Shown here in pieces: positions 1-64,000 of a DNA stretch of 64,000 nucleotides (position 1 is the first letter of the stretch; each line of letters begins with the position of its first letter). The position numbers were made by a program, and so were the translations under genes. Source of the stretch: Paraburkholderia phytofirmans OLGA172. Its GTDB lineage: Bacteria; Pseudomonadota; Gammaproteobacteria; Burkholderiales; Burkholderiaceae. The notes beneath the pieces were generated by a model. It was not told the DNA's origin, did not search any database, and was given only the letters and a program-made list of their open reading frames with translations. The stretch spans positions 1,364,001-1,428,000 of the forward strand of contig NZ_CP014579.1 of NCBI RefSeq assembly GCF_001634365.1. Reading direction: 5' to 3'.

Positions 1-473
1 CGGCGTTGCGCGTCGCGATAGCGGAATCCGACGAGACGGCGCTTTCAAAGGCATATCGGATGATGAGGGTCTATGTCGAGTTTGCCCAGCGCTATAAGGG
101 GTTATTCGAATTGATGGTCGGTCCCCGGATCGTCGCGCGCGATTCTTACCCGGAGCTCAGCACGGAGACCATGAAGTCGTTCCGGCTGTTCGCTTCGTCT
201 GTCGAGCAATTCGCGTTGGAAAAGCAATGGGAAGAGCGATCGCTGGCGCTCGTCACCCATGCTGCCTGGAGCGTGGAGCACGGACTCGCGACGCTGATCC
301 TGTCAGATCGCATGCCTCAATCCGATAAACCTCTTTCAATCGATCAGGTGGTGGAGTTTTCAATCAGCATGTTCCTCAGCGCGGTTGCAGCAGGCGCGTC
401 GAGCCTCGAAGAGGTCATGATGCATATCCAGGGCTTGCATGGCGCCGGCAAGACCAGGCGAACCCGGCGGTGA
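1..473 (+). CDS. TetR/AcrR family regulator, C-terminal part (5' end outside window)
   Basis: The reading frame is open at the left edge, so only the ligand-binding half is present; the first in-frame TTG at 6 is not a credible start. The visible 156 residues match the C-terminal (WHG-type) domain of the complete TetR protein at 35138-35821, sharing blocks such as KAYRMMR, LMVGPRI, LVTHAAWS and FSISMFLSA. The DNA-binding helix-turn-helix must lie upstream of the window. It is likely a one-component repressor, and its target cannot be seen. The paralogue controls, by position, a beta-oxidation pair, so a similar catabolic neighbour may lie to the left of this window. Confidence 0.88.
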   Translation, partial: ALRVAIAESDETALSKAYRMMRVYVEFAQRYKGLFELMVGPRIVARDSYPELSTETMKSFRLFASSVEQFALEKQWEERSLALVTHAAWSVEHGLATLILSDRMPQSDKPLSIDQVVEFSISMFLSAVAAGASSLEEVMMHIQGLHGAGKTRRTRR

Positions 474-582
474 GGGTCGAGTTCTGTGGCATTGAGGGAG
501 TCTGCACGGCTCCAGGCCCGTAGGCTAGCGATTTGATCGATGAAGCAGGACGCGGATCCGCCAAGGTCCGCCTTAATAGAAA

Positions 583-597
583 ATAAGCAATGCTTAT
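583..597. promoter_or_regulatory. Inverted repeat in the TetR-chemoreceptor gap, possible operator
   Basis: ATAAGCA and TGCTTAT are perfect 7-base arms around one A, 153 bases before the chosen chemoreceptor start. Size and symmetry suit a dimeric repressor. Binding by the adjacent TetR protein is a guess from proximity. Confidence 0.35.
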
Positions 598-749
598 CAC
601 ATCGACCATTGCCCGACGCTTTCATTTTCGGGAGCAACCATCAAGATATCGCCGTGGTTGTCGTTACCTCCTGTATCGGAGGTTTCTCGATGTCTGTCAG
701 GTCGGCAATTCTGCCTGTTGTCACACTTTTAATGCGAGGTTCGCTGCGT

Positions 750-2309
750 ATGAAGTTGCCTTTTGCCCACAAGCTCTGGCTGCCGCTCATCCTGAGTCTG
801 CTGTGTCTAGCCGGAATATCGATCTACAACGCTTACCAGACGAGAGAAATTCGGCTGGACGAACGTAAGGGCGACTTGATCCACGCATCGGAACTCGCCC
901 TGAGCGTCGTCAAAACCTTTGGCGACCGGGTGGCCGATGGCTCCTTGTCCGAAGCGGAAGCTAAAAAGCGGGCATTGGACAGCATCCGGAACATGCGGTA
1001 CGCCGGCAACGGCTATTTCACGATCATTAATTCGCAGCTGACGGTGCTGCTGCATGCGGCGCGGCCGGACCTGAATGGCAAGGACGTGAGCAACTACAAG
1101 GATCCGAACGGCGTCTTCTTCTTCAGGGACATGGCGGCTGTCATCAAGCGTGACGGCAAAGGCTTTACCGCGTATGCGTTTCCGAGACCGGGGGCGACCG
1201 AAGCCGCTCCGAAAATCGTCTACAACATGACCTATCAACCGTGGGACTGGATTCTCTCGACAGGGGTCTACGTCGACGATATCGATACGGCCTTCCGTTC
1301 GTCTCTATATCAGAGCCTCGGGATTCTGGTGATACTGGCCGGTGCCCTGTCGGCTGTCGTGGTGCTGCTCAACCGCGGCATCCTCCGCTCACTGGGCGGC
1401 GAGCCTTCTTACGCCTCCGAAATTGCCAATCAGATTGCGGATAACGATCTGACTGTTGCGGTGAAGACGGCACCGGACGATCGATCGAGCCTGCTGTTTT
1501 CGATGAAGCGCATGCAGGAGCAGCTCACGCACACGATCGGCACGATCAAGATTTCGGCCGACTCGATTGCCACCGCCACTCAACAGATTGCGGCGGGCAA
1601 CCAGGACCTGTCGCAGCGTACTGAAGAGCAGGCTGCCTCGCTCGAGGAAACGGCCTCCAGCATGGAGCAGTTGACCTCGACAGTCATCCAGAATGCCGAC
1701 AATGCCCGTCAGGCCAACCAGCTCGCTGCGCAGGCCGCCCAGGTTGCGGAGCAGGGCGGCGTCATGGTGTCGCGCGTCGTAGAGACCATGGAGGGCATCA
1801 ACGCCAGCTCGGGCAGGATCGCCAATATTGTAGGCATCATCGAGGGCATCGCCTTCCAGACCAACATCCTTGCGTTGAATGCGGCTGTGGAAGCGGCGCG
1901 GGCGGGCGAGCAGGGACGGGGTTTCGCGGTGGTGGCTTCGGAAGTGCGTTCGCTGGCGCAGCGTTCCTCGGCGGCGTCCAAAGAAATCAAGGAGCTGATT
2001 CACGATTCCGTGGAGCGGGTGCAGGCCGGCTCCGGCCATGTACGGGAAGCCGGTGCGAAGATGAGCGAGATCACCCACGAGATCAGGCGCGTGACAGACA
2101 TCATGAATGAGATCACTGCTGCCTCGCAGGAGCAGAGCAAGGGCATCGGCCAGGTCAACCAGGCCGTCACGCAGATGGACGAGGTCACGCAACAGAACGC
2201 GGCGTTGGTCGAGCAGGCGGCGGCTGCCGCCAGCTCGCTCGAGTCGCAGGCGAACGATCTGAAAGCCTCTGTTTCGATGTTCAGGCTGGCGAGCGTCTCG
2301 CCTGCGTAG
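750..2309 (+). CDS. Methyl-accepting chemotaxis protein with Cache-type sensor
   Basis: Inner-membrane chemoreceptor that couples a periplasmic ligand to CheA/CheW. A first membrane segment (about residues 8-28) is followed by a periplasmic domain of about 150 residues of single-Cache (sCache_2) type, with YAGNGYF and [14 protein letters not shown] blocks. A second membrane segment (about 185-210), a HAMP-like linker and a long MA signalling coiled coil follow, whose hairpin tip carries [22 protein letters not shown]. The start at 750 was chosen because GAGG lies about 10 bases upstream and the protein then begins directly before the first membrane helix. The frame stays open back to 540, so an upstream start such as 732 is possible. 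No C-terminal CheR-docking pentapeptide is seen. Cache domains of this kind usually bind small organic acids; the ligand here is unknown. Confidence 0.93.
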
Positions 2310-2316
2310 CCACCGC

Positions 2317-3081
2317 TCAGGCCGTCCCGCCTCCGTCCACGCTGATGTTCTGGCCATGGATATAGTGACCTGCTGGCGAGGCCAGCAGCAACGCGAGACC
2401 CGCGACGTCCTCTGGCTCGCCGATGCGCCCCATCGGGATGGTCGAGACAGTCTTCTTTTCACGTTCGGCATCTTCCCAGAGCACGCGTGAAAAATCGGTG
2501 CGTACTGCGCCCGGATTGATCGAATTGACGTTAATGTTCGACGGCCCGAGTTCGAGCGCAAGATTACGCACGAGTTGGTCAATCGATGCCTTCGACATGG
2601 CATACAGGCCGAGAAGTCCGGATCCACGCTTGGCCGCCCGGCTCGACATGAAGATGATCGACCCATCTTTGCGGGCGATCATCTGAGGCGCCAGCGCGGT
2701 GACGAGCGCGAAGCTACCTCGCACGTTATCGGCCATAACCTGATCGAATTGCTCTGGAGTATGGCCGAGGATCGATCCGGCCGGCGAGACACCTGCGGCG
2801 TTCAGCACCAGCGTGTCAACGCGGCCGAATGCCTCGAGCGCCCGCGTAGCGAACTGGCCAACACTTGCGGGATCGGTGATGTCACAGGCGAACGCCTTGA
2901 CGTCGATGCCGTCCGACTCGCGCAGTTTCGCTGCGACCGAATCGGCGGTCCCCGGGTCGCGTCCGGAAATCACCAATTTGGCGCCGGCTTTGCCGAGTGC
3001 GCGCGCGATCGACAGTCCCATACCCCGGGTTGCACCGGTTACGACGGCCACGCGGCCGCGCAGATCGAAAAGGTCATGCAT
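2317..3081 (-). CDS. Short-chain dehydrogenase/reductase (SDR), classical type
   Basis: NAD(P)-dependent cytoplasmic oxidoreductase of 254 residues, the usual size for classical SDRs. The cofactor motif TGATRGMG is at about residues 16-23, NAAG at about 94-97, and the catalytic Ser and YAMSK (Tyr-x3-Lys) near 145-160. The C-terminus HGQNISVDGGGTA is typical of 3-oxoacyl-ACP-reductase-like members. GGAG lies eight bases before the ATG at 3081. It converges on the chemoreceptor gene with only seven bases between the stops. The substrate cannot be deduced. Confidence 0.93.
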   Translation of the reverse strand: MHDLFDLRGRVAVVTGATRGMGLSIARALGKAGAKLVISGRDPGTADSVAAKLRESDGIDVKAFACDITDPASVGQFATRALEAFGRVDTLVLNAAGVSPAGSILGHTPEQFDQVMADNVRGSFALVTALAPQMIARKDGSIIFMSSRAAKRGSGLLGLYAMSKASIDQLVRNLALELGPSNINVNSINPGAVRTDFSRVLWEDAEREKKTVSTIPMGRIGEPEDVAGLALLLASPAGHYIHGQNISVDGGGTA

Positions 3082-3554
3082 GTTCGTTACTCCATTAGAG
3101 ACGTGTTGCTCGGTTGCGATCTATCTTAGGTCCTGGATAGGCAGCGCTGAGATAGCGTGCCGTCTGCCTGGCTGTCAGACAGTTGCAGCCGTCCTCGATA
3201 TCTATAACGAGTCTGGTACGCGTTGCCATTAACGGTGCCTTACTCAAACCCGGACATCGCTAAAAATACGAGTATATACGCGTTTTACCGAGCGCGTGAC
3301 CAGGCATGGAACCCGGCCGTTGCACTGTGATGCAATTCATTTTGCGCTTGCGGGCAACGACGCGTTTCCTTTCCTGATACCCTTGATCAATCGGTTCATC
3401 TGGTCAGACGAGCAGCCTTCGGGGACTGCTATTTAGGGAAAGACTCCAGGAACACCCGGAGTCGAGCCGAAGAACGAGGGGCTCCACTAAACCTGCGATG
3501 GAGTCCTTCGCCCCTTCGTCGGCCCATCTTTCAAACGAAATCAGGAGTTTAAGC
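3082..3554. other. Intergenic region with divergent promoters; contains a segment duplicated at 57.3 kb
   Basis: No credible gene is seen. The half nearest 3081 should carry the SDR promoter. From 3319 to the tautomerase start the DNA is collinear with 57274-57510 and so is probably the tautomerase promoter and leader. Confidence 0.6.
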
Positions 3555-3650
3555 ATGCCACTAATCGACGTTATCTACGCACAAGGCTCACTGAATACCG
3601 ACGCGCAACAGAAATTGACCAACAACCTGTGGGCCACGGCGCTTCGCTGG
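3319..3650 (+). repeat. Duplicated segment, copy 1: tautomerase leader and 5' coding end
   Basis: The block GATGCAATTCATTTTGCGCT at about 3328 recurs at about 57283, and the homology continues with similar spacing (leader about 235 bases) into the tautomerase start codon and roughly 30 codons beyond. This copy is intact; the other is decayed. Confidence 0.8.
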
Positions 3651-4058
3651 GAAGGAATTGAATTGAGTGAGGCGGCTGCATCCGTTGCCTGGGTCTATCT
3701 TGACGAGCGGCCGAAGCACCATGTGACCGTCGCGGGTCATCCCGCCAGTCAAAACATCTACCGGATCAATGTCAGGGTGATGGTCGGTTTCATGGATCAG
3801 GAGCGCATCAACCGCCTGTCCGCAGAGCTGACAGAAGCGATTCTGGAAGCCGACGGCACAGGCACCGATGGCAGCGGCCCACGGGTGTTCTGCATCGTGG
3901 AGGAAATTCCGAGTGGAACGTGGAGCATCGACGGAAAAACCTGGACCACAGTATTCACTGCGCGAACTTTAGGTCTCGACAGTAGCCGAATTGAAGCAAT
4001 GGAGCAGGCATTGGCCACGCGTCCGCGCATCGACGTACCACACGTCGTTCAGGAATAA
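3555..4058 (+). CDS. Tautomerase family protein, two 4-OT-like domains in one chain
   Basis: The product is 167 residues and starts Met-Pro, so removal of Met exposes the N-terminal proline that serves as the catalytic base in the 4-oxalocrotonate tautomerase superfamily. That decided the ATG at 3555; AGGAG lies just upstream at 3543-3547. The chain is about twice the length of a single 4-OT subunit (about 60-75 residues). The second half ends with VEEIPSGTWSIDGK, resembling the C-terminal strand block of 4-OT proteins. It probably forms trimers of fused dimers and acts on an enol or unsaturated acid; the natural substrate is unknown. The AraC gene downstream is a candidate regulator by proximity. 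A broken copy of its 5' part lies at 57511. Confidence 0.85.
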   Translation: MPLIDVIYAQGSLNTDAQQKLTNNLWATALRWEGIELSEAAASVAWVYLDERPKHHVTVAGHPASQNIYRINVRVMVGFMDQERINRLSAELTEAILEADGTGTDGSGPRVFCIVEEIPSGTWSIDGKTWTTVFTARTLGLDSSRIEAMEQALATRPRIDVPHVVQE

Positions 4059-4356
4059 TTCCGCGATTGATTCAGGTCGAAGTCCCGCATGCATTCGAGT
4101 GGGTTGGGTCCACCGCTTGCGCGGGGCTTGATCGCTCATAGCTGATGGCGCGATTTTTCGCGCCCGCACAACTGGGCATTTGGCCCCAAAACGGCGGCCG
4201 ATGCCTGTCCACGTCGACTCTTTCTCCTGCCGACGCCCCGGCTAGGGTACGTCCCACTGGCCGCACCCGAGATTCGATCATAAGCTGTTAAACGGCATTC
4301 AGCATGAAAGTGCAGCACCAGGCCGGACTGTGGCACCGGGGCAAAGGAGGCACGAC
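4059..4356. other. Intergenic region before the AraC gene
   Basis: I see no gene or clear hairpin. An AAAGGAGG ribosome site at its right end decides the AraC start. Confidence 0.5.
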
Positions 4357-5319
4357 GTGCGCAATCAATCAAAGGAATGGTCAAGCAGTGACGTTGCGCC
4401 CGGCGACCGCACCGACGCCTGGCAGTCTGTGCTCAGCACGAACTACCGCGAGTGGCAAGTGCCGCATCGCCTTCCCGCTACGTTTTACGCTCACGTCAAA
4501 CATCACGACTTCGCTGGAGCCAGCATTGTCGAGACTGTGTGCGACCCCTGCACAGGCGAGCGCACCTGGGGCCAGGTGCGGCACGACGACGAGCTCTACG
4601 TTGGCGTGCAGCTCACGACGGAAGGGCGGGAGCGCTTCAAGATTGGCGGCGCTGGGGTTGAAGTCGCAGCCGGTGATGTTGTCGTCTGGACAACGGACCG
4701 GGCGGTGGAATTTGAAGTGCTTGAGCGTCTGCACAAAGTGACGCTCATGATTCCATGGTCGGTGATGCGGGAGCGCCTGCCGGAGCGGAAGCAACCTCCT
4801 GCCGGTGGGAAAATCGAAAGCCGCACCGGTGTGGGTTCACTGCTGGCCGTCCACCTCCTGGCTCTTTCGAATGAAATCGCGGCCCTTGATGAGCGCGTTC
4901 AAGGTTCGGTCAGCAGGTCGACGCTCGAGCTACTCGGCATTGCGCTCTCGGGGCAGCAGCCATCAGCCTTATTCGACGTGAGTGCAGCCATGCTGAGGCG
5001 CGTGCAGGACTACATCCTGCAGCACCTGCATGAAGACGACCTTAGCCCGACCCGCATCGCGGAGGCAAATCGAATTTCGCTGCGTTACCTTCATATGCTT
5101 TTTCATCGCGGCGACATGACCGTTTCCGGATGGATTTTGGATAGACGTTTGCACGCCTGCAAAGAGGCGCTAACAGATCCGGCATATAACCGGCAGCAAA
5201 TATCGGAAATCGCATTTCGCTGGGGCTTCAACTCGACGAGCCATTTTTGCCGCGCTTTTAAGGAGAAATACGGCTCCTCACCGGGCGATGTACGCAGGAT
5301 AACGGAGTTTCGCTCTTAG
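4357..5319 (+). CDS. AraC family transcriptional regulator (AraC-binding-like N-domain)
   Basis: The GTG at 4357 is chosen as start because a full AAAGGAGG Shine-Dalgarno sequence ends six bases before it; the frame is open back to 4330. The product is 320 residues: an N-terminal effector domain of the AraC_binding_2 type (about 10-200) and a C-terminal double helix-turn-helix (about 215-315) with the signature ISEIAFRWGFNSTSHFCRAF and KEKYGSSPGDVRR. Such proteins usually activate catabolic genes. The tautomerase gene upstream is the nearest possible target. A fragment of a close relative, containing PERKQSPAGG and TGVGSLLAVHLL, survives on the other strand at about 14.5 kb. Confidence 0.92.
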   Translation: MRNQSKEWSSSDVAPGDRTDAWQSVLSTNYREWQVPHRLPATFYAHVKHHDFAGASIVETVCDPCTGERTWGQVRHDDELYVGVQLTTEGRERFKIGGAGVEVAAGDVVVWTTDRAVEFEVLERLHKVTLMIPWSVMRERLPERKQPPAGGKIESRTGVGSLLAVHLLALSNEIAALDERVQGSVSRSTLELLGIALSGQQPSALFDVSAAMLRRVQDYILQHLHEDDLSPTRIAEANRISLRYLHMLFHRGDMTVSGWILDRRLHACKEALTDPAYNRQQISEIAFRWGFNSTSHFCRAFKEKYGSSPGDVRRITEFRS

Positions 5320-5420
5320 GCGCGTCGACGTGTCGAAGCGGCCGGTTAGACCACGCGATCGCTGGACGCCTATCGTAGAGCAGACGGCAATAACACTCGC
5401 GTTGGGCGTCAAGGGGCGTT

Positions 5421-5816
5421 TTAGACGTAGTGTCCCGAGCGTTCCAGGACCTCAATTTTGTAGCCGTCAGGGTCCTGAATAAAGAAGAACCGTGCTAGCC
5501 TCTCCTCACCGCGCTTGAACTCCTTAACGGGTGTTGGATTGATGCCGAGTCCGCTCATCCGCGTGTGCTCACTTTCCAGATCTGCTACGGCCACGGCGAT
5601 GTGCCCGTAGCCGTCACCATGTGTATACGCCGGTTCACGGCCCTTGTTCCACGTAAGTTCAATCTCGAAGTCATTTTCTTCGTTGCGAAGATAAACGAGC
5701 GAGAAATCCTGGAAATCCAGGCGGTGACTTGTTGACAGCCCGAGAGCGTCCTTGTAGAACCGCAAGGAACGTTCAAGGTCGTGAACCCGCACCATCGAAT
5801 GAATTATTTTGGCCAC
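5421..5816 (-). CDS. gloA: Glyoxalase I (lactoylglutathione lyase), VOC family
   Basis: 131-residue metalloenzyme that isomerises the methylglyoxal-glutathione hemithioacetal to lactoylglutathione. All four expected metal ligands are visible when aligned by eye with the family: His6 in IIHSMVRV, Glu53 in EIELTWN, His72 in YGHIAV and Glu122 in DPDGYKIEVLE. The frame is open far upstream, to 6089, overlapping the next gene. I chose the GTG at 5816 because it gives the normal family N-terminus, although its ribosome site (GGGAAA) is weak. It is the last gene of a minus-strand run with the NTF2-like and cupin genes. Glyoxalase II lies 9 kb to the right. Confidence 0.87.
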   Translation of the reverse strand: MAKIIHSMVRVHDLERSLRFYKDALGLSTSHRLDFQDFSLVYLRNEENDFEIELTWNKGREPAYTHGDGYGHIAVAVADLESEHTRMSGLGINPTPVKEFKRGEERLARFFFIQDPDGYKIEVLERSGHYV

Positions 5817-5913
5817 TTTGTTTCCCAGATATGTAATGCGCGACGCGGAGATGTGGCCGCGGCGCACGAAGCCCATTGAAGGGAGACGCGACAGCTTGTC
5901 TCGTCGTTGCCGT

Positions 5914-6270
5914 TCACGCCGAGAGCGATGTGAACGTCTGAACCGAGATCTTCCCGTTCTTGACGAACAGCGTATCCGTCGCGAGGGTAACCCAAGGCTT
6001 TGCCTCCCACGCGAGATAGGCGATCTCGCCTGCCGTACTGAGGCTCGTGATTTTGAATGCCGCCCAGAATTCGGGGGCGGCGCCGTCAAGGAACGCTTTG
6101 AAGAAACCTGTTATTTCGCCACGGCCACGAAAAGTCTTGTCGGGCGTGATTATCGTAGAGCTATCGTCGTAGTCCTTAAGTATCTCATCGATACCCTGTG
6201 CAAACGCACTGAGATGATGGTCGAGAACCTGCTTGGTCGTCCCTTCCGTGTGTTGAGAAGAATCTGACAT
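5914..6270 (-). CDS. NTF2/SnoaL-like small protein
   Basis: 118 residues, a size typical of the SnoaL-like/NTF2-like cone fold (about 110-140). The pattern fits: an N-terminal helix (HHLSAFAQGIDEILKDY), DDSSTIITPDKTFRGRGEI followed by FFKAFLDG, then beta strands ending FVKNGKISVQTFT. Members are isomerases, cyclases or ligand-binding proteins, and no specific catalytic residue identifies which. The ATG at 6270 gives the expected start; an upstream in-frame start at 6327 would add a non-conserved tail. It lies 75 bases after the cupin gene and 97 before gloA on the same strand, so the three may be co-transcribed. Confidence 0.8.
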   Translation of the reverse strand: MSDSSQHTEGTTKQVLDHHLSAFAQGIDEILKDYDDSSTIITPDKTFRGRGEITGFFKAFLDGAAPEFWAAFKITSLSTAGEIAYLAWEAKPWVTLATDTLFVKNGKISVQTFTSLSA

Positions 6271-6345
6271 GGTGAGCGTCCATGAAATCGAATGGCGGGC
6301 CGGCAATGCGGGACACTGCCGGTGCATGGAAAAGGTGTCGCTGGC

Positions 6346-6783
6346 TTATCCGGCGTACGCGCGCTGGGCTTCGTCCCATGTAACGACTACGATGGGTGTG
6401 CCATCCTCATTGATGAACGAGAGTGGCCCCAGAAAGGTCATGTAGAACTCGCTGTCGACGGGGAAGTAGGTTTTGTCGTGTCGCGCGTTGGCAGACTCGT
6501 AGCCGTAAGCCGGAGCAACAACCGTGTCGCCCCCGTGTTCGCTTCCACCTCGGACATCCATTCGGCCCTTCATCAACAGATATTCCCCCGGCCCGACGTG
6601 GAAATGCGCATTGAACGACGAGCCCGCGGGGCATTCGAAGATCGCGGTCCATGCGCCCATTTCCGGCGAGGCGTGCAACATCTTCCAACGGATGCCTCCT
6701 TTCGAAAGCGCGTCGGGGAAAGCCTTCCACGGAATGTCATTGATTTGAACTGCTTCTTCCTGAACCTTCGGCTTGATTTCCAT
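6346..6783 (-). CDS. Cupin-domain protein, acetylacetone/dihydroxyacetophenone dioxygenase-like
   Basis: 145-residue single cupin. Motif 1 is clear in FNAHFHVGPGEYLLMKG (two His and a Glu), and motif 2 supplies a His in ARHDKTYF, giving a three-His/one-Glu metal site. Overall resemblance is to the small dioxygenase-like cupins annotated as 2,4'-dihydroxyacetophenone dioxygenase or ChrR-like proteins; the substrate is inference only. TTAGGAG sits seven bases before the ATG. It is the first gene of the minus-strand set with the NTF2-like protein and gloA, so its promoter should lie in 6784-6937. Confidence 0.82.
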   Translation of the reverse strand: MEIKPKVQEEAVQINDIPWKAFPDALSKGGIRWKMLHASPEMGAWTAIFECPAGSSFNAHFHVGPGEYLLMKGRMDVRGGSEHGGDTVVAPAYGYESANARHDKTYFPVDSEFYMTFLGPLSFINEDGTPIVVVTWDEAQRAYAG

Positions 6784-7862
6784 CGTCGTCTCCTAACGTG
6801 TGTGTGCCGGGCCACTGTTCCGTTCGGCAAGGTTTGTGGGTGAAACAAAGATATCGCAGTGAATGGGGCGACGATTGCACGTCAGTGCAAGCCGAGTTGC
6901 CTGCCCGTGCAGTGGCGAATTGACGAAGGCATGATCCTTGCTTGATGGTGGCGCGGTGACACACTGGAGTTTCAGCGTTTTTTGTGCTCACCCCACTGGC
7001 ACCACCCAACCGCTAGCCAAGTCTGAAGAATTGTTCCGTCAAGCGCTATCCCACGATTCTGCTTGGCACGATTTTTGGCATTGTTACGGAGGCGGCAATT
7101 ATCGCGCTCTTGCATTGACCTACGTCGAAGGTCGTTACCGCTGCGATAAAAGACTGATACGGGTTATGGCATCGAAAAGCTGGCGGTCGACGCGTACGAT
7201 AGGTCCTCCGTTTGAACGAGAGGTTCGACATGCATCAGTTCAGTACCTATTTCCCTTTGGCGCTGCCGCCTTTTATTTTCCTTGCGGGGCAATTCGCAGT
7301 ACTTCACATCCGGAGGCGAATTGTTGTCACGGCATTTTTCTACCGCGTTTTGGCAAAGCGGCTCTCAGCCTACCGAAGAGGTCTTCCTACGAGCTCCTTC
7401 GCAAAACATGCAGGGCAACGACAGAAGTGATGAACGTCACTGCGCAGTGCGGTGGGTCCTTCACCCTATCTTGCAAGTTGACCCGCGGAGAATTCCGACG
7501 CATGGTCGATAAATGCGCGAACCTTTGCAGGTAGCAGCAGCTCGGCATGCTGTATGCCAATCTAAATTGGCGGCGCGACGTCCATCATGTCTGCCGCACG
7601 AGTGAAATTTTTAGCATCCAGGCACTGCCGCAGCGCCTCTTTCCGAATCACGCATCAATACGACTGCGAGTACGATGAGCTGCCGAATGCTCATACGGTC
7701 AGGCCGTTCGATGTAGCGACGCGAATTTGCCTTGACCGCAAGCCGCAGTTCCGAAGCGTGCATCAGAAATCGACGGGCTTGGCCAATGTGGCCTTCTCGA
7801 ACCGCGTGCACGCTGTCCAAAGGTCTGCGTATCAAGGCGCCGGTAAATGGCGCGTCAGCAGG
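6784..7862. other. About 1.1 kb without a convincing gene
   Basis: The left end should hold the cupin promoter. The longest frames (6938-7534 plus, 7587-7886 plus, 7611-7835 minus) have unlikely composition, lack ribosome sites and show no family motif. The region may be the remains of lost genes, but I recognise none. Confidence 0.5.
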
Positions 7863-8981
7863 TCAAACCATGGAATTGTCGAGTGATGGATAGTCGGTGT
7901 AGCCTTTCGCATCGCCGCCGTAAAAAGTGGCTCGGTTGTACGGACTCAGTGGCGCGCCCGCTTTCAGTCGCCGAGGCAAATCCGGATTGGCGATAAAGGC
8001 GCGGCCGAATGCGATGGCATCCGCATGTCCGGCGTCGATGGCCTGTTCGGCCGTCTGCGGCGTGAAGTTGCCGGCCGCGATCAGGACGCCCGGCCAGATC
8101 GGGCGAAAGAGCGCCGCTGCGGAAGGCACGTCCTGATGATCGACGTCTGCACGTCCGGCACCGCTTGAGCGAGGTTCGATCAGGTGCAAATAGGCGAGCC
8201 CGTACCTGGCGAGTTCGCGGATCGTGTAGGTATAGAGCGGCAGCGGTTCGGCTTCACCGCTGTCGCCGGCTCTTCCATACGGGGACAAGCGCACGCCCAC
8301 CCGGTCCGCGCCAAACACGTCGGCCGCGGCCTGGGTTACTTCCAGCAATAACCTTGCGCGATTTTCGATCGTCCCGCCATACGCGTCGGTGCGTTGATTG
8401 CTTCGTGATTGAAGGAACTGCTCAAGAAGGTAGCCGTTGGCCCCATGTAGTTCGACACCGTCGAAACCGGCGGCCTGTGCATTGCGGGCAGCCTGCGCGA
8501 AGGATTCGACGAGCGCCGGGATTTCATCGGTCGCAAGTGCGCGCGGCGTTTCGAATGGCGCGCTTCCGAAGTCGGCGGTCATGGCCTGTCCTGCCGGCCG
8601 GATGGCGGACGGCGCGACCGGCAACTCGCCGTTCGGTTGCAGCGACGAGTGTGAGATGCGGCCCACGTGCCAAAGCTGGAGGAAGATCAATCCGCCCTTT
8701 TGATGGACGGCGTCGGTGACCAGTCGCCAACCCGCAATTTGCTTCGCGGAATGAATCCCTGGGCTGGCAGGGACGCCTTGACCGAACGGTGTCACTTGAG
8801 ATGCTTCCGCAATGATCAAACCGCCGCTCGATGCGCGCTGCCCGTAGTATGTGGCATTCAGCTCATAGGGCACGTTCCCGGGACGGGTGGCGCGCATCCT
8901 GGTCAACGGGGCCATGACGACGCGGTGGGCGAGGGCGTGACGACCCATCCGCAGTGAGGAAAACAGTGAGGATGACGACAT
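7863..8981 (-). CDS. nemA: Old Yellow Enzyme family alkene reductase
   Basis: 372-residue FMN-dependent ene-reductase of the NemA/OYE type, which uses NAD(P)H to reduce activated C=C bonds and nitro compounds. The TIM-barrel landmarks are present: MAPLTRMRAT near residue 22, LQLWHVGRISH near 100, the substrate-binding His/Asn pair in HGANGYLLEQFLQ near 180 followed by RTDAYGG, and the FMN-phosphate site FGRAFIANPDLP near 325. AAGGA lies six bases before the ATG. It follows an SDR gene by about 90 bases on the same strand, probably one operon. Such operons are often induced by electrophiles. Confidence 0.93.
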   Translation of the reverse strand: MSSSSLFSSLRMGRHALAHRVVMAPLTRMRATRPGNVPYELNATYYGQRASSGGLIIAEASQVTPFGQGVPASPGIHSAKQIAGWRLVTDAVHQKGGLIFLQLWHVGRISHSSLQPNGELPVAPSAIRPAGQAMTADFGSAPFETPRALATDEIPALVESFAQAARNAQAAGFDGVELHGANGYLLEQFLQSRSNQRTDAYGGTIENRARLLLEVTQAAADVFGADRVGVRLSPYGRAGDSGEAEPLPLYTYTIRELARYGLAYLHLIEPRSSGAGRADVDHQDVPSAAALFRPIWPGVLIAAGNFTPQTAEQAIDAGHADAIAFGRAFIANPDLPRRLKAGAPLSPYNRATFYGGDAKGYTDYPSLDNSMV

Positions 8982-9071
8982 GTGCAGTCCTTGTTTTAGC
9001 GTCGAAGACGCGATTGCGGCGGCTGTGCGAGGGAGCCGGTAGTCACGCGCGTTGCTTGCGTTAGTCTATGG

Positions 9072-9854
9072 TCAGCCGCGATATCGAGCGGCTGCATGCG
9101 TCTGCGCGAAATTCGGCAGCATGGCCTGCCGCGCCGCTTCATACGCATCCCACTGGGCATCGTCGGGGAGTGGTGGAATCGTGACGGTTTCGCGGCGATC
9201 GAAACCAACCAGAGCCGCATCGACGAGTTCGTCCACGTTCATTACTCCAGAAATAGTATCGACATCCCTTCCAACATGAGTCCAGATATCCGTGCGCGTG
9301 GCCGCTGGCAGTACCGCCTGGACGTAAACGCCTTTGGGTTTCAGTTCGAGATCCATGGCTAGGGACAGGTAGAGAACGAACGCCTTGGTCGCGCCATAAA
9401 CGCTCATCCCCAGTTCGGGAGCGAGGGCAACCACGGAGGCGATATTGACGATAGCACCGGCACCGGCCTGTGAAAAGCGCGGCGCGACTGCTGCGGCGAG
9501 GCGTGCCACGGCAGTCGTGTTCAGATCGACAAGCGAGGCGATGGCGTCAGGCGTTTGTTCGACGAAAGTGCCCGGAATGGCTGTCCCGGCATTATTGATC
9601 AACACGCCAATACGCGCATCATCGCGCAGTCGATCCTCTACCTGCCTGAGTTCCGAGACGTTTGCCAGATCAGCCTTGATGATTTCGACATTGACGCCGC
9701 TTTCGGCTTTGAGCTTTGCCGCGAGCTCTTTCATGCGAGCATCGTTTCGTGCAACCAGCACAAGGTCATGGCCGCGCTTCGCAAATCGATCTGCATACAT
9801 GGCGCCGATACCGGCGGAAGCGCCCGTAATGAGCACCGTTGGTTTCTTGGACAT
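9072..9854 (-). CDS. Short-chain dehydrogenase (DltE-like classical SDR)
   Basis: 260 residues with the cofactor motif TGASAGIG at 10-17, NNAG near 89, a Ser in NIASVV and YGATK (Tyr-x3-Lys) near 154. AAGGAG lies eight bases before the ATG at 9854. It is the first gene of a two-gene minus-strand unit with the Old Yellow Enzyme. An inverted repeat 35-54 bases upstream of its start looks like an operator. The substrate is unknown; the pairing suggests reduction of carbonyl and enone groups of the same compounds. Confidence 0.92.
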   Translation of the reverse strand: MSKKPTVLITGASAGIGAMYADRFAKRGHDLVLVARNDARMKELAAKLKAESGVNVEIIKADLANVSELRQVEDRLRDDARIGVLINNAGTAIPGTFVEQTPDAIASLVDLNTTAVARLAAAVAPRFSQAGAGAIVNIASVVALAPELGMSVYGATKAFVLYLSLAMDLELKPKGVYVQAVLPAATRTDIWTHVGRDVDTISGVMNVDELVDAALVGFDRRETVTIPPLPDDAQWDAYEAARQAMLPNFAQTHAAARYRG

Positions 9855-9888
9855 CCCGTTTGCTCCTTCTTGAAGCAGTTAAGGTGTA

Positions 9889-9908
9889 TAGATTATAAGC
9901 GTAATCTA
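9889..9908. promoter_or_regulatory. Inverted repeat upstream of the SDR-nemA unit, probable operator
   Basis: TAGATTA and TAATCTA form perfect 7-base arms around six bases (TAAGCG), centred about 45 bases before the SDR start codon where a -10 region would lie. This fits a TetR- or HxlR-type repressor site. No regulator gene is adjacent. Confidence 0.55.
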
Positions 9909-10048
9909 TGAAATCAGACACGCCGGCCGGCCGGGGCAACGCTGACGAAGCCACTCGGCCTACCTTCAGGTTGGCTATATTCGCGGCGCCCAGTGTAGGT
10001 CGGCGACGCATTCACTGTAGCGAACGTCGCGTCGGGCCTCGAGAGTGG

Positions 10049-10350
10049 TTAGTCAAACCGAAAGTTACTGAGGTCGATCGACACAAGCAGCACGTCGAGG
10101 ACAGGGTTCATGTCAGGCCCGCGTAAATAAGCCCGGCGCATGGTGGGGAAATACAGTCCTTCGACCTCCACGTAATCGGAGACGTATTGTGCAGCGGAGA
10201 ATCCGCCAGAGATGTCGACGGTGTAGTCGTGGCGACGCAGCAGGAAGTCTTCGCCCCGCCGGAGACAATGGTCGCGGACACCTTGTTGAACTTGTTCCAC
10301 CGTTCAAGGCCACCATGTGCGGTTATGACTTGCTTAAGAAAGTTACTCAC
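10049..10350 (-). pseudogene. Broken gene with an internal deletion (conserved hypothetical protein)
   Basis: Two minus-strand frames overlap. One starts at 10350 and gives a normal-looking N-terminus (MSNFLKQVITAHGGLERW, ending SATIVSGG). The other gives a C-terminus beginning GEDFLLRRHDYTVDISGG and ending DVLLVSIDLSNFRFD. They meet at a GGCGGGGC stretch near 10250-10260. I recall full-length relatives of about 240 residues in Burkholderia in which these two parts are separated by some 130-150 residues, so the middle has been deleted and the frame lost. The family's function is not known to me. Confidence 0.72.
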
Positions 10351-10508
10351 TTGGTTTCCTACGTTGGTAAAAGCGATATTGAAGAGAAGCCGTCCCGGCC
10401 TGACGCAGCCTGTTTTGAGCGAGGACCCTGCTTGCGTGGTTCCACGTCTGGGGCATCTCGATCAGAGCGTGCCGAGGTGGGCAAGTGGCCGGCGATGGTA
10501 AGCGACGA

Positions 10509-12544
<2,036 letters not shown>

Positions 12545-12736
12545 GCTGATCAATCGAAGAACGGCAAGAGCGCAGGGAGGTCTGCGAGGACCTTGCGCGA
12601 CAACCCGCGCAAATTGCCATCCAGGAGGAAGCCGCGTATCTTTCGCAGTCGCACGAGGAAACGCTTGAGCGAGTTCGAGTCCGCGCGCTGTCAACGATGC
12701 ATGGCCCCAACGTCATGCCGCGCCGGCCCCGGAATG

Positions 12737-14290
12737 TCACGATGCATGCACACGAAAGACCGAAACAGCACTGTCCAGTTGCCCCGCCTGCTCTTTCAAC
12801 GACAGCGCCGCCGCGGACGCCTGCTCAACTAGCGCCGCATTCTGCTGCGTCACCTGGTCCATCTGGACCACTGCGCTATTGACCTGTTCGATGCCCTTCG
12901 ACTGTTCTTCAGACGCGGCGGCAATCTCACCCATCAAGTCACTGACTTTCCGCACCGAAGCCAGGATGTCCGCCATCGTGCCGGTTGAACGATCAGCCTG
13001 CCGCGCGCCCGTCTCGACTCGGGTCAGCGAATCGGTAATCAGCTCCTTGATCTCTCTCGACGCCGTTGCGCTGCGTTGCGCCAACGAACGAACTTCGCTG
13101 GCGACAACCGCGAACCCGCGCCCCTGCTCGCCCGCGCGTGCCGCCTCCACGGCCGCGTTCAGCGAAAGGATATTGGTCTGAAACGCAATCCCTTCGATGA
13201 CACTGGTGATATCGGCGATCTTGCCGGACGAATCGGACAAGCTCCGCATCGTCTGAACTACTTCCTGTGCCGCAAGGTTGCCCTGCTCAGTGAGCAACTC
13301 CGTGCTGCGAACCACCTGACTGGCCTGCTTCGCGTTGTCGGCGTTCTGACGAACCGTCGAGGTCAGCTCTTCCATTGACGAGGCGGTCTCTTCCAAAGAC
13401 GCGGCCTGCTCTTCAGTTCGTTGCGACAGATCCAGGTTGCCGGCAGAAATTTCCTGCGCGGCGATGTCAATCGATCGCGATCCGTCTCGCACGACACCGA
13501 TCGTTTGTACCAGCTTGCGTTGCATTGTCTGGAGGCCCGCCATCAAGCGTCCCATCTCGTCGTTCGTGTGTACCTCGACCCGAGTAGTCAGGTCGCCACT
13601 GGCAATCGCGTTGAAATGGTCCAGTGTTATCGCAAGTGGCTCGCCTATCGCGCGTTGCAGCGTCCACCACGCCATCATCGCCGCGCCCAGCGTTATCAGA
13701 ATTCCCGCAACGCCTACACCTACGAACCAGTGAAAGCGCGCTTGCGCGGCATCAAACGTCGCTTTGGCAGCGGAGACTTGCATGGCGGTCAGCGCATCCA
13801 TGCCGTCAGTGACATCGATGAACATCGACGCCGGCGTGTGCAAGGCAACGTCAATGAGCTTCGCTGAATCGTGCGCTGAAATAGCATTGAGCATTGGCTC
13901 CAGGCCGCCCGAGAGGAGCTTTTCAAATTTCGAGTTCACGTCGGCCGCACGGCTGGTTTCGTCAGGTCCGGAGAGCGGGAGCGCGCGATACTGTTCCCAT
14001 GCTTTCTTCGACACAACAACCAGATCGCGAGCAGCTTGTGCTTGCTGCGGTACGCCGGGACCGGCGGGATCGAGTGCTATGCGAAAAAGCCAGAGACGCG
14101 CTCTTGCCAGCGAAACACTCGCTCGATTGAGCACCTGCGAGGACGCGAGCCGGTTTGAATAAAGCTCTTGCACATCGCTATTGCTCATCGCTACGCCGAC
14201 GATGCCCATGATGCCGACGAGGATCAGCAACGCACTGAGAAGACCCATTGCCATCGCGAGGCGGACACGGATACTGGTGTTTTTGAACAT
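12737..14290 (-). CDS. Methyl-accepting chemotaxis protein, Tar-like four-helix sensor
   Basis: 517-residue chemoreceptor. A short cytoplasmic start (MFKNTSIRVRL) leads into TM1 (about 12-35), then a periplasmic domain of about 155 residues with the pattern of the TarH/4HB_MCP family, TM2 (about 190-213), HAMP and the MA domain with [23 protein letters not shown] at the tip. Two possible starts are in frame; the one at 14290 gives the family N-terminus, the one at 14338 adds 16 residues. The gene points toward the MarR gene (convergent, about 190 bases between). Directly upstream lies a relic of an AraC gene. Confidence 0.92.
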   Translation of the reverse strand: MFKNTSIRVRLAMAMGLLSALLILVGIMGIVGVAMSNSDVQELYSNRLASSQVLNRASVSLARARLWLFRIALDPAGPGVPQQAQAARDLVVVSKKAWEQYRALPLSGPDETSRAADVNSKFEKLLSGGLEPMLNAISAHDSAKLIDVALHTPASMFIDVTDGMDALTAMQVSAAKATFDAAQARFHWFVGVGVAGILITLGAAMMAWWTLQRAIGEPLAITLDHFNAIASGDLTTRVEVHTNDEMGRLMAGLQTMQRKLVQTIGVVRDGSRSIDIAAQEISAGNLDLSQRTEEQAASLEETASSMEELTSTVRQNADNAKQASQVVRSTELLTEQGNLAAQEVVQTMRSLSDSSGKIADITSVIEGIAFQTNILSLNAAVEAARAGEQGRGFAVVASEVRSLAQRSATASREIKELITDSLTRVETGARQADRSTGTMADILASVRKVSDLMGEIAAASEEQSKGIEQVNSAVVQMDQVTQQNAALVEQASAAALSLKEQAGQLDSAVSVFRVHAS

Positions 14291-14425
14291 GCCAATAGAA
14301 GAAGTGAGATTGAATAGGGGATGAGGCGTCGTCAACATTGGAAGTGACGCGCTGGGTCAGGCACTCAGCACGTTGCCAGGGCAAGATGTCTGAGTAGAGT
14401 TCCATGATGTTGTTTACGGCGTAAC

Positions 14426-14570
14426 GCCGTGGATCTTTACTATTCTTGCCAGACAGCGTGAGCAGGTGTACGGCAAGTAGCGAGCCAACACCGGTTTTGC
14501 TTTCGATGCGTCCCCCAGCAGGCGATTGCTTGCGCTCGGGCATCCGTCTAATCTACCTCGCATCAAGCCC
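14426..14570 (-). pseudogene. Relic of an AraC-type regulator gene
   Basis: In the minus frame starting at 14543, MPERKQSPAGG and IESKTGVGSLLAVHLLTLS closely match the middle of the AraC protein encoded at 4357-5319 (LPERKQPPAGG, IESRTGVGSLLAVHLLALS). The similarity continues a few codons upstream in another frame (LMRGRL versus VMRERL). It then stops on both sides, so only about 120-145 bases of a gene of about 960 bases remain. Confidence 0.75.
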
Positions 14571-14627
14571 AGCTGTCGGTAGGATTTTCCCAGAAACCAG
14601 CTTTGCATCCAGGTGTATGTTGCTGCC

Positions 14628-15479
14628 TTAATTCAGAAGGTCAGGCGCCCATCGTTTCGCAAGCGCCCGATACTCGCCTTGGAACAGGTCCTTCCAGGCG
14701 CGCAGCAGTATGAAAGCCGCCAGTCTGTGCGGCACAGGAACACCGAAGCGTTCGTTGAGTACATCATGGATTTCATCCTGATGTACGCGAAGGAACGGGT
14801 TGACGATCAGTTCGTGTCCGATGGTTGTCGGTAGCGTCGGCCGTCCCGCCAGACGCAGCGCTGCTGCCTTTTCCTGCCAGAGCCTGATGCTCTCATTGCC
14901 GGGCTCACATAGTCGCGCGAATTCGAGGTTGGAGAGCGTGTATTCATGGGCGCAATGCAGAAGCGTGGACGGAGGCAAAGTCGCCAGTTCGTCCAAAGAC
15001 TCGAGCATCTCTTCCGCCGAGCCTTCGAGCAGCCGGCCGCATCCACTGGCGAACAGGGTATCGCCGGCGAACAGGTGCCCGGGATTGTCATTGACTCCTG
15101 GCTGGAAAAAGACGATATGCCCATGTGTATGCCCGGGTGTCGCGATTACTGTTGCGCGGAACGACGGTTCCGTGACTTCAACCTCGAAGCCTTCGCCCAC
15201 ACAACATGTGACGCATTCGATACGCTCCCGCGCGGGCCCATAAATCGGCGTGTCAGGCTTTCCGCACGAACGCAGCAAAGCCCGAACGCCTCCGACGTGG
15301 TCGTCGTGATGATGAGTCAGTAGCACGGCCGTGACGGTCAAGCCTCGAGACCCGCAGAACCGCTCGACGGGCTCCGCCGCACCGGGGTCGACGACAATCG
15401 CGTGCGCGCCGTCCGAAATCACCCACGCGTAGTTGTTGTCAAAAAAAGGAACCGGGGTGTATTCGAGGCTAGTTGCCAT
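14628..15479 (-). CDS. gloB: Hydroxyacylglutathione hydrolase (glyoxalase II)
   Basis: 283-residue metallo-beta-lactamase-fold enzyme that hydrolyses lactoylglutathione to lactate and glutathione, the step after GloA. The two-metal signature THHHDDHVGG is at 55-64 (His56, His58, Asp60, His61). Further ligands are in TPGHTHGHIVFF, LFAGDTLF and LHCAHEYTLSN, the last also in the glutathione-binding region. The ATG at 15479 gives the family start; the frame is open upstream to 15572. It belongs functionally with the glyoxalase I gene at 5421-5816. Confidence 0.93.
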   Translation of the reverse strand: MATSLEYTPVPFFDNNYAWVISDGAHAIVVDPGAAEPVERFCGSRGLTVTAVLLTHHHDDHVGGVRALLRSCGKPDTPIYGPARERIECVTCCVGEGFEVEVTEPSFRATVIATPGHTHGHIVFFQPGVNDNPGHLFAGDTLFASGCGRLLEGSAEEMLESLDELATLPPSTLLHCAHEYTLSNLEFARLCEPGNESIRLWQEKAAALRLAGRPTLPTTIGHELIVNPFLRVHQDEIHDVLNERFGVPVPHRLAAFILLRAWKDLFQGEYRALAKRWAPDLLN

Positions 15480-15875
15480 GCTGCCTGGACAGGCGTCGCG
15501 GATAGATTGACCGCGTGCACCCATTCTGTGGAGTCGGGGACGTTTTAAACTTACAACCCAATGGGCACCCACGATTGACTCTCAGCGCATGACGCGTTGA
15601 CGCGTCGTGCAAAGCTGGGAGCGGAATCGTGCCCTTATCTCGTCCCGTACGCCGAGGCGATATGCATGGCGTCGGATACCGGCGGCGGTTTGCACGCTGC
15701 GGACCGAAGTACGGCCGTTTTACGGTGCTATCCGGGCGCGAGCGACATTTTCGCGTACCAACCGCTGCATGATCAGTTCGACACCGGACATTGCGCCAGC
15801 CGACCTCCCTTCACAAGCCGTGCGTCATGTTGGCCTCATTTCTCGAAGCGAGGTGGGCGAGCGGCAGTAGCGACG
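15480..15875. other. Intergenic region between LysR and gloB genes
   Basis: Both flanking genes read leftward. The gloB promoter should lie at the left end. I see no credible gene or clear terminator. Confidence 0.5.
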
Positions 15876-16826
15876 TCAGCGCGGGGCCGTTGTCATCGAC
15901 GCCGTCAACGACTTTTTTTCCGTGGACGCAAGCGCGGATTGATCGAAGATTTCCGCTATCCACTCGACGAAGACTCGAACTTTGGGGGCAAGGTGCCGGT
16001 TGTGTGGGTATACGGCGGATAACGACATGGAGCGGGACTTCCACGGTTTCAGGATTTCCGTAAGCTCGCCGGAGGCCAGGTGCGACACGATCATGAAGAG
16101 AGGTGGCTGGATTATGCCTGCTCCGTGGAGTCCGCACATTACGTAGGCATCGGCGTCATTGACAGAGAGGCCACCGCCCATCTTGATCTCGGCGCTTTTG
16201 CCATGCACTTCGAAGTTCAGTTCGGTAGTGCGGCCAGTACGACTCGAGAAGTACTGTACTGCGATGTGTTGCTGCAGTTCTTCCAGCGAATGTGGCTCGC
16301 CATACCGCGCGAGATAAGACGGGCTCGCAGCAGTTACCGTGGAGAGCGCGCCCAGCCGCCTCGCAACAAGGCTGGAATCTTCCAGCTTGCCCACCCGGAT
16401 AGCGCAGTCCACGCCTTCCTGAATCAGATCCACGGGACGGTCACCAAACCCGATCATGAGATCGACGTGAGGGTACCGGTGTCTGAACTCTTCAATGCGG
16501 GGCATCACCACGATACGACCGAGTGAGCTCGGCATGTCGATTCTCAGTTTTCCGCGGGGGCCTTTGCCTGCGTTGGCAAGACTGTGCTCTGTCTCGTCAA
16601 CATCAGCGAGGATACGCACGCAGCCTTCGTAGTACTCCGCGCCCTCGGGAGTGAGGTTAAGCCGGCGAGTGGTCCGTTGCATCAGGCGCACTTGCAGGTA
16701 AGCCTCCAGGTTCTTGATGATGGTGGTTGCCGACGCATGTGGGAGTTGCAATGCATCTGCCGCACGGGAGAAACTGTTCATCTCCACGACCTTGGTGAAG
16801 ACCTTCATAGCCAGGAGCTTGTCCAT
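15876..16826 (-). CDS. LysR family transcriptional regulator
   Basis: 316 residues: an N-terminal winged helix (MDKLLAMKVFTKVVEMNSFS, then RAADALQLPHASATTIIKNLE) and a two-lobed effector domain (about 90-300) with GFGDRPVDLIQEGVDCAIRVG. The ATG at 16826 is preferred over one at 16853 because it gives the conserved MDKLxAM start. It belongs to the same subgroup as the LysR at 44230-45264 (GFGDKPVDLIQEAVDCAIKLG). No divergent partner gene is present on its right, where over 600 bases are empty, so its target is unknown. Confidence 0.92.
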   Translation of the reverse strand: MDKLLAMKVFTKVVEMNSFSRAADALQLPHASATTIIKNLEAYLQVRLMQRTTRRLNLTPEGAEYYEGCVRILADVDETEHSLANAGKGPRGKLRIDMPSSLGRIVVMPRIEEFRHRYPHVDLMIGFGDRPVDLIQEGVDCAIRVGKLEDSSLVARRLGALSTVTAASPSYLARYGEPHSLEELQQHIAVQYFSSRTGRTTELNFEVHGKSAEIKMGGGLSVNDADAYVMCGLHGAGIIQPPLFMIVSHLASGELTEILKPWKSRSMSLSAVYPHNRHLAPKVRVFVEWIAEIFDQSALASTEKKSLTASMTTAPR

Positions 16827-17462
16827 ATTCCCTTGCCTCACGCTTAGCGACATACCCCCGGGAAATCAAGCGGGGACGCGGTTGATATTTCTGCGATCGT
16901 CAATATCCAGCTCATCTAATTGCCGTTTCTTCGACGGTTTGCCCATTGTTTTAAATCTAAATATCGGCACCCTATAGGTCCCGCGGGGCGAATAAACCGA
17001 GCTATCAAAAATACTCTATTTGCTTGCTTGGAACAATCAGATTAACGGTGATTGGTTCGTGGGCATCGGTGTGAGTTTGAGCAATGTGCACGCTTTCGCC
17101 AGCCAGTTGCTCGATGGAACAGCGCTTGCCGGTGAATGATCTGGCGGCTGAGTGCCTGGTGCAAGCGAGCGCTTCGCGCGCTATGTTCATACACTTCGAA
17201 CCGTCTGACACGCCAAACGACAATCTGCCTGATTAACCCAAGTTTTCGTCAGGCCAACACTCTCACCAATAGTGTTTCGTCCGACGAAATGCCGGACCAT
17301 GCAACCGCCTATGACGGTGGCGTTGCTAGCACTGCTGCTTAGTCCTGGCGTAACGATGTGCGAAAGGGCAGTTATTAATCGCTTTCAAATCAGATTATGA
17401 GAATAATTGAGCGTATCCAGTGTCGATTGTTCATCGATCGGGGCGGCCAGTCGATCACACGG
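16827..17462. other. Intergenic region of about 640 bases
   Basis: It probably contains the LysR promoter at its left end. Small frames here have no ribosome site or family resemblance. The right part is more AT-rich than the surrounding genes. Confidence 0.45.
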
Positions 17463-17801
17463 TCACTGTGACGGAACGACCTCTGAGAGGTAGGCGAAGC
17501 GAAGCTCGGCCGAGACAGCGTTCAACAGCTTCTCTGCCAGACTCCCGTCGGACGTTCCTCGTGCAAGCAGTGATGCACCCACAAGTGCAGCGAGAATTGC
17601 AGTTGCCTTACTGGCGCGCCGGGCGATGTTGCTTTCGCCCATGGACGAGAAATGGTTGTAGAAACCGCCAACTGTGATGCCGACTTCCTCCATTATTTCG
17701 GAGATGCTGACGCCTTGGATTCCCCGTTCGCGAAACCGTTTGGCGGCTACTTCGAGGATACGCTCGTGGGTCCGTAACTTATCTGACTGAGAATGTCCCA
17801 T
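17463..17801 (-). pseudogene. TetR regulator with an internal deletion
   Basis: The 112-residue frame begins like a complete TetR protein: THERILEVAAKRFRERG, then the helix-turn-helix ISEIMEEVGITVGGFYNHF. After HFSSMGESN it jumps directly to sequence that normally lies near the C-terminus (ALVGASLLARGTSDGSLAEKLLNAV). Related regulators have about 190 residues, so some 80-90 residues of the ligand-binding domain are missing, with the junction near 17630-17640. The frame is still open, so a short DNA-binding protein could be made, but it should lack ligand control. I treat it as a pseudogene. Confidence 0.7.
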
Positions 17802-17983
17802 GATAGCGATGTCGTCCCGTAGGCATAAATCTGAATGATGATTGTACGCCAGATTTTTGTTGAACTGTCATCGGCAGGAAACAACACCGTGTTATCGGAA
17901 ATTGAATGGAGTACTATAAGAATTCGTGTGAAATGAAAATTGCATGGCTGTTCATGACGGTCGCGAATGGAGACGGTTTTGCG

Positions 17984-18118
17984 ATGAAGTCAGAAAATGT
18001 AACCGTCACGATTGTGATTGGCGGTGTCGCCTTTTCTCGCACCGTAGAGAAGCCCGATCCCGAACTGCCCGGCGAGATTCTTTCTTCCGTATGCGAATTT
18101 TCCGTCAGCAATGCATGA
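17984..18118 (+). CDS. Possible small hypothetical protein upstream of the SIR2 gene
   Basis: A 44-residue frame (MKSENVTVTIVIGG to CEFSVSNA) with GGAG about 11 bases before the ATG. In-frame starts exist further up to 17906. No family is recognised. Its composition is plausible for a small beta-rich protein, but the evidence is thin. It lies about 200 bases before the SIR2-like gene on the same strand and could be co-transcribed. Confidence 0.25.
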   Translation: MKSENVTVTIVIGGVAFSRTVEKPDPELPGEILSSVCEFSVSNA

Positions 18119-18316
18119 GCGTGAGACGCTGTCCAGCGCACGACAACCCGAACTCAGCGCGATCTCATTGGCGCAAGAACGGGGCGTAGGGTGGGGCACG
18201 GTGCACGCGATGTGCGCGGATGCGGAAACTTATACAATGGGTTCAGGCTTGCCAGAGGGAACTGGCGAACCCGTCCAGGATAGTAAGAAGCGGTTTCTAT
18301 TTCTTTCGGAGGGGAG

Positions 18317-19285
18317 ATGGCTTGTTCGGTATTGCTCGGCGCAGGGTTCACGCGTAATTGGGGTGGCTGGCTTGGGTCGGAGGTTTTCGAATATTTGCTC
18401 GGATGTCCCGAGGTTAGATCGTCACCAGCTATCAAGGAGTTGCTTTGGCGCTTCAACGAAGTCGGCGGATATGAATCTGCCTTGGCGGAGCTGCAGGGTA
18501 GGGCGAGGCTCGATCCCGAAAGACACTCCGCCGATTTGCGAAGCCTCGAGACGGCAATTCGAGCGATGTCCAGGACGATGGACCATTGCATATCCCGCCT
18601 TGAAAATTTTGATCTCGGTCTCGGGAACAGGTCAGTGCGCAAATTCCTGAGCCGGTTCGATGCAATCTTTACCCTGAACCAGGATCTCCTTCTGGAATAT
18701 CAGTATCTCCAGCGGTGGGATGGGGTCGAGCTACCAGGGATGCGATTGTCATCGAACGGGGGCTCTGGTCCGTGCGGAATCCCTTGGACGGACCAGTGGG
18801 TTCCTGCGAGTGAAAACGAATTTCGCGTCACTGCGAATCGACAGCCGTGTTTCAAGCTACACGGGTCTTGGAATTGGGTTGACAGCGTAGGCGGCTCGCT
18901 GCTTATCACAGGGGGCGAGAACGCTCGCGCGCTTGGTCTTCCTCCCATTCTCGACTGGTATCACCGGCAATTCGCGCACTATGCATCTCAGCCTAACCAT
19001 CGACTTATGACCATTGGCTACGGCTTCCGTGACATTTATATTAATGATGTAATCGCGAAGGCAGTGGCTGAAAACGGATTGCAGCTTTACGTCATGGCGC
19101 CGGAGGGTTCGGACGTTGCCGCGAATGCGCCATTGTCGTCCGGCGATGGACGCGGGGGGCGGGCCGTCGTCGAGAATGCATTCCGTCACGGACTCATAGG
19201 AGCGTCGCGCCGGCCGCTAAACGAAATCTTTGGGGAACGCGAAACGCTCGAACTAAAGAAAGTCTTGCGATTCCTCGACGGCTAG
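18317..19285 (+). CDS. Stand-alone SIR2-like protein (putative NAD-consuming defence protein)
   Basis: 322 residues made almost wholly of a SIR2-like Rossmann domain of the type found in bacterial anti-phage proteins. Motifs in order: GAGFTRNWGG at 8-17 (NAD-binding loop), FTLNQD at 118-123 with the Asn and Asp of the active site, LHGSWNW at 181-187 with the catalytic His182, and IGYGFRDIYIND at 233-244. There is no zinc-binding CxxC pair as in true deacetylase sirtuins, so NAD hydrolysis rather than deacetylation is more likely. GGAGGGGAG precedes the ATG at 18317. No partner gene (TIR, Argonaute, HerA) is adjacent, so it would act alone. A defence role is inference from the family. Confidence 0.82.
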   Translation: MACSVLLGAGFTRNWGGWLGSEVFEYLLGCPEVRSSPAIKELLWRFNEVGGYESALAELQGRARLDPERHSADLRSLETAIRAMSRTMDHCISRLENFDLGLGNRSVRKFLSRFDAIFTLNQDLLLEYQYLQRWDGVELPGMRLSSNGGSGPCGIPWTDQWVPASENEFRVTANRQPCFKLHGSWNWVDSVGGSLLITGGENARALGLPPILDWYHRQFAHYASQPNHRLMTIGYGFRDIYINDVIAKAVAENGLQLYVMAPEGSDVAANAPLSSGDGRGGRAVVENAFRHGLIGASRRPLNEIFGERETLELKKVLRFLDG

Positions 19286-19356
19286 CTGTCCTCTAGCGCC
19301 CGATCGGACATGTCTCAGCCGCTGCACTCGTATGCCGAGGCGGCTAACGTTAGAGG

Positions 19357-19384
19357 AAGGCATCGTTAAGCATGACGATGCCTT
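19357..19384. terminator. Hairpin downstream of the SIR2-like gene
   Basis: AAGGCATCGT and ACGATGCCTT are perfect 10-base arms around eight bases, about 70 bases after the stop codon. There is no T-run, so it is either a factor-dependent or RNA-stabilising hairpin rather than a classical intrinsic terminator. Confidence 0.5.
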
Positions 19385-20003
19385 GTCCTTCAGCATGCGC
19401 GCGACTCGTCATCGTAGGCGTGCACGCAACGTGTCATCGGAACCATGATCCCCCTACGTAGAAGATCGTGATAACAGCATGAAAAGTTGTTCCAATACTT
19501 ATTTATAAAAACATAGTAATGCTATGTAATTGAAGCTGATGGTGAAGTGAAACCAGAGCCGGAGGGACGCCAGGCGTATCGCTTTGGGCGCGTTGCCAGG
19601 AGGATTGGGAGCACTGTTCACGCGCAGACCCGGGCGAAGGGCGCTGCCGCGGCGACAGTCAGCATACGGCTGATGTCGAACTGAAAACCGAGGCGGCTGA
19701 CCGGTACGATCGCACGTATATCAGGGCATGTCGGTCGGGTCATGCAGGCACGCAGTGCGAAGCCTCAGGGCAACCCTTACGTCTACGACAACAATCTCTT
19801 GCACCTCGTTTGCTTGAGAACGAACCCGATGCGCGCATATCATGCCGGGGTCGTCCTTTGCTCCACCATGCGGCGGCGCCATCTGCGAAGCCGCAGGCGC
19901 AACGAGTCATGGCGGGTGATACTTGCAGAATCAACCGACGGTGGTTGTCCAGATTTTCAAGGGTGTTTGTTTGGAAGGTCTTCTAGAGGTGCTGGGTCAT
20001 GCC

Positions 20004-20120
20004 ATGCTAAATATCGCAATGGATATCGTGTTTATCGACCTCGTTACGGCGATGCTAGCGGTGGCGGCGGTTGTGGGTATGGTTTTGCTTGTGGGCTACG
20101 CCTGGGACTGGACCGAATAA
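20004..20120 (+). CDS. Possible small single-span membrane peptide
   Basis: A 38-residue frame (MLNIAMDIVFIDLVTAML to GYAWDWTE) with one strongly hydrophobic stretch (about residues 6-32) ending in a Trp/acidic tail. GAGGT lies about 14 bases upstream. The frame extends to 19923 with a TTG start. Such small membrane ORFs can be real but also arise by chance; no family is recognised. Confidence 0.25.
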   Translation: MLNIAMDIVFIDLVTAMLAVAAVVGMVLLVGYAWDWTE

Positions 20121-20156
20121 CGCCGCCGCGCACGCATCTTTTCTCCTGGCATCCCC

Positions 20157-21179
20157 TCAACAAGTCGACAGTGGCTCGTGCGGCACGCCCGCTATCACAC
20201 CCTCCGGCACCCACGATGGCACAAGCGGGCGGTTAGACGGCGCGGTACGCGCAAACCGGGGCAATTCAGCCTGATCGGCCGCGAGCGTAACCGGCAGTTC
20301 GTCGCGCAATAACTCGACCCAGGTGCGGACCTTCGGATCGAGATACTGGTGCGAGGGATACAGCGCGTACAGATTCATTTCCTGCGACGTGTACTCCGGC
20401 ATGATCCACACCAACTTCCCGCTGCGCAGGCCATCGATCGCCGAGTAGACCGGAATCAGGCCAATACCCATCCCCTCACTCACTGCCGCCGCCGCGGCGT
20501 CGGCGACATTGACCCGGAAGCTTGCGGCCTCGTGTGAGAACGTCTCTTGGCCGTTCGGCCCGTCGAAGATCCATTTATCAGCCGGAAACACCGGCGTTAC
20601 CGTTTGCAGGCAGGTATGCCGTCCGAGATCGGCGGGCACCAGCGGCACGCCGTTGCGTTTCAGGTACGCCGGCGATGCACAGGCAATGCTGAATACGCCG
20701 CCCAAGCGTTGCGATACCAGTCCGGAGTCAGGTAGATCCTGTGCGAGCACGAGCGCAACGTCATAGCCTTCGCCGAGCAGATCCGGCACACGCTGCGCGA
20801 GCGTCAACTCGACTTGCACTGCCGGATAACGTTGCTGGTAGCGACGCACAGCCGGCACGACGTAGTGTTGGGCGAAGCTGGTCATCGCGTGAACTTTCAG
20901 CTTGCCGGACGGATGAGCCTCTGCATCACTCGCCTCGGCTTCCGCCTGATCGATATACGCCAGAATCTGCTCGCAGCTTTGCAGGTAGCGCTCGCCTGCC
21001 TGGGTTAGCGCGATGCGGCGGGTCGTGCGATTGAGCAGGCGCGCCTGCAGATGAGCTTCGAGATCGGAGACTGCGCGCGACGCATATCCCGTTGTCGTGT
21101 GGAGCTGCTGCGCAGCGCCGGTAAAACTGCCGGCCTCGACGACGCGGACAAATATGCGCATGGCTTGAAGCGTATTCAT
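20157..21179 (-). CDS. LysR family transcriptional regulator
   Basis: 340 residues with the LysR helix-turn-helix (MNTLQAMRIFVRVVEAGSFTGAAQQL, then ASRAVSDLEAHLQARLLNRTTRRIALT) and the LysR substrate-binding domain. It is longer than usual by a C-terminal tail after LAADQAELPRFART that does not look structured. AAGGA lies five bases before the ATG. No divergent metabolic gene is next to it; the neighbour on the right is another LysR gene read the other way, so the roughly 480-base gap may hold both promoters. Confidence 0.92.
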   Translation of the reverse strand: MNTLQAMRIFVRVVEAGSFTGAAQQLHTTTGYASRAVSDLEAHLQARLLNRTTRRIALTQAGERYLQSCEQILAYIDQAEAEASDAEAHPSGKLKVHAMTSFAQHYVVPAVRRYQQRYPAVQVELTLAQRVPDLLGEGYDVALVLAQDLPDSGLVSQRLGGVFSIACASPAYLKRNGVPLVPADLGRHTCLQTVTPVFPADKWIFDGPNGQETFSHEAASFRVNVADAAAAAVSEGMGIGLIPVYSAIDGLRSGKLVWIMPEYTSQEMNLYALYPSHQYLDPKVRTWVELLRDELPVTLAADQAELPRFARTAPSNRPLVPSWVPEGVIAGVPHEPLSTC

Positions 21180-21662
21180 ACCTATCCTTGCTTAGACGGT
21201 CGCAATTGTCACACGGATCGTGAATGCATTTATTTCGCTGATTGCAAGACTTCGTTGCGTGCTGGATGACGTATTCACTACGGAATCGAAAATACAATGC
21301 TGACCTACGCGCATTTTTTAGCATTAGAGAAAAAATCTACCGCGAGCGCTGTTGTGCGTATACGTCAATTCGCTCGGCAGGCTGATTCGGGCAACAACGC
21401 GTTTCCAGTCTGAAGATGCTGGCTTCGAATGAAGCTGACCGGGCGAAAATGAAGATTGCGCGGCGACCGATGCGAATCTGGCATCGTGCGTATATAGTGA
21501 TTGGCGTGCTGACTTGCGGCCGGGACCGGGGCGGCGGTGATCTTGCGGGTATGTCCCGATTCGGGTTGTCCGGACATCGAGGGTCAACCTGTGCGACGGC
21601 GATTCGTCTAAAGGAAGGCTTGTTTTAGTTTTCTAAATTCTTGCATCTGCGATGGAATTGCT
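21180..21662. other. Intergenic region between two divergent LysR genes
   Basis: It should hold both promoters. No gene is seen. AT-rich patches lie near 21330 and 21625-21660. Confidence 0.5.
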
Positions 21663-22568
21663 ATGGACTATGTGGAAACCTTGCGTCTGTTTCGTTCCGT
21701 TGTGGAGGCGGGAAGCTTCACGCGAGCTGCCGACACACTGGGCGTGACGACACCCGTTGTGTCTCGGGCGATCTCTTCACTCGAACAAAGATTGGGCAGC
21801 AGATTGTTCCATAGGACCACACGCCAGATTTCGTTGACCGAAACTGCCGAGCGTTTCTATGAACGATGTACCAAGATATTGGACGACCTCGAAGCGCTCG
21901 AAGCTGAAACGCTCAAGGAGACACGTGAGCCGACAGGCGTGTTGCGCCTGGTCGCACATACGACAGCGACCGTGTATCGCCTCGTCCCCCTTCTGGCGAG
22001 CTTCAAGCGGCGCTATCCGAAAGTGAGTCTTGAGGTCACGTTGGTGGAGCGGCCGATCGATCTCGTTGCAGACGGGTATGACCTTGGTATTGTCGTTCCC
22101 TATATGCTCACAAGTGACACGACGGTGACGAGATTGCTGGAGTGGGTGCCGCAAATCGTTGTGGCGTCGCCGGCGTACCTCGAAACCCATCGGACGCCGA
22201 CCACGCCTGCGGATCTGGAGGAGCATACGTTCGTGACGATGTCTCCATCGTTCCGGAAGCCGACACTCACCTTCAAGGTGGACGGCAACGAAATGACCGT
22301 GCCGATGAAGTTCGACGTTGCATCCAACAACCCGGCGTTCAATTCCGAGATGGTGCTTGAGGGTTTTGGCCTTGGCGTCCTGCCAGCGGTGCTCGTTCAC
22401 GACGAACTTGCCTCGGGTAGGCTCGTGCGTGTACTGGATGAATTCGAGCTCGCCGAAGGCGGAATCGAGATCCGTCTCGCATACGTGACGAAAACGTTGA
22501 TGCCGGCGAAGGTGCGCGCTTTCATCGATCACGCGACTTCATTCTATGAAAGTGGGACACAACCTTGA
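21663..22568 (+). CDS. LysR family transcriptional regulator
   Basis: 301 residues. The helix-turn-helix is FTRAADTLGVTTPVVSRAIS with the following SLEQRLGSRLFHRTTRQISLTE, and the effector domain has the blocks VLRLVAHTTATVYRLVPLL and LVADGYDLGIVVPYML. It is clearly a paralogue of the LysR at 45884-46816, with long shared stretches throughout (EPTGVLRLVAHTTATV, DLVADGYDLGIVVP, KVRAF). Both are followed on the same strand by a MarR gene and a tripartite pump operon, so this LysR may belong to control of pump 1. TGGA lies six bases before the ATG. Confidence 0.92.
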   Translation: MDYVETLRLFRSVVEAGSFTRAADTLGVTTPVVSRAISSLEQRLGSRLFHRTTRQISLTETAERFYERCTKILDDLEALEAETLKETREPTGVLRLVAHTTATVYRLVPLLASFKRRYPKVSLEVTLVERPIDLVADGYDLGIVVPYMLTSDTTVTRLLEWVPQIVVASPAYLETHRTPTTPADLEEHTFVTMSPSFRKPTLTFKVDGNEMTVPMKFDVASNNPAFNSEMVLEGFGLGVLPAVLVHDELASGRLVRVLDEFELAEGGIEIRLAYVTKTLMPAKVRAFIDHATSFYESGTQP

Positions 22569-23197
22569 CGTGGACGGCCGGACTCGACTGGTGACTTCGA
22601 ATGTTCGGAAGCGATGGCTGATGTGGCCACGATGGTCGGGGGGGCTGGTTCTTTCTCGCGTGGCGGCAACCGCCAACCCACGCATGTCCGGCGAAATCTT
22701 GAAGGCCGTACGAAACCGACTCGGCGACAAGATCGCGAACTAAGCGCAGGCATGCTGACCACTCTCGGATCTCGTAAGAACGACACAAGGTCTCCTCTCG
22801 GAAGTGTTCCATTCCGCACAAAAGTGCATTGACCGGTTGAATCCTCCGCGGCATTCACGGTTCGCACGGCCTCAAGATATTCCGGCTGGGCGCCCATTAG
22901 CGATCACCAGCCAGCCATCAGACCCGGTGACACCGCCACGGATCCTGGGTGACGGGGGCGGGAATCATGCCGGGCCTGGCTAAAGAACAGTTCACGCGTG
23001 CCGTTATGCATATGCACGCTTCGCGGACAAGGCACACGTCGGCGATCGGGCGCGCTCGCGCCATTGTTCCCAATGTATTCGGAGAGATCGCCGGCAGTTG
23101 TCATCGCCAGCTGCGGGCCGTATGAGACGCCGACCCAGAGTTGTAGAGACCGCGCACCTGCATCAGACCAACAAGAACGGATAACTGAGGGACCCGT
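22569..23197. other. Intergenic region of about 630 bases before a chemoreceptor
   Basis: No convincing gene on either strand. The chemoreceptor promoter and its GAGGGA ribosome site are at the right end. Confidence 0.5.
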
Positions 23198-24625
23198 ATG
23201 AAACAGCCAGACGAGTTGCTGCACGCGGTCTATGTGAAAGCCGACAGGCTCATGATTGCTGTCGTATGGGGCTTGTTTGCGATCTCTTGCCTGCTGGCGA
23301 TACGCGACTACAACTTGCACGCCGTACTTTGGGTCGGTATGCCTGCCGCCGCTGTCGCGTCAATGCTGGCTTACTGGCGCGCAGGCGCGCTGGTGACGCG
23401 CCTCTTCCTGGCTGCGAGCCTGATGACATTCGCTGCATTGCAGATTCATCAGGAGCGCGGTCTGACTGAATTGCACTTTGGCGTCTTTGTGCTGATGTCA
23501 TTCCTCCTCGCCTATCGAGACTGGCGACCGATCATCTGTGCTGCCTGCGTCATCGCGTTGCACCACTTCACGTTCAACTATCTCCAGCTTGCCGGATTGG
23601 ATGTCTATTGTTTCACCGAGCCCGCGTGGTCGACCGTGCTGTCACATGCGGCCTACGTAGTCGTCCAGGCCGGATTGCTGATCTTCATCTCGCGGCATAT
23701 GAAAGCCGATGCACAAACGGGCCGTGAACTTGCCGTTCTTGGCGAAAACCTTTCACGGCAAGCGGGTCAATTCGACCTGCGCCTTCCGCCCATGAAGCTC
23801 GAGGGGACCAGCAGCCGCACCTTCAAGGACACACTCAACGCCATCCACGATGCGATGCGGGAAATCACCATGACGATCGACCAGATGGCGGCTTCATCGG
23901 ACAACATCGCTGAAGAAAACCACACCTTGTCGCAGGAGTTCACTACACAAGCCGAAACGCTCAACGCGACCAACACTGCGATGGAGCAGATTGCGCAACG
24001 GATCAGGGAAAACGCGGAACATGCAGCATCGGCAAACAGCCTCGCGCGGCAGACCTCAACCGCGGCGAAGCAAAGCGAGCAAGTCGTCAGCGAAGTCGTC
24101 GACAAGATGAATGAGATCGATGAGGCCGTCCATCTGATGGGCGACATGATCGCGATGATCGAGAGCATCGCGTTTCAGACTAACCTTCTAGCGCTCAACG
24201 CGTCGGTCGAGGCGGCCCGCGCGGGTAGTCACGGACGAGGTTTCTCGGTGGTGGCCGAGGAGGTCCGTACACTCGCTCATCGGAGCGCGAGCGCCGCACG
24301 CGAAATCAAAGGCCTGATCGGCGATTCGTTGCAGCGCGTCGAGCGCGGTTCGACGCTAGCGACACGCGCTGGTGCGGCCATGCGGCACGTTGTTGGCCAC
24401 GTGGAAGACGTCGCCGGGTTGATCGCGCATATCAGCGCGTCAAGCGATGCCCAAAGCCACGATGTCGATCGGTTCAGTCAGGGCATGGGCAAGATGGACG
24501 CGATACTGGAGCGCGATGTCCAGCACGTGAGAGGCGTCGCTTCAGCGTCGGCAAGCTTGCGTGAGAAAGCGCGGACATTACGTGAGGCGATGTCGATTTT
24601 TCTCGTCGAGCACGACACGAACTAA
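23198..24625 (+). CDS. Methyl-accepting chemotaxis protein with a multi-span membrane sensor
   Basis: 475 residues. Instead of a periplasmic domain, the first 180 residues form about six membrane helices with conserved polar spots (TELHFGVFVLMSFLLAYRDW, IALHHFTFNYLQ). They are followed by a signalling coiled coil (about 215-470) with the tip IESIAFQTNLLALNASVEAARAG. The His/Glu-rich membrane region may bind metal or haem or sense redox or membrane state; that is inference. No HAMP domain is evident. GAGGGA lies five bases before the ATG. It lies between the LysR and MarR genes of the pump 1 block. Confidence 0.92.
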   Translation: MKQPDELLHAVYVKADRLMIAVVWGLFAISCLLAIRDYNLHAVLWVGMPAAAVASMLAYWRAGALVTRLFLAASLMTFAALQIHQERGLTELHFGVFVLMSFLLAYRDWRPIICAACVIALHHFTFNYLQLAGLDVYCFTEPAWSTVLSHAAYVVVQAGLLIFISRHMKADAQTGRELAVLGENLSRQAGQFDLRLPPMKLEGTSSRTFKDTLNAIHDAMREITMTIDQMAASSDNIAEENHTLSQEFTTQAETLNATNTAMEQIAQRIRENAEHAASANSLARQTSTAAKQSEQVVSEVVDKMNEIDEAVHLMGDMIAMIESIAFQTNLLALNASVEAARAGSHGRGFSVVAEEVRTLAHRSASAAREIKGLIGDSLQRVERGSTLATRAGAAMRHVVGHVEDVAGLIAHISASSDAQSHDVDRFSQGMGKMDAILERDVQHVRGVASASASLREKARTLREAMSIFLVEHDTN

Positions 24626-25177
24626 GCCTGAAGGTGGTTAGGTTCCAGCAAGTACGAGTTGTCTTCGAAAAAGTGTATTGGGATGTAGTTGGACGTTGCC
24701 ACGGCGTTGCCCTGGAATGACGAGCACACGATGAGCCCCAATGGAACGAGCAGCGAGCCAGGACCGTTGACCACTCGGAGAGCTGCAATATTCGCTCGAC
24801 GACATGAGGGTAACTGGGACATGGACGTGTCACATGACTCCGAGCGCACGTCAAGTTGACCTGGAGTGTAAGTGCCCCGGTCGAGTAGCGACGAGCCGCC
24901 GATTTCTTGTTTTCGCTTTCCATGGCGCCATTAGCCGTTCCATCAGCCCGCGATCAGCCAAGAGTCAAACATTCCTTCCGGCACGGTGGTTTGTCCCGTC
25001 ACCGCGTTGCCGTGACTGTTGCCGTGACGGCAACAATTTTCTGCAGTTCTGGAGAGCAGGGAACGCTCACCATGAATCGACTTCTGGCAGGTGATGCCGG
25101 ATTATTCACACCGCCGAGAAAAAATTGATGCGATTGCAGGCATGGATTGCGGGGGAGGCGACAGCTATGCTCCCAGC
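24626..25177. other. Intergenic region upstream of MarR gene
   Basis: Nothing credibly coding. It contains the strong inverted repeat at 25017-25035. Confidence 0.5.
25017..25035. promoter_or_regulatory. Inverted repeat upstream of the MarR gene
   Basis: TGTTGCCGT and ACGGCAACA are perfect 9-base arms around one G. An extra copy of GTTGCCGTGAC lies directly before it (25006-25016), forming a tandem. The palindrome is followed by ATTTT, so a weak terminator is an alternative. An autoregulatory MarR site is the more interesting reading, 140 bases before the start. Confidence 0.45.
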
Positions 25178-25639
25178 ATGAAGATCCTTCCACTCGAATC
25201 AGACGATTGCTTCGCTGTCCGACAGGCAGCCCGGCATATCTCCAGGCTCTACGAGCGTCACCTTTCCGATGCTGGCCTGACGCCCACCCAGTTCAGCATT
25301 CTCTGCATTCTGAGTCGCGAGCCCTGCCTGACGATGATCCAGCTGGCCGAGGCGATGGTCATGGACAGAACGACGCTCGTGCGTGCCCTTAAGCCTTTGC
25401 TGCGCGATCAGCTGGTCTACGACGCACCGGAAGTCCAGGGGAAGCGGCGACTGCGGGTCACGATCAGCGCGCGTGGGCGCGAGAGGCTCGAGGTAGCGTC
25501 CGTTCACTGGCAGATCGCCCAGGCCAGCTTCGAACGCAGCTACGGCTCGCAGGCGGCAGCTCACCTGAGAGGCGAGCTCTTTCGCATCACGAGCGACGTC
25601 TCTCATCTGGACAGCGAAGACGGGTTGACTCGTCGTTGA
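25178..25639 (+). CDS. MarR family transcriptional regulator (pump 1 block)
   Basis: 153 residues. The MarR core is clear: DDCFAVRQAARHISRLYERHL, LTPTQFSILCIL, then the winged helix IQLAEAMVMDRTTLVRALKPLLRDQLV. Starting at 25178 gives the same N-terminus as its paralogue at 47080-47502 (SDYCFAVRQAARYISQLYERHL). The frame is open back to 25091, but that extension is not shared. It lies about 530 bases before the first pump operon on the same strand and is its most likely regulator, as EmrR is for emrAB. Confidence 0.92.
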   Translation: MKILPLESDDCFAVRQAARHISRLYERHLSDAGLTPTQFSILCILSREPCLTMIQLAEAMVMDRTTLVRALKPLLRDQLVYDAPEVQGKRRLRVTISARGRERLEVASVHWQIAQASFERSYGSQAAAHLRGELFRITSDVSHLDSEDGLTRR

Positions 25640-26167
25640 GTCGCGGGCGAACGCTCAGGCCCGGCAGAAGGTCGCTTGCCAGCGGACAGAAGGCCGCTTG
25701 CGAGCGAAGGGTATCAGCCCGGTCCTATGTGCCCGTCCACGGACGGTTCAATTGCCGTTAGCGGATTGCTGCCTGATCCGCGTAACGCCTGGCTTACCTG
25801 ATGGGGCACTGCCCTGGAACGTCTGAAGTAAATCCGCTGGTATCACTGGCTGTTAAAAGCAGAGCCGGCGTTGTCCCTGACTGACCGTGCGTTCCGGCCG
25901 CCCGTATTCCCTCGGCGGGGGGGCGGTCGTAGTCTGTTCCCGTGCCTTCAATGAAGAACGAATACGTATCTGAACGGCAACCGTTCAGATAGTCACGGCA
26001 AACACACGTTGCAATCCGGGCAGTGCATGCAGGTCGGACGGATTCGTGGATTGCAACAATCTTGTACCCGCAGAGTCGTTGATGCTAACCCGAAGGATAC
26101 CTATTCTGTGCGGGTACACCGGATTAAGCGTGCATATGCACGTACCACGGATATCACAGCTCGAAAA
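25640..26167. other. Promoter region of pump operon 1
   Basis: No gene is seen. It holds the long palindrome at 25967-25991. Confidence 0.55.
25967..25991. promoter_or_regulatory. 25-base palindrome upstream of pump operon 1, probable operator
   Basis: TATCTGAACGG and CCGTTCAGATA are perfect 11-base arms around CAA. It lies 177 bases before the channel gene start and downstream of the MarR gene. Length and symmetry are typical of a MarR or TetR dimer site. The MarR protein at 25178 is the nearest candidate. Confidence 0.6.
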
Positions 26168-27685
26168 ATGGAAACTACCATGATTGTCCACCCCTCAGTT
26201 CTGCGACCCAAAAGGTCTGTGCTTCTAATCGCATCGGCTGCCTTGCTCACGTTGGGCGGCTGCGTCAACTTCGCCGGGATCAAGAGTGATCACCATATCG
26301 AGGCGCCGTCCAAATATGAGGCGAGCGAAAGTCTGCCTGCGGAGGGCGGAAAGTGGCCCTCTCTCGACTGGTCTGAACAATTCGGCGATCCCCAGTTGCC
26401 CAGGCTGATCGACGAAGCGTTGAAGGGCAATCCTGACATCGACGAAGCGCGCGCACGGATCGACAAGGCGGCGTCGTATGTGGGCAATGCCAACTCGAAG
26501 CTGTATCCGACGGTCAACGCCAGCTACTCCTGGACGCGGGAGCTCAATACGGAAAACACGGTCTATCCGCCTTCCATCGGCGGCGCGTGGAATAGCGAGA
26601 ACACGGTGATGGAGGGCGCATCATGGGACCTCGACCTGTGGGGGAAGAACCACGAGCGGCTGCGCCAGGCGACGTCTGACGAAAAGGTGGCGCAGGCGGA
26701 AATGGAGGAGGTGCGGATCACGTTGGCGGCTTCGGTTGCCAGTACCTACAACGAGCTGGCGCGCCTGTACAGGCTGCGCGACATCGCTGCGCAGGAACTC
26801 AGAAACCGCGAAGAGATCGGGCGCATCACCAATGGACGGGTTGTCGCGGGTCTCGATACGAACGTGGAAAAGCAGACGGCGACGGGTGATATTGCGACGA
26901 CACGCACGACCGTAAGCAATCTTGATGGCCGGATTACAGTCGTGCGATATCAGCTCGGCGCCCTGCTCGGTGCGGGTCCGGATCGCGGATTGGCGATCGC
27001 GGTGCCCACGCTCGGTACGGGCGACGCGGTCGTTCTGCCCGACAGTCTTCCCGCCGATCTCGTCTCGCGCCGCCCGGACATCGTCGCGGCGTTTTGGCAG
27101 GTCGATGCCGCGACGCACGGGATCAAGGAAGCGAAGGCCGAGTTCTACCCTGACGTCAATCTTTCCGCGGCAGTGGGCCTCGACGCCTTCGGGTGGGGGC
27201 GATTCCTGACTGCATCGAGCCGGCAGATTTCGGCCGGCCCGGCGATCCATCTTCCGATCTTCGATGCTGGCGCACTGCGCTCGCAGCTCAAGGGCCGTTA
27301 CGCCGATTTCGACTATGACGTCGCCTACTACAACAAGACACTGATCAACGCTTTGTCAGACGTTGCGTCGCAGGTCACGCTCATCCGTTCGACCGATAAG
27401 CAACTCGTGGATGCGCAGCAGGCATTTGATGCGCAGAGCCAGGCGTACCGGCTCGCAGTGGTGCGCTACGGGTCGGGTCTGACCCAGCAGCTGCAGGTGC
27501 TGAACGCGGACGACAACCGCCTCGCCGCCGAGGAGGCCGTCGCCAATCTGACGATGGACCGCCGGAACTCGCAGGTGGCGCTGATCAAGGCGCTGGGCGG
27601 CGGCTTCGAATCGGCGAGTACGGATCTCGCCGCGTCGGCAAGCGCCCCTGGCGCATCGCACGCAGCCGATAAGACGTCCCACTAG
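26168..27685 (+). CDS. Outer-membrane efflux lipoprotein (NodT/OprM-like), pump 1 channel
   Basis: 505 residues. The signal peptide ends in the lipobox TLGGC, with Cys32 as the lipid-bearing residue. The mature part carries the two TolC/OEP repeats, with QFGDPQLPRLIDEALKGNPDI in the first and GDAVVLPDSLPADLVSRRPDI then KEAKAEFYPDVNLSAAVGL in the second. The ATG at 26168 is chosen; one at 26180 is possible, and neither has a strong ribosome site. It is the first gene of a three-gene operon with HlyD and DHA2 transporter genes. The paralogue at 41352 retains only both ends of this protein. Confidence 0.93.
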   Translation: METTMIVHPSVLRPKRSVLLIASAALLTLGGCVNFAGIKSDHHIEAPSKYEASESLPAEGGKWPSLDWSEQFGDPQLPRLIDEALKGNPDIDEARARIDKAASYVGNANSKLYPTVNASYSWTRELNTENTVYPPSIGGAWNSENTVMEGASWDLDLWGKNHERLRQATSDEKVAQAEMEEVRITLAASVASTYNELARLYRLRDIAAQELRNREEIGRITNGRVVAGLDTNVEKQTATGDIATTRTTVSNLDGRITVVRYQLGALLGAGPDRGLAIAVPTLGTGDAVVLPDSLPADLVSRRPDIVAAFWQVDAATHGIKEAKAEFYPDVNLSAAVGLDAFGWGRFLTASSRQISAGPAIHLPIFDAGALRSQLKGRYADFDYDVAYYNKTLINALSDVASQVTLIRSTDKQLVDAQQAFDAQSQAYRLAVVRYGSGLTQQLQVLNADDNRLAAEEAVANLTMDRRNSQVALIKALGGGFESASTDLAASASAPGASHAADKTSH

Positions 27686-27754
27686 TTTCCCCCTATTTCA
27701 AAACCCGCGCGTCGCCGGCTGGCTACGCGAACTCAATTTTGCTGGAGTGTAGTC

Positions 27755-28915
27755 ATGAACCAACCCCAATCTTCCGAGAGCCACGGGCAACAGAAAAAGA
27801 GCGGCAAGCGCAAGCTCCTGATTGCAACGCTCGTCACGGCCCTTGCTGCGGCCGGCGTCGCATATGGCGCCTACTACGAACTGGTCGCGCGCTATCACGT
27901 TGACACCGATGACGCGTACGTCAATGGCAACGTCGTGCAAATTACGCCGCAGGTCACGGGGACCGTGATCGCCGTCAATGCCGACAACACGCAAATCGTC
28001 AAGGCCGGCGATCCGGTCGTCATGCTCGATCCGGCCGACACGCGAATCGCGTTGCAGCACGCCGAGGCCGACCTGGGACAGACGGTGCGTCGGGTCCACG
28101 GCCTCTATGTCGACGACGATCAGTATCGTGCGGAGATCGCCATGCGCCAGTCTGACTTCTCAAAAGCGCAGGACGATCTGAAGCGCCGTCTCTCGACCGG
28201 CATGTCGGGGGCCGTCTCCGAAGAGGAAATCTCGCACGCACGTGATGCCGTCAAATCGACCAGGGCAGCGCTGGATGCCGCGGTGCAGCAGCTAGGCGTC
28301 AATCGCGCGCTTACCGCGAACACAACGGTAGATCAGCATCCGGACGTACTCGCAGGCGCGGCCAAAGTTCGCGACGCCTATCTTGCCTATTCGCGCACAA
28401 CGCTGCCGGCGCCGGTCACGGGCTACGTCGCGCAGCGCTCGGTCCAGGTGGGCCAGCGCGTGTCGCCGGGCACCCCGCTGATGTCCGTGGTGCCGCTGAA
28501 TCAGGTGTGGGTGGACGCGAACTTTAAGGAGTGGCAGCTGCGTCATATCCGTGTCGGTCAGCCGGTCGATCTGACGGCTGACGTCTACGGCTCCTCGACG
28601 GTCTATCACGGCAAGGTGGTTGGATTCACGCCGGGTACGGGTTCGGCGCTGGCGCTCCTGCCGGCACAGAACGCGACCGGCAACTGGATCAAGGTCGTCC
28701 AGCGCTTGCCGGTGCGCATCGAAATACCGGCCGGTGAACTCGAAAAGAATCCACTGCGCGTTGGCCTGTCCATGAACGTCGACGTCAATGTCAGGAATTC
28801 CGATGGCCCGCAGCTCGGAACCGAATCCAGCTCGACGTACAAGACCAGCGTATTTGCCCGGTATGGCGATGAAGCTGACGCCGCGATCGCAAAAATCATA
28901 GCCGCGAACGAATAA
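27755..28915 (+). CDS. HlyD/EmrA family membrane fusion protein, pump 1
   Basis: 386 residues: short cytoplasmic start, one membrane helix (about 22-45), then periplasm. The first lipoyl half is DTDDAYVNGNVVQITPQVTG, a long alpha-hairpin follows (about 95-200), then the second lipoyl half APVTGYVAQRSVQVGQRVSPG and the barrel segment VWVDANFKEWQLRHIRVGQPV. It links the inner-membrane transporter to the outer channel. GGAG lies eight bases before the ATG. It is nearly collinear with the adaptor at 40123-41283, also 386 residues. Confidence 0.94.
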   Translation: MNQPQSSESHGQQKKSGKRKLLIATLVTALAAAGVAYGAYYELVARYHVDTDDAYVNGNVVQITPQVTGTVIAVNADNTQIVKAGDPVVMLDPADTRIALQHAEADLGQTVRRVHGLYVDDDQYRAEIAMRQSDFSKAQDDLKRRLSTGMSGAVSEEEISHARDAVKSTRAALDAAVQQLGVNRALTANTTVDQHPDVLAGAAKVRDAYLAYSRTTLPAPVTGYVAQRSVQVGQRVSPGTPLMSVVPLNQVWVDANFKEWQLRHIRVGQPVDLTADVYGSSTVYHGKVVGFTPGTGSALALLPAQNATGNWIKVVQRLPVRIEIPAGELEKNPLRVGLSMNVDVNVRNSDGPQLGTESSSTYKTSVFARYGDEADAAIAKIIAANE

Positions 28916-28988
28916 GCGGTGCGTCGTGCTGCATCGCGCCGACCCGCTCGTCGCGATGCAGCGATAGTCATTCGACATATGGATTGCC

Positions 28989-30545
28989 ATGTCTACCAGC
29001 CAACCGAATCACCCCCCTCTGACGGGGACAAAATTAGCCCTGGGGTCCTTATGTGTGGGACTCGCAGGTTTTATGACGGTGCTTGACTCGTCGATTGCCA
29101 ACGTCGCGATTCCAACGATCTCAGGTAATCTCGGCGTATCGGGCGACGAGGGCACGTGGGTCATTACGGTGTTTGCCGCCGCCAACTCGGTCGCGATTCC
29201 GCTGACCGGCTGGCTGACGCAACGCCTGGGCCAGGTCCGGCTGTTTATCGGCTCGATCCTGCTGTTCGTCGTGGCGTCCTGGCTTTGCGGGATCGCGCCT
29301 TCGCTGCCGATCCTGCTGCTCGCGCGCGTGCTGCAGGGCGCCGTAGCCGGTCCGCTGATTCCGATGTCGCAGGCGCTCCTGCTCAGCTCATGGCCAAAGG
29401 CCAAGTCGGCGCTGGCGCTGGCGCTATTCTCGATGATCGTCGTCACGGGCCCGATCGTTGGGCCGGCCCTGGGGGGATGGGTGACGGACAGCTACAGCTG
29501 GTCGTGGATCTTCTACATCAATATTCCAGTCGGGCTGCTTTCGGCGAGCATGGTCTGGGTGCTTTACCGGGATCGCGATACCCCAAAGAAGAAACTGCCA
29601 GTCGACAAAGTGGGCCTGGGACTCCTGATCACCTGGGTGGCGTCGCTTCAGGTCATGCTGGACAAGGGTAAGGACCTTGACTGGTTCTCGTCGAATACGA
29701 TCATCATCCTGGCAATCGTTGCCGCCGTGGGCCTGGTGCTCTTCGTCATCTGGGAGTTGACGGACAAGAGTCCCATCGTCGATCTGACGCTATTCAAGCA
29801 GCGCAACTTCCTCGGCGGGACGGTGTCGATCGCCGTGGCCTACGGTATCTTCTTCGGTACGCTGGTGCTGTTGCCTCAATGGATGCAGGAGTATCTCGGT
29901 TACCGGGCCGTGGACGCGGGTCTCGCAACGGCGCCGCTCGGCATCTTTGCTGTCATCGGTGCTCCGATCATGGGCAAGATCCTGCCGCGCACCGACGCGC
30001 GGATTCTCGGCACCTGCGCCTTCATTGGCTTTGCGATCGTGTATTACATGCGCTCGTTTTTCTACACGGACCTGAGCGAAGGCTACATCATCCTGCCGAC
30101 GCTGCTGCAGGGCATCCCGATGGCGCTTTTCTTCGCACCGCTGACGACCATTATCCTTTCGGGCCAGCCGCCGGAGAAAGTGCCTGCGGCAGCGGGTCTG
30201 TCGACCTTCTTCCGGATGTTTTTTGGGGGAATCGGCACGTCGCTGGCAAACGTCGTGTGGAATAACCGGACCATCCTTCACCATGAAATTCTCACCCAGC
30301 AGTCCAGTCCGACCAATCCCATGTTCACGCAGCAGATCGGCGCATATCACTCGCTGCTGGGATTGGGGCGGGGAGCGTCGTACGCGCTGTTCGATCAGAC
30401 GGTCCAGGCGCAGGCGGCAATGATGGGCCTGAACGACGTCTTCTATGGTTCGGCGCTGATCATGATCGTGATCATTCCCCTGATCTGGATTACAAAGCCG
30501 CGAAAGACGGCCGGGGCGAGCGACGCGGCAGCCGCTGCGCACTAA
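28989..30545 (+). CDS. DHA2 family drug:H+ antiporter (EmrB-like), pump 1
   Basis: 518 residues with about 14 membrane helices, the DHA2 number. Motifs: LDSSIANVAIPTISGNLG in helix 1, WVITVFAAANSVAIPLTGWL in helix 2, ARVLQGAVAGPLIPMSQALL, and motif C GPIVGPALGGWVTD in helix 5. With the adaptor and channel it forms a complete EmrAB-TolC-type exporter spanning both membranes. The paralogue at 38488-40047 is very similar. No terminator is visible before the DUF302 gene. Confidence 0.94.
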   Translation: MSTSQPNHPPLTGTKLALGSLCVGLAGFMTVLDSSIANVAIPTISGNLGVSGDEGTWVITVFAAANSVAIPLTGWLTQRLGQVRLFIGSILLFVVASWLCGIAPSLPILLLARVLQGAVAGPLIPMSQALLLSSWPKAKSALALALFSMIVVTGPIVGPALGGWVTDSYSWSWIFYINIPVGLLSASMVWVLYRDRDTPKKKLPVDKVGLGLLITWVASLQVMLDKGKDLDWFSSNTIIILAIVAAVGLVLFVIWELTDKSPIVDLTLFKQRNFLGGTVSIAVAYGIFFGTLVLLPQWMQEYLGYRAVDAGLATAPLGIFAVIGAPIMGKILPRTDARILGTCAFIGFAIVYYMRSFFYTDLSEGYIILPTLLQGIPMALFFAPLTTIILSGQPPEKVPAAAGLSTFFRMFFGGIGTSLANVVWNNRTILHHEILTQQSSPTNPMFTQQIGAYHSLLGLGRGASYALFDQTVQAQAAMMGLNDVFYGSALIMIVIIPLIWITKPRKTAGASDAAAAAH

Positions 30546-30761
30546 TCAGTCCATGAGCCATGGCCCGATGCATAAGGAGCGATTCCGGACACAGGGCGTC
30601 GCGGCCAGGTTCAGGGCAGGGAGAAGGCGACGCCGCCTGCTTAGGGTCGAATGCGCGTCGCCGCGGGTTCCTTTGCCCGCTGGATGCGATGGGGAGCTGA
30701 TGCTCCGATAGGTGAATTTCTAGTTGTGTATTAACCCAATGCAATCTCGAAGGAGGTCAAA

Positions 30762-31286
30762 ATGAAGACATCTGAAACCCAAAGGCAAATAGTTCGCGTC
30801 ACGATCGATACCGACGTAAATTTTGAAGGCTTTGTCAAAAGCTTTCGGGAAAGACTCGGGCGATTCGATCAGGCAGCAATTGCCGCCCTGATGGGGCAGC
30901 CTCGCGAAGCGGCGGCCGCGATTCAAGGCATGGAGGGGGATCAAGGGTTAATGATCTTTTTTACTCTTGACCACGGTCGCGCGCTCAACATGGTCGGGAA
31001 AAGCAAGAAGGCCATCCGGTTCATATTGGGAAACCCTCTGGTAGCGATCCAGATGACTAAGCACGACGTACGTGCCGGCCAGTATGTTCCTTTAACGCTC
31101 ATTGCTTATGAAGATGAGGAGAATCGCGTTCGCATCGAGTATGACAAGCCATCGTCTCTACTCGATGTTTGCGACAATGCAGAAATCGACGAAACAGCAC
31201 GCGACCTCGATAAAAAGCTTTTCCTGGTGGTGGAGCATGCAATCAAGGATGCATCCCAGGCAGCTGGGACGAAAGACCTGGGGTGA
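30762..31286 (+). CDS. DUF302 domain protein
   Basis: 174 residues. An N-terminal helix-rich part resembling the start of DUF302 proteins (NFEGFVKSFRERLGRFD) is followed by the DUF302-like core (MIFFTLDHGRALNMVGKSKKA, YVPLTLIAYEDEENRVRIEYDKPSSLL). No signal peptide or membrane helix is seen. DUF302 proteins are small, of uncertain function, and often lie beside transport or redox genes. A full AAGGAGG Shine-Dalgarno sequence stands six bases before the ATG, suggesting strong translation. It is separated by 216 bases from the pump 1 transporter and may have its own promoter. Confidence 0.85.
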   Translation: MKTSETQRQIVRVTIDTDVNFEGFVKSFRERLGRFDQAAIAALMGQPREAAAAIQGMEGDQGLMIFFTLDHGRALNMVGKSKKAIRFILGNPLVAIQMTKHDVRAGQYVPLTLIAYEDEENRVRIEYDKPSSLLDVCDNAEIDETARDLDKKLFLVVEHAIKDASQAAGTKDLG

Positions 31287-31360
31287 TGGAACACCCGGGC
31301 TCCATGCCGACAAGAATGGCGCCAAGGTGGACGAACCTGGTGGAAGGCCACCGGCGCTTC

Positions 31361-31385
31361 GCCCACGTGCCGCGTGAACGTGGGC
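31361..31385. terminator. Hairpin between convergent DUF302 and thiolase genes
   Basis: GCCCACGT and ACGTGGGC are perfect 8-base arms around nine bases. There is no T-run on either strand; its position between convergent genes suits a terminator or RNA-end hairpin. Confidence 0.4.
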
Positions 31386-31509
31386 AGGGGATGCCGTCAG
31401 ACTGAAGCTTCCGGTCGGGTCACTATCCCCTGTTTCGCACAGCATCGCGCGAGTCCTTGTCCTCCTCCTCGTCGGGACTAAGGATCAAGATCCATGACTT
31501 GCCACCGCC

Positions 31510-32688
31510 TCAGTAGATTTCAAAGAGGCCTGCTGCGCCCATGCCGCCAGCGATACACATTGTGACGACCGCGTATTTGGCGCCACGACGGCGACCTTCG
31601 ATGAGGACATGCCCGGCCATGCGTGCGCCTGTCATGCCGAAAGGATGGCCAATGGAGATTGCTCCTCCGCTCACGTTCAGGCGTTCAGATGGAATTCCGA
31701 GTTGCCGCTGGCAGTAGAGCGCTTGCGACGCAAATGCTTCGTTGAGTTCCCAGAGGTCAATGTCATCAACCTTAAGACCGTGCTGCTTCAGCAGTTTCGG
31801 CACGGCCAACACCGGGCCGATGCCCATTTCGTCCGGTTCGCAGGCAGCCACGGCCAATCCGCGAAATGCGCCTAGCGGTGTGAGGTTGGCGCGCTCTGCG
31901 TCCTTTGCCTCCATCATCACGCACGCTGATGAGCCATCCGAAAGCTGTGACGAGTTGCCTGCCGTGACGAACTTATCAAGACCTTTGACAGGTTCGAGTT
32001 TTGCAAGCGCGTCCATGGTGGTTCCAGGACGATTGCAGTTGTCGGCGGTAATGGTCGTGGAACGATGGCTGATTTCGCCCGTTTCCTTATTCTTGACGGC
32101 CATCGTGGTAGTCACCGGTACGATCTCGTCGGTAAACCTCCCTGCTTGCTGTGCCACTGCGGTCTTGCGCTGGCTTTCAAACGAGAATTCGTCCTGTGCC
32201 TCGCGAGTGATGCCGTAACGCGCGGCAACGATGTCTCCCGTGTCGATCATCGGGAGATACAGGTCCGGCTTGTGTTCAACGATCCAGGGATCGAGATCAT
32301 TCGTGCCGGTTCGTGCCCGGATTCCAGAAATACTTTCGACGCCACCCGCGATGACAGCTTGCGCACCGTCAACGACGATGCGGCCAGCGGCAACGGCGAT
32401 TGCCTGGAGCCCTGACGCGCAAAAGCGATTGATCGTCGCACCCGGGATGGAAATTGGCAGTTCGGCGCGAATCACGGTTTGACGGGCGATGTTGCCCCCG
32501 GTAATGCCTTCGGGATAGCCGCAGCCAAGAATCAGATCGTCGATGATGGCGGGATCGATGCCGGAACGTTCGACGGCAGCCCGCACGGCGAATGAGGCAA
32601 GCGTGGGGCCGGGCGTAATGTTGAATTCGCCGCGATGCGATTTGGCCAATGGTGTGCGCGCGGTAGAAACGATGACAGCTTGTCGCAT
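31510..32688 (-). CDS. Acetyl-CoA C-acyltransferase (3-ketoacyl-CoA thiolase)
   Basis: 392 residues, the normal thiolase length. The nucleophile Cys is in [11 protein letters not shown] (about residue 91), the catalytic His in [19 protein letters not shown], and the second Cys in [12 protein letters not shown] near the end. It carries out the last step of beta-oxidation, cleaving 3-ketoacyl-CoA with CoA. The ATG at 32688 gives the conserved [13 protein letters not shown] start. It lies 19 bases after the FadJ-like gene, so the two are one operon and their products probably form a complex as FadA/FadB or FadI/FadJ do. Confidence 0.94.
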
Positions 32689-32707
32689 TTTCGGTCCTGT
32701 ATTGAGG

Positions 32708-34831
32708 TCAAGCGTATTGATTGAGGCTGCTGAAGTCCGCACCGCTTTCAACGAGCTGAGCGAGCAACGGCGAAGGTTTCCAGAAAACCGGATCTTCCTT
32801 TGCGAATTCACGGATATCGTCGACCACGGTTTTGAGTCCGACTGAGTCCGCGTACTTCATGGGGCCGCCGCGATGCCGCGGGAACCCGTATCCGGAAAGA
32901 AATATTATGTCGACGTCCAGAGGGCGCAGAGCAATTTGCTCGTGTACGACGTTCGCCCCCTCATTGATCATCGCTGCCATATAGCGCCGAATGATCTCGT
33001 CGTTTGTGAAAGTGCGCGGGGAAATGCCGGCGCGTTGACGCTCGGCTTCGACAATCGCCTCGACTTCCGGGTCGACGCTACCGGTTCGAGAACCGTTCGG
33101 ATATAGATAAAAGCCTCGCCCCGTTTTTTGCCCAAACCGGCCGCGCTCGCAAAGGCGATCAGCGATCTGGACGTAGCGTTCGTCGGGGGCGCGCGTTGCG
33201 GCGCGGCGCTTGCGCGTGGCCCAGCCAATGTCGCCACCTGCCAGATCAGAGACCTCGAAAGGTCCCATCGGATACCCGAACTCCCGAATGGCTTTGTCGA
33301 TCTGATAGGGCGACGCACCGTCTTCCATCATGTAGTCAGCGGCAGTACGGTACCTGGCGAGTATCCGGTTGCCGATGAAACCGTCGCATACGCCTGCACG
33401 CACCGGGACCTTGCGCAGCTTGCTGGCAAGTGCGAAGGCGGTCGCGACGACATCGGCGCTGACCTGTTTCGGTACGACCACCTCCAGCAGCTTCATGATG
33501 TTGGCGGGAGAAAAGAAGTGAAGACCGATCACATCGCCCGGACGCGAAACGCTGGCCGCGAGCTCGTTGACGTCGAGGTAGGACGTGTTGGTCGCGAGGA
33601 CTGCGCCGGGTTTGCATACGCGATCCAGTTCGGAGAACACTGCCCGCTTGACTGCCATATCTTCGAAGACAGCCTCGATCACAATATCTACAGTGGCTAG
33701 CGCGTCATAAGTCGTGCCGCCGGTCCAGCGCGCAAGCAGATTCTCCTTGTCCTGTTCGGACATGCGGCCTCTTGCGATCAGACCGTCGTAGACTTTCGCG
33801 ATATTGGCGCGACCACTTGCCAGCGAAGCGTCGTCGCGCTCGATCATCGTGACCAGCAGACCTGCGTCGAGCGCAGCGACCGCGATCCCTGCGCCCATCG
33901 TGCCGCCGCCCACTACCCCAATGTGGGCAAACGGCCGTGGTTTTGCATCACGCGTCTCGGGAGCCTTGAGGACTTCCCGTTCGGCAAAGAACGCGTGAAT
34001 CAAGCCTGCCCGCTGCGGACTGGCCATGCATTGAGCGAACAGGTTCCTTTCCGTCAGTAGTCCTTGTTCAAAGGATTGCTCGAGCGTGGCCTCGACGGTT
34101 TCGACAATCTTTAGCGGCGAGAAGAGGCCGCGCGTCTTCTTTGCCGTGTCGGCGCGCGCTGCGGCTATGGCCGCGCGGCTCGCGTCGCGGTCGGTCAAAT
34201 GCCGATCTGCGTTGCGCGTGCGTCGCACAGGCGCTCGCGAGGAGAGCAGCTCCTGGGCATACGCAAGTCCGTGCGTATATGCATCGCCGCCCGTTGCGAT
34301 CCGGTCGATGAGGCCAATCGCGAGCGCTTCCTCGGTGTCGATCTGCCGGCCACTCAGCATCATATCTAGAGCCGCGGGTACGCCAATCAGGCGTGGGGCG
34401 CGCTGTGTGCCGCCCGCGCCGGGCAGCAGGCCGAGATGTACTTCCGGGAGGCCCATCCGGGCACCCGCGACGGCCAGACGATAATGCGCTGCCAGGGCGA
34501 TTTCCAACCCGCCGCCAAGCGCAACGCCGTGGATTGCCGCGATGACCGGCTTTTGGCACTGTTCAATTCGCTCGCAGACTTCGGGCAGCGATGGTTGTCG
34601 AGGTGCTTTCCCGAATTCGCGGATATCAGCGCCAGCAATGAAGTTTTTGCCGGCGCCGACGAGAAGGACGGCTTCGACCGTTTCGTCGGCCTCCGCTGCT
34701 TCTATCGCAGCGACGAGTTCGCGCCGGACATCGGCGCCGAGGGCGTTGACCGGCGGGTTGGTTATTGTTGCAATGAGGACTCTCGCCTGCACCTCGCGCC
34801 TGACGTAGGCGGCTGACTCACCGAGTTCCAT
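32708..34831 (-). CDS. Fused enoyl-CoA hydratase / 3-hydroxyacyl-CoA dehydrogenase (FadJ-like)
   Basis: 707 residues. N-terminal crotonase domain (about 1-200): [15 protein letters not shown] and [20 protein letters not shown] form the oxyanion hole, and [19 protein letters not shown] holds the catalytic Glu. Dehydrogenase part: the NAD loop [17 protein letters not shown] at about 308-324, the catalytic His in [18 protein letters not shown], then two C-terminal helical domains. It does hydration and dehydrogenation of beta-oxidation in one chain. It is transcribed with the thiolase gene; the TetR gene upstream and the palindrome at 34912 suggest repression released by an acyl or aromatic-acyl CoA. 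Confidence 0.94.
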
Positions 34832-35137
34832 GTATGTCTCCGGGACTTCTGTTCAAGGGATCTCAGACTGGATTGTGGAATCGTCAATTGCCCGGCGTCA
34901 CTAGGTGTTATCACTGTGTACATAGTGGCTGCTGAGGCGTTAATATGCAAGCGGTGAATCCTGTTTCAACGCGTCAGGCTACGAGGTCTGGCCGGCCGAG
35001 ATGAAAGTGCTGATGTATCGGCACGAAGCAATCCAGGAGGTATGCGTGATCGGCGCAAGAGACCCACGCCGCCTCGCAAATGCGCAAGAATGAATGACGA
35101 TTGCCAGCACGAACGCCAGGCCGGCGAATCGACCCGC
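34832..35137. other. Gap between TetR and FadJ-like genes
   Basis: It contains the operon promoter and the palindrome at 34912-34927; no gene is seen. Confidence 0.5.
34912..34927. promoter_or_regulatory. Near-perfect palindrome upstream of the beta-oxidation pair
   Basis: CACTGTGTACATAGTG is symmetric at 14 of 16 positions around TGTACA, 81 bases before the FadJ-like start codon. It is a likely repressor site; the TetR protein encoded just upstream at 35138 is the obvious candidate. Confidence 0.5.
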
Positions 35138-35821
35138 CTACGCTTCGGTTTTGGTGGGTGTGGCTGGAAGACGGATCCACGCTTCAAGATGCGACGGACC
35201 GGCAGCAATGGCACTCAGAAACATGGAGATCGAAAAATGAATCATCTGATCGATACGAACTGAATACCCGAGTTGAGGTGCCCGGCCGGAGAGAATTAAA
35301 GTGGCAAGCCCGTGCTCCATGCTCCAGGCCGCGTGGGTCACTAGCGGAAGGGCGCGCTTTTGCCAGCCGCTTTCCAGCGCTGCATCCTGAACCGATGATG
35401 CGAACAAGTTGAACGATTTCAGGCCTGCTTCGACGAGTTCCGGATAACATTTGCGAACGATGATGCGCGGCCCGACCATCAAGTCGAACAGTCCTTTGTG
35501 CTGCTGCGCGAATTCGACATAGGTCCGCATCATCCGGTATGCCTTCGCCATCGCAGGCTCGTCGCGTGCCTGGATCGTAGTTCTCAAGGCGGCAAGTTCC
35601 ATGAATCCATCGGCTGCGATCGCGGCCAGCAGACCTTCCTTGCCGGCAAAATGCCGGGAGGGGGCGGCTTCTGATACGCCTACCGCACGGGCGAGATACC
35701 TCAAACTCAACTCGTGGACGCCAATTTCTTCCAATGCCGTACGGCCCTCGGCGATCAGGGCATTGCGAAGATTCCCATGGTGGTACGGCGCAGGTGTCTC
35801 GCTTGAGGGTTTCGGACTCAC
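35138..35821 (-). CDS. TetR/AcrR family regulator (WHG-type C-domain)
   Basis: 227 residues from the GTG at 35821, which gives the usual start (SPKPSSETPAPYHHGNLR). The frame is open to 35980, but that extension looks non-coding and no strong ribosome site is seen anywhere. The N-terminal helix-turn-helix is LSLRYLARAVGVSEAAPSRHF; the C-terminal ligand-binding domain has KAYRMMRTYVEFAQQHKGLF and VTHAAWSMEHGLATLIL. It is a close paralogue of the partial TetR at 1-473. On the same strand, 306 bases downstream, is the FadJ-thiolase operon, which it probably regulates. Confidence 0.9.
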   Translation of the reverse strand: MSPKPSSETPAPYHHGNLRNALIAEGRTALEEIGVHELSLRYLARAVGVSEAAPSRHFAGKEGLLAAIAADGFMELAALRTTIQARDEPAMAKAYRMMRTYVEFAQQHKGLFDLMVGPRIIVRKCYPELVEAGLKSFNLFASSVQDAALESGWQKRALPLVTHAAWSMEHGLATLILSGRAPQLGYSVRIDQMIHFSISMFLSAIAAGPSHLEAWIRLPATPTKTEA

Positions 35822-36148
35822 GGTATTGGTCAAAGGTCGTCGAAGGCAGCCAATTATAGGCGTGCGAATTCCACGCGCGCAACGCATCGCCGGCCGGACC
35901 GCTGTGCCAACCAGATAGATGGTAGATATAAATGACGGCATCCGGAGAAGCCACCACAAATGACGAAAAAGCCGTCGCACGAACGAGGCCGTGCGACGGC
36001 TAGACGCTGGTTGGCAAGCGCCACAAATAGCGGGCCGTGGAGGAGGTGATCAACCAACTGGGCAACAACGTTCTTCACGTTGAGCTTTGCGAAGCCGCAG
36101 GCGAGTTGTCGTCGATCTGGTCAACAAGTTTCTCGCCCTCGCGTCGCG
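35822..36148. other. Gap between alpha/beta hydrolase and TetR genes
   Basis: The TetR promoter should be in the left half. I see no gene or clear hairpin. Confidence 0.45.
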
Positions 36149-36928
36149 TCATTGATTGGCCGGGACGGAGGCGGCAGCTTGCTCGATCAGCTTGGCCGTT
36201 TCCTTCGCATGAGAGATGTAGGCCACGTGGCTCGAATTGACCTCGATCGTCCTGGCGTTCATGCGCTTCGCCATCTTGCGCTCCAGGTCCGGATTGATCG
36301 CTCGATCGGCGGCCGCTACCATGTACCAACTGGGTTTCGACTTCCAGGCTGGAGACGTGACGTTGGACGTGAACGAATTGGCGGAGATCAAAACCTGCGA
36401 ATCAGCCATGAATTTAGCCTTAGCCGCTGGAACGTCCGCAGCGAAGTCAGCCGCAAACACTGCCGGGTCTATGAAAAAGTAGCCGTCGTCAGTGCGCTTG
36501 ATCCCTTTGATAGCCGGCGGCACGGATTGCTCGAGCTGTGCCGTGTTCTCGCCAGCGTCGGGCGCGAACGCGGCGATGTACACCAGCGCAGAGACCTTCG
36601 GATCGTTGCCAGCTTCGGTGATGACGGTACCGCCGTAACTGTGGCCGACGAGAACCACAGGCCCTGGCTGGCTATCGATGATCCGCTGCGTAAACTTGAC
36701 GTCGTCGGCTAACGACGTCTCTGGCTCCTGTACTACCGACACCGTGTAACCGTCCTTCTTGAGGATCTTGGAAACGGCCTCCCAGCCGGAGCCATCGGCG
36801 AATGCGCCGTGCACCACAACCACGTTCTTGACGCCCGTCTCCGGTGATTCGGATTGCGCCGAGGCAACCTGGAGAGTCCCATACATCAGCGTAGCTGCGA
36901 TCGCAGCAATCATGTAAAGCTTCTTCAT
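36149..36928 (-). CDS. Secreted alpha/beta hydrolase
   Basis: 259 residues. The N-terminus (MKKLYMIAAIAATLMYGTLQ) is a signal peptide with likely cleavage after VASA near residue 24, so the enzyme is periplasmic or secreted. The fold marks are VVVVHGAFADGSGWEAV (oxyanion region), the nucleophile elbow GHSYGG with Ser97, and a C-terminal His in NSSHVAYISH. It resembles the EstC/hydroxynitrile-lyase-like esterase group that uses VVLVGHSYGG. The ATG at 36928 is chosen because it begins the signal peptide. The substrate is unknown. It lies about 200 bases after ohr on the same strand. Confidence 0.9.
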   Translation of the reverse strand: MKKLYMIAAIAATLMYGTLQVASAQSESPETGVKNVVVVHGAFADGSGWEAVSKILKKDGYTVSVVQEPETSLADDVKFTQRIIDSQPGPVVLVGHSYGGTVITEAGNDPKVSALVYIAAFAPDAGENTAQLEQSVPPAIKGIKRTDDGYFFIDPAVFAADFAADVPAAKAKFMADSQVLISANSFTSNVTSPAWKSKPSWYMVAAADRAINPDLERKMAKRMNARTIEVNSSHVAYISHAKETAKLIEQAAASVPANQ

Positions 36929-37134
36929 GACATTTGTTCTGCACAGAGTTTCAATCAACCATCTCGAGGTCAACGCGCCCATGGATATCCGGTTAGCGCT
37001 TTGACCCCTTGCAGAGATGGGATTTTTGTTCGAACGGCGGTGCTTCGACCGTTTGCGAAACCGCCGCACCGAACCCGTCATCGAGCCGGGCGATTTTTCG
37101 TCGCGGAAATTCTTTTGGCGTTGGCCGCGCTTCC

Positions 37135-37560
37135 TTAGGCGAGCGTGAGCGTAACGTCGATGTTGCCGCGCGTCGCGTTCGAATACGGGCAGACAGCGTG
37201 GGCCTTGTCGACAAGCGCCTGAGCGGCTTCGCGTGCCATGCCGGGCAGCGAAATCTTCAGTTCAACCTCGATACCAAAGCCGTTCGGAATAGCGCCGAAG
37301 CCTACGCTACCGTTAATCGAAACGTCAGCCGGGATTGCGATCTTGTCCTGTGCCGCGACAAACTTCATTGCACCCAGGAAACACGCGCTGTAGCCAGCGG
37401 CGAAGAGTTGTTCAGGGTTGGTGCCTTCGCCGCCTGCGCCCCCGAGCTCACGCGGAGTGGTCAACTTGAGGTCGAGCTTGCTTTCGGGCACGAGCGCACG
37501 GCCGTCGCGGCCTCCAGTGACTTGAGCATGGGCACGGTAGAGAACATTTTCGATAGACAT
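37135..37560 (-). CDS. ohr: Organic hydroperoxide resistance protein
   Basis: 141-residue OsmC/Ohr-fold peroxidase that reduces organic hydroperoxides using two reactive cysteines: Cys60 in [10 protein letters not shown] and Cys124 in [13 protein letters not shown], with Arg21 and Glu50 as the expected partners. GAGG lies nine bases before the ATG at 37560; the extra five codons upstream are not needed. Ohr is usually controlled by the MarR protein OhrR. Here the gene is preceded on the same strand by a TetR gene, and the palindrome at 37594-37609 sits 34 bases before its start, so control by that TetR protein is likely. Confidence 0.94.
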
Positions 37561-37593
37561 GATGTGATTCCTCAAAGGACAGTTATTGGTTTC

Positions 37594-37609
37594 TATCTAT
37601 TACTAGATA
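37594..37609. promoter_or_regulatory. Palindrome in the ohr promoter, probable TetR operator O1
   Basis: TATCTATTACTAGATA differs at one base from the perfect palindrome in the tetR promoter at 38304-38319. It lies 34-49 bases before the ohr start. Confidence 0.65.
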
Positions 37610-37663
37610 AAATATCGTGCGTAATTCCCCGCACAATGGGGTTCAGTTTCTGTTTCGTCGCAA

Positions 37664-37677
37664 ATCTACCAGTAGAT
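37664..37677. promoter_or_regulatory. Related palindrome between ohr and tetR genes, possible operator O2
   Basis: ATCTAC and GTAGAT arms around CA, in the gap between tetR and ohr. It keeps the ATCTA and TAGAT half-sites of the two stronger copies and may help loop or spread repressor binding. Confidence 0.5.
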
Positions 37678-37725
37678 AGATTTGCGGATAAATGAGCATG
37701 GAGGCAACCGGCCTTCGGTGCTGCG

Positions 37726-38292
37726 TTACTTCATGATTTTCCACGCGGTTTCGACGTCTTCCAGGCGCGCTTTGGTTTGAAACAAACGACTCGCCAGCAC
37801 ACAGCCCTGATACGCGGCGAATAGCGTCCGAGCGGCACTCTCCGGCTTGCCGTTGACCGCTAGCGTTCCCTCTTTCGCTCCTTGTGCGAGCACCTTGGCC
37901 AGCCAGTTCTCGTTGGCCTTGAAGAAGGCCTGTACCGCATGTCGAATGTTGTCCGGTAGTGACCCAATGTCGGCGGCGAGCATCCCGCATAGACAGATTT
38001 GATCGCCGCCGCCAAGAATCCTGCCAAACTTCTTCGTGTACTTGGCCAGCTTTGCGTCGGCCGGCAATGATGCGTCGATCGCATGAATGTCGTTGAACAC
38101 CTGATTGCTGTACTCGCTCACTGCCTCGAGCACCAGGTCGTCTTTCGATGGAAAGTAGTAGTGGATGCTCGAAGTCTTCACGCCCACTAGTTCAGACAGA
38201 TCCCGATAGCTAAAGCCGTTGTAACCGCGCAGCATCATCAGCGTGATAGCGTGGTGGACAACTTGCTCGCGTACGGTCGGTGTGGTCATCAT
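37726..38292 (-). CDS. TetR/AcrR family regulator of the ohr locus
   Basis: 188 residues. The helix-turn-helix is FSYRDLSELVGVKTSSIHYYFPSK (about 27-50), followed by a C-terminal ligand domain containing a Cys-Leu-Cys pair (Cys100 and Cys102 in QICLCGMLAADIG) and another Cys near 168 in AYQGCVLASRL. Cysteine pairs at this place make redox or electrophile sensing possible, as in NemR, but this is inference. The start at 38292 (or the adjacent ATG at 38289) places the perfect palindrome 38304-38319 directly before the gene, so it should repress itself and, through O1, ohr. Confidence 0.9.
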   Translation of the reverse strand: MMTTPTVREQVVHHAITLMMLRGYNGFSYRDLSELVGVKTSSIHYYFPSKDDLVLEAVSEYSNQVFNDIHAIDASLPADAKLAKYTKKFGRILGGGDQICLCGMLAADIGSLPDNIRHAVQAFFKANENWLAKVLAQGAKEGTLAVNGKPESAARTLFAAYQGCVLASRLFQTKARLEDVETAWKIMK

Positions 38293-38303
38293 GGACGTAA
38301 ATT

Positions 38304-38319
38304 TATCTATTAATAGATA
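38304..38319. promoter_or_regulatory. Perfect 16-base palindrome before the tetR gene, operator O3
   Basis: TATCTATTAATAGATA is a perfect palindrome 12 bases upstream of the tetR start codon, repeated with one change before ohr. It is the strongest regulatory signal in the window. Confidence 0.7.
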
Positions 38320-38487
38320 GACTGTCAAGTGGGAATTTCAGCCGGTTCCACCGCTGCGATACCGTATGCGACCAGCCGTCATCAATACGTCCCAATCTTC
38401 CTGGGTTATGCGTCAAAGACGCGCTCGGCTTGAGCGCGCCAGCCCGATTGCATGTGACCCGCCCGCGAATGTGCGGGAGGGCGCGCG

Positions 38488-40047
38488 TCAATGTGCGGCG
38501 CTTGCGGCGGCCGCACCGGCCCCGCCACCGCCGCTTGGCTTCGTGAGCCAGATCAGCGGAATGATGACGATCATGATGATGGCCGACGCATAGAAGACAT
38601 CGTTCAGGCCCATCATTGCGGCCTCTTTGTCGACAACGCTATTGAACAGCGCATATGAAGATCCCGAATCGAGCCCCAGGAAGGAGTGGTAGGCATCCAG
38701 TTGCTGGTTAAACAGCGGGTTGGTGGGACTGGTCTGCTGCGTCAATATCTCGTGATGGAGGATCGTGCGGTTGTTCCATGCGACATTCGCCAGCGATGTG
38801 CCAACGCCACCGCCAAACACCCGTGCGAAAGTCGAAAGACCGGCCGCCGCGGGTACTTTTTCAGGCGGTTGTCCAGACAGTATGATTACCGTCAACGGAG
38901 CGAAGAACAGGGCCATCGGAATACCCTGGAGCAACGTCGGCAGGATGATGTGTCCTATGTCAATGCCGGTGATGAAGAACGATCTCATGTAGTAGACGCC
39001 CGCGAAACCGATGAACGCGAACGTACCAAGAATGCGTGCGTCGGTACGCGGCAGGATCTTTCCCATGATCGGCGCCCCAATCAATGCGAAAACACCGATC
39101 GGCGCGGTGGCGAGACCCGAGTCGAGTGCGCGGTAGCCGAGGTAGGTTTGCATCCACTGCGGCAGCAACACGAGCGTGCCGAAAAAGATCGCGTAGGCGA
39201 TCGCGATCGAAATCGTCCCGCCGAGAAAGTTTCTTTGCCGAAACAATGTGAGGTCGACGATCGGATTCTTCTCCGTGAGTTCCCACACGATAAAGAACGC
39301 GAAGCTGGTCAGCGCGACGACGGTCAACACGACGATCGTCGTCGACGTAAACCAGTCGAGATCCTTGCCCTTGTCGAGCATCACCTGCAGCGACGCCACC
39401 CAGGTGATCAGTAGCAGCAAGCCGACTGTATCGACGGGCAGTTTCCTGGTCGGCGTGTCGCGCTCGCGATAGAGGCTCCAGACTGTGGCTGCGGCGAATA
39501 TCCCGACCGGGATGTTGATGTAAAAGATCCACGACCAGCTATAGCTGTCTGTGACCCAGCCGCCGAGCGCGGGTCCGACAATCGGACCTGTTACCGCGAT
39601 CATGGAGAAGATTGACAGCGCAAACGAAGACTTGTCTTTAGGCCAGGAACTAAGCAATAGTGCTTGCGACATGGGAATCAGGGGCCCCGCTACCGCGCCT
39701 TGCAGCACGCGTGCGAACAGTAGCACGGGCAACGACCAGGCGATCCCGCACAGCCACGACGACAGCACGAACAACAGAATAGATCCGACGAAAAGCTTCA
39801 CCTGGCCGACGCGCTGTGTCAACCACCCGGTCAGCGGAATCGACACGGAGTTCGCCGCGGCGAACACGGTGATAACCCAGGTGCCCTCGTCAATGGATAC
39901 GCCCAGGTTGCCCGAAATTGTCGGAATGGCGACGTTCGCGATCGACGAGTCCAGCACGGTCATGAATCCCGCGAGACCCACGCTGAGCGAGCCGAGAAAG
40001 AGTTTGCCTCCCGTCAACGGAGGGTGGGGCGTTGATTGAGTTGTCAT
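38488..40047 (-). CDS. DHA2 family drug:H+ antiporter (EmrB-like), pump 2
   Basis: 519 residues and about 14 membrane helices. It is almost collinear with the pump 1 transporter, sharing VLDSSIANVAIPTISGNLGVS, WVITVFAAANSV, GPIVGPALGGWVTD and YSWSWIFYINIPVG. Differences concentrate in the loops and the C-terminal tail. It is the last gene of the minus-strand pump 2 operon, 75 bases after the adaptor gene. Its own channel gene is internally deleted, so it may use another outer-membrane channel. Confidence 0.94.
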   Translation of the reverse strand: MTTQSTPHPPLTGGKLFLGSLSVGLAGFMTVLDSSIANVAIPTISGNLGVSIDEGTWVITVFAAANSVSIPLTGWLTQRVGQVKLFVGSILLFVLSSWLCGIAWSLPVLLFARVLQGAVAGPLIPMSQALLLSSWPKDKSSFALSIFSMIAVTGPIVGPALGGWVTDSYSWSWIFYINIPVGIFAAATVWSLYRERDTPTRKLPVDTVGLLLLITWVASLQVMLDKGKDLDWFTSTTIVVLTVVALTSFAFFIVWELTEKNPIVDLTLFRQRNFLGGTISIAIAYAIFFGTLVLLPQWMQTYLGYRALDSGLATAPIGVFALIGAPIMGKILPRTDARILGTFAFIGFAGVYYMRSFFITGIDIGHIILPTLLQGIPMALFFAPLTVIILSGQPPEKVPAAAGLSTFARVFGGGVGTSLANVAWNNRTILHHEILTQQTSPTNPLFNQQLDAYHSFLGLDSGSSYALFNSVVDKEAAMMGLNDVFYASAIIMIVIIPLIWLTKPSGGGGAGAAAASAAH

Positions 40048-40122
40048 AGGTCATCCCGGTTGAAAGCGGCGCATCGTTGTGAAAGACACCCGTCTGCTTG
40101 CATTGCCTGCGTCACTGATCCC

Positions 40123-41283
40123 CTACCTGTTTGCGGCGATGATGCGAGCGATCTTCGTATCGGCTTCATCGCCGTACTTCGCAAATACGTCGGTTTGATA
40201 GACAGTGTTCTCGATGTTGCTGAGCGGGCTACCGCTTTCATTCTTGATATTGACGTCTACCACCGTCGATAGGCCGATGGCCAGCGGATGTTTTTCGAGT
40301 TCCTTTGGATCGAGCTCGATCCTTACCGGCAGCCGCTGCACGACCTTGATCCAGTTGCCGGTTGCGTTCTGGGCGGGCAGTAATGAAAACGCGGAACCTG
40401 TACCGGCGGAGAAGCCGACCACCTTTCCGTGGTACATGACCGACGAACCGTACTTGTCGGCGGTCAGTTCGACCGGCTGACCCACCCGCATATGCTTGAG
40501 TTGCCCCTCCTTGAAATTTGCGTCGACCCAGATCTGCTGAAGCGGCACGACCGAGATCAGTGGGGTGCCCGGCGATACGCGTTGACCGACCTGTACTGTT
40601 CGCCTGGCGACGTAGCCCGTCACGGGGGCAGGCAGTGTGTTGCGGGCCGCGGCCAAATACGCATCGCGAACCTTCGCGGCAGCCGCGAGTACGTCGGGAT
40701 GGTTATCGATCGTCGTGTTAGCGGTCAGCGCGCGATTCGACGCGAGCCGCTGTTGGGCGGCGTCTAGCGCAGCCTGTGCCGACTTCACCGCATCGCGTGC
40801 GTGCGAAATTTCCTCTTGCGAGACGGCACCAGCCATTCCGGTGGCCAGCCGTCGCCGCAGATCATCCCGCGCTTTTGACAGATCTGATTGCCGTTGCGCG
40901 ACCTGCGCGCGATATTGGTCGTCGTCGACATACAGGCCGTGTACTCTGCGCACCGTTTGCGCCAGGGTGGCTTCGTCTTGCTGAAGCGCGATGCGGGCGT
41001 CGGCTGGGTCGAGCACGACGACCGCGTCGCCTTGCTTCACTGTCTGGGTGTCGTCGGCGTTGACCGCGATGACCGTGCCCGTCACTTGCGGTGTGATCTG
41101 CACAATATTGCCGTTGACGTAGGCGTCATCTGTGTCCTCATGGAAGCGCGCGACGAGGAAGTAATAGACGCCGTAGGCTATCGCCGCGACCAGGATTACG
41201 ATGACCACGAGCGTCATCATGAGCTTGCGCTTGCGGTTGCCCTCCCGCTTTGCGCTGGCGGGATGTTGCTGTGGGGTGCTCAT
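40123..41283 (-). CDS. HlyD/EmrA family membrane fusion protein, pump 2
   Basis: 386 residues. One membrane helix (about 26-46), the lipoyl halves DTDDAYVNGNVVQITPQVTG and APVTGYVARRTVQVGQRVSPG, the alpha-hairpin between them, and VWVDANFKEGQLKHMRVGQPV. GGAG lies seven bases before the ATG at 41283, which decides it over the ATG two codons earlier. It is a close paralogue of the pump 1 adaptor and lies about 70 bases after the shortened channel gene. Confidence 0.94.
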   Translation of the reverse strand: MSTPQQHPASAKREGNRKRKLMMTLVVIVILVAAIAYGVYYFLVARFHEDTDDAYVNGNIVQITPQVTGTVIAVNADDTQTVKQGDAVVVLDPADARIALQQDEATLAQTVRRVHGLYVDDDQYRAQVAQRQSDLSKARDDLRRRLATGMAGAVSQEEISHARDAVKSAQAALDAAQQRLASNRALTANTTIDNHPDVLAAAAKVRDAYLAAARNTLPAPVTGYVARRTVQVGQRVSPGTPLISVVPLQQIWVDANFKEGQLKHMRVGQPVELTADKYGSSVMYHGKVVGFSAGTGSAFSLLPAQNATGNWIKVVQRLPVRIELDPKELEKHPLAIGLSTVVDVNIKNESGSPLSNIENTVYQTDVFAKYGDEADTKIARIIAANR

Positions 41284-41351
41284 AGACATGCTCCGTGTCC
41301 GTGCAATCTGCGCCGTTTGTCCTGCCGGTTCTTCCGGCTCCGTGCGTCGCG

Positions 41352-41945
41352 TCAGTTGGCTGCCTGCGCCTCGGATGCCGAAGAAGCCGGCACATCCGTC
41401 GGCACGACGAGACCGCCGCGTTTCGCGTCGAATCCGCCGCCAAGCGCCTTGATAAGTCCGATCTGCGTGGCGTGGCGATTCATCCTGAGGTTCGTCACCG
41501 TCTGTTCGGCGGCGAGGCGGTTCTCGCTGTACCATGTCCCCCCATACGGAGGCGGGAAGATCGTGTTTCCGGAGAACAGTTCACGGTTCCAGGCATAGCT
41601 ACCGTTTGCCTTGGGGTAGAGCGTCGATTTTGAAGACTCGATATAGGAGGACGCCTTTGCGATACGTGCCTCGGCCTGGGCGATCGACGGATTGCCTTGC
41701 AGCGCTTCATCGATCAACTGGGGCAGCTGCGGGTCGCCGAACTGGCATGCCCAATCCGGTGACGGCCATTGACCGTCTTCGTTAGGCAGGCTCTGGCTGG
41801 AGGTGTACTGCGTCGGCGCCGACATCTGCTTATCGCTCTTGATGCCGAAGTAGTTCACACAACCCGCGAGCGCCAGCGCGGTCACAGCAATGACTCTGGC
41901 TGCTGAACACGTGCCGACGCTCACCCAAGGCGAGGGAGTATTCAT
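41352..41945 (-). pseudogene. Outer-membrane efflux lipoprotein with a large in-frame deletion, pump 2
   Basis: The 197-residue frame keeps the lipoprotein signal (lipobox ALAGC, Cys29) and about 115 residues of the first domain, up to YGGTWYSEN. It then continues with RLAAEQTVTNLRMNRHATQIGLIKALGGGF, which in the 505-residue paralogue at 26168 lies near the C-terminus. About 300 codons are missing without loss of frame. The junction is near 41520-41522, where AAC is common to both sides in the intact copy. The barrel strands and most of the periplasmic tunnel are gone, so it cannot form a channel. GGGAA precedes the ATG, so a short lipoprotein may still be made. Confidence 0.85.
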
Positions 41946-42414
41946 CGCGGTTCCCGGTCACATATCAATGCCCATTGCCAGCCGGCAGCAGCCCCTCGAT
42001 TTCCACCTTGCAACATGCGGCCTTGCTGAGGAAAGTTTGGCGAAAGTGACATGGTCTGGAAAAGTTGTTTGGAGCACTGACAATATTACACCGGGAGCAT
42101 GTCGATAATATCCACTTCCACGTCCGTTCGGTGTGGTTCGGGCCGGTGAAGAGTCATAGGTAAACCGCCTCGCCAGTTTGCTGGAGGTTTAGTGCAAGTA
42201 AACGCATTTTTTGCTCGTCGCTAATAATGGACAGGTCAGGTATCACACCGGGAATCCCGGGCAACTTAACTCAAGTTGCGTAGCGTCGATCCGCGGCATT
42301 CTCAAGGGGGCGTTCTGCGGCAGCACAATGGTTGTGCCTCGCGCCGTGGAGCCGTTGGATGTCATGGTGAAGCCGTGGGGCGGATATAAGCCGCGCTGGC
42401 TAGCGCTGCCGTTG
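41946..42414. other. Promoter region of pump operon 2
   Basis: No gene is seen. A small palindrome (CCGGGA, A, TCCCGG) is at 42248-42260. The pump 2 promoter is expected near 41950-42110. Confidence 0.45.
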
Positions 42415-43314
42415 CTACCGGGTTACGCGACGCCAGATCCCGGGGGACATGCCGTTAGCCATGAGGAAACGCCTATTGAAGTGCGCCTGGCTGGCGAAGC
42501 CACATGCTAGCGCAATCTCCGCAAGCGAAAGTTGGGTGGTTAGCATCAAGTCCTTCGCGCGGAGCAGACGATGAGCGATCAGAAACTGATACGGAGACTG
42601 TCCAGTCTGCTGTTTGAACGCGTGGCCGAAGTGTCCCACGGACATGCCACATTCGTTGGCTAATATCGGTACTGTCAGAGATCCATCAAGATGCGTATCG
42701 ATCAGCTCCCTGACCCGCTTCTCTTGCCACAGCGCGAGTCCCCCTCGGCGAGTCGGAGCGGCGCTAAATTTGACGTTGCCGTAAGTGCGGAGCAGATGCG
42801 CGGTCAGGGCACGCGTGATCGAGTCGATAAACAGCGAGCATGCCCTTTCCGGCTGTTCGAGCGCCGGAAGAAGGCAGGTTGCAAGATGCCCGACGATCGG
42901 ATCCACCGTCCCTGGTGTGGGGCATCGTAACGCCTCAATCTGGCGGGCGCCGACATCGTCGATGAACTGCTTCAGGACGAAGCGCGGAAGGAAGAACCGA
43001 ACGATGTCGAACGGCTCAAACAGCTCGGAGTGGGGTTCATCGCTCAGGTGGGCAAAACACATCGAATGCAGGCGCTGGGGCACCTGCAGATTCGTGACAA
43101 CGCGATCGCCAAGCCACATGCGGCCGGATGACATCGGCCTCAATTTCACGCCCACGAAATAGGCGTCGTCGCGAGGCATGACTGGCGTCAAGCCGAACGC
43201 ACGGCCGTCATATAAGAAGCGCGATACGGACATCGAAGAACTATTCAGGGACCGGCGATGCAGGACTGGGATGACGGGGGCCGCATCAGATTCGCGTTCG
43301 GGTGTCGGCAACAT
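42415..43314 (-). CDS. AraC family transcriptional regulator
   Basis: 299 residues. The C-terminal double helix-turn-helix (about 195-295) is standard: LTVPILANECGMSVGHFGHAFKQ, then LSLAEIALACGFASQAHFNRRF and GMSPGIWRR. The N-terminal part has no recognisable cupin motif. The start is uncertain, as no clear ribosome site precedes the ATG at 43314 and an internal ATG (SMSVSRFLYDGR) would give a protein shorter by 27 residues. It reads toward the pump 2 operon from 470 bases away and may control it. Confidence 0.9.
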   Translation of the reverse strand: MLPTPERESDAAPVIPVLHRRSLNSSSMSVSRFLYDGRAFGLTPVMPRDDAYFVGVKLRPMSSGRMWLGDRVVTNLQVPQRLHSMCFAHLSDEPHSELFEPFDIVRFFLPRFVLKQFIDDVGARQIEALRCPTPGTVDPIVGHLATCLLPALEQPERACSLFIDSITRALTAHLLRTYGNVKFSAAPTRRGGLALWQEKRVRELIDTHLDGSLTVPILANECGMSVGHFGHAFKQQTGQSPYQFLIAHRLLRAKDLMLTTQLSLAEIALACGFASQAHFNRRFLMANGMSPGIWRRVTR

Positions 43315-44229
43315 GGTTGGACCTCGTCACGTATGAAGGTAAGACGCCCGGAGCGCATCCGGAACACGCGGTTCTGTTTGTTTTATAGTGATATTGGTGA
43401 AATCGCAAGCTTGCAACAGTACGCTACTGTCCAGGGAATAGTCGCGGCTCGCACGGGAGGCGCAGGAACTGACGCGTTAGTCCCGGATCGGGGCGCAGAA
43501 CGCTGGTCCGTACCTGCCGTGTTATTACGGCTGTCCATTCAGTTTCTGGATCGTTGTGATCTGCCTTTAGCATTTGCTGCCGAGCATGGCCCGCAGTCGT
43601 GGATGGCCGTGCTTCAAGAGACTTATGACATCGATCGACGCGGCTCGGCACGATGCACTTCAACGCGCATCCTATGTATTCACTTCATTCATCCCGTGTG
43701 TTCGTGGCTTGTGATGTTGACGCTTGCATGGTTCCAGGCGCCGAATCGATTGCGTACCTGATCGATTCTTACGTGCTTTCCCATTGAGAGTGATACGCCG
43801 GGCGCTACTGCCTCGAAGACCTCCAGGGCTATCCGAGAGCGGAGATCGACATAGGTTTATGCCGGGCTTGGGGCGTAAAAAAAGAAGCCCGCCGTAGCGG
43901 GCAACCGTATCAGGGGACACGGGAGGAGACATACTTTCCGGGCGGACTGCGTAATCCTTGAGGTGCCGGTGCAATCCCAACTGCAGACTCACGTCGGCGC
44001 TGTGGATGACCGCTCAGACCCGGTTCTTGATAGCCAGATTCGCATCGACGAATTGCTATTTCGGATATCCATATCGGCTAGTTGCTGCAACATTGACGGG
44101 TAGTGTAGACCGTCGGCGTCGTAATGCAAGTAGGCACAGGTGAATTCAGTTGTGCTCCGGGTTTAACAATCAACGATGCATCAGGTTACCTTTGAGTGCA
44201 CGGGAGCGGAGTTTTCGCCGAGTGGGTAT
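43315..44229. other. Gap of about 915 bases with an isolated terminator
   Basis: No credible protein gene. The frame at 43258-43761 overlaps the AraC start and has no motif. The minus-strand terminator at 43877-43902 is the main feature. Confidence 0.5.
43877..43902 (-). terminator. Rho-independent terminator on the minus strand
   Basis: Read on the minus strand: GCCCGC, four-base loop, GCGGGC, then TTCTTTTTTT. This is a classical intrinsic terminator. The nearest gene reading into it, LysR, ends 330 bases earlier, so it either ends that transcript after a long 3' region or ends a small RNA. Confidence 0.75.
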
Positions 44230-45264
44230 CTAGAGTGCACGGGCAGCGGCCGAATCACTGGAAGCCTCTGTGGTAGCGGACACCGCACGTGCAAAAGCGC
44301 CCCCGCGCGTGGCGCGGACCGGCACGTCTGAACATAGCGGCACCTCGTTCCGCACCTCTGTCGCGAAGAGTGACGCGCGTTCGAACAGTTCGGAAATCCA
44401 GTCGACGAATGCGCGTACGGAACCTGAGAGATGCCGGTTCTGCGGATAGACGGCGGAAACGGGGATTGCCTTTGGCTCGCAACCCGGCAGAATTTCTACC
44501 AGTTCCCCGGAGCGAAGGTAAGGGATGGCCATGAAGCGAGGCACCTGAACGATGCCCAGCCCCTTTAAGCCGCACGCGAGATAGGCTTCTATGTCGTTGA
44601 CCGCTACGCTTCCTCGCAGATTGAGTTCGATCATCCTTTCGTTCAATTGAAACTGTAGGTCAGATGTGCGAGTTGCTCCGGGGCAAAGATATCTCACACC
44701 GATATGCGCGCACAGATCGTCGATGGAATGTGGAGCGCCATGGTATTCCAGGTATGTTGGTGCTGCCGCTGTCACGCGCTGCAGCGTGCCGATGCGTCGC
44801 GCCACCAGATTTGAATCTATGAGTGATCCGAGCTTGATCGCGCAGTCGACTGCTTCCTGAATAAGATCGACAGGTTTATCGCCGAAACCGATGGTGAGCT
44901 CGATATCCGGGTAGCGGGCTCTGAAGTCATCCAAAGCTGGAATGAGGAGTGTCTTTCCGATGGATCCCGGGGTATCGATGCGAAGCTTGCCTTGTGGCAT
45001 TTTCCCAAGGATCGACAGGCTACCCTCCATCTCGTCAATATCCGCGAGTATTCTCACGCAACGTTCGTAGAACTGCGCGCCCTCGGGTGTCAGGCTAAGC
45101 TGTCGAGTCGAACGCTGTAGCAGGCGAACTTTCAGATAGGTTTCGAGATTCTGAACAATGACGGTGACCGATGCTCGTGCGAGATCGAGCGTGTCTGCAG
45201 CGCGCGAAAAGCTCCCGCTGTCGACAACCCTTGTGAACACTAGCATTGCTTGTAGCCGATCCAT
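44230..45264 (-). CDS. LysR family transcriptional regulator
   Basis: 344 residues. The helix-turn-helix region is MDRLQAMLVFTRVVDSGSFS with RAADTLDLARASVTVIVQNLE, and the effector domain has GFGDKPVDLIQEAVDCAIKLG. GGGG lies seven bases before the ATG at 45264, favouring it over the ATG at 45270. The C-terminus has an extra tail of about 40 residues rich in Ala, Thr and Ser. It is divergent from the LysR gene at 45884 with a gap of about 620 bases and resembles the LysR at 15876. Confidence 0.92.
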   Translation of the reverse strand: MDRLQAMLVFTRVVDSGSFSRAADTLDLARASVTVIVQNLETYLKVRLLQRSTRQLSLTPEGAQFYERCVRILADIDEMEGSLSILGKMPQGKLRIDTPGSIGKTLLIPALDDFRARYPDIELTIGFGDKPVDLIQEAVDCAIKLGSLIDSNLVARRIGTLQRVTAAAPTYLEYHGAPHSIDDLCAHIGVRYLCPGATRTSDLQFQLNERMIELNLRGSVAVNDIEAYLACGLKGLGIVQVPRFMAIPYLRSGELVEILPGCEPKAIPVSAVYPQNRHLSGSVRAFVDWISELFERASLFATEVRNEVPLCSDVPVRATRGGAFARAVSATTEASSDSAAARAL

Positions 45265-45883
45265 AGTCATGCCCCTTCGTATCTCGCGGCGAGGTCGTGT
45301 CGCAGTTCATTCGTTCATCAGGATCTTCCTGCTCGCTCGAATCAGCCTGCATGTATCAAGGGGTTTGGGCAAGAAGGATGCGATGTTTTCCAGCCGGAGA
45401 GACGGAAGGAAGGTAGAAAAATCTTATGCCGAGGCCCCTTTCGCTGTATTGACCAAAACTGCGGTTTTTTGCTCGAATCTGCGCAATTTGTCAAAAATTC
45501 GGATGAGATCAGACGTTCAACGGGTGCGCCCGGACGAGGTCGCGACGTCTTGCGATGACCCTTCCAGATCTGGCAAGCCGCATGGTCGGCGTGTCAGAGC
45601 GGAATTGCTGATGGCACCCGTTTAGGGCTGCGAGGAGCGCAGCCGCTCGATTGAACACATGGGTCAGGGCAATAAGCGCAAAAATGCGCAACTCTGCGAC
45701 AATCCCGGTACACGTAAGCGAATGCTGTTTGATAATGATGCCAAGGCTTCGTCATGGCTGCGCGCCATTCGTCAAGGAGATCTGGCTGGCTTTCGCTCGA
45801 CGGCTGCGGCTACGAGTGGCTGCGCACACAGATCTGGGCGCAACAGGCGGTCCATTCACAGATGTGCCCACCGAAGGTGCCCT
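45265..45883. other. Gap between divergent LysR genes
   Basis: It holds both promoters by position. No gene is convincing. An AT-rich stretch at 45460-45505 is the likeliest core. Confidence 0.45.
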
Positions 45884-46816
45884 ATGGATTATCTTGATAG
45901 CTTGCGCGTTTTCCGCTCGGTCGTCGAAGCGAAAAGTTTTACCCGTGCGGCAGACATGCTGGGCATAACCACTCCGGCCGTGTCGCGCGCCATATCCGGG
46001 CTTGAGCAGCGTCTCGGCAGTCGTCTGCTTCATCGCACGACGCGGCAGGTTTCGCTAACGGAAGCCGCGGAACATTTCTATGACGGCTGCTGCCGGATTC
46101 TCGACGATCTCGAAGTACTGGAAGCCGAAGCGTCGAACCAGGCGCGTGAGCCGACCGGCGTGCTTCGGCTTGTCGCTCATACAACGGCGACCGTGAGTCG
46201 GCTCGTGCCGCTCATCTCGACCTTTAAGCAGAAGTATCCCAAAGTGAGTCTGGACGTGACCCTTACCGAGCGCCCTGTCGACCTGGTGGCGGACGGCTAT
46301 GACCTGGGGATTGTCGTCCCCTTCATGTTGAGTACCGACACGGTTGTGACGCGACTTCTGGAGCGCATGCCGCTCTCGATCGTCGCGACGCCAGCATATC
46401 TGGAGAAACACGCCGTGCCTGAGCATCCGTCTGAGCTGGCTGATCACACGTTCGTCGCGATGTCGCCCACACTTCGTAAGCCGTCGTTGACCTTTCGTCT
46501 GGGTGATGAGGATATGACCGTCCCGCTGAAGTTCGATATCGTTTCGAACAACCCGGTGTTCAACCGGGAAATGGTCCTGGAGAATTGGGGCGTCGGCGTG
46601 CTGCCCGCTGCGCTGGCCCAGGAGGAACTGGCTTCAGGCAAGCTCGTGTCGATCCTTGAAGATTTCGAAATCATCGACGGAGAGATTGAGATTCGACTCG
46701 CTTATAACTCGCGAACCTTGCTGCCGGCCAAGGTGAGGGCGTTCGTCGAGCATGCTGCCGCGTTCTTCGACGAGGTGATAGGCGCGCGGCCGGCGCGCGC
46801 CAGTTCCAGGGCGTGA
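45884..46816 (+). CDS. LysR family transcriptional regulator
   Basis: 310 residues from the ATG at 45884 (MDYLDSLRVFRSVVEAKSFT), which matches the start of its paralogue at 21663 (MDYVETLRLFRSVVEAGSFT). The frame is open back to 45659, but that part has non-coding composition. The effector domain shares EPTGVLRLVAHTTATV and LVADGYDLGIVVP with the paralogue. It is followed by a MarR gene and pump 3 on the same strand, mirroring the order around pump 1. Confidence 0.92.
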   Translation: MDYLDSLRVFRSVVEAKSFTRAADMLGITTPAVSRAISGLEQRLGSRLLHRTTRQVSLTEAAEHFYDGCCRILDDLEVLEAEASNQAREPTGVLRLVAHTTATVSRLVPLISTFKQKYPKVSLDVTLTERPVDLVADGYDLGIVVPFMLSTDTVVTRLLERMPLSIVATPAYLEKHAVPEHPSELADHTFVAMSPTLRKPSLTFRLGDEDMTVPLKFDIVSNNPVFNREMVLENWGVGVLPAALAQEELASGKLVSILEDFEIIDGEIEIRLAYNSRTLLPAKVRAFVEHAAAFFDEVIGARPARASSRA

Positions 46817-47079
46817 TGCTTCGCTTCGCCCGGTTGCCGCGCGTCCTGTTTCAGCGCTTCATCGTCAAGCTTACGCAAGGCTTTTGAAAGAAATTGCTTG
46901 CGAGATTTGCCGAGTTCACAAGAAATGACCCGGCTAGTCCAAAACTCCGACAATTGACGGGTGGGCGTTTAATCTGTCGCCTCGCCGTAACCGGCCACCT
47001 CCGATTGTTCTCTGCCCCGATACAAACTGATGCACCGTCGAGCATTGATTGCCGTCATCCCGCCCACTAGCATGTGCCT
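46817..47079. other. Gap between LysR and MarR genes
   Basis: It should hold the MarR promoter. No hairpin or gene is recognised. Confidence 0.4.
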
Positions 47080-47502
47080 ATGCACATTGAATCCCCCGAA
47101 AGCGACTACTGTTTCGCCGTTCGTCAGGCCGCGCGATACATTTCGCAGTTGTACGAGCGGCATCTGTGCGAAGCAGGTATCACGCCGACGCAGTTCAGCA
47201 TCCTTTGCGCGCTTAAATGTAGCTCGAGTTTAACGATGATGGAGTTGGCGCAGGCGATGGTGATGGACCGCACCACGCTCGTACGCATACTTCGGCCGTT
47301 GCTGCGCAATGGATTTGTCGCTAATGAGCAGGACGGGCAGGTGAAGCAGCGTCTCCAACTGGTTCTGACCAGTGGCGGCCACCTGAAGCTGCACGAGGCC
47401 ACGACGCATTGGACGGCGGCTCAGGACGAGTTCGAACGCAAGTTCGGGTATCGGCGCTCAGCCTCTTTGAGGCGTGAACTTCTTCGCGTGACACGCGCTT
47501 GA
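47080..47502 (+). CDS. MarR family transcriptional regulator (pump 3 block)
   Basis: 140 residues from the ATG at 47080 (an in-frame GTG lies two codons earlier). The core is SDYCFAVRQAARYISQLYERHL, ITPTQFSILCALK, then the winged helix MELAQAMVMDRTTLVRILRPLLRNGFV. It is a clear paralogue of the MarR at 25178. It lies about 400 bases before pump 3 and probably represses it. The C-terminus is about ten residues shorter than in the paralogue. Confidence 0.92.
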   Translation: MHIESPESDYCFAVRQAARYISQLYERHLCEAGITPTQFSILCALKCSSSLTMMELAQAMVMDRTTLVRILRPLLRNGFVANEQDGQVKQRLQLVLTSGGHLKLHEATTHWTAAQDEFERKFGYRRSASLRRELLRVTRA

Positions 47503-47909
47503 AGACCGCTCGGCCGGACACGGCAAAGATCACGCTGATCCTCGAAGACGTCGGGCCGTGCGTGCGCGCCGGTTGCCCGTTCAACGGTGCAACGATAACC
47601 GGTGTCCCGGCCGACGATCATTGTCACGGTTGCAACAGTTCGATTCCAAAAACGGTGTTGAGCAAGTGCTTGCGCACACTTACCATGCACGCGACAACAA
47701 GATCCGCTTCAGTTCATCCCGTGCTTTACGGAGCAAGTGCAGCACCGCTGCGCATTGCGCTCACCATTTGATTGGACGAAGGCGTTGTGGCGAGCCCTGG
47801 CTCGCCCGACCCGAAGTCAACCTGTCTGTTAGCACTTGCCGCTTTAACCGAAGCGCTGCCACCTTGGCGGCCATTTCTTGCAACCTTTGAGTGCATACAC
47901 ACATATATA
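47503..47909. other. Promoter region of pump operon 3
   Basis: No gene is seen. It contains the inverted repeat at 47789-47806. Confidence 0.5.
47789..47806. promoter_or_regulatory. Inverted repeat upstream of pump operon 3
   Basis: GGCGAGCC and GGCTCGCC are perfect 8-base arms around CT, 104 bases before the adaptor start. It may be an operator for the MarR protein encoded upstream or a GC-rich hairpin in the leader. It is not related in sequence to the palindrome before pump 1. Confidence 0.4.
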
Positions 47910-49007
47910 ATGAGCACGACACCTATCCCCACCTCTCCCGCTGGCGGAGTGAACACCGCTTCGTCAACCAAACGAGTGCCCTGGATGTTGCTCTCGGTCC
48001 TCGGCGTAGTGGCGGTCCTTTGCGCCTCTGGTCTCTATTGGTTCTTTATCGCGCGTTATGTTCAGAACACTGACGACGCATACGTAGGCGGTAACGTCAC
48101 GGTGATCGCGCCGAAGGTGACCGGCTTTGTGGATCAAGTGCTGGTTCAGGACAATCAGCACGTCACGGCAAACCAGGTGCTGATCCGTCTCGATTCACGC
48201 GATTACGACGCACGGCTCGAGCAGGCGAACGCGGAAGTGGGCAGTGCTCAGGCAGCCGTCAATGAGTTGAAGGCGAAACGCCAACTGCAGGTCGCGATCA
48301 TCAACCAGCAGTCGGCCGGGCTCGCCTCTGCCCACGCTGAACTGACGCGCAGTGCCGCCGACAAGGTGCGTTACCGCCAGTTGGTCAAGGACGAGGCGGT
48401 TTCGAACCAGATTGTCGAGCAGGCGGATGCCTCTTTCTCGAAGGCGAAGGCAGCGGTGGACGGTAGCGATGCGGCCCTTCAGGCGGCAAAGCAGCAACTG
48501 GACGTGCTCGATGCGCAGATCGCCGACGCCAATGCGCGTGTCGCCAAAGCCGAGGCCGAACGGCGCTACGCGGCGCTCAATGTTGGCTACACGACGATCC
48601 GCTCCCCCGTCGACGGCTACGTCGGCAACCGCACGGCGCGGGTCGGGCTGCTCGCGACGGCAGGTACGTCGATGCTGACGGTAGTGCCCTCGAGTGGCCT
48701 GTGGGTTGATGCAAACTTCAAGGAAGACCAGTTGAAGAAAATGCACAGTGGCGACTCGGCTGACGTGACGCTCGATGCGCACGCCGGCACGATCCACGGC
48801 GTCGTGCAGAGCCTCGCACCGGCAACCGGAGCGACGTTCAGTGTGCTTCCTCCGGAAAACGCGACCGGAAACTTCACGAAGATTGTGCAGCGCGTGCCTG
48901 TGCGAATTCTTCTTGATGTACCCAAGGGTTCGGAAGATTACCTGCGGCCCGGTCTGTCGGCGACGGTTGATGTCCATCTGGACAGCGCCCGTCAGAGCGG
49001 CGAGTGA
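47910..49007 (+). CDS. HlyD/EmrA family membrane fusion protein, pump 3
   Basis: 365 residues. Membrane helix at about 25-47, then QNTDDAYVGGNVTVIAPKVTGFV, a long alpha-hairpin (about 95-215), IRSPVDGYVGNRTARVGLLA and LWVDANFKEDQLKKMHSGDSADV. It is more distant from the pump 1 and 2 adaptors than those are from each other. The ATG at 47910 gives the normal short cytoplasmic start but has no Shine-Dalgarno sequence (ACATATATA precedes it), so translation may be weak or leaderless. The upstream open frame to 47772 is not conserved. Confidence 0.92.
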   Translation: MSTTPIPTSPAGGVNTASSTKRVPWMLLSVLGVVAVLCASGLYWFFIARYVQNTDDAYVGGNVTVIAPKVTGFVDQVLVQDNQHVTANQVLIRLDSRDYDARLEQANAEVGSAQAAVNELKAKRQLQVAIINQQSAGLASAHAELTRSAADKVRYRQLVKDEAVSNQIVEQADASFSKAKAAVDGSDAALQAAKQQLDVLDAQIADANARVAKAEAERRYAALNVGYTTIRSPVDGYVGNRTARVGLLATAGTSMLTVVPSSGLWVDANFKEDQLKKMHSGDSADVTLDAHAGTIHGVVQSLAPATGATFSVLPPENATGNFTKIVQRVPVRILLDVPKGSEDYLRPGLSATVDVHLDSARQSGE

Positions 49008-49028
49008 GCGACAGAGCGAGACTTCATC

Positions 49029-50603
49029 ATGACCTCACAAGGAATTCCAGACCCCGCGGGCATGCCGACCTCGGCAAAGGTGTTCGCTTTCGGCCTGATG
49101 TGCCTTGGTTTTTTCATGGCAACGCTCGACATCCAGATCGTGGCGTCGTCGCTTAAGGATATAGGCGGCGGCCTGTCGGCGAGTCAGGATGAACTGTCGT
49201 GGATCCAGACCGCGTATCTGATCGCCGAGATTATCGTGATCCCGATGTCCGGCTGGCTCACCCGGGTATTTTCGACGCGTTGGCTGTTTGCGGCTTCGGC
49301 GCTCGGCTTCACGATCACCAGCATGCTGTGCGGTCTCGCCTGGGACATGAATACGGAAATCATTTTCCGCGCGATGCAAGGCGCAGCTGGTGCGGCGATG
49401 ATTCCGACCGTGTTCACCACGGCGTTCGTACTGTTTCCGGGCAAGCAGCGCGTCATTGCCTCGACGACCATCGGCGCGCTCGCGTCGCTTGCGCCGGCCA
49501 TCGGCCCAGTGATTGGCGGCTATATCACCGATGCATTGTCATGGCACTGGCTGTTCTATCTGAACCTGGTGCCTGGCTTGTTTGTGACGGTGCTGGTGCC
49601 GAAGTACGTTCGTATCGATAAAGTCGATCTAAGTCTGATCAGGAAAGGGGATTACCTCGGCATCCTGTTGATGTCAGGTTTCCTCGGGTGCCTCGAATAC
49701 GTGCTCGAGGAAGGTCCACGCAAGAACTGGCTGGGCGATACCACGATTCTCACTTGCACCTGGATCATGGGGATCTGCGGCTTTCTGTTCCTCGTTCATG
49801 CGCTCACCGCCCGTGAGCCGATTGTGGATCTGCGTGCGCTAAAGATGCGCAACTTCTGGATCGGCTGCGTGTTGTCCTTCATCACCGGGATTGGGATCTT
49901 CTGCACGGTCTTTCTTACGCCGGTTTTTCTGTCGCGGGTGCGGGGTTTAGATTCGCTTCAGATCGGCATTGCACTGCTTTCTGTCGGGTGCGCGCAGTTG
50001 ATAGCGCTGGTGCTCTACTCGAAACTCGCTTCCCGGGTGGATATGCGCTGGCTGAATCTGTTCGGCCTCGTGGTGTTCGGCCTCGGATGTTACCTCTACG
50101 TTCCATTGACGAGCGACTGGGGTTGGCAGCAACTACTGCTTCCCCAGATTCTGCGCGGATTCGGCCAGCAGTTCTGCATTCCGCCCATCGTTACGCTGGC
50201 ATTGGGTTCGTTGCCTCCAGCACGCTTGCGTTCGGCAAGTGGGCTGTTCAACCTGATGCGAAATCTAGGCGGCGCTATTGGCGTGGCCGTGTGTAACACC
50301 ATGTTGAACGATCGCCTGAATCTGCATTATTTGCGATTGAGCGAGCATGTCACCCAAGGGCGTCCGGTGATCGATTCGCTCATCTCGGGCGCGTCCGCGC
50401 AGCTAGGTGCGGTAGCCGGGGACGTGCTTGCCGCGCCGCAGGCGGGGCTCGCGTACCTGAACAATCTCATCATGCGCGAAGCGCTGACCATGACCTTCTC
50501 CGACGCGTATTTTGCGGTTGCAAGCTGCTTTGTATTGGCGATTGCATGCGCGGTGTTTGCCCGTCCTATCGACGGCGCGGTGCCGCCGCCGGACGCCCAT
50601 TAA
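49029..50603 (+). CDS. DHA2 family drug:H+ antiporter (EmrB-like), pump 3
   Basis: 524 residues with about 14 membrane helices. Helix 1 is FMATLDIQIVASSLKDIGGGLSA, helix 2 WIQTAYLIAEIIVIPMSGWL, and motif C ASLAPAIGPVIGGYITDALSW. It sits 21 bases after the adaptor gene and 11 before the channel gene, so the operon order here is adaptor, transporter, channel, unlike pumps 1 and 2 (channel, adaptor, transporter). That difference, with the greater divergence, points to a separate origin for pump 3. Confidence 0.94.
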   Translation: MTSQGIPDPAGMPTSAKVFAFGLMCLGFFMATLDIQIVASSLKDIGGGLSASQDELSWIQTAYLIAEIIVIPMSGWLTRVFSTRWLFAASALGFTITSMLCGLAWDMNTEIIFRAMQGAAGAAMIPTVFTTAFVLFPGKQRVIASTTIGALASLAPAIGPVIGGYITDALSWHWLFYLNLVPGLFVTVLVPKYVRIDKVDLSLIRKGDYLGILLMSGFLGCLEYVLEEGPRKNWLGDTTILTCTWIMGICGFLFLVHALTAREPIVDLRALKMRNFWIGCVLSFITGIGIFCTVFLTPVFLSRVRGLDSLQIGIALLSVGCAQLIALVLYSKLASRVDMRWLNLFGLVVFGLGCYLYVPLTSDWGWQQLLLPQILRGFGQQFCIPPIVTLALGSLPPARLRSASGLFNLMRNLGGAIGVAVCNTMLNDRLNLHYLRLSEHVTQGRPVIDSLISGASAQLGAVAGDVLAAPQAGLAYLNNLIMREALTMTFSDAYFAVASCFVLAIACAVFARPIDGAVPPPDAH

Positions 50604-50614
50604 GTTAGAAAAAC

Positions 50615-52021
50615 ATGAAATCGACTTTTATCGCAATCGCAGCGAGTCTTGCGCTGGGCGCTTGCGCGGTTCAGCCTGCCTCTCACTCGAAGCTGCCCGA
50701 CGATGTCGCGAAGATTGCGCCGGCAGCGTACAGCGTCGACGTGCCTCAGGACCCGGCGGATGCGGACGCGTGGTGGCAACAGTTCGGGGACCCGGTGATG
50801 CACGACCTGGTCGCTTCAGTGCTTAACCAGAACCTCGACATCAAGGCCGCCGTCGAGCGGGTCAAACAGGCCGAAGCGCAAACCACAATCAGCCGCGCGG
50901 CGCTGCTTCCCGAATTGAACGCTGGTGCCACCGCGAGCGATCGACGTCAGAATGCGCCGCCTCCGCTCGGTTATGTGCGTCAGGCCGGTGTTGGATTGAC
51001 AGCCAGTTGGAACCCGGATGTCTTCGGCGGTGAACGTCTCGCATTGCTCGCGTCGCAGGCCCAGCTCACCGGAACGCAAGAGTCGCTGAATCAGTTGCGC
51101 CTCGCGCTGGCTGCAAATACTGCCGATGCATACATCGACCTGCGCTGGGCCCAAACCGAACAGCGGATCTTGCAGGACAACGTGCATATCCGCGAGCGTG
51201 CACTTCGATTGACGCAAGAACGTTTGCAATTTGGCTTGTCGACCAATCTCGACGTCGCGCGAGCGCAGAATCAGCTGAGCGATCTGCAAGCGCGGATTCC
51301 GGGCGTGCAGTCGACGATTCAGCATCAGTTGAGCCTGATCGCCGTCTACTCTGGACAGACGCCCGAGAGCTTGAACGCACCGGTGTTCGGCACTGGCGCA
51401 ATTCCGGTGCCGAGTGCGTCCGCACCCAACACGTTGCCTTCACAAGCGCTCCTGCGGCGCCCGGACGTACTGAACGCTTACGCAGGCGTCGAACAGCGCG
51501 CGGCCGAAGTGGGGGAGGCGAAAGCGGAGTGGTATCCGAAGTTTTCACTGAACCTGACGGACGGATTGTTGGCTGCCTCGTATCTCGGCATGCCGACTTT
51601 GACCGACAACCTGTTCAGTGCGGCGCTGGGGGTGACAAGTCCCATCTTCAACGCCGGCCGTATTAATGCGGACATCGCGAAGAGCCAAAGCCACATGCGC
51701 GAGTCCGAACTGAATCTGAATCAGACCATCCTCAATGCGTTGAAGGAGATTGAAGACACGCGCAGCGATCTGGTGAGTTCGGCGAGCGAGGTGGAGCACC
51801 TGTCGACGGCGCTGGACTCGTCAGGCAAGGCACTGCGTCTTTCAACCGAACTGTACAAAGGCGGTACGACGAGTTTTCTGGATGTGCTGGATGCGCAGCA
51901 GAGCTATCTGGTGGACGACGATTCGCTGAATCAGGCGCGACGTGCGCGTGCCCTGGCTGCGGTGGCGCTCTACCGGGCGCTCGGCGGCGGCTGGCGGGTC
52001 GCTGCGAACGACCCGGCTTGA
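50615..52021 (+). CDS. Outer-membrane efflux lipoprotein (NodT-like), pump 3 channel
   Basis: 468 residues. The signal peptide has lipobox ALGAC with Cys17. The mature part has both TolC/OEP repeats: WWQQFGDPVMHDLVASVLNQNLDI, and LPSQALLRRPDVLNAYAGVEQRAAEVGEAKAEWYP (read here as two adjacent blocks), then SLGITSP-like ALGVTSPIFNAGRI and YKGGTTSFLDVLDAQQS. It completes the third tripartite pump and is intact. It is followed by about 110 bases and the CurA-like gene on the same strand. Confidence 0.93.
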   Translation: MKSTFIAIAASLALGACAVQPASHSKLPDDVAKIAPAAYSVDVPQDPADADAWWQQFGDPVMHDLVASVLNQNLDIKAAVERVKQAEAQTTISRAALLPELNAGATASDRRQNAPPPLGYVRQAGVGLTASWNPDVFGGERLALLASQAQLTGTQESLNQLRLALAANTADAYIDLRWAQTEQRILQDNVHIRERALRLTQERLQFGLSTNLDVARAQNQLSDLQARIPGVQSTIQHQLSLIAVYSGQTPESLNAPVFGTGAIPVPSASAPNTLPSQALLRRPDVLNAYAGVEQRAAEVGEAKAEWYPKFSLNLTDGLLAASYLGMPTLTDNLFSAALGVTSPIFNAGRINADIAKSQSHMRESELNLNQTILNALKEIEDTRSDLVSSASEVEHLSTALDSSGKALRLSTELYKGGTTSFLDVLDAQQSYLVDDDSLNQARRARALAAVALYRALGGGWRVAANDPA

Positions 52022-52128
52022 ATTCGGCACGGCTTGACTGCAACAAACAACCGTTCGATGCAGAATGCTTCTGCGGCACGCTATCTGGCGTGCATCTGAA
52101 GCATGGCATCACTATTCCGGAGAACACA

Positions 52129-53181
52129 ATGGAATCGCAGCAAGCAACCCAGGTGGTATTGGCCTCGCGCCCCGCAACGGCTCGCGCGAGCCTTGAAAAT
52201 TTCCGCGTCGAAACCACTCCGCTGCCGGTGCCCGGGGCGGGGCAGGTGCTACTGCGCGTAGATACGCTGTCGCTCGACCCGTACATGCGTGGACGCATGA
52301 ACGACGCCAGATCGTACGCGAAGCCTGCTGGAATCGGCGAACCGATGCCCGGTGAAAGTGTGGCAACCGTTCTCGAATCACACTCTGCGGAATTCGTTCC
52401 GGGGGACGTCGTGCTCGCGCAGACGGGCTGGCGTTCGCACGTAGCGATGGATGCTGCGGGTCTGAAGAAACTGGATGTCGACGGCATCGAGGCATCCGCC
52501 TACCTGGGCGTACTGGGGATGCCGGGCTTTACGGCCTGGTCCGGGCTCGAAGTGATTGGTAAGCCCAAAGCGGGCGAAACGCTAGTGGTGGGCGCGGCGA
52601 CTGGTCCAGTGGGGTCGCTGGTTGGGCAGTTAGCGAAGCTGGCAGGTCTGCGCGCCGTCGGTATCGCGGGTGGCCCGAAGAAATGTGCATATCTGATCGA
52701 CGTACTCGGCTTTGACGCCGCGATCGATCATCGCTCGCCCAACTTCGCTCAGGAACTCGAGGCTGCCTGCCCGAACGGCATCGATGTCTATTTCGAGAAC
52801 ATCGGCGGCGCCGTCTGGAATGCTGTGCTGCCATTGCTAAACCAGTATGCGAGAGTACCCGTTTGCGGGCTGATGGTGCAGCAGTCGGGCACCCTGCAAC
52901 ACGATACCTCGGCAGATTATCTTGCCGCGACAATGCGTGCGGTGCTGACCCGCAGTCTCCAGATTCGCGGCTATATCAACTACGAGTTCACAGAACAGTA
53001 CTTCGATTCGTTTCTTCGCGAGGTCGGCACCTTCTTGCGCGAGGGAAAGATCAAACATCTGGAGGACGTTACCGTGGGACTGGAGAATGCTCCACAAGCG
53101 CTCCTGAACATGATCGACGGCCGCAACTTCGGCAAGGTGCTGGTTCAGGTGCGGAGTAACGCTTCCGCGTCCCGATCCTGA
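52129..53181 (+). CDS. curA: NADPH-dependent MDR-family reductase (CurA/leukotriene B4 dehydrogenase-like)
   Basis: 350 residues. It is a medium-chain reductase without zinc ligands: LSLDPYMRGRMNDARSYAKP, then the NADPH loop GAATGPVGSLVGQLAKLAG at about 165-183, VYFENIGGAVWNAVL, and the C-terminal block GLENAPQALLNMIDGRNFGKVLVQV. The group reduces C=C bonds of enones such as curcumin. CGGAG precedes the ATG at 52129, which decides the start against the open frame to 52018. It follows pump 3 and may be co-transcribed, linking export and reduction of related compounds. The gene symbol is by family resemblance only. Confidence 0.88.
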   Translation: MESQQATQVVLASRPATARASLENFRVETTPLPVPGAGQVLLRVDTLSLDPYMRGRMNDARSYAKPAGIGEPMPGESVATVLESHSAEFVPGDVVLAQTGWRSHVAMDAAGLKKLDVDGIEASAYLGVLGMPGFTAWSGLEVIGKPKAGETLVVGAATGPVGSLVGQLAKLAGLRAVGIAGGPKKCAYLIDVLGFDAAIDHRSPNFAQELEAACPNGIDVYFENIGGAVWNAVLPLLNQYARVPVCGLMVQQSGTLQHDTSADYLAATMRAVLTRSLQIRGYINYEFTEQYFDSFLREVGTFLREGKIKHLEDVTVGLENAPQALLNMIDGRNFGKVLVQVRSNASASRS

Positions 53182-53186
53182 CGTCA

Positions 53187-53200
53187 CTCGTTGCGCAACG
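53187..53200. promoter_or_regulatory. Perfect 14-base palindrome between CurA-like and CoA-transferase genes
   Basis: TCGTTGCGCAACGA, just after the reductase stop and 164 bases before the next gene. It may be an operator or a short hairpin; no T-run follows. Confidence 0.35.
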
Positions 53201-53363
53201 AATGTTGTTATCGTCGATATTGCTTGTTGCGGCAAATCGGCGGAATCAACTAACCCATGCGCCGTAGAATGCAAGGCGTAACCCGAGCATGTCGAGGCAC
53301 GATTCGTCCGCGGATTGTGCACGACCGGGAAAACCTGGAATCTACATAGACTTGGGAATCGCA

Positions 53364-54875
53364 ATGGAAAATCGTATCCATAATTCATACCTCGCGTCCA
53401 AGGTGATGTCTGCCGATCAGGCGGCGGCGCAAATTCTGCCCGGTATGACTGTCGGGATGAGTGGTTTTACGGGGTCGGGATACCCCAAGGCGGTCCCCTT
53501 GGCGTTGGCCGCACAGATCGAAAGTGCACATGCCCGTGGCGAAAGTTTTGCACTAAAGTTACTGACGGGCGCCTCCACCGCACCCGAACTCGACGGGGCA
53601 CTGGCTAAAGTGGGAGGAATCGACTTTCGATTGCCCTATCAGTCCGATCCGGACCTGCGTACGCGGATCAATCGCGGCGAGATTGAGTACATGGACATCC
53701 ACCTCGGACAGGTCGCGCAGTACACCTGGTTCGGGTTCCTGGGGAAGCTGGACATGGCAGTCGTCGAGGTTTCCGCGATATTGCCGGACGGTCGGCTTGT
53801 TCCATCCACATCGGTAGGCAACAACAAGACGTGGCTTGACCTGGCCGACAAAGTGATCATCGAGGTGAATTCGGCTCAACCTGCGGGTCTGGATGGCATG
53901 CACGACATCTATTACGGTACAGCGCTACCGCCGGAGCGCAAGCCGATTCCGCTGACCGGTCCGGATGACCGTATTGGCGAGCCCTACTTGCGCGTCGATC
54001 CCGCCAAGGTAGTCGCCGTGGTGGAAACGCATGGTCCGGATCGCCTGGGCCGATTTTCCCCGCCGGATGAGAGCAGCATTCAAATTGCCAATCACCTGGT
54101 AGAGTTCTTCCGTCACGAAATCGCCATGGGGCGGCTCGGGGAGCAGCTCCTGCCTTTGCAGTCCGGGGTAGGGAACATCGCGAATGCCGTGTTGAGCGGC
54201 TTGCGTGACGGTGGATTCGAAGGGCTGACCGCGTTTACGGAAGTGATTCAGGACGGCATGCTCGATCTGATCAGAACCGATACCATCCGCCGCGCGTCGG
54301 CGACTGCTTTGTCGCTGAGCCCGGAAGGTGTCGAGGAATTTGGCCGCAATATCGAGCACTATCGCAGCCGCATCGTGCTGCGTCCGCAGGAGATTTCAAA
54401 CCACGCCGAGCTGGTTCGCCGCTTAGGCTGTATTGCAATCAATGGCATGGTCGAAGCGGATATCTACGGCAACGTCAACTCGACGCATGTGGCTGGCAGT
54501 TCGATTATCAACGGTATCGGCGGCTCGGGAGATTTCGCTCGGAATGGTTTTCTCTCATGCTTCGTTACACCGAGCACAGCCAAGAATGGCGCAATCTCCT
54601 GCATCGTGCCGATGGTCAGTCATGTTGATCACACCGAGCATGATGTAGCCGTTGTTGTCACGGAGCAGGGACTGGCTGACTTGCGCGGTTTGTCGCCCAA
54701 GCAACGGGCGCGTGCTGTTATCAATAATTGTGCACACCCAGACTATCGTCCGCTCTTGCAGGATTACTTTGAGCGGGCTCTTCGTGCGAGTCCGGGCAAG
54801 CACACTCCTCATCTGCTTGGCGAGGCCTTGTCGTGGCATGAACGGTTTGTCGCATCCGGCCACATGAAACCCTGA
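53364..54875 (+). CDS. Acetyl-CoA hydrolase / succinyl-CoA:acetate CoA-transferase
   Basis: 503 residues, the length of the Ach1/AarC/ScpC family that moves CoA between acetate and succinate or propionate. Visible blocks: GMTVGMSGFTGSGYPKAVP near the N-terminus, LLTGASTAPELDG, the catalytic Glu in AFTEVIQDGMLDLI, NVNSTHVAGSSIINGIGGSGDFARN, and VVTEQGLADLRGLSP near the end. The ATG at 53364 gives the family start; earlier starts would add a non-conserved tail. It lies about 180 bases after the reductase gene and may have its own promoter. It may recycle CoA from products of the beta-oxidation pair. Confidence 0.93.
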   Translation: MENRIHNSYLASKVMSADQAAAQILPGMTVGMSGFTGSGYPKAVPLALAAQIESAHARGESFALKLLTGASTAPELDGALAKVGGIDFRLPYQSDPDLRTRINRGEIEYMDIHLGQVAQYTWFGFLGKLDMAVVEVSAILPDGRLVPSTSVGNNKTWLDLADKVIIEVNSAQPAGLDGMHDIYYGTALPPERKPIPLTGPDDRIGEPYLRVDPAKVVAVVETHGPDRLGRFSPPDESSIQIANHLVEFFRHEIAMGRLGEQLLPLQSGVGNIANAVLSGLRDGGFEGLTAFTEVIQDGMLDLIRTDTIRRASATALSLSPEGVEEFGRNIEHYRSRIVLRPQEISNHAELVRRLGCIAINGMVEADIYGNVNSTHVAGSSIINGIGGSGDFARNGFLSCFVTPSTAKNGAISCIVPMVSHVDHTEHDVAVVVTEQGLADLRGLSPKQRARAVINNCAHPDYRPLLQDYFERALRASPGKHTPHLLGEALSWHERFVASGHMKP

Positions 54876-54902
54876 TTGCGTGGCTTCGGGTGCGACAAGG
54901 GG

Positions 54903-55349
54903 TCAGTGCTCGTTGCAGACAATGGCGGTGGCGACGAGCGGGACGACCTCCCGAACGATAGCGTCGCTGCCCGCCTCACGCACGCGTGCTTCCACCTGAT
55001 CCGTGGGGCCGGCTACTACCACACCATATAGCGACCCTGCCAGGGTGTCACCGCCGCCCTGTCTGAACATGGCATCGTTGTGTTCATACCCGACGACGGC
55101 GTGGACGGGAAAGCCGAATGCCGTCAGGTCGCTGCCTCGCTCCGGTCGGAATGCGTTGACTGAGTTTGCTTCAATATGCGTTGGCTCCGGGGTGATATCG
55201 TCGTCGTTGATGAGCCCGGTTATGAATGTGTGCGCGTTCGAATTACATGTGAACTGCGGATCGAGCGGGTGCGCGTACGACTGGATCGAATGGAGCGCCA
55301 TACTCAGTGCGTAGAGCGTGGCTAGTGTATTGAGAAGGCGTTTTTTCAT
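54903..55349 (-). CDS. Small secreted hypothetical protein
   Basis: 148 residues. The first 26 form a signal peptide (MKKRLLNTLATLYALSMALH, likely cleaved after SYA), so the product is periplasmic or secreted. The mature part has two cysteines, in QFTCNSNAHTF and at the C-terminus (IVCNEH), that could form a disulfide. No domain is recognised. It converges on the CoA-transferase gene with 27 bases between stops. Confidence 0.75.
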   Translation of the reverse strand: MKKRLLNTLATLYALSMALHSIQSYAHPLDPQFTCNSNAHTFITGLINDDDITPEPTHIEANSVNAFRPERGSDLTAFGFPVHAVVGYEHNDAMFRQGGGDTLAGSLYGVVVAGPTDQVEARVREAGSDAIVREVVPLVATAIVCNEH

Positions 55350-56223
55350 AGCAGTGTTGCATTGACCCGTTCCGGCTAATGCCTGGAACAGGTAACGGTA
55401 TTGGCGACGACTGTGAGAATTGCAAATCGCAGTTCGTTACATACGACCACCACCGGCACAGGTGGCTTCCTCGAAAGGGGGGCGACCACGCGGCCGCTCC
55501 GGCTCGATCGGGCTACTAACCAGTGGACCAGTTGCAGTACGACGCCCGACTGGGGTGTTGTACCCATAACGCGGCTCGAGTTGCGGCCGAGGTCGTGTCA
55601 AATGACGTGACGGATGCGATCCGCGCGGAAAGAATGTGTTTCATGGTTGTGCCCATCGATACAGCGCTAATTTAGCGATCAAATTGTGATCGATGACTGA
55701 AGAATAGCGACAGACTTCGCACATGAAAACAACTTCATTCGTAAGAAATTCTAGTCAACATTGAAACAATGCATCGGTGGAAACGGGACCACGACTATGC
55801 GTGGTTCATAGTTGTGTTCAGGTGAAATTGATTTGAGATTTTGTGCTGAAGGCGCAGGCGCAGGCGCAGGCGACACTCGCCGGTTCGACGTTGATGACGT
55901 CACTGCACGTATTTCATGCGGGCTCCCACGTACATCGTTTTGTTCGTCGCAGAACAACACTGTTTATTACGGTGGCATCTTTCTCAGAACGTCCTTGCTA
56001 GCTAAACTCGGTGCGCGAGTGACCCTGTGAGCAGGGCGATTTCAGTTCCGCTAGCGAACCGCCGAACACCCGCTGACTTGCGCACTTTCCCGTGCGGCAA
56101 CAGGCGAAACCTCGCACCGCCCTGGTGTTGCATCAGCGGTCGGCAACATCTGAGGATGGCCGTTACGATCGGACTTTTGTGCGGACGTCGGGGCGACTCG
56201 AGAGATAGGAAGGAAAGGAAGCG
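55350..56223. other. Gap of about 870 bases, no convincing gene
   Basis: Short frames at 55401, 55812 and on the other strand lack ribosome sites and motifs. An imperfect hexamer repeat lies at 55851. The mlaA-like promoter is at the right end with GGAAGGAAAGGAAG before the start. Confidence 0.5.
55851..55873. repeat. Short tandem repeat, GGCGCA units
   Basis: Three complete GGCGCA units and a partial fourth in non-coding DNA, a possible slippage tract. No role is evident. Confidence 0.55.
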
Positions 56224-57069
56224 ATGCAAGCAAGATGGAAGGTCCGAACCCTGGAACTCGGTATTGTGTTGACGAGCATCATCGGCTTATGCGGTTGCGC
56301 GTCCAGCTTCGATCGGACGCCAGGCGACCCCTTGGAGCCAATGAATCGAGCGGTATTCTCGTTCAACGATCGCGTGGACACGTACGTCGCACGCCCAGTG
56401 GCCGTGGGCTATACGAAGATAACACCGAGCCCTGTTCGCACAGCGATAAGGAATTTCTTCTCGAACATCGGTGATATCGGAAACTTCTCGAACGATGCAC
56501 TGCAACTGAAGGTTACCGACGCCACCGAAGATCTGATGCGCTTTGCGTTCAACTCGACCTTCGGGATTGGCGGTCTGCTCGACTGGGCAACCCCTGCCGG
56601 TCTGCCAAAGCACAATCAGGATTTTGGCCTGACGTTGGGGCATTACGGCGTGCCTTCTGGTCCCTATCTCGTACTGCCACTGTTTGGTCCAAGCTCCCTT
56701 CGCGACTCGACCGGCTGGATATTCTCGTATTTCACCACGCCCACGAGCTACCTGCAGGCTGACGTCAGCGTGCCCCTATTCGGCGTGAACTTCATCAGTA
56801 CTCGAGCTGACCTTCTCGGCGCGACAGATGTGCTTTCACAGGCAGCGTTGGATAAGTACACGTTTGTCCGTGATGCTTACACGCAACGACGTCGCTATTT
56901 GCTGGGTAGCGGAACTGCGCCGCCGAACTACACCGACGCCGATGACAAGTCGACCGAGGTATCCGATGCGGTTCGATCCCGGGCAGTGGAATCGACGCCA
57001 GATTCGCGGAATGGACTGGCGCACGTATCCGGTGCTTCGACTCGTTCGGGAGACGCTGTCGCCAACTAG
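56224..57069 (+). CDS. mlaA: MlaA/VacJ family outer-membrane lipoprotein
   Basis: 281 residues. Lipobox GLCGC with Cys25. The family signature DPLEPMNRAVFSFNDRVDTYVARPVA starts near residue 35, and the rest (VRTAIRNFFSNIGDIGNFSND, NSTFGIGGLLDWATPAGLPKHNQDFG, YLVLPLFGPSSLRDSTGW) matches the ring-shaped lipid-shuttling domain. MlaA removes misplaced phospholipids from the outer leaflet. In Burkholderia the main mlaA normally lies with the other mla genes, none of which is here, so this is probably an extra copy. The C-terminal 50 residues are low-complexity and not needed for the fold. Confidence 0.9.
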   Translation: MQARWKVRTLELGIVLTSIIGLCGCASSFDRTPGDPLEPMNRAVFSFNDRVDTYVARPVAVGYTKITPSPVRTAIRNFFSNIGDIGNFSNDALQLKVTDATEDLMRFAFNSTFGIGGLLDWATPAGLPKHNQDFGLTLGHYGVPSGPYLVLPLFGPSSLRDSTGWIFSYFTTPTSYLQADVSVPLFGVNFISTRADLLGATDVLSQAALDKYTFVRDAYTQRRRYLLGSGTAPPNYTDADDKSTEVSDAVRSRAVESTPDSRNGLAHVSGASTRSGDAVAN

Positions 57070-57273
57070 GCGTTATTTTCTTCGCCTTCCCTTGAACCCG
57101 CGGATCGCAAACCTGCGCCGCCCGCTTGCCGATGGCCTCGGTCCAAGCTGGATAGTCAGTCGCTTTGGCCTCGATCCGAGGCATACCGGCATCGTTGGAG
57201 TCCAGAGCGTGCGGATTTAAAAACCGCAGGACCTATCATCGTTTGCAATGGTGCCCCCCGGCGAATCCGCGCG

Positions 57274-57604
57274 GTTGCACGGTGATGCAATTCATTTTGC
57301 GCTCGCCGGCAACGACTAAATTCTCCTTCCTGCTACCTTTTATTCATCGGCTCATCCGGGCGGTCAGGTGGCCGTCACCGGCCGACCATAGGAAATGGCT
57401 CGATCATCACGCGAAACAGGGTCGAAAAGCGAGGAGCTACATGCGACCCTGCGATTGCATCCTTGTTTCGCTCATTGGTCCATCGCCCAACTGAAGCAGG
57501 GAGCGTAAGCATGCCCCCATCGACGTCATCTACGCACAAGACCCACTGAACGCCGACGCGCGACAGCAATTGAGGAAATGCCTGTGGGCCATTGCGCTGA
57601 TTCG
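57274..57604 (+). repeat. Duplicated segment, copy 2 (degenerate): tautomerase leader and 5' coding end
   Basis: Collinear with 3319-3650. GATGCAATTCATTTTGCGCT and the GGCAACGAC that follows are kept, the middle is diverged but of nearly equal length, and the block around GTAAGCATGCC to CTGTGGGCC matches again. The similarity ends near 57604. Confidence 0.8.
57511..57604 (+). pseudogene. Tautomerase gene relic (5' end only, frameshifted)
   Basis: From the ATG at 57511, deletion of one base at codon 3 shifts the frame; when corrected it reads IDVIYAQDPLNADARQQL and CLWAIAL, matching IDVIYAQGSLNTDAQQKL and NLWATAL of the intact protein at 3555. Only about 30 of 167 codons remain. Confidence 0.85.
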
Positions 57605-58115
57605 ATCGGCGCACTCAAGAAACGGTCCTGCGAAAACGTTCGCTTAGATTTATGGTGTGTGGAAGAAAATTCTACAACTTAGCTTAACGATGGAAGCGAC
57701 TTTCGAAATAACTTACGTTCGGTTTTTTCTTCAGAAATTTTTTCCCGAACACCAGAGCTAGAATTCAAAGCATGAATGAGCGAGGTGTGGCGGCTTGCGA
57801 GACTGAGATCGACGGGCTTTGTGCGGGAAGATCGATTGTGCGAAGCGATTCACCTATCAAGACGGCCGATCGTCGGGACTTGACGGAAGCGGTGGCTACC
57901 CTCTAGCCAGACAATTGAAGCGACGCGAGGATTTGGTAGCGAGTCGTTCGCGTTCAGGCTCAAGGTTATTGAGGTTTGGCGTTGTTAGATAGGCGTGCGC
58001 GGGGTCACGGAACTGGACTGAACTGGACACCGGGCACTTGGACGCGAAGTTTCTGATCGCGGAAGCCGGTGGGGAACGGCAAACGACCGGGAAGTCATTC
58101 AGGGTAAGCAGCGAA

Positions 58116-58283
58116 ATGGTCACTATGCAAAGGGAATGCTTTTGTGTGAGCATATGCACACTTGTGCGCTGTTCTGTCTGCGCTGATTGGGTGTCATTCT
58201 TCAAGGAGACCGGGAGGAACAGCGTTTGGGACCGCGCGCAGATCTTGTTGTGTGTAGGACGCCGGTCCAGGCAATGCAGTTGA
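58116..58283 (+). CDS. Possible Cys-rich small ORF before the LanC-like gene
   Basis: 55 codons with seven Cys, five of them in a short run (RECFCVSICTLVRCSVC). The frame can be extended to a TTG at 58038. AGGG lies about 12 bases upstream. It ends 52 bases before the LanC-like gene. A Cys-rich peptide before a lanthionine-synthetase-like gene invites the idea of a substrate peptide, but there is no leader motif, no Ser/Thr-rich core and no dehydratase gene. It may well be chance. Confidence 0.2.
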   Translation: MVTMQRECFCVSICTLVRCSVCADWVSFFKETGRNSVWDRAQILLCVGRRSRQCS

Positions 58284-58335
58284 GGCATAAGGGCAGGGTA
58301 GGTGGCCCATCTGAAACTTGATGATTCGGAACGAA

Positions 58336-59697
58336 ATGACCATGTCCACAAACACGTCGGCATTCGATGCTGCGCTTAAGGTTCATCGTTGGCTCGAAAC
58401 GCAGAAACGCATCCATACAACGGGCATCAACTGGCCGGCCCATGGCACTCTTCCGCCCGAAGAGCAGCTCAACGTTTACTACGGGGGGGCAGGCGTTGCC
58501 TTATTTTACTTAGGCCTGTACCAGCAGACGAAAGTTGACGCGTATCTCGCACTTGCCAGACAAGCGGCCGATTATCTTGTTGCGAATCTTCCAGCCAAAC
58601 TGGATACGCAACGGCGGCACGAAAGTTCGTACAGCAACCTCAGGGTCGACGATCAGCCCGGATTGTATTTCGGGATTGGCGGAGTTGGTGTGCTCCTGTC
58701 GCAACTACAGGCAATACCTGGACATGCCCGCTATGGTGAGGGCGCAAGAAGAGTCGCAAAACTGATTGTTGATGCGGCGCAGGAGAGTGGTGCTGGAGTC
58801 GCGTGGAGCGACGTTCGGGACATTACTACCGGAAGCGCAGGCATTGGGATCACCCTTCTGGCCTTGTCCAGATGCATGGATTTTCCCGTAACGAGAGAAC
58901 TCGCCATAGCCAGTGGGCGTCGCTTGCTGGAACTCGCGATTCCGGATGGCGGTGGGTTGCGCTGGGAATGGGAGGAAAGGGAGCGACTTGTGCACCCCAA
59001 CTTTGCGCACGGCGCGGCGGGGACTGGCTACTTCCTCCTCACGCTGTATCAGGAGACAGGCGACAAAGCGTTCCTCGACGCCGCGCTCGCTGGGGCAGCT
59101 TACCTCCATAGCGTTGCTCGCCATGACGGTCTTATCTGCCATTCGCTGAATTGCACGCCGGACCTCTTTTATCTTGGCTGGTGCCACGGCCCAGTTGGAA
59201 CCGGTCGCTTCTACTATCGTTTGTGGCAAACGCAGGGCGATGCCGTCTGGCTGGAACGGCTATTCCAACTCGCGGAAGCAGTTGTCGGCACAGGGATTCC
59301 CGATGCCGCGACAGACGGGCTTTGGAACAATGTCGGCATATGCTGTGGCTCCGCGGGCGTCGCCGAATTTTTTCTGGATCTGTATGTACTGGCGAGGGGG
59401 CTTTGCCGCAGCGATGCACCGTCTTATCTGGCTTTCGCCCAGCGCCTGGTCGACAACATCCTTGAGCGCGGAATCGATGACGATGATGGCCTGCGGTGGA
59501 CGCAGGCCGAGCATCGCACGTTACCGGAATTACTTACCACGCAAACAGGCTACATGCAGGGAGCCGCGGGTGTTGGGTCAGTCCTCATTTACTTTGACGC
59601 ATTGAACCGTGCATCGACTATCGACGAGATTGACGCATGTGCGATGCAACGCCTGCGTTTGCCTGATTCTCCCGTGTTCCGCGCCGTGTCGCATTGA
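58336..59697 (+). CDS. LanC-like protein with a Cys-Cys-Gly zinc motif
   Basis: 453 residues from the ATG at 58336 (ATGs at 58321 and 58342 are alternatives; GGAA lies just upstream). Seven Gly-rich motifs spaced along the chain predict the alpha/alpha toroid of LanC cyclases: YYGGAGVALFYL (about 48), FGIGGVGVLL (112), TGSAGIGITLL (165), NFAHGAAGTGYFL (222), GWCHGPVGTGRFYY (281), GICCGSAGVAEFF (334) and GYMQGAAGVG (405). Zinc ligands would be Cys283, Cys336 and Cys337; most LanC proteins have His at the last position (CHG), while CCG gives a three-thiolate site as in some class II enzymes. No LanB/LanM dehydratase or certain precursor peptide is nearby, so it may be a LanC-like enzyme of other function. 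It heads an operon with an SDR and an ABC importer. Confidence 0.88.
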   Translation: MTMSTNTSAFDAALKVHRWLETQKRIHTTGINWPAHGTLPPEEQLNVYYGGAGVALFYLGLYQQTKVDAYLALARQAADYLVANLPAKLDTQRRHESSYSNLRVDDQPGLYFGIGGVGVLLSQLQAIPGHARYGEGARRVAKLIVDAAQESGAGVAWSDVRDITTGSAGIGITLLALSRCMDFPVTRELAIASGRRLLELAIPDGGGLRWEWEERERLVHPNFAHGAAGTGYFLLTLYQETGDKAFLDAALAGAAYLHSVARHDGLICHSLNCTPDLFYLGWCHGPVGTGRFYYRLWQTQGDAVWLERLFQLAEAVVGTGIPDAATDGLWNNVGICCGSAGVAEFFLDLYVLARGLCRSDAPSYLAFAQRLVDNILERGIDDDDGLRWTQAEHRTLPELLTTQTGYMQGAAGVGSVLIYFDALNRASTIDEIDACAMQRLRLPDSPVFRAVSH

Positions 59698-59746
59698 ATT
59701 GGTCTGCCATTTTCGTACGACGTTTCGCTAATTTGGGGACCATCTG

Positions 59747-60661
59747 ATGAGAGTATTCCTGACAGGTGCTACCGGTTACATGGGCCGGGTAGTTCTGGAA
59801 AAGTTGCTGGATAGCGGCATTGATGTCCTTGCTTTAGCGCGACCCTCTAGCCGGTCGGCTATGCCCACACGTCCTGGTTTGGCGTGGGCGCAAGGTACGC
59901 TCGACGATGCAGACGCGATCGGGAAGGCAGTCCGCCAGACCGATGCGGCTATGCACATGGCGGCTCAACACGATTTTCATATGCAGAAGCTCGATTGGGC
60001 CGCGATCACGGCTATCGGGCAGGCGCTGGAAGGAACCGGTAAGCCGTTTATCGCAACCAGCGCGACGCCGGTATATGGACACACCGGCGACGAGCCGCGC
60101 GATGAGCATGAGCCTGTCGAGCACCCTCATCCGTTACGCACATTTCGTCTGCAACACGACCGGTTCGTAATTGGCCTGAGGGAGCGCGATGTCAGGGGCG
60201 TAGTCGTGCGTCCGCCATTGGTCTACGGGCGCTCGGGCGGTTTCCTTGTCACCTTGATCAATCAGGCAATCGAGGACCGAACCGCCCGTACGATCGGGAA
60301 TGGGACTAACCGCTGGTCGACAGTCGACGTGGACGATCTTGCCGACCTCTATGTTCGCGCCTTGCTTGCTGAAGATGCTTACGGCGCATTTAACGCGGGC
60401 TCGAGAGATGTAGTCAGCATGAAGGTTATTGCCGAAACGATCGCTCAGTCGTTCGGGCCAAAGATACCGGTCGGATCGTGGACAGAGCAGGAAGCCTGTG
60501 CACGACTGGGAGAGTTGATGGCATTAATGTCCCTCGATCAGCACGTTTCGTCCGAGCGCGCCCGGAGCGAACTTGGGTGGAATCCGCGCGCGACTACCTT
60601 AATCGAGGATCTGTCACATGGTTCTTATCGGCTTGCTCCTCTGGTTCCTTACAGTCATTGA
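59747..60661 (+). CDS. NAD-dependent epimerase/dehydratase family protein (atypical extended SDR)
   Basis: 304 residues. The Rossmann loop GATGYMG is at 7-13, HMAAQHD near 70, SATPVYG near 107, VVRPPLVYG near 157 and the C-terminal block SERARSELGWNPR near 275. The usual catalytic Tyr-x3-Lys is not evident where expected (the region reads RTFRLQHDRFVIGL), so it is an atypical SDR that may bind NAD(P) without normal epimerase chemistry. GGGGA lies seven bases before the ATG. It stands 49 bases after the LanC-like gene and three bases before the ABC ATPase gene, so these are translationally coupled. Confidence 0.9.
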   Translation: MRVFLTGATGYMGRVVLEKLLDSGIDVLALARPSSRSAMPTRPGLAWAQGTLDDADAIGKAVRQTDAAMHMAAQHDFHMQKLDWAAITAIGQALEGTGKPFIATSATPVYGHTGDEPRDEHEPVEHPHPLRTFRLQHDRFVIGLRERDVRGVVVRPPLVYGRSGGFLVTLINQAIEDRTARTIGNGTNRWSTVDVDDLADLYVRALLAEDAYGAFNAGSRDVVSMKVIAETIAQSFGPKIPVGSWTEQEACARLGELMALMSLDQHVSSERARSELGWNPRATTLIEDLSHGSYRLAPLVPYSH

Positions 60662-60664
60662 CCT

Positions 60665-61939
60665 ATGAACTCGATCAGTAAAGATTTGCCGCTCAGCGAT
60701 ACCGATGAGCGCAGCGCATGTCCGGCGACAAACGGATCTCGTCGAGCCGGGATTCTCGGGCTCATCAGTCGCACTCGACGTTCGAGTACCGACATTGACG
60801 CTGCAAAGCCGACACAGGCCTCGCAGCCCGACGCGGGCGGGCAACGAATTGTGCTCGGCTCCGAGATTCTGCTGGATCGTGTCTCCAAGCATTTCTCCAA
60901 TAAAACGGTCCTCGACGAAATCAGCCTGAAACTGGATTCCGGATCGTTCTTCGCTTTGCTGGGCCCAAGCGGATCCGGCAAAAGTACCTTGCTGAACCTG
61001 ATCGCCGGTTTTGAGCGACCGGATAGTGGCGATATCCGAATTCGCGGGCGTAGCGTGGTTGGCGTTCCCGCTTACGCGCGGCAGGTCGGGGTCGTTTTCC
61101 AGAGTTATGCCCTGTTTCCGCACCTCAACGTGGCGGAAAACCTCGCCTATCCGCTTCGACGCCAGGGTATCCGGAGCCGTGCCATCCACGCCCGGGTCAA
61201 CCGGATGCTTGAACTGGTTCGGTTGGGCGGATATGCCGATATGCGCATCACCCAGCTTTCCGGCGGGCAACAGCAGCGGGTGGCGCTGGCGCGAGCCCTC
61301 GTTGCGGAGCCGGACGTGCTGCTGATGGACGAGCCTATGGCCGCACTGGACAAATCCCTGCGCGATGACCTGCAAGTGGAAATCAAGCAGCTCCAGCAAT
61401 CGCTCGGCGCGACGATCATCTACATCACTCATGATCAGCGGGAAGCATTAGCGCTAGCGGATCAGATCGGTGTACTCAATGAGGGGCGGTTCGAGCAGGT
61501 CGGGGACGCGGTCAGTATCTACGCAAGGCCCGCGTCGGCGTTCGTTGCGCGGTTTCTAACAGGGGCAAGCGTACTTAATGGTCGCGCAGGTGGATCGGCG
61601 GCCGACGGATGGTATCTCGAAGACGAAAACGGAGCACGTTTGCCGGGGCAGTGGCATGACCGCACGCCGAGCTCACCGGGCGCCAAAGCCGAGATGGCAA
61701 TCAATCCCGCTCTGGTGAAGATTACAGCGTCGGGCGCGCACCCAATGGGCTGGAGCATCGACGCCCGCGTGGCGGCCGTATTGTACGTCGGAGAAAGCAC
61801 GATTGTGCATCTGACTTTGCAAGGCGGAAGCACGCTAGTCGCCCGTGAGCCGGGTGCCAGTGGGCGCTCAGTCGGTGAGCCGGTTCGAGTTGGCTGGCGG
61901 CCGGAAGATGCATTTTTGTTCGAAGTGCTACATAAATAG
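60665..61939 (+). CDS. ABC transporter ATP-binding protein (PotA-like)
   Basis: 424 residues. Walker A GPSGSGKST at 100-108, Q-loop Gln146, signature LSGGQQQR at 198-205, Walker B VLLMDEP at 218-224, H-loop in YITHDQREA, then a C-terminal TOBE-like regulatory domain (about 305-420). This is the CUT1/PotA architecture that energises uptake of polyamines, iron, or small organic solutes. The first 65 residues form a Ser/Arg-rich extension not usual in PotA. It starts three bases after the SDR stop and nine bases before the solute-binding-protein gene, so all are one operon. Confidence 0.94.
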   Translation: MNSISKDLPLSDTDERSACPATNGSRRAGILGLISRTRRSSTDIDAAKPTQASQPDAGGQRIVLGSEILLDRVSKHFSNKTVLDEISLKLDSGSFFALLGPSGSGKSTLLNLIAGFERPDSGDIRIRGRSVVGVPAYARQVGVVFQSYALFPHLNVAENLAYPLRRQGIRSRAIHARVNRMLELVRLGGYADMRITQLSGGQQQRVALARALVAEPDVLLMDEPMAALDKSLRDDLQVEIKQLQQSLGATIIYITHDQREALALADQIGVLNEGRFEQVGDAVSIYARPASAFVARFLTGASVLNGRAGGSAADGWYLEDENGARLPGQWHDRTPSSPGAKAEMAINPALVKITASGAHPMGWSIDARVAAVLYVGESTIVHLTLQGGSTLVAREPGASGRSVGEPVRVGWRPEDAFLFEVLHK

Positions 61940-61948
61940 GGGGGCGAC

Positions 61949-63052
61949 ATGAAATCCAGTTCAAAGCATCAAGGTCTTACGCGTAGAGATATCCTGAAGG
62001 GTGGTGCCGCAGCATTGGCCAGCGCTGTGCTACCCATGTCGTCATGGGCCGCCGCCGGCTCGGTGACCATCACCGACGGAGGTGGAGCGTGGGGCGCCGC
62101 GCAGCGCAAGGCATATTTCGAACCGTTCGAAAAGGAAACGGGTATTCGTGTAGACCTCGTGCCCTATGCGCTTCCGGGCAAGCTGAAAGCGAGCGTGCTC
62201 GCGGGTTCTCCCGTTGCCGACGTAGTCGACCTGACGGGAGCGAAGCTGCCGGAATTCAGCCGCAGCAATCTGCTTCTGCCGATAGACTTTAAGGCATTCG
62301 ATCCGCAGGACCTGGCGGCGCTAAAACCGGTGCCGGCCCACCCGTATGGCGTTCCGTCCTTATTCGGATCGATCGTTCTCGCCTACGCAGACAGTGTTGC
62401 GAAGTCTCGCGCGCCCGCCACATGGAAGGACTTCTGGGATTCGAAGTTGTTCGTCGGCCAGCGCACGCTCGCCGACGGAGGCGCTTTCCCCGGCGGGGGT
62501 ACCTTTGAGATTGCATTAATGGCGGATGGCGTGACTCACGACAAAATCTATCCGATCGACTGGAAACGTGCGTTCAAGAGTTTGGACCGGATCAAACCGG
62601 ACATGGCCAGATTCTGGTCAGGTATGGCCGAACCTGTGCAGATGCTGGTGGACGGTAACGCCACCATCGCCAGCGCCTACAACGGGCGCGTTAGCGACAT
62701 GCAGGCTAAGGGTGCAAAGATCGCATTTAGCTGGAGGGATGGCATTCTCAGTTGGGATCACTGGGTTGTCCCGAAGGGCTCCGCCAACGCGGCAAACGCC
62801 ATGAAATTTATTGCTTTCGCGACTCGGGCAGATCGCCAGGCTGAGTTCGCCACTTTGATTAACTATGGGCCGACGAACAGCCGCGCGTTTGCCCACATGA
62901 CGCCCGAGCGGATTAGTCAGATGCCTTCGGCGCCAGCCGTTCGGGACTTGCAACTGGCCACAAATTACGAGTGGTGGGCAGCCGAGGCGTCACCTGGCGT
63001 CAGCAATGAAACGCTCGCGACGCAGCTTTGGGAAAAGTGGTTGCAAAGCTGA
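61949..63052 (+). CDS. Extracellular solute-binding protein (PotD-like), Tat-exported
   Basis: 367 residues. The N-terminus TRRDILKGG followed by a hydrophobic stretch and ASA is a twin-arginine signal, so it is folded before export. The mature protein has the spermidine/putrescine-type periplasmic fold, with EPFEKETGIRVDLVPY, ADVVDLTGAKLPEF, WKDFWDSKLFVGQR and DHWVVPKGSANAANAMKFI. The polyamine-binding Asp/Glu/Trp set cannot be confirmed by eye, so the ligand is open. GGGG is five bases before the ATG. It works with the ATPase before it and the permease after it. Confidence 0.94.
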   Translation: MKSSSKHQGLTRRDILKGGAAALASAVLPMSSWAAAGSVTITDGGGAWGAAQRKAYFEPFEKETGIRVDLVPYALPGKLKASVLAGSPVADVVDLTGAKLPEFSRSNLLLPIDFKAFDPQDLAALKPVPAHPYGVPSLFGSIVLAYADSVAKSRAPATWKDFWDSKLFVGQRTLADGGAFPGGGTFEIALMADGVTHDKIYPIDWKRAFKSLDRIKPDMARFWSGMAEPVQMLVDGNATIASAYNGRVSDMQAKGAKIAFSWRDGILSWDHWVVPKGSANAANAMKFIAFATRADRQAEFATLINYGPTNSRAFAHMTPERISQMPSAPAVRDLQLATNYEWWAAEASPGVSNETLATQLWEKWLQS

Positions 63053-63085
63053 TCGTTACATGGCCGGTCAACAGGAGAAGAGTTC

Positions 63086-64000
63086 GTGAATCACCAGTCA
63101 ACGATGCAACACCCGGCGTTAGAGAAAACCTTGTCCCGCCTGTTTCCGGCGGGACGCCCCTATATGCTGCTGCTTCCGGCCGCATTATTGGTGACAGTGT
63201 TTCTGTGGATTCCCGTCGCCGGGACATTGCTCGATAGCGTGCACTCTTCTGCAGGCTGGTCGCTGCGCGCTTACGAAGAGCTGTTGGGCGGCGCCTTCAG
63301 GCATATCTTTTTCTCCACGGTCGTCAATAGCGTTTGGGTGACGCTTGGGTGCTTATGCCTTGGTGTGCCAACGTCGTATTGTATGGCGCGAATCAACCGG
63401 CCTTGGCTGCTCACACTTACGGTGCTCGCAGTCACTGGACCGTTTTTCGTTAGCGCGCTGATACGAAGCTACTCATGGGTGGTCGTGCTTGGAAACAACG
63501 GCCTGGTGAACGGGGCACTGTTGAGTTTGCACCTGATCGACCAGCCGGTACGGCTTGCCTATACCCATCTGGGTATGATTGTCGCGATGGTGCAGGTCGA
63601 GCTCCCGCTTTTTATCCTGCCGGCCTACAGCGTGATGCGTCGTGTTCCCCCGGACCTGAGGCGCTCGGCTCAGAGTCTTGGCAGCGACCCGGTTACGGCC
63701 TTCCTCACAGTCTTTCTACCTTTAGCCGCGCCAGGCGTGATTGCGGGTTGTGCGCTTGTATTCATGACCTCTCTCGGTTTCTACGAAACGCCAGCCTTGC
63801 TTGGGCCGCCGGGGACGTATTTCCTCAGTCAGGCGATCGAGGTCCGTGTGAACAGTCTCGCAGACCAATCGGGTGCCGCCGCCCATGCTGTTGTGCTACT
63901 CGTGCTGGTAGGAGGGCTTACCTCTGCGTGCATGTCGCCGTTGCTCCTGGCGTTGAGTTCGACGTCGGCGCAGCAGTCGGCAAGCCCGTCGTCCGGATTG
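63086..64000 (+). CDS. ABC transporter permease (PotB-like), 3' end outside window
   Basis: The frame from the GTG at 63086 (AGGAG about nine bases upstream) stays open to the window end, 305 codons. It shows about six membrane helices, starting MLLLPAALLVTVFLWIPVAG, and the EAA-loop motif contacting the ATPase: PDLRRSAQSLGSDPVTAF then TVFLPLAAPGVIAG near residues 190-222. The domain looks complete near residue 290 yet no stop follows, so the gene either ends just outside or continues as a fused second permease half. It completes the PotABC(D)-like importer of the LanC-like operon. Confidence 0.9.
   Translation, partial: MNHQSTMQHPALEKTLSRLFPAGRPYMLLLPAALLVTVFLWIPVAGTLLDSVHSSAGWSLRAYEELLGGAFRHIFFSTVVNSVWVTLGCLCLGVPTSYCMARINRPWLLTLTVLAVTGPFFVSALIRSYSWVVVLGNNGLVNGALLSLHLIDQPVRLAYTHLGMIVAMVQVELPLFILPAYSVMRRVPPDLRRSAQSLGSDPVTAFLTVFLPLAAPGVIAGCALVFMTSLGFYETPALLGPPGTYFLSQAIEVRVNSLADQSGAAAHAVVLLVLVGGLTSACMSPLLLALSSTSAQQSASPSSGL

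Follow-up and report, generated by a model that had tools for sequence, protein, structure and literature searches.

A stand-alone LanC-like gene adjoins an atypical SDR gene and a predicted GABA/opine-type importer in Paraburkholderia phytofirmans OLGA172

Human LanCL1 and LanCL2 add glutathione to Michael acceptors, and class IV cyclases (LanL) such as CuvL carry kinase and lyase domains. For LanC, the account available to us in part gives two histidines and one cysteine as zinc ligands. Stand-alone LanC-like proteins as such are already known: the accessible part of one survey leaves 3,052 of 12,705 LanC-like proteins unclassified, 1,279 of these being probably other enzymes (PMC7268733).

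Here we describe a stand-alone member of the LanC-like family (PF05147) encoded in P. phytofirmans OLGA172 (genome of 8.57 Mb), within a window of 64,000 nucleotides (positions 1364001-1428000), the whole stretch of DNA that was analysed. Five same-strand genes (Table 1) follow each other with intergenic spacings of 49, 3, 9 and 33 bases, an arrangement put forward in an earlier sequence-only reading and directly observed in the ORF coordinates and Pfam domains. That reading also listed a permease, and the gene is there, although it corresponds to one PotB/PotC-like fusion running past the window, with a first half scoring as PotB/PotH and a second half scoring as PotC/PotI. The LanC-like gene has further in-frame starts at 58318 and 58321, and the existence of three homologues at 86-94% identity indicates that it is a real gene and not a chance frame. 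On the 3' side of the permease gene lie an IS630 transposase gene on the opposite strand, then genes for a porin, an AraC-type regulator and an oxidation/hydrolase group. GC content per kb ranges from 54 to 65% across 20 kb, without a sharp step in base composition; Rfam at gathering score returned zero RNA-element matches in 10 kb of the region, and promoter and terminator scans gave site counts not above those in shuffles. We tentatively read the five genes as a narrow operon importing and converting or disarming one compound, with a cytoplasmic LanC-like zinc enzyme among its catalysts, a reading that we consider plausible if still short of probable.

Table 1. Genes of the locus, in window coordinates
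Feature	Length (aa)	Position	Strand	Basis
LanC-like protein	453	58336..59697	+	ORF and Pfam LANC_like
Atypical extended SDR	304	59747..60661	+	ORF and Pfam Epimerase
ABC importer ATPase with TOBE_2 domain	424	60665..61939	+	Pfam ABC_tran and TOBE_2
Solute-binding protein, twin-Arg start LTRRDILKGG	367	61949..63052	+	Pfam SBP_bac_8
Fused permease	595	63086..64873 (window covers only to 64000)	+	Pfam BPD_transp_1

The LanC-like protein matches Pfam LANC_like with an E-value of 3.1e-34 (118.6 bits against a cut-off of 23.2) and has neither the kinase nor the lyase domain of class IV cyclases. All seven G-x-x-G toroid motifs claimed from the sequence can be located in the translation (at 50, 113, 166, 226, 285, 338 and 409), as can the three-cysteine WC...CC site, whose zinc-ligand candidates are C283 (in WCHG) and C336 and C337 (in CCG), three cysteines against the two histidines and one cysteine of LanC. 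H225 occupies the catalytic-acid position and H284 the enolate-side position; C283, C336, C337 and H225 align with LanCL1, in which we take the residues matching the cysteines to be zinc ligands. The zinc-site cysteines and both catalytic-site histidines are invariant in 121 aligned sequences and are shared with the stand-alone family. The predicted structure, a step proposed along with the original description, has a LanC-type fold; the model shows an alpha,alpha-toroid with putative zinc-site residues and a catalytic histidine.

In a Foldseek search with this model, ranks 1-5 are taken by LanCL2, GCR2 and LanCL1. Together with the W-C-H-G motif, which is that of eukaryotic LanCL, this would fit a LanCL-like thiol transferase serving protection, i.e., one that places a small thiol onto a reactive Michael acceptor, imported or internal. 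The enolate-side residue points the same way, H284 being a histidine as in LanCL, and the corresponding position is predominantly tyrosine in bacterial LanC and histidine, lysine or asparagine in LanM, according to the accessible text of PMC9934072, which also names the glutathione-binding residues of LanCL. However, the position of LanCL1 H323 is occupied by C337, and the region corresponding to the glutathione contacts has its own invariant residues (E392, R394, Q403 and Q408). The glutathione contacts R364, D367 and E374 of LanCL have no evident counterparts, a weak point made by eye, as the alignment is too short and stops before them. We therefore regard such a protective transferase as unlikely.

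The combination of a toroid with three cysteines, two of them adjacent, also recalls the GH127/GH146 arabinofuranosidases, and among the best 120 of 1,927 relatives many carry precomputed calls of PF07944, which we take to be the GH127 family, or of other alpha/alpha-barrel families. A zinc-thiolate glycosidase-like enzyme, whose substrate could be a sugar conjugate, would be in line with the zinc-coordinated cysteine used by GH127/146 enzymes, as given in the available portion of PMC10728902. Yet at E 1e-3 in Pfam LANC_like is the sole match of the LanC-like protein, and LanC-type structures rank over glycosidases in the structural comparison (best 50 rows, from which GH127 is absent, an absence that excludes nothing); a glycosidase of this kind appears quite improbable.

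A lanthipeptide cluster is disfavoured. The LANC_like profile finds a single match in the genome, the stand-alone gene itself, and no LanM, LanKC or LanL, i.e., LANC_like fused to a dehydratase, is found genome-wide, which bears out the absence of LanM asserted in the sequence-only reading. On LanB, for which it made the same statement, PF04738 gives no match in the genome, in a search whose control genomes were likewise without a match and which thus had no positive control. The absence of a protease and a peptide exporter is supported, and the search for a dehydratase to the right of the window, which had been suggested, returned none: neither a dehydratase nor a peptide protease or exporter occurs, by NCBIfam alone, among eight ORFs taken as genes over 9 kb beyond the permease gene, antisense ORFs excluded. 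Reading by eye the small ORFs that flank the operon brought up no convincing precursor peptide. The share of LanC-like proteins left unclassified in the survey sections available (PMC7268733) would leave room for an unrecognised RiPP cluster with its precursor or dehydratase elsewhere in the genome. Against it stand an importer with a binding protein instead of an exporter, the single LANC_like domain of the genome, the uncontrolled lack of a LanB match and the small ORFs beside the operon, and we consider such a cluster very improbable.

The relatives of the LanC-like protein were collected in a protein search in which 7,995 candidates were scored and 1,927 found. Among the best 120 of these, four have 94, 86, 87 and 57% identity to the query and the others at most 47%. 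A scan of genome contigs gave 112 LanC relatives, of which 80 were kept. Most of these 80 belong to Planctomycetota, Acidobacteriota, Aminicenantes, Gemmatimonadota and Bacteroidota, with 33-46% identity in the best segment. At E 1e-5, SDRs, binding proteins and permeases of the operon's kind are absent from all 80 loci, several of which are short contigs of sometimes 3-9 kb, in contrast with their adjoining position here, and some ABC ATPase is present in four. The largest neighbour group comprises 11 loci, 10 of them from Gemmatimonadota, and mostly encodes a protein of ~1,100 aa that is TolB/amidohydrolase-like by eye. The family also differs in its N-terminus: a hydrophobic segment, defined by a simple hydropathy cut-off of 1.6 and not by a signal-peptide predictor, is present in 105 of the 116 further relatives listed (P0005-P0120) and in none of the five sequences formed by the LanC-like protein and its four closest relatives (scores 0.27-1.16). 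With a slightly shorter averaging length, 42 of 72 loci pass (72 of the 80 being those where a simple ORF caller recovered the LanC ORF), and the protein described here scores 0.36. The usual site of the family may thus lie outside the cytoplasm.

Within its own lineage the gene is isolated. At E 1e-20 it is found in one of 144 genus genomes and one of 398 family genomes, in both cases its own, and relaxing the threshold to E 1e-3 in 98 relatives adds two weak matches (27-28% identity). A match to the binding protein at E 1e-60 is present in 11 of the 141 genus genomes searched, the ten besides its own all at 40% identity or less, and in four of 299 phylum genomes, the three others at 38-39%; the SDR is detected in 53 of the 98 relatives at E 1e-20, all but its own copy at 37% identity or less. 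The search for a LanC/SDR/Pot neighbourhood across Burkholderiaceae, proposed at the outset, thus shows that it is not conserved, and a genus- or family-wide neighbourhood is rejected. Given the scarcity or distance of counterparts of LanC, binding protein and SDR, the operon appears to be rare and acquired, and the very few known copies place co-occurrence beyond statistical testing. As to its source, viral and plasmid origins were rejected: viral contigs scanned with the LanC alignment gave eight pattern matches and no relative; eight of 72,556 plasmid records match the LanC-like protein and 38 the SDR, all below 60% identity; and 13 kb of the region matches 11 records at the DNA level, with ~1% coverage each among the matches listed.

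Linkage in public contigs bears on a further possibility, namely that SDR and ABC genes form one unit in front of which the LanC-like gene landed with an unrelated task. Equal base counts were read as the same contig, a reading exposed to chance coincidences such as that of P0004 and P0314, both on 3,887 bases but from different sources. The closest LanC homologue (P0001, 94% identity) lies on an NCBI contig of 136,973 bases. LanC P0002 (86%) and SDR P0122 (85%) have the same source and both lie on 10,027 bases, hence probably on one public contig. An SDR is paired with a binding protein on 4,420 bases (P0123, P0242), on 5,798 bases (P0127, P0244) and on a contig of 1,702,766 bases from Rhizobium sp. 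Rhizsp82 (P0128, P0248), so that these two genes apparently stay linked even at the distance of this strain. No LanC from any of the three contigs is among the best 120 of 1,927 matches; the two short contigs may end before it, whereas the Rhizobium contig is long, although a LanC too diverged to reach the best 120 would be missed. In 148 genomes of one genus, taken as rhizobial on account of RepC matches, neither the SDR (E 1e-50) nor P0249 (E 1e-100) gave a match, in searches both run without a positive control. The Rhizobium pair without a listed LanC suggests that SDR and importer may be an older core, predating the link to LanC, which may then be an add-on or a passenger; the different neighbours of LanC relatives elsewhere agree with the latter. 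On the other hand, LanC and SDR stay together on the apparent single contig of 10,027 bases, and the lack of a hydrophobic N-terminus is as expected for cytoplasmic work on imported material, so that we hold a mere passenger to be somewhat doubtful.

The joint operon that we favour would include an SDR of unusual active site. As had been pointed out from the sequence, the usual Tyr-x3-Lys is missing, its position reading F133-R134-L-Q-H137-D138. In 120 aligned sequences, its own included, position 134 is always arginine, position 133 is tryptophan or phenylalanine in 110 and position 138 is glutamate or aspartate in 119. A W/F-R-x-x-x-E/D pattern thus replaces Tyr-x3-Lys in nearly all aligned homologues, and the alignment indicates that this SDR family has long been without the motif, whose absence is no defect of the present copy. 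The model (pLDDT 95) has the same fold as atypical extended SDRs of the NAD-dependent epimerase/dehydratase family; sugar-nucleotide epimerases and dehydratases match it with TM values of about 0.73-0.80. What sets it apart from atypical SDRs generally is its coupling to an importer and a C-terminal Y-S-H tail, found in nine aligned SDRs at 60% identity or more, its own included.

The importer was originally called PotABCD-like, a label that turns out to be too loose. The binding protein scores 50.1 bits against the PotD model (cut-off 582) and the ATPase 330 against TIGR01187 potA (cut-off 355.6), and a true polyamine transporter is rejected, these curated scores not being reached. The best solved relatives of the binding protein are 4i1d, 4eq7/4euo, 3rpw, the GABA sensors 6dgv and 9d57 and the agropine permease, i.e., they include GABA and agropine binders, and by homology we class it as GABA/opine-type and not PotD. 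Its twin-arginine signal is visible at the start of the protein, with a TAT_signal match of 19.8 bits lying under the cut-off of 22.7. The GABA contacts listed in the accessible text of PMC12999171 are W9, T13, F100, Y102 (F102 before engineering), W202, R205, D228 and Y264, and their aligned counterparts here are G44, W48, L138, G140, Y244, R247, D270 and Y306. Hence R205, D228 and Y264 are kept, W202 is replaced by Y244, and the pocket walls differ (G44, W48, L138, G140); carboxylate and amine grips retained within changed walls suggest, as far as an alignment can, a zwitterion other than GABA.

The importer thus shares its binding-protein subfamily and its Arg, Asp and Tyr ligand grips with GABA/agropine/mannopine-type importers (GABA sensor protein Pf622, 4eq7/4euo, agropine permease). 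Related binding proteins occur in 18 plasmid records at E 1e-60, four of which were examined (Bosea, Variovorax, Mesorhizobium and Paraburkholderia, legume sources); the order ATPase, binding protein, fused permease recurs in one plasmid record (L108). In the three annotated records of the four a gene of an Xaa-Pro peptidase family adjoins the importer, the extra neighbours being genes either for an M20 peptidase plus diaminopropionate ammonia-lyase, or of the glutamine-synthetase family, or for gamma-glutamyl-GABA hydrolase, and the unannotated Variovorax record (L107) has ORFs similar to these by eye. Such neighbours fit amino-compound breakdown, whereas the importer described here has LanC and SDR in place of the peptidase-family enzymes.

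If, as we infer, the five genes act jointly, the exported binding protein would catch a small zwitterion, with R247 holding its carboxylate and D270 its amine, and the fused permease and the ATPase would carry it inward. In the cytoplasm, zinc on C283, C336 and C337 of the LanC-like protein would serve to activate a thiolate, while H225 would donate or accept the proton and H284 would lie on the enolate side. The conserved residues of this protein suggest thia-Michael addition or its reversal: an alpha,beta-unsaturated carbonyl may receive a thiol or, in the backward reaction, a thioether may be split. The SDR may contribute a linked nicotinamide-dependent step or bind a nucleotide-like ligand. 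A thiol conjugate, raised from the outset as a substrate of the LanC-like protein, is possible; no thiol- or thioether-related gene is present in the five-gene operon. The more specific proposal that a LanC-type enzyme has been recruited to small-molecule metabolism, splitting an imported thioether amino acid or capping an imported Michael acceptor by zinc-thiolate chemistry and relying on an importer of its own, seems to us rather unlikely as it stands.

In the literature surveyed, covering titles and the beginnings of abstracts of top-ranked matches, no LanC gene in an ABC-importer operon is described. Many stand-alone LanC-like proteins lack an assigned function. Here, gene order links such a gene to an importer; simple binding screens can find the ligand of that importer, which would provide a handle on the substrates of stand-alone LanC-like proteins. 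If the proposed reading is true, this enzyme type may act on imported molecules instead of peptides; to our knowledge, no LanC function on a transported metabolite, as opposed to a peptide or protein, would have preceded it.

Beyond the operon, as read in L002 (the same genome continued 10 kb past the window end), an IS630-family transposase gene follows directly and is possibly a trace of the operon's arrival, and the genes at 68525-73628, close to the operon, form a group for oxidative degradation. The 148-aa ORF, whose start appears signal-like by eye, had no match in Pfam or NCBIfam at E 1e-3.

Features within the window and beyond the operon
Feature	Window position	L002 position	Strand
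148-aa ORF	54903-55349		-
IS630-family transposase	65168-66235	11168-12235	-
Flavin monooxygenase, MetX-like hydrolase, EthD-family, TetR-type regulator and HsaD-like hydrolase genes	68525-73628	14525-19628	

Among 72 loci of LanC-like relatives, one neighbour gene group lies upstream of the LanC-like gene in 11, ten from Gemmatimonadota and one from Vicinamibacteraceae (L014, L051, L053, L055, L057, L058, L061, L065, L069, L071 and L082), its proteins mostly being ~1,100 aa long and TolB/amidohydrolase-like by eye.

Importers akin to that of the operon are plasmid-borne in legume-associated Bosea, Variovorax, Mesorhizobium and Paraburkholderia (loci L106-L109), where they adjoin Xaa-Pro peptidase-family genes (by eye in L107, from Variovorax) and, varying among loci, genes for M20 peptidase, diaminopropionate ammonia-lyase, glutamine-synthetase-family and gamma-glutamyl-GABA hydrolase proteins. 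These plasmid importers possibly take up plant amino-acid derivatives.
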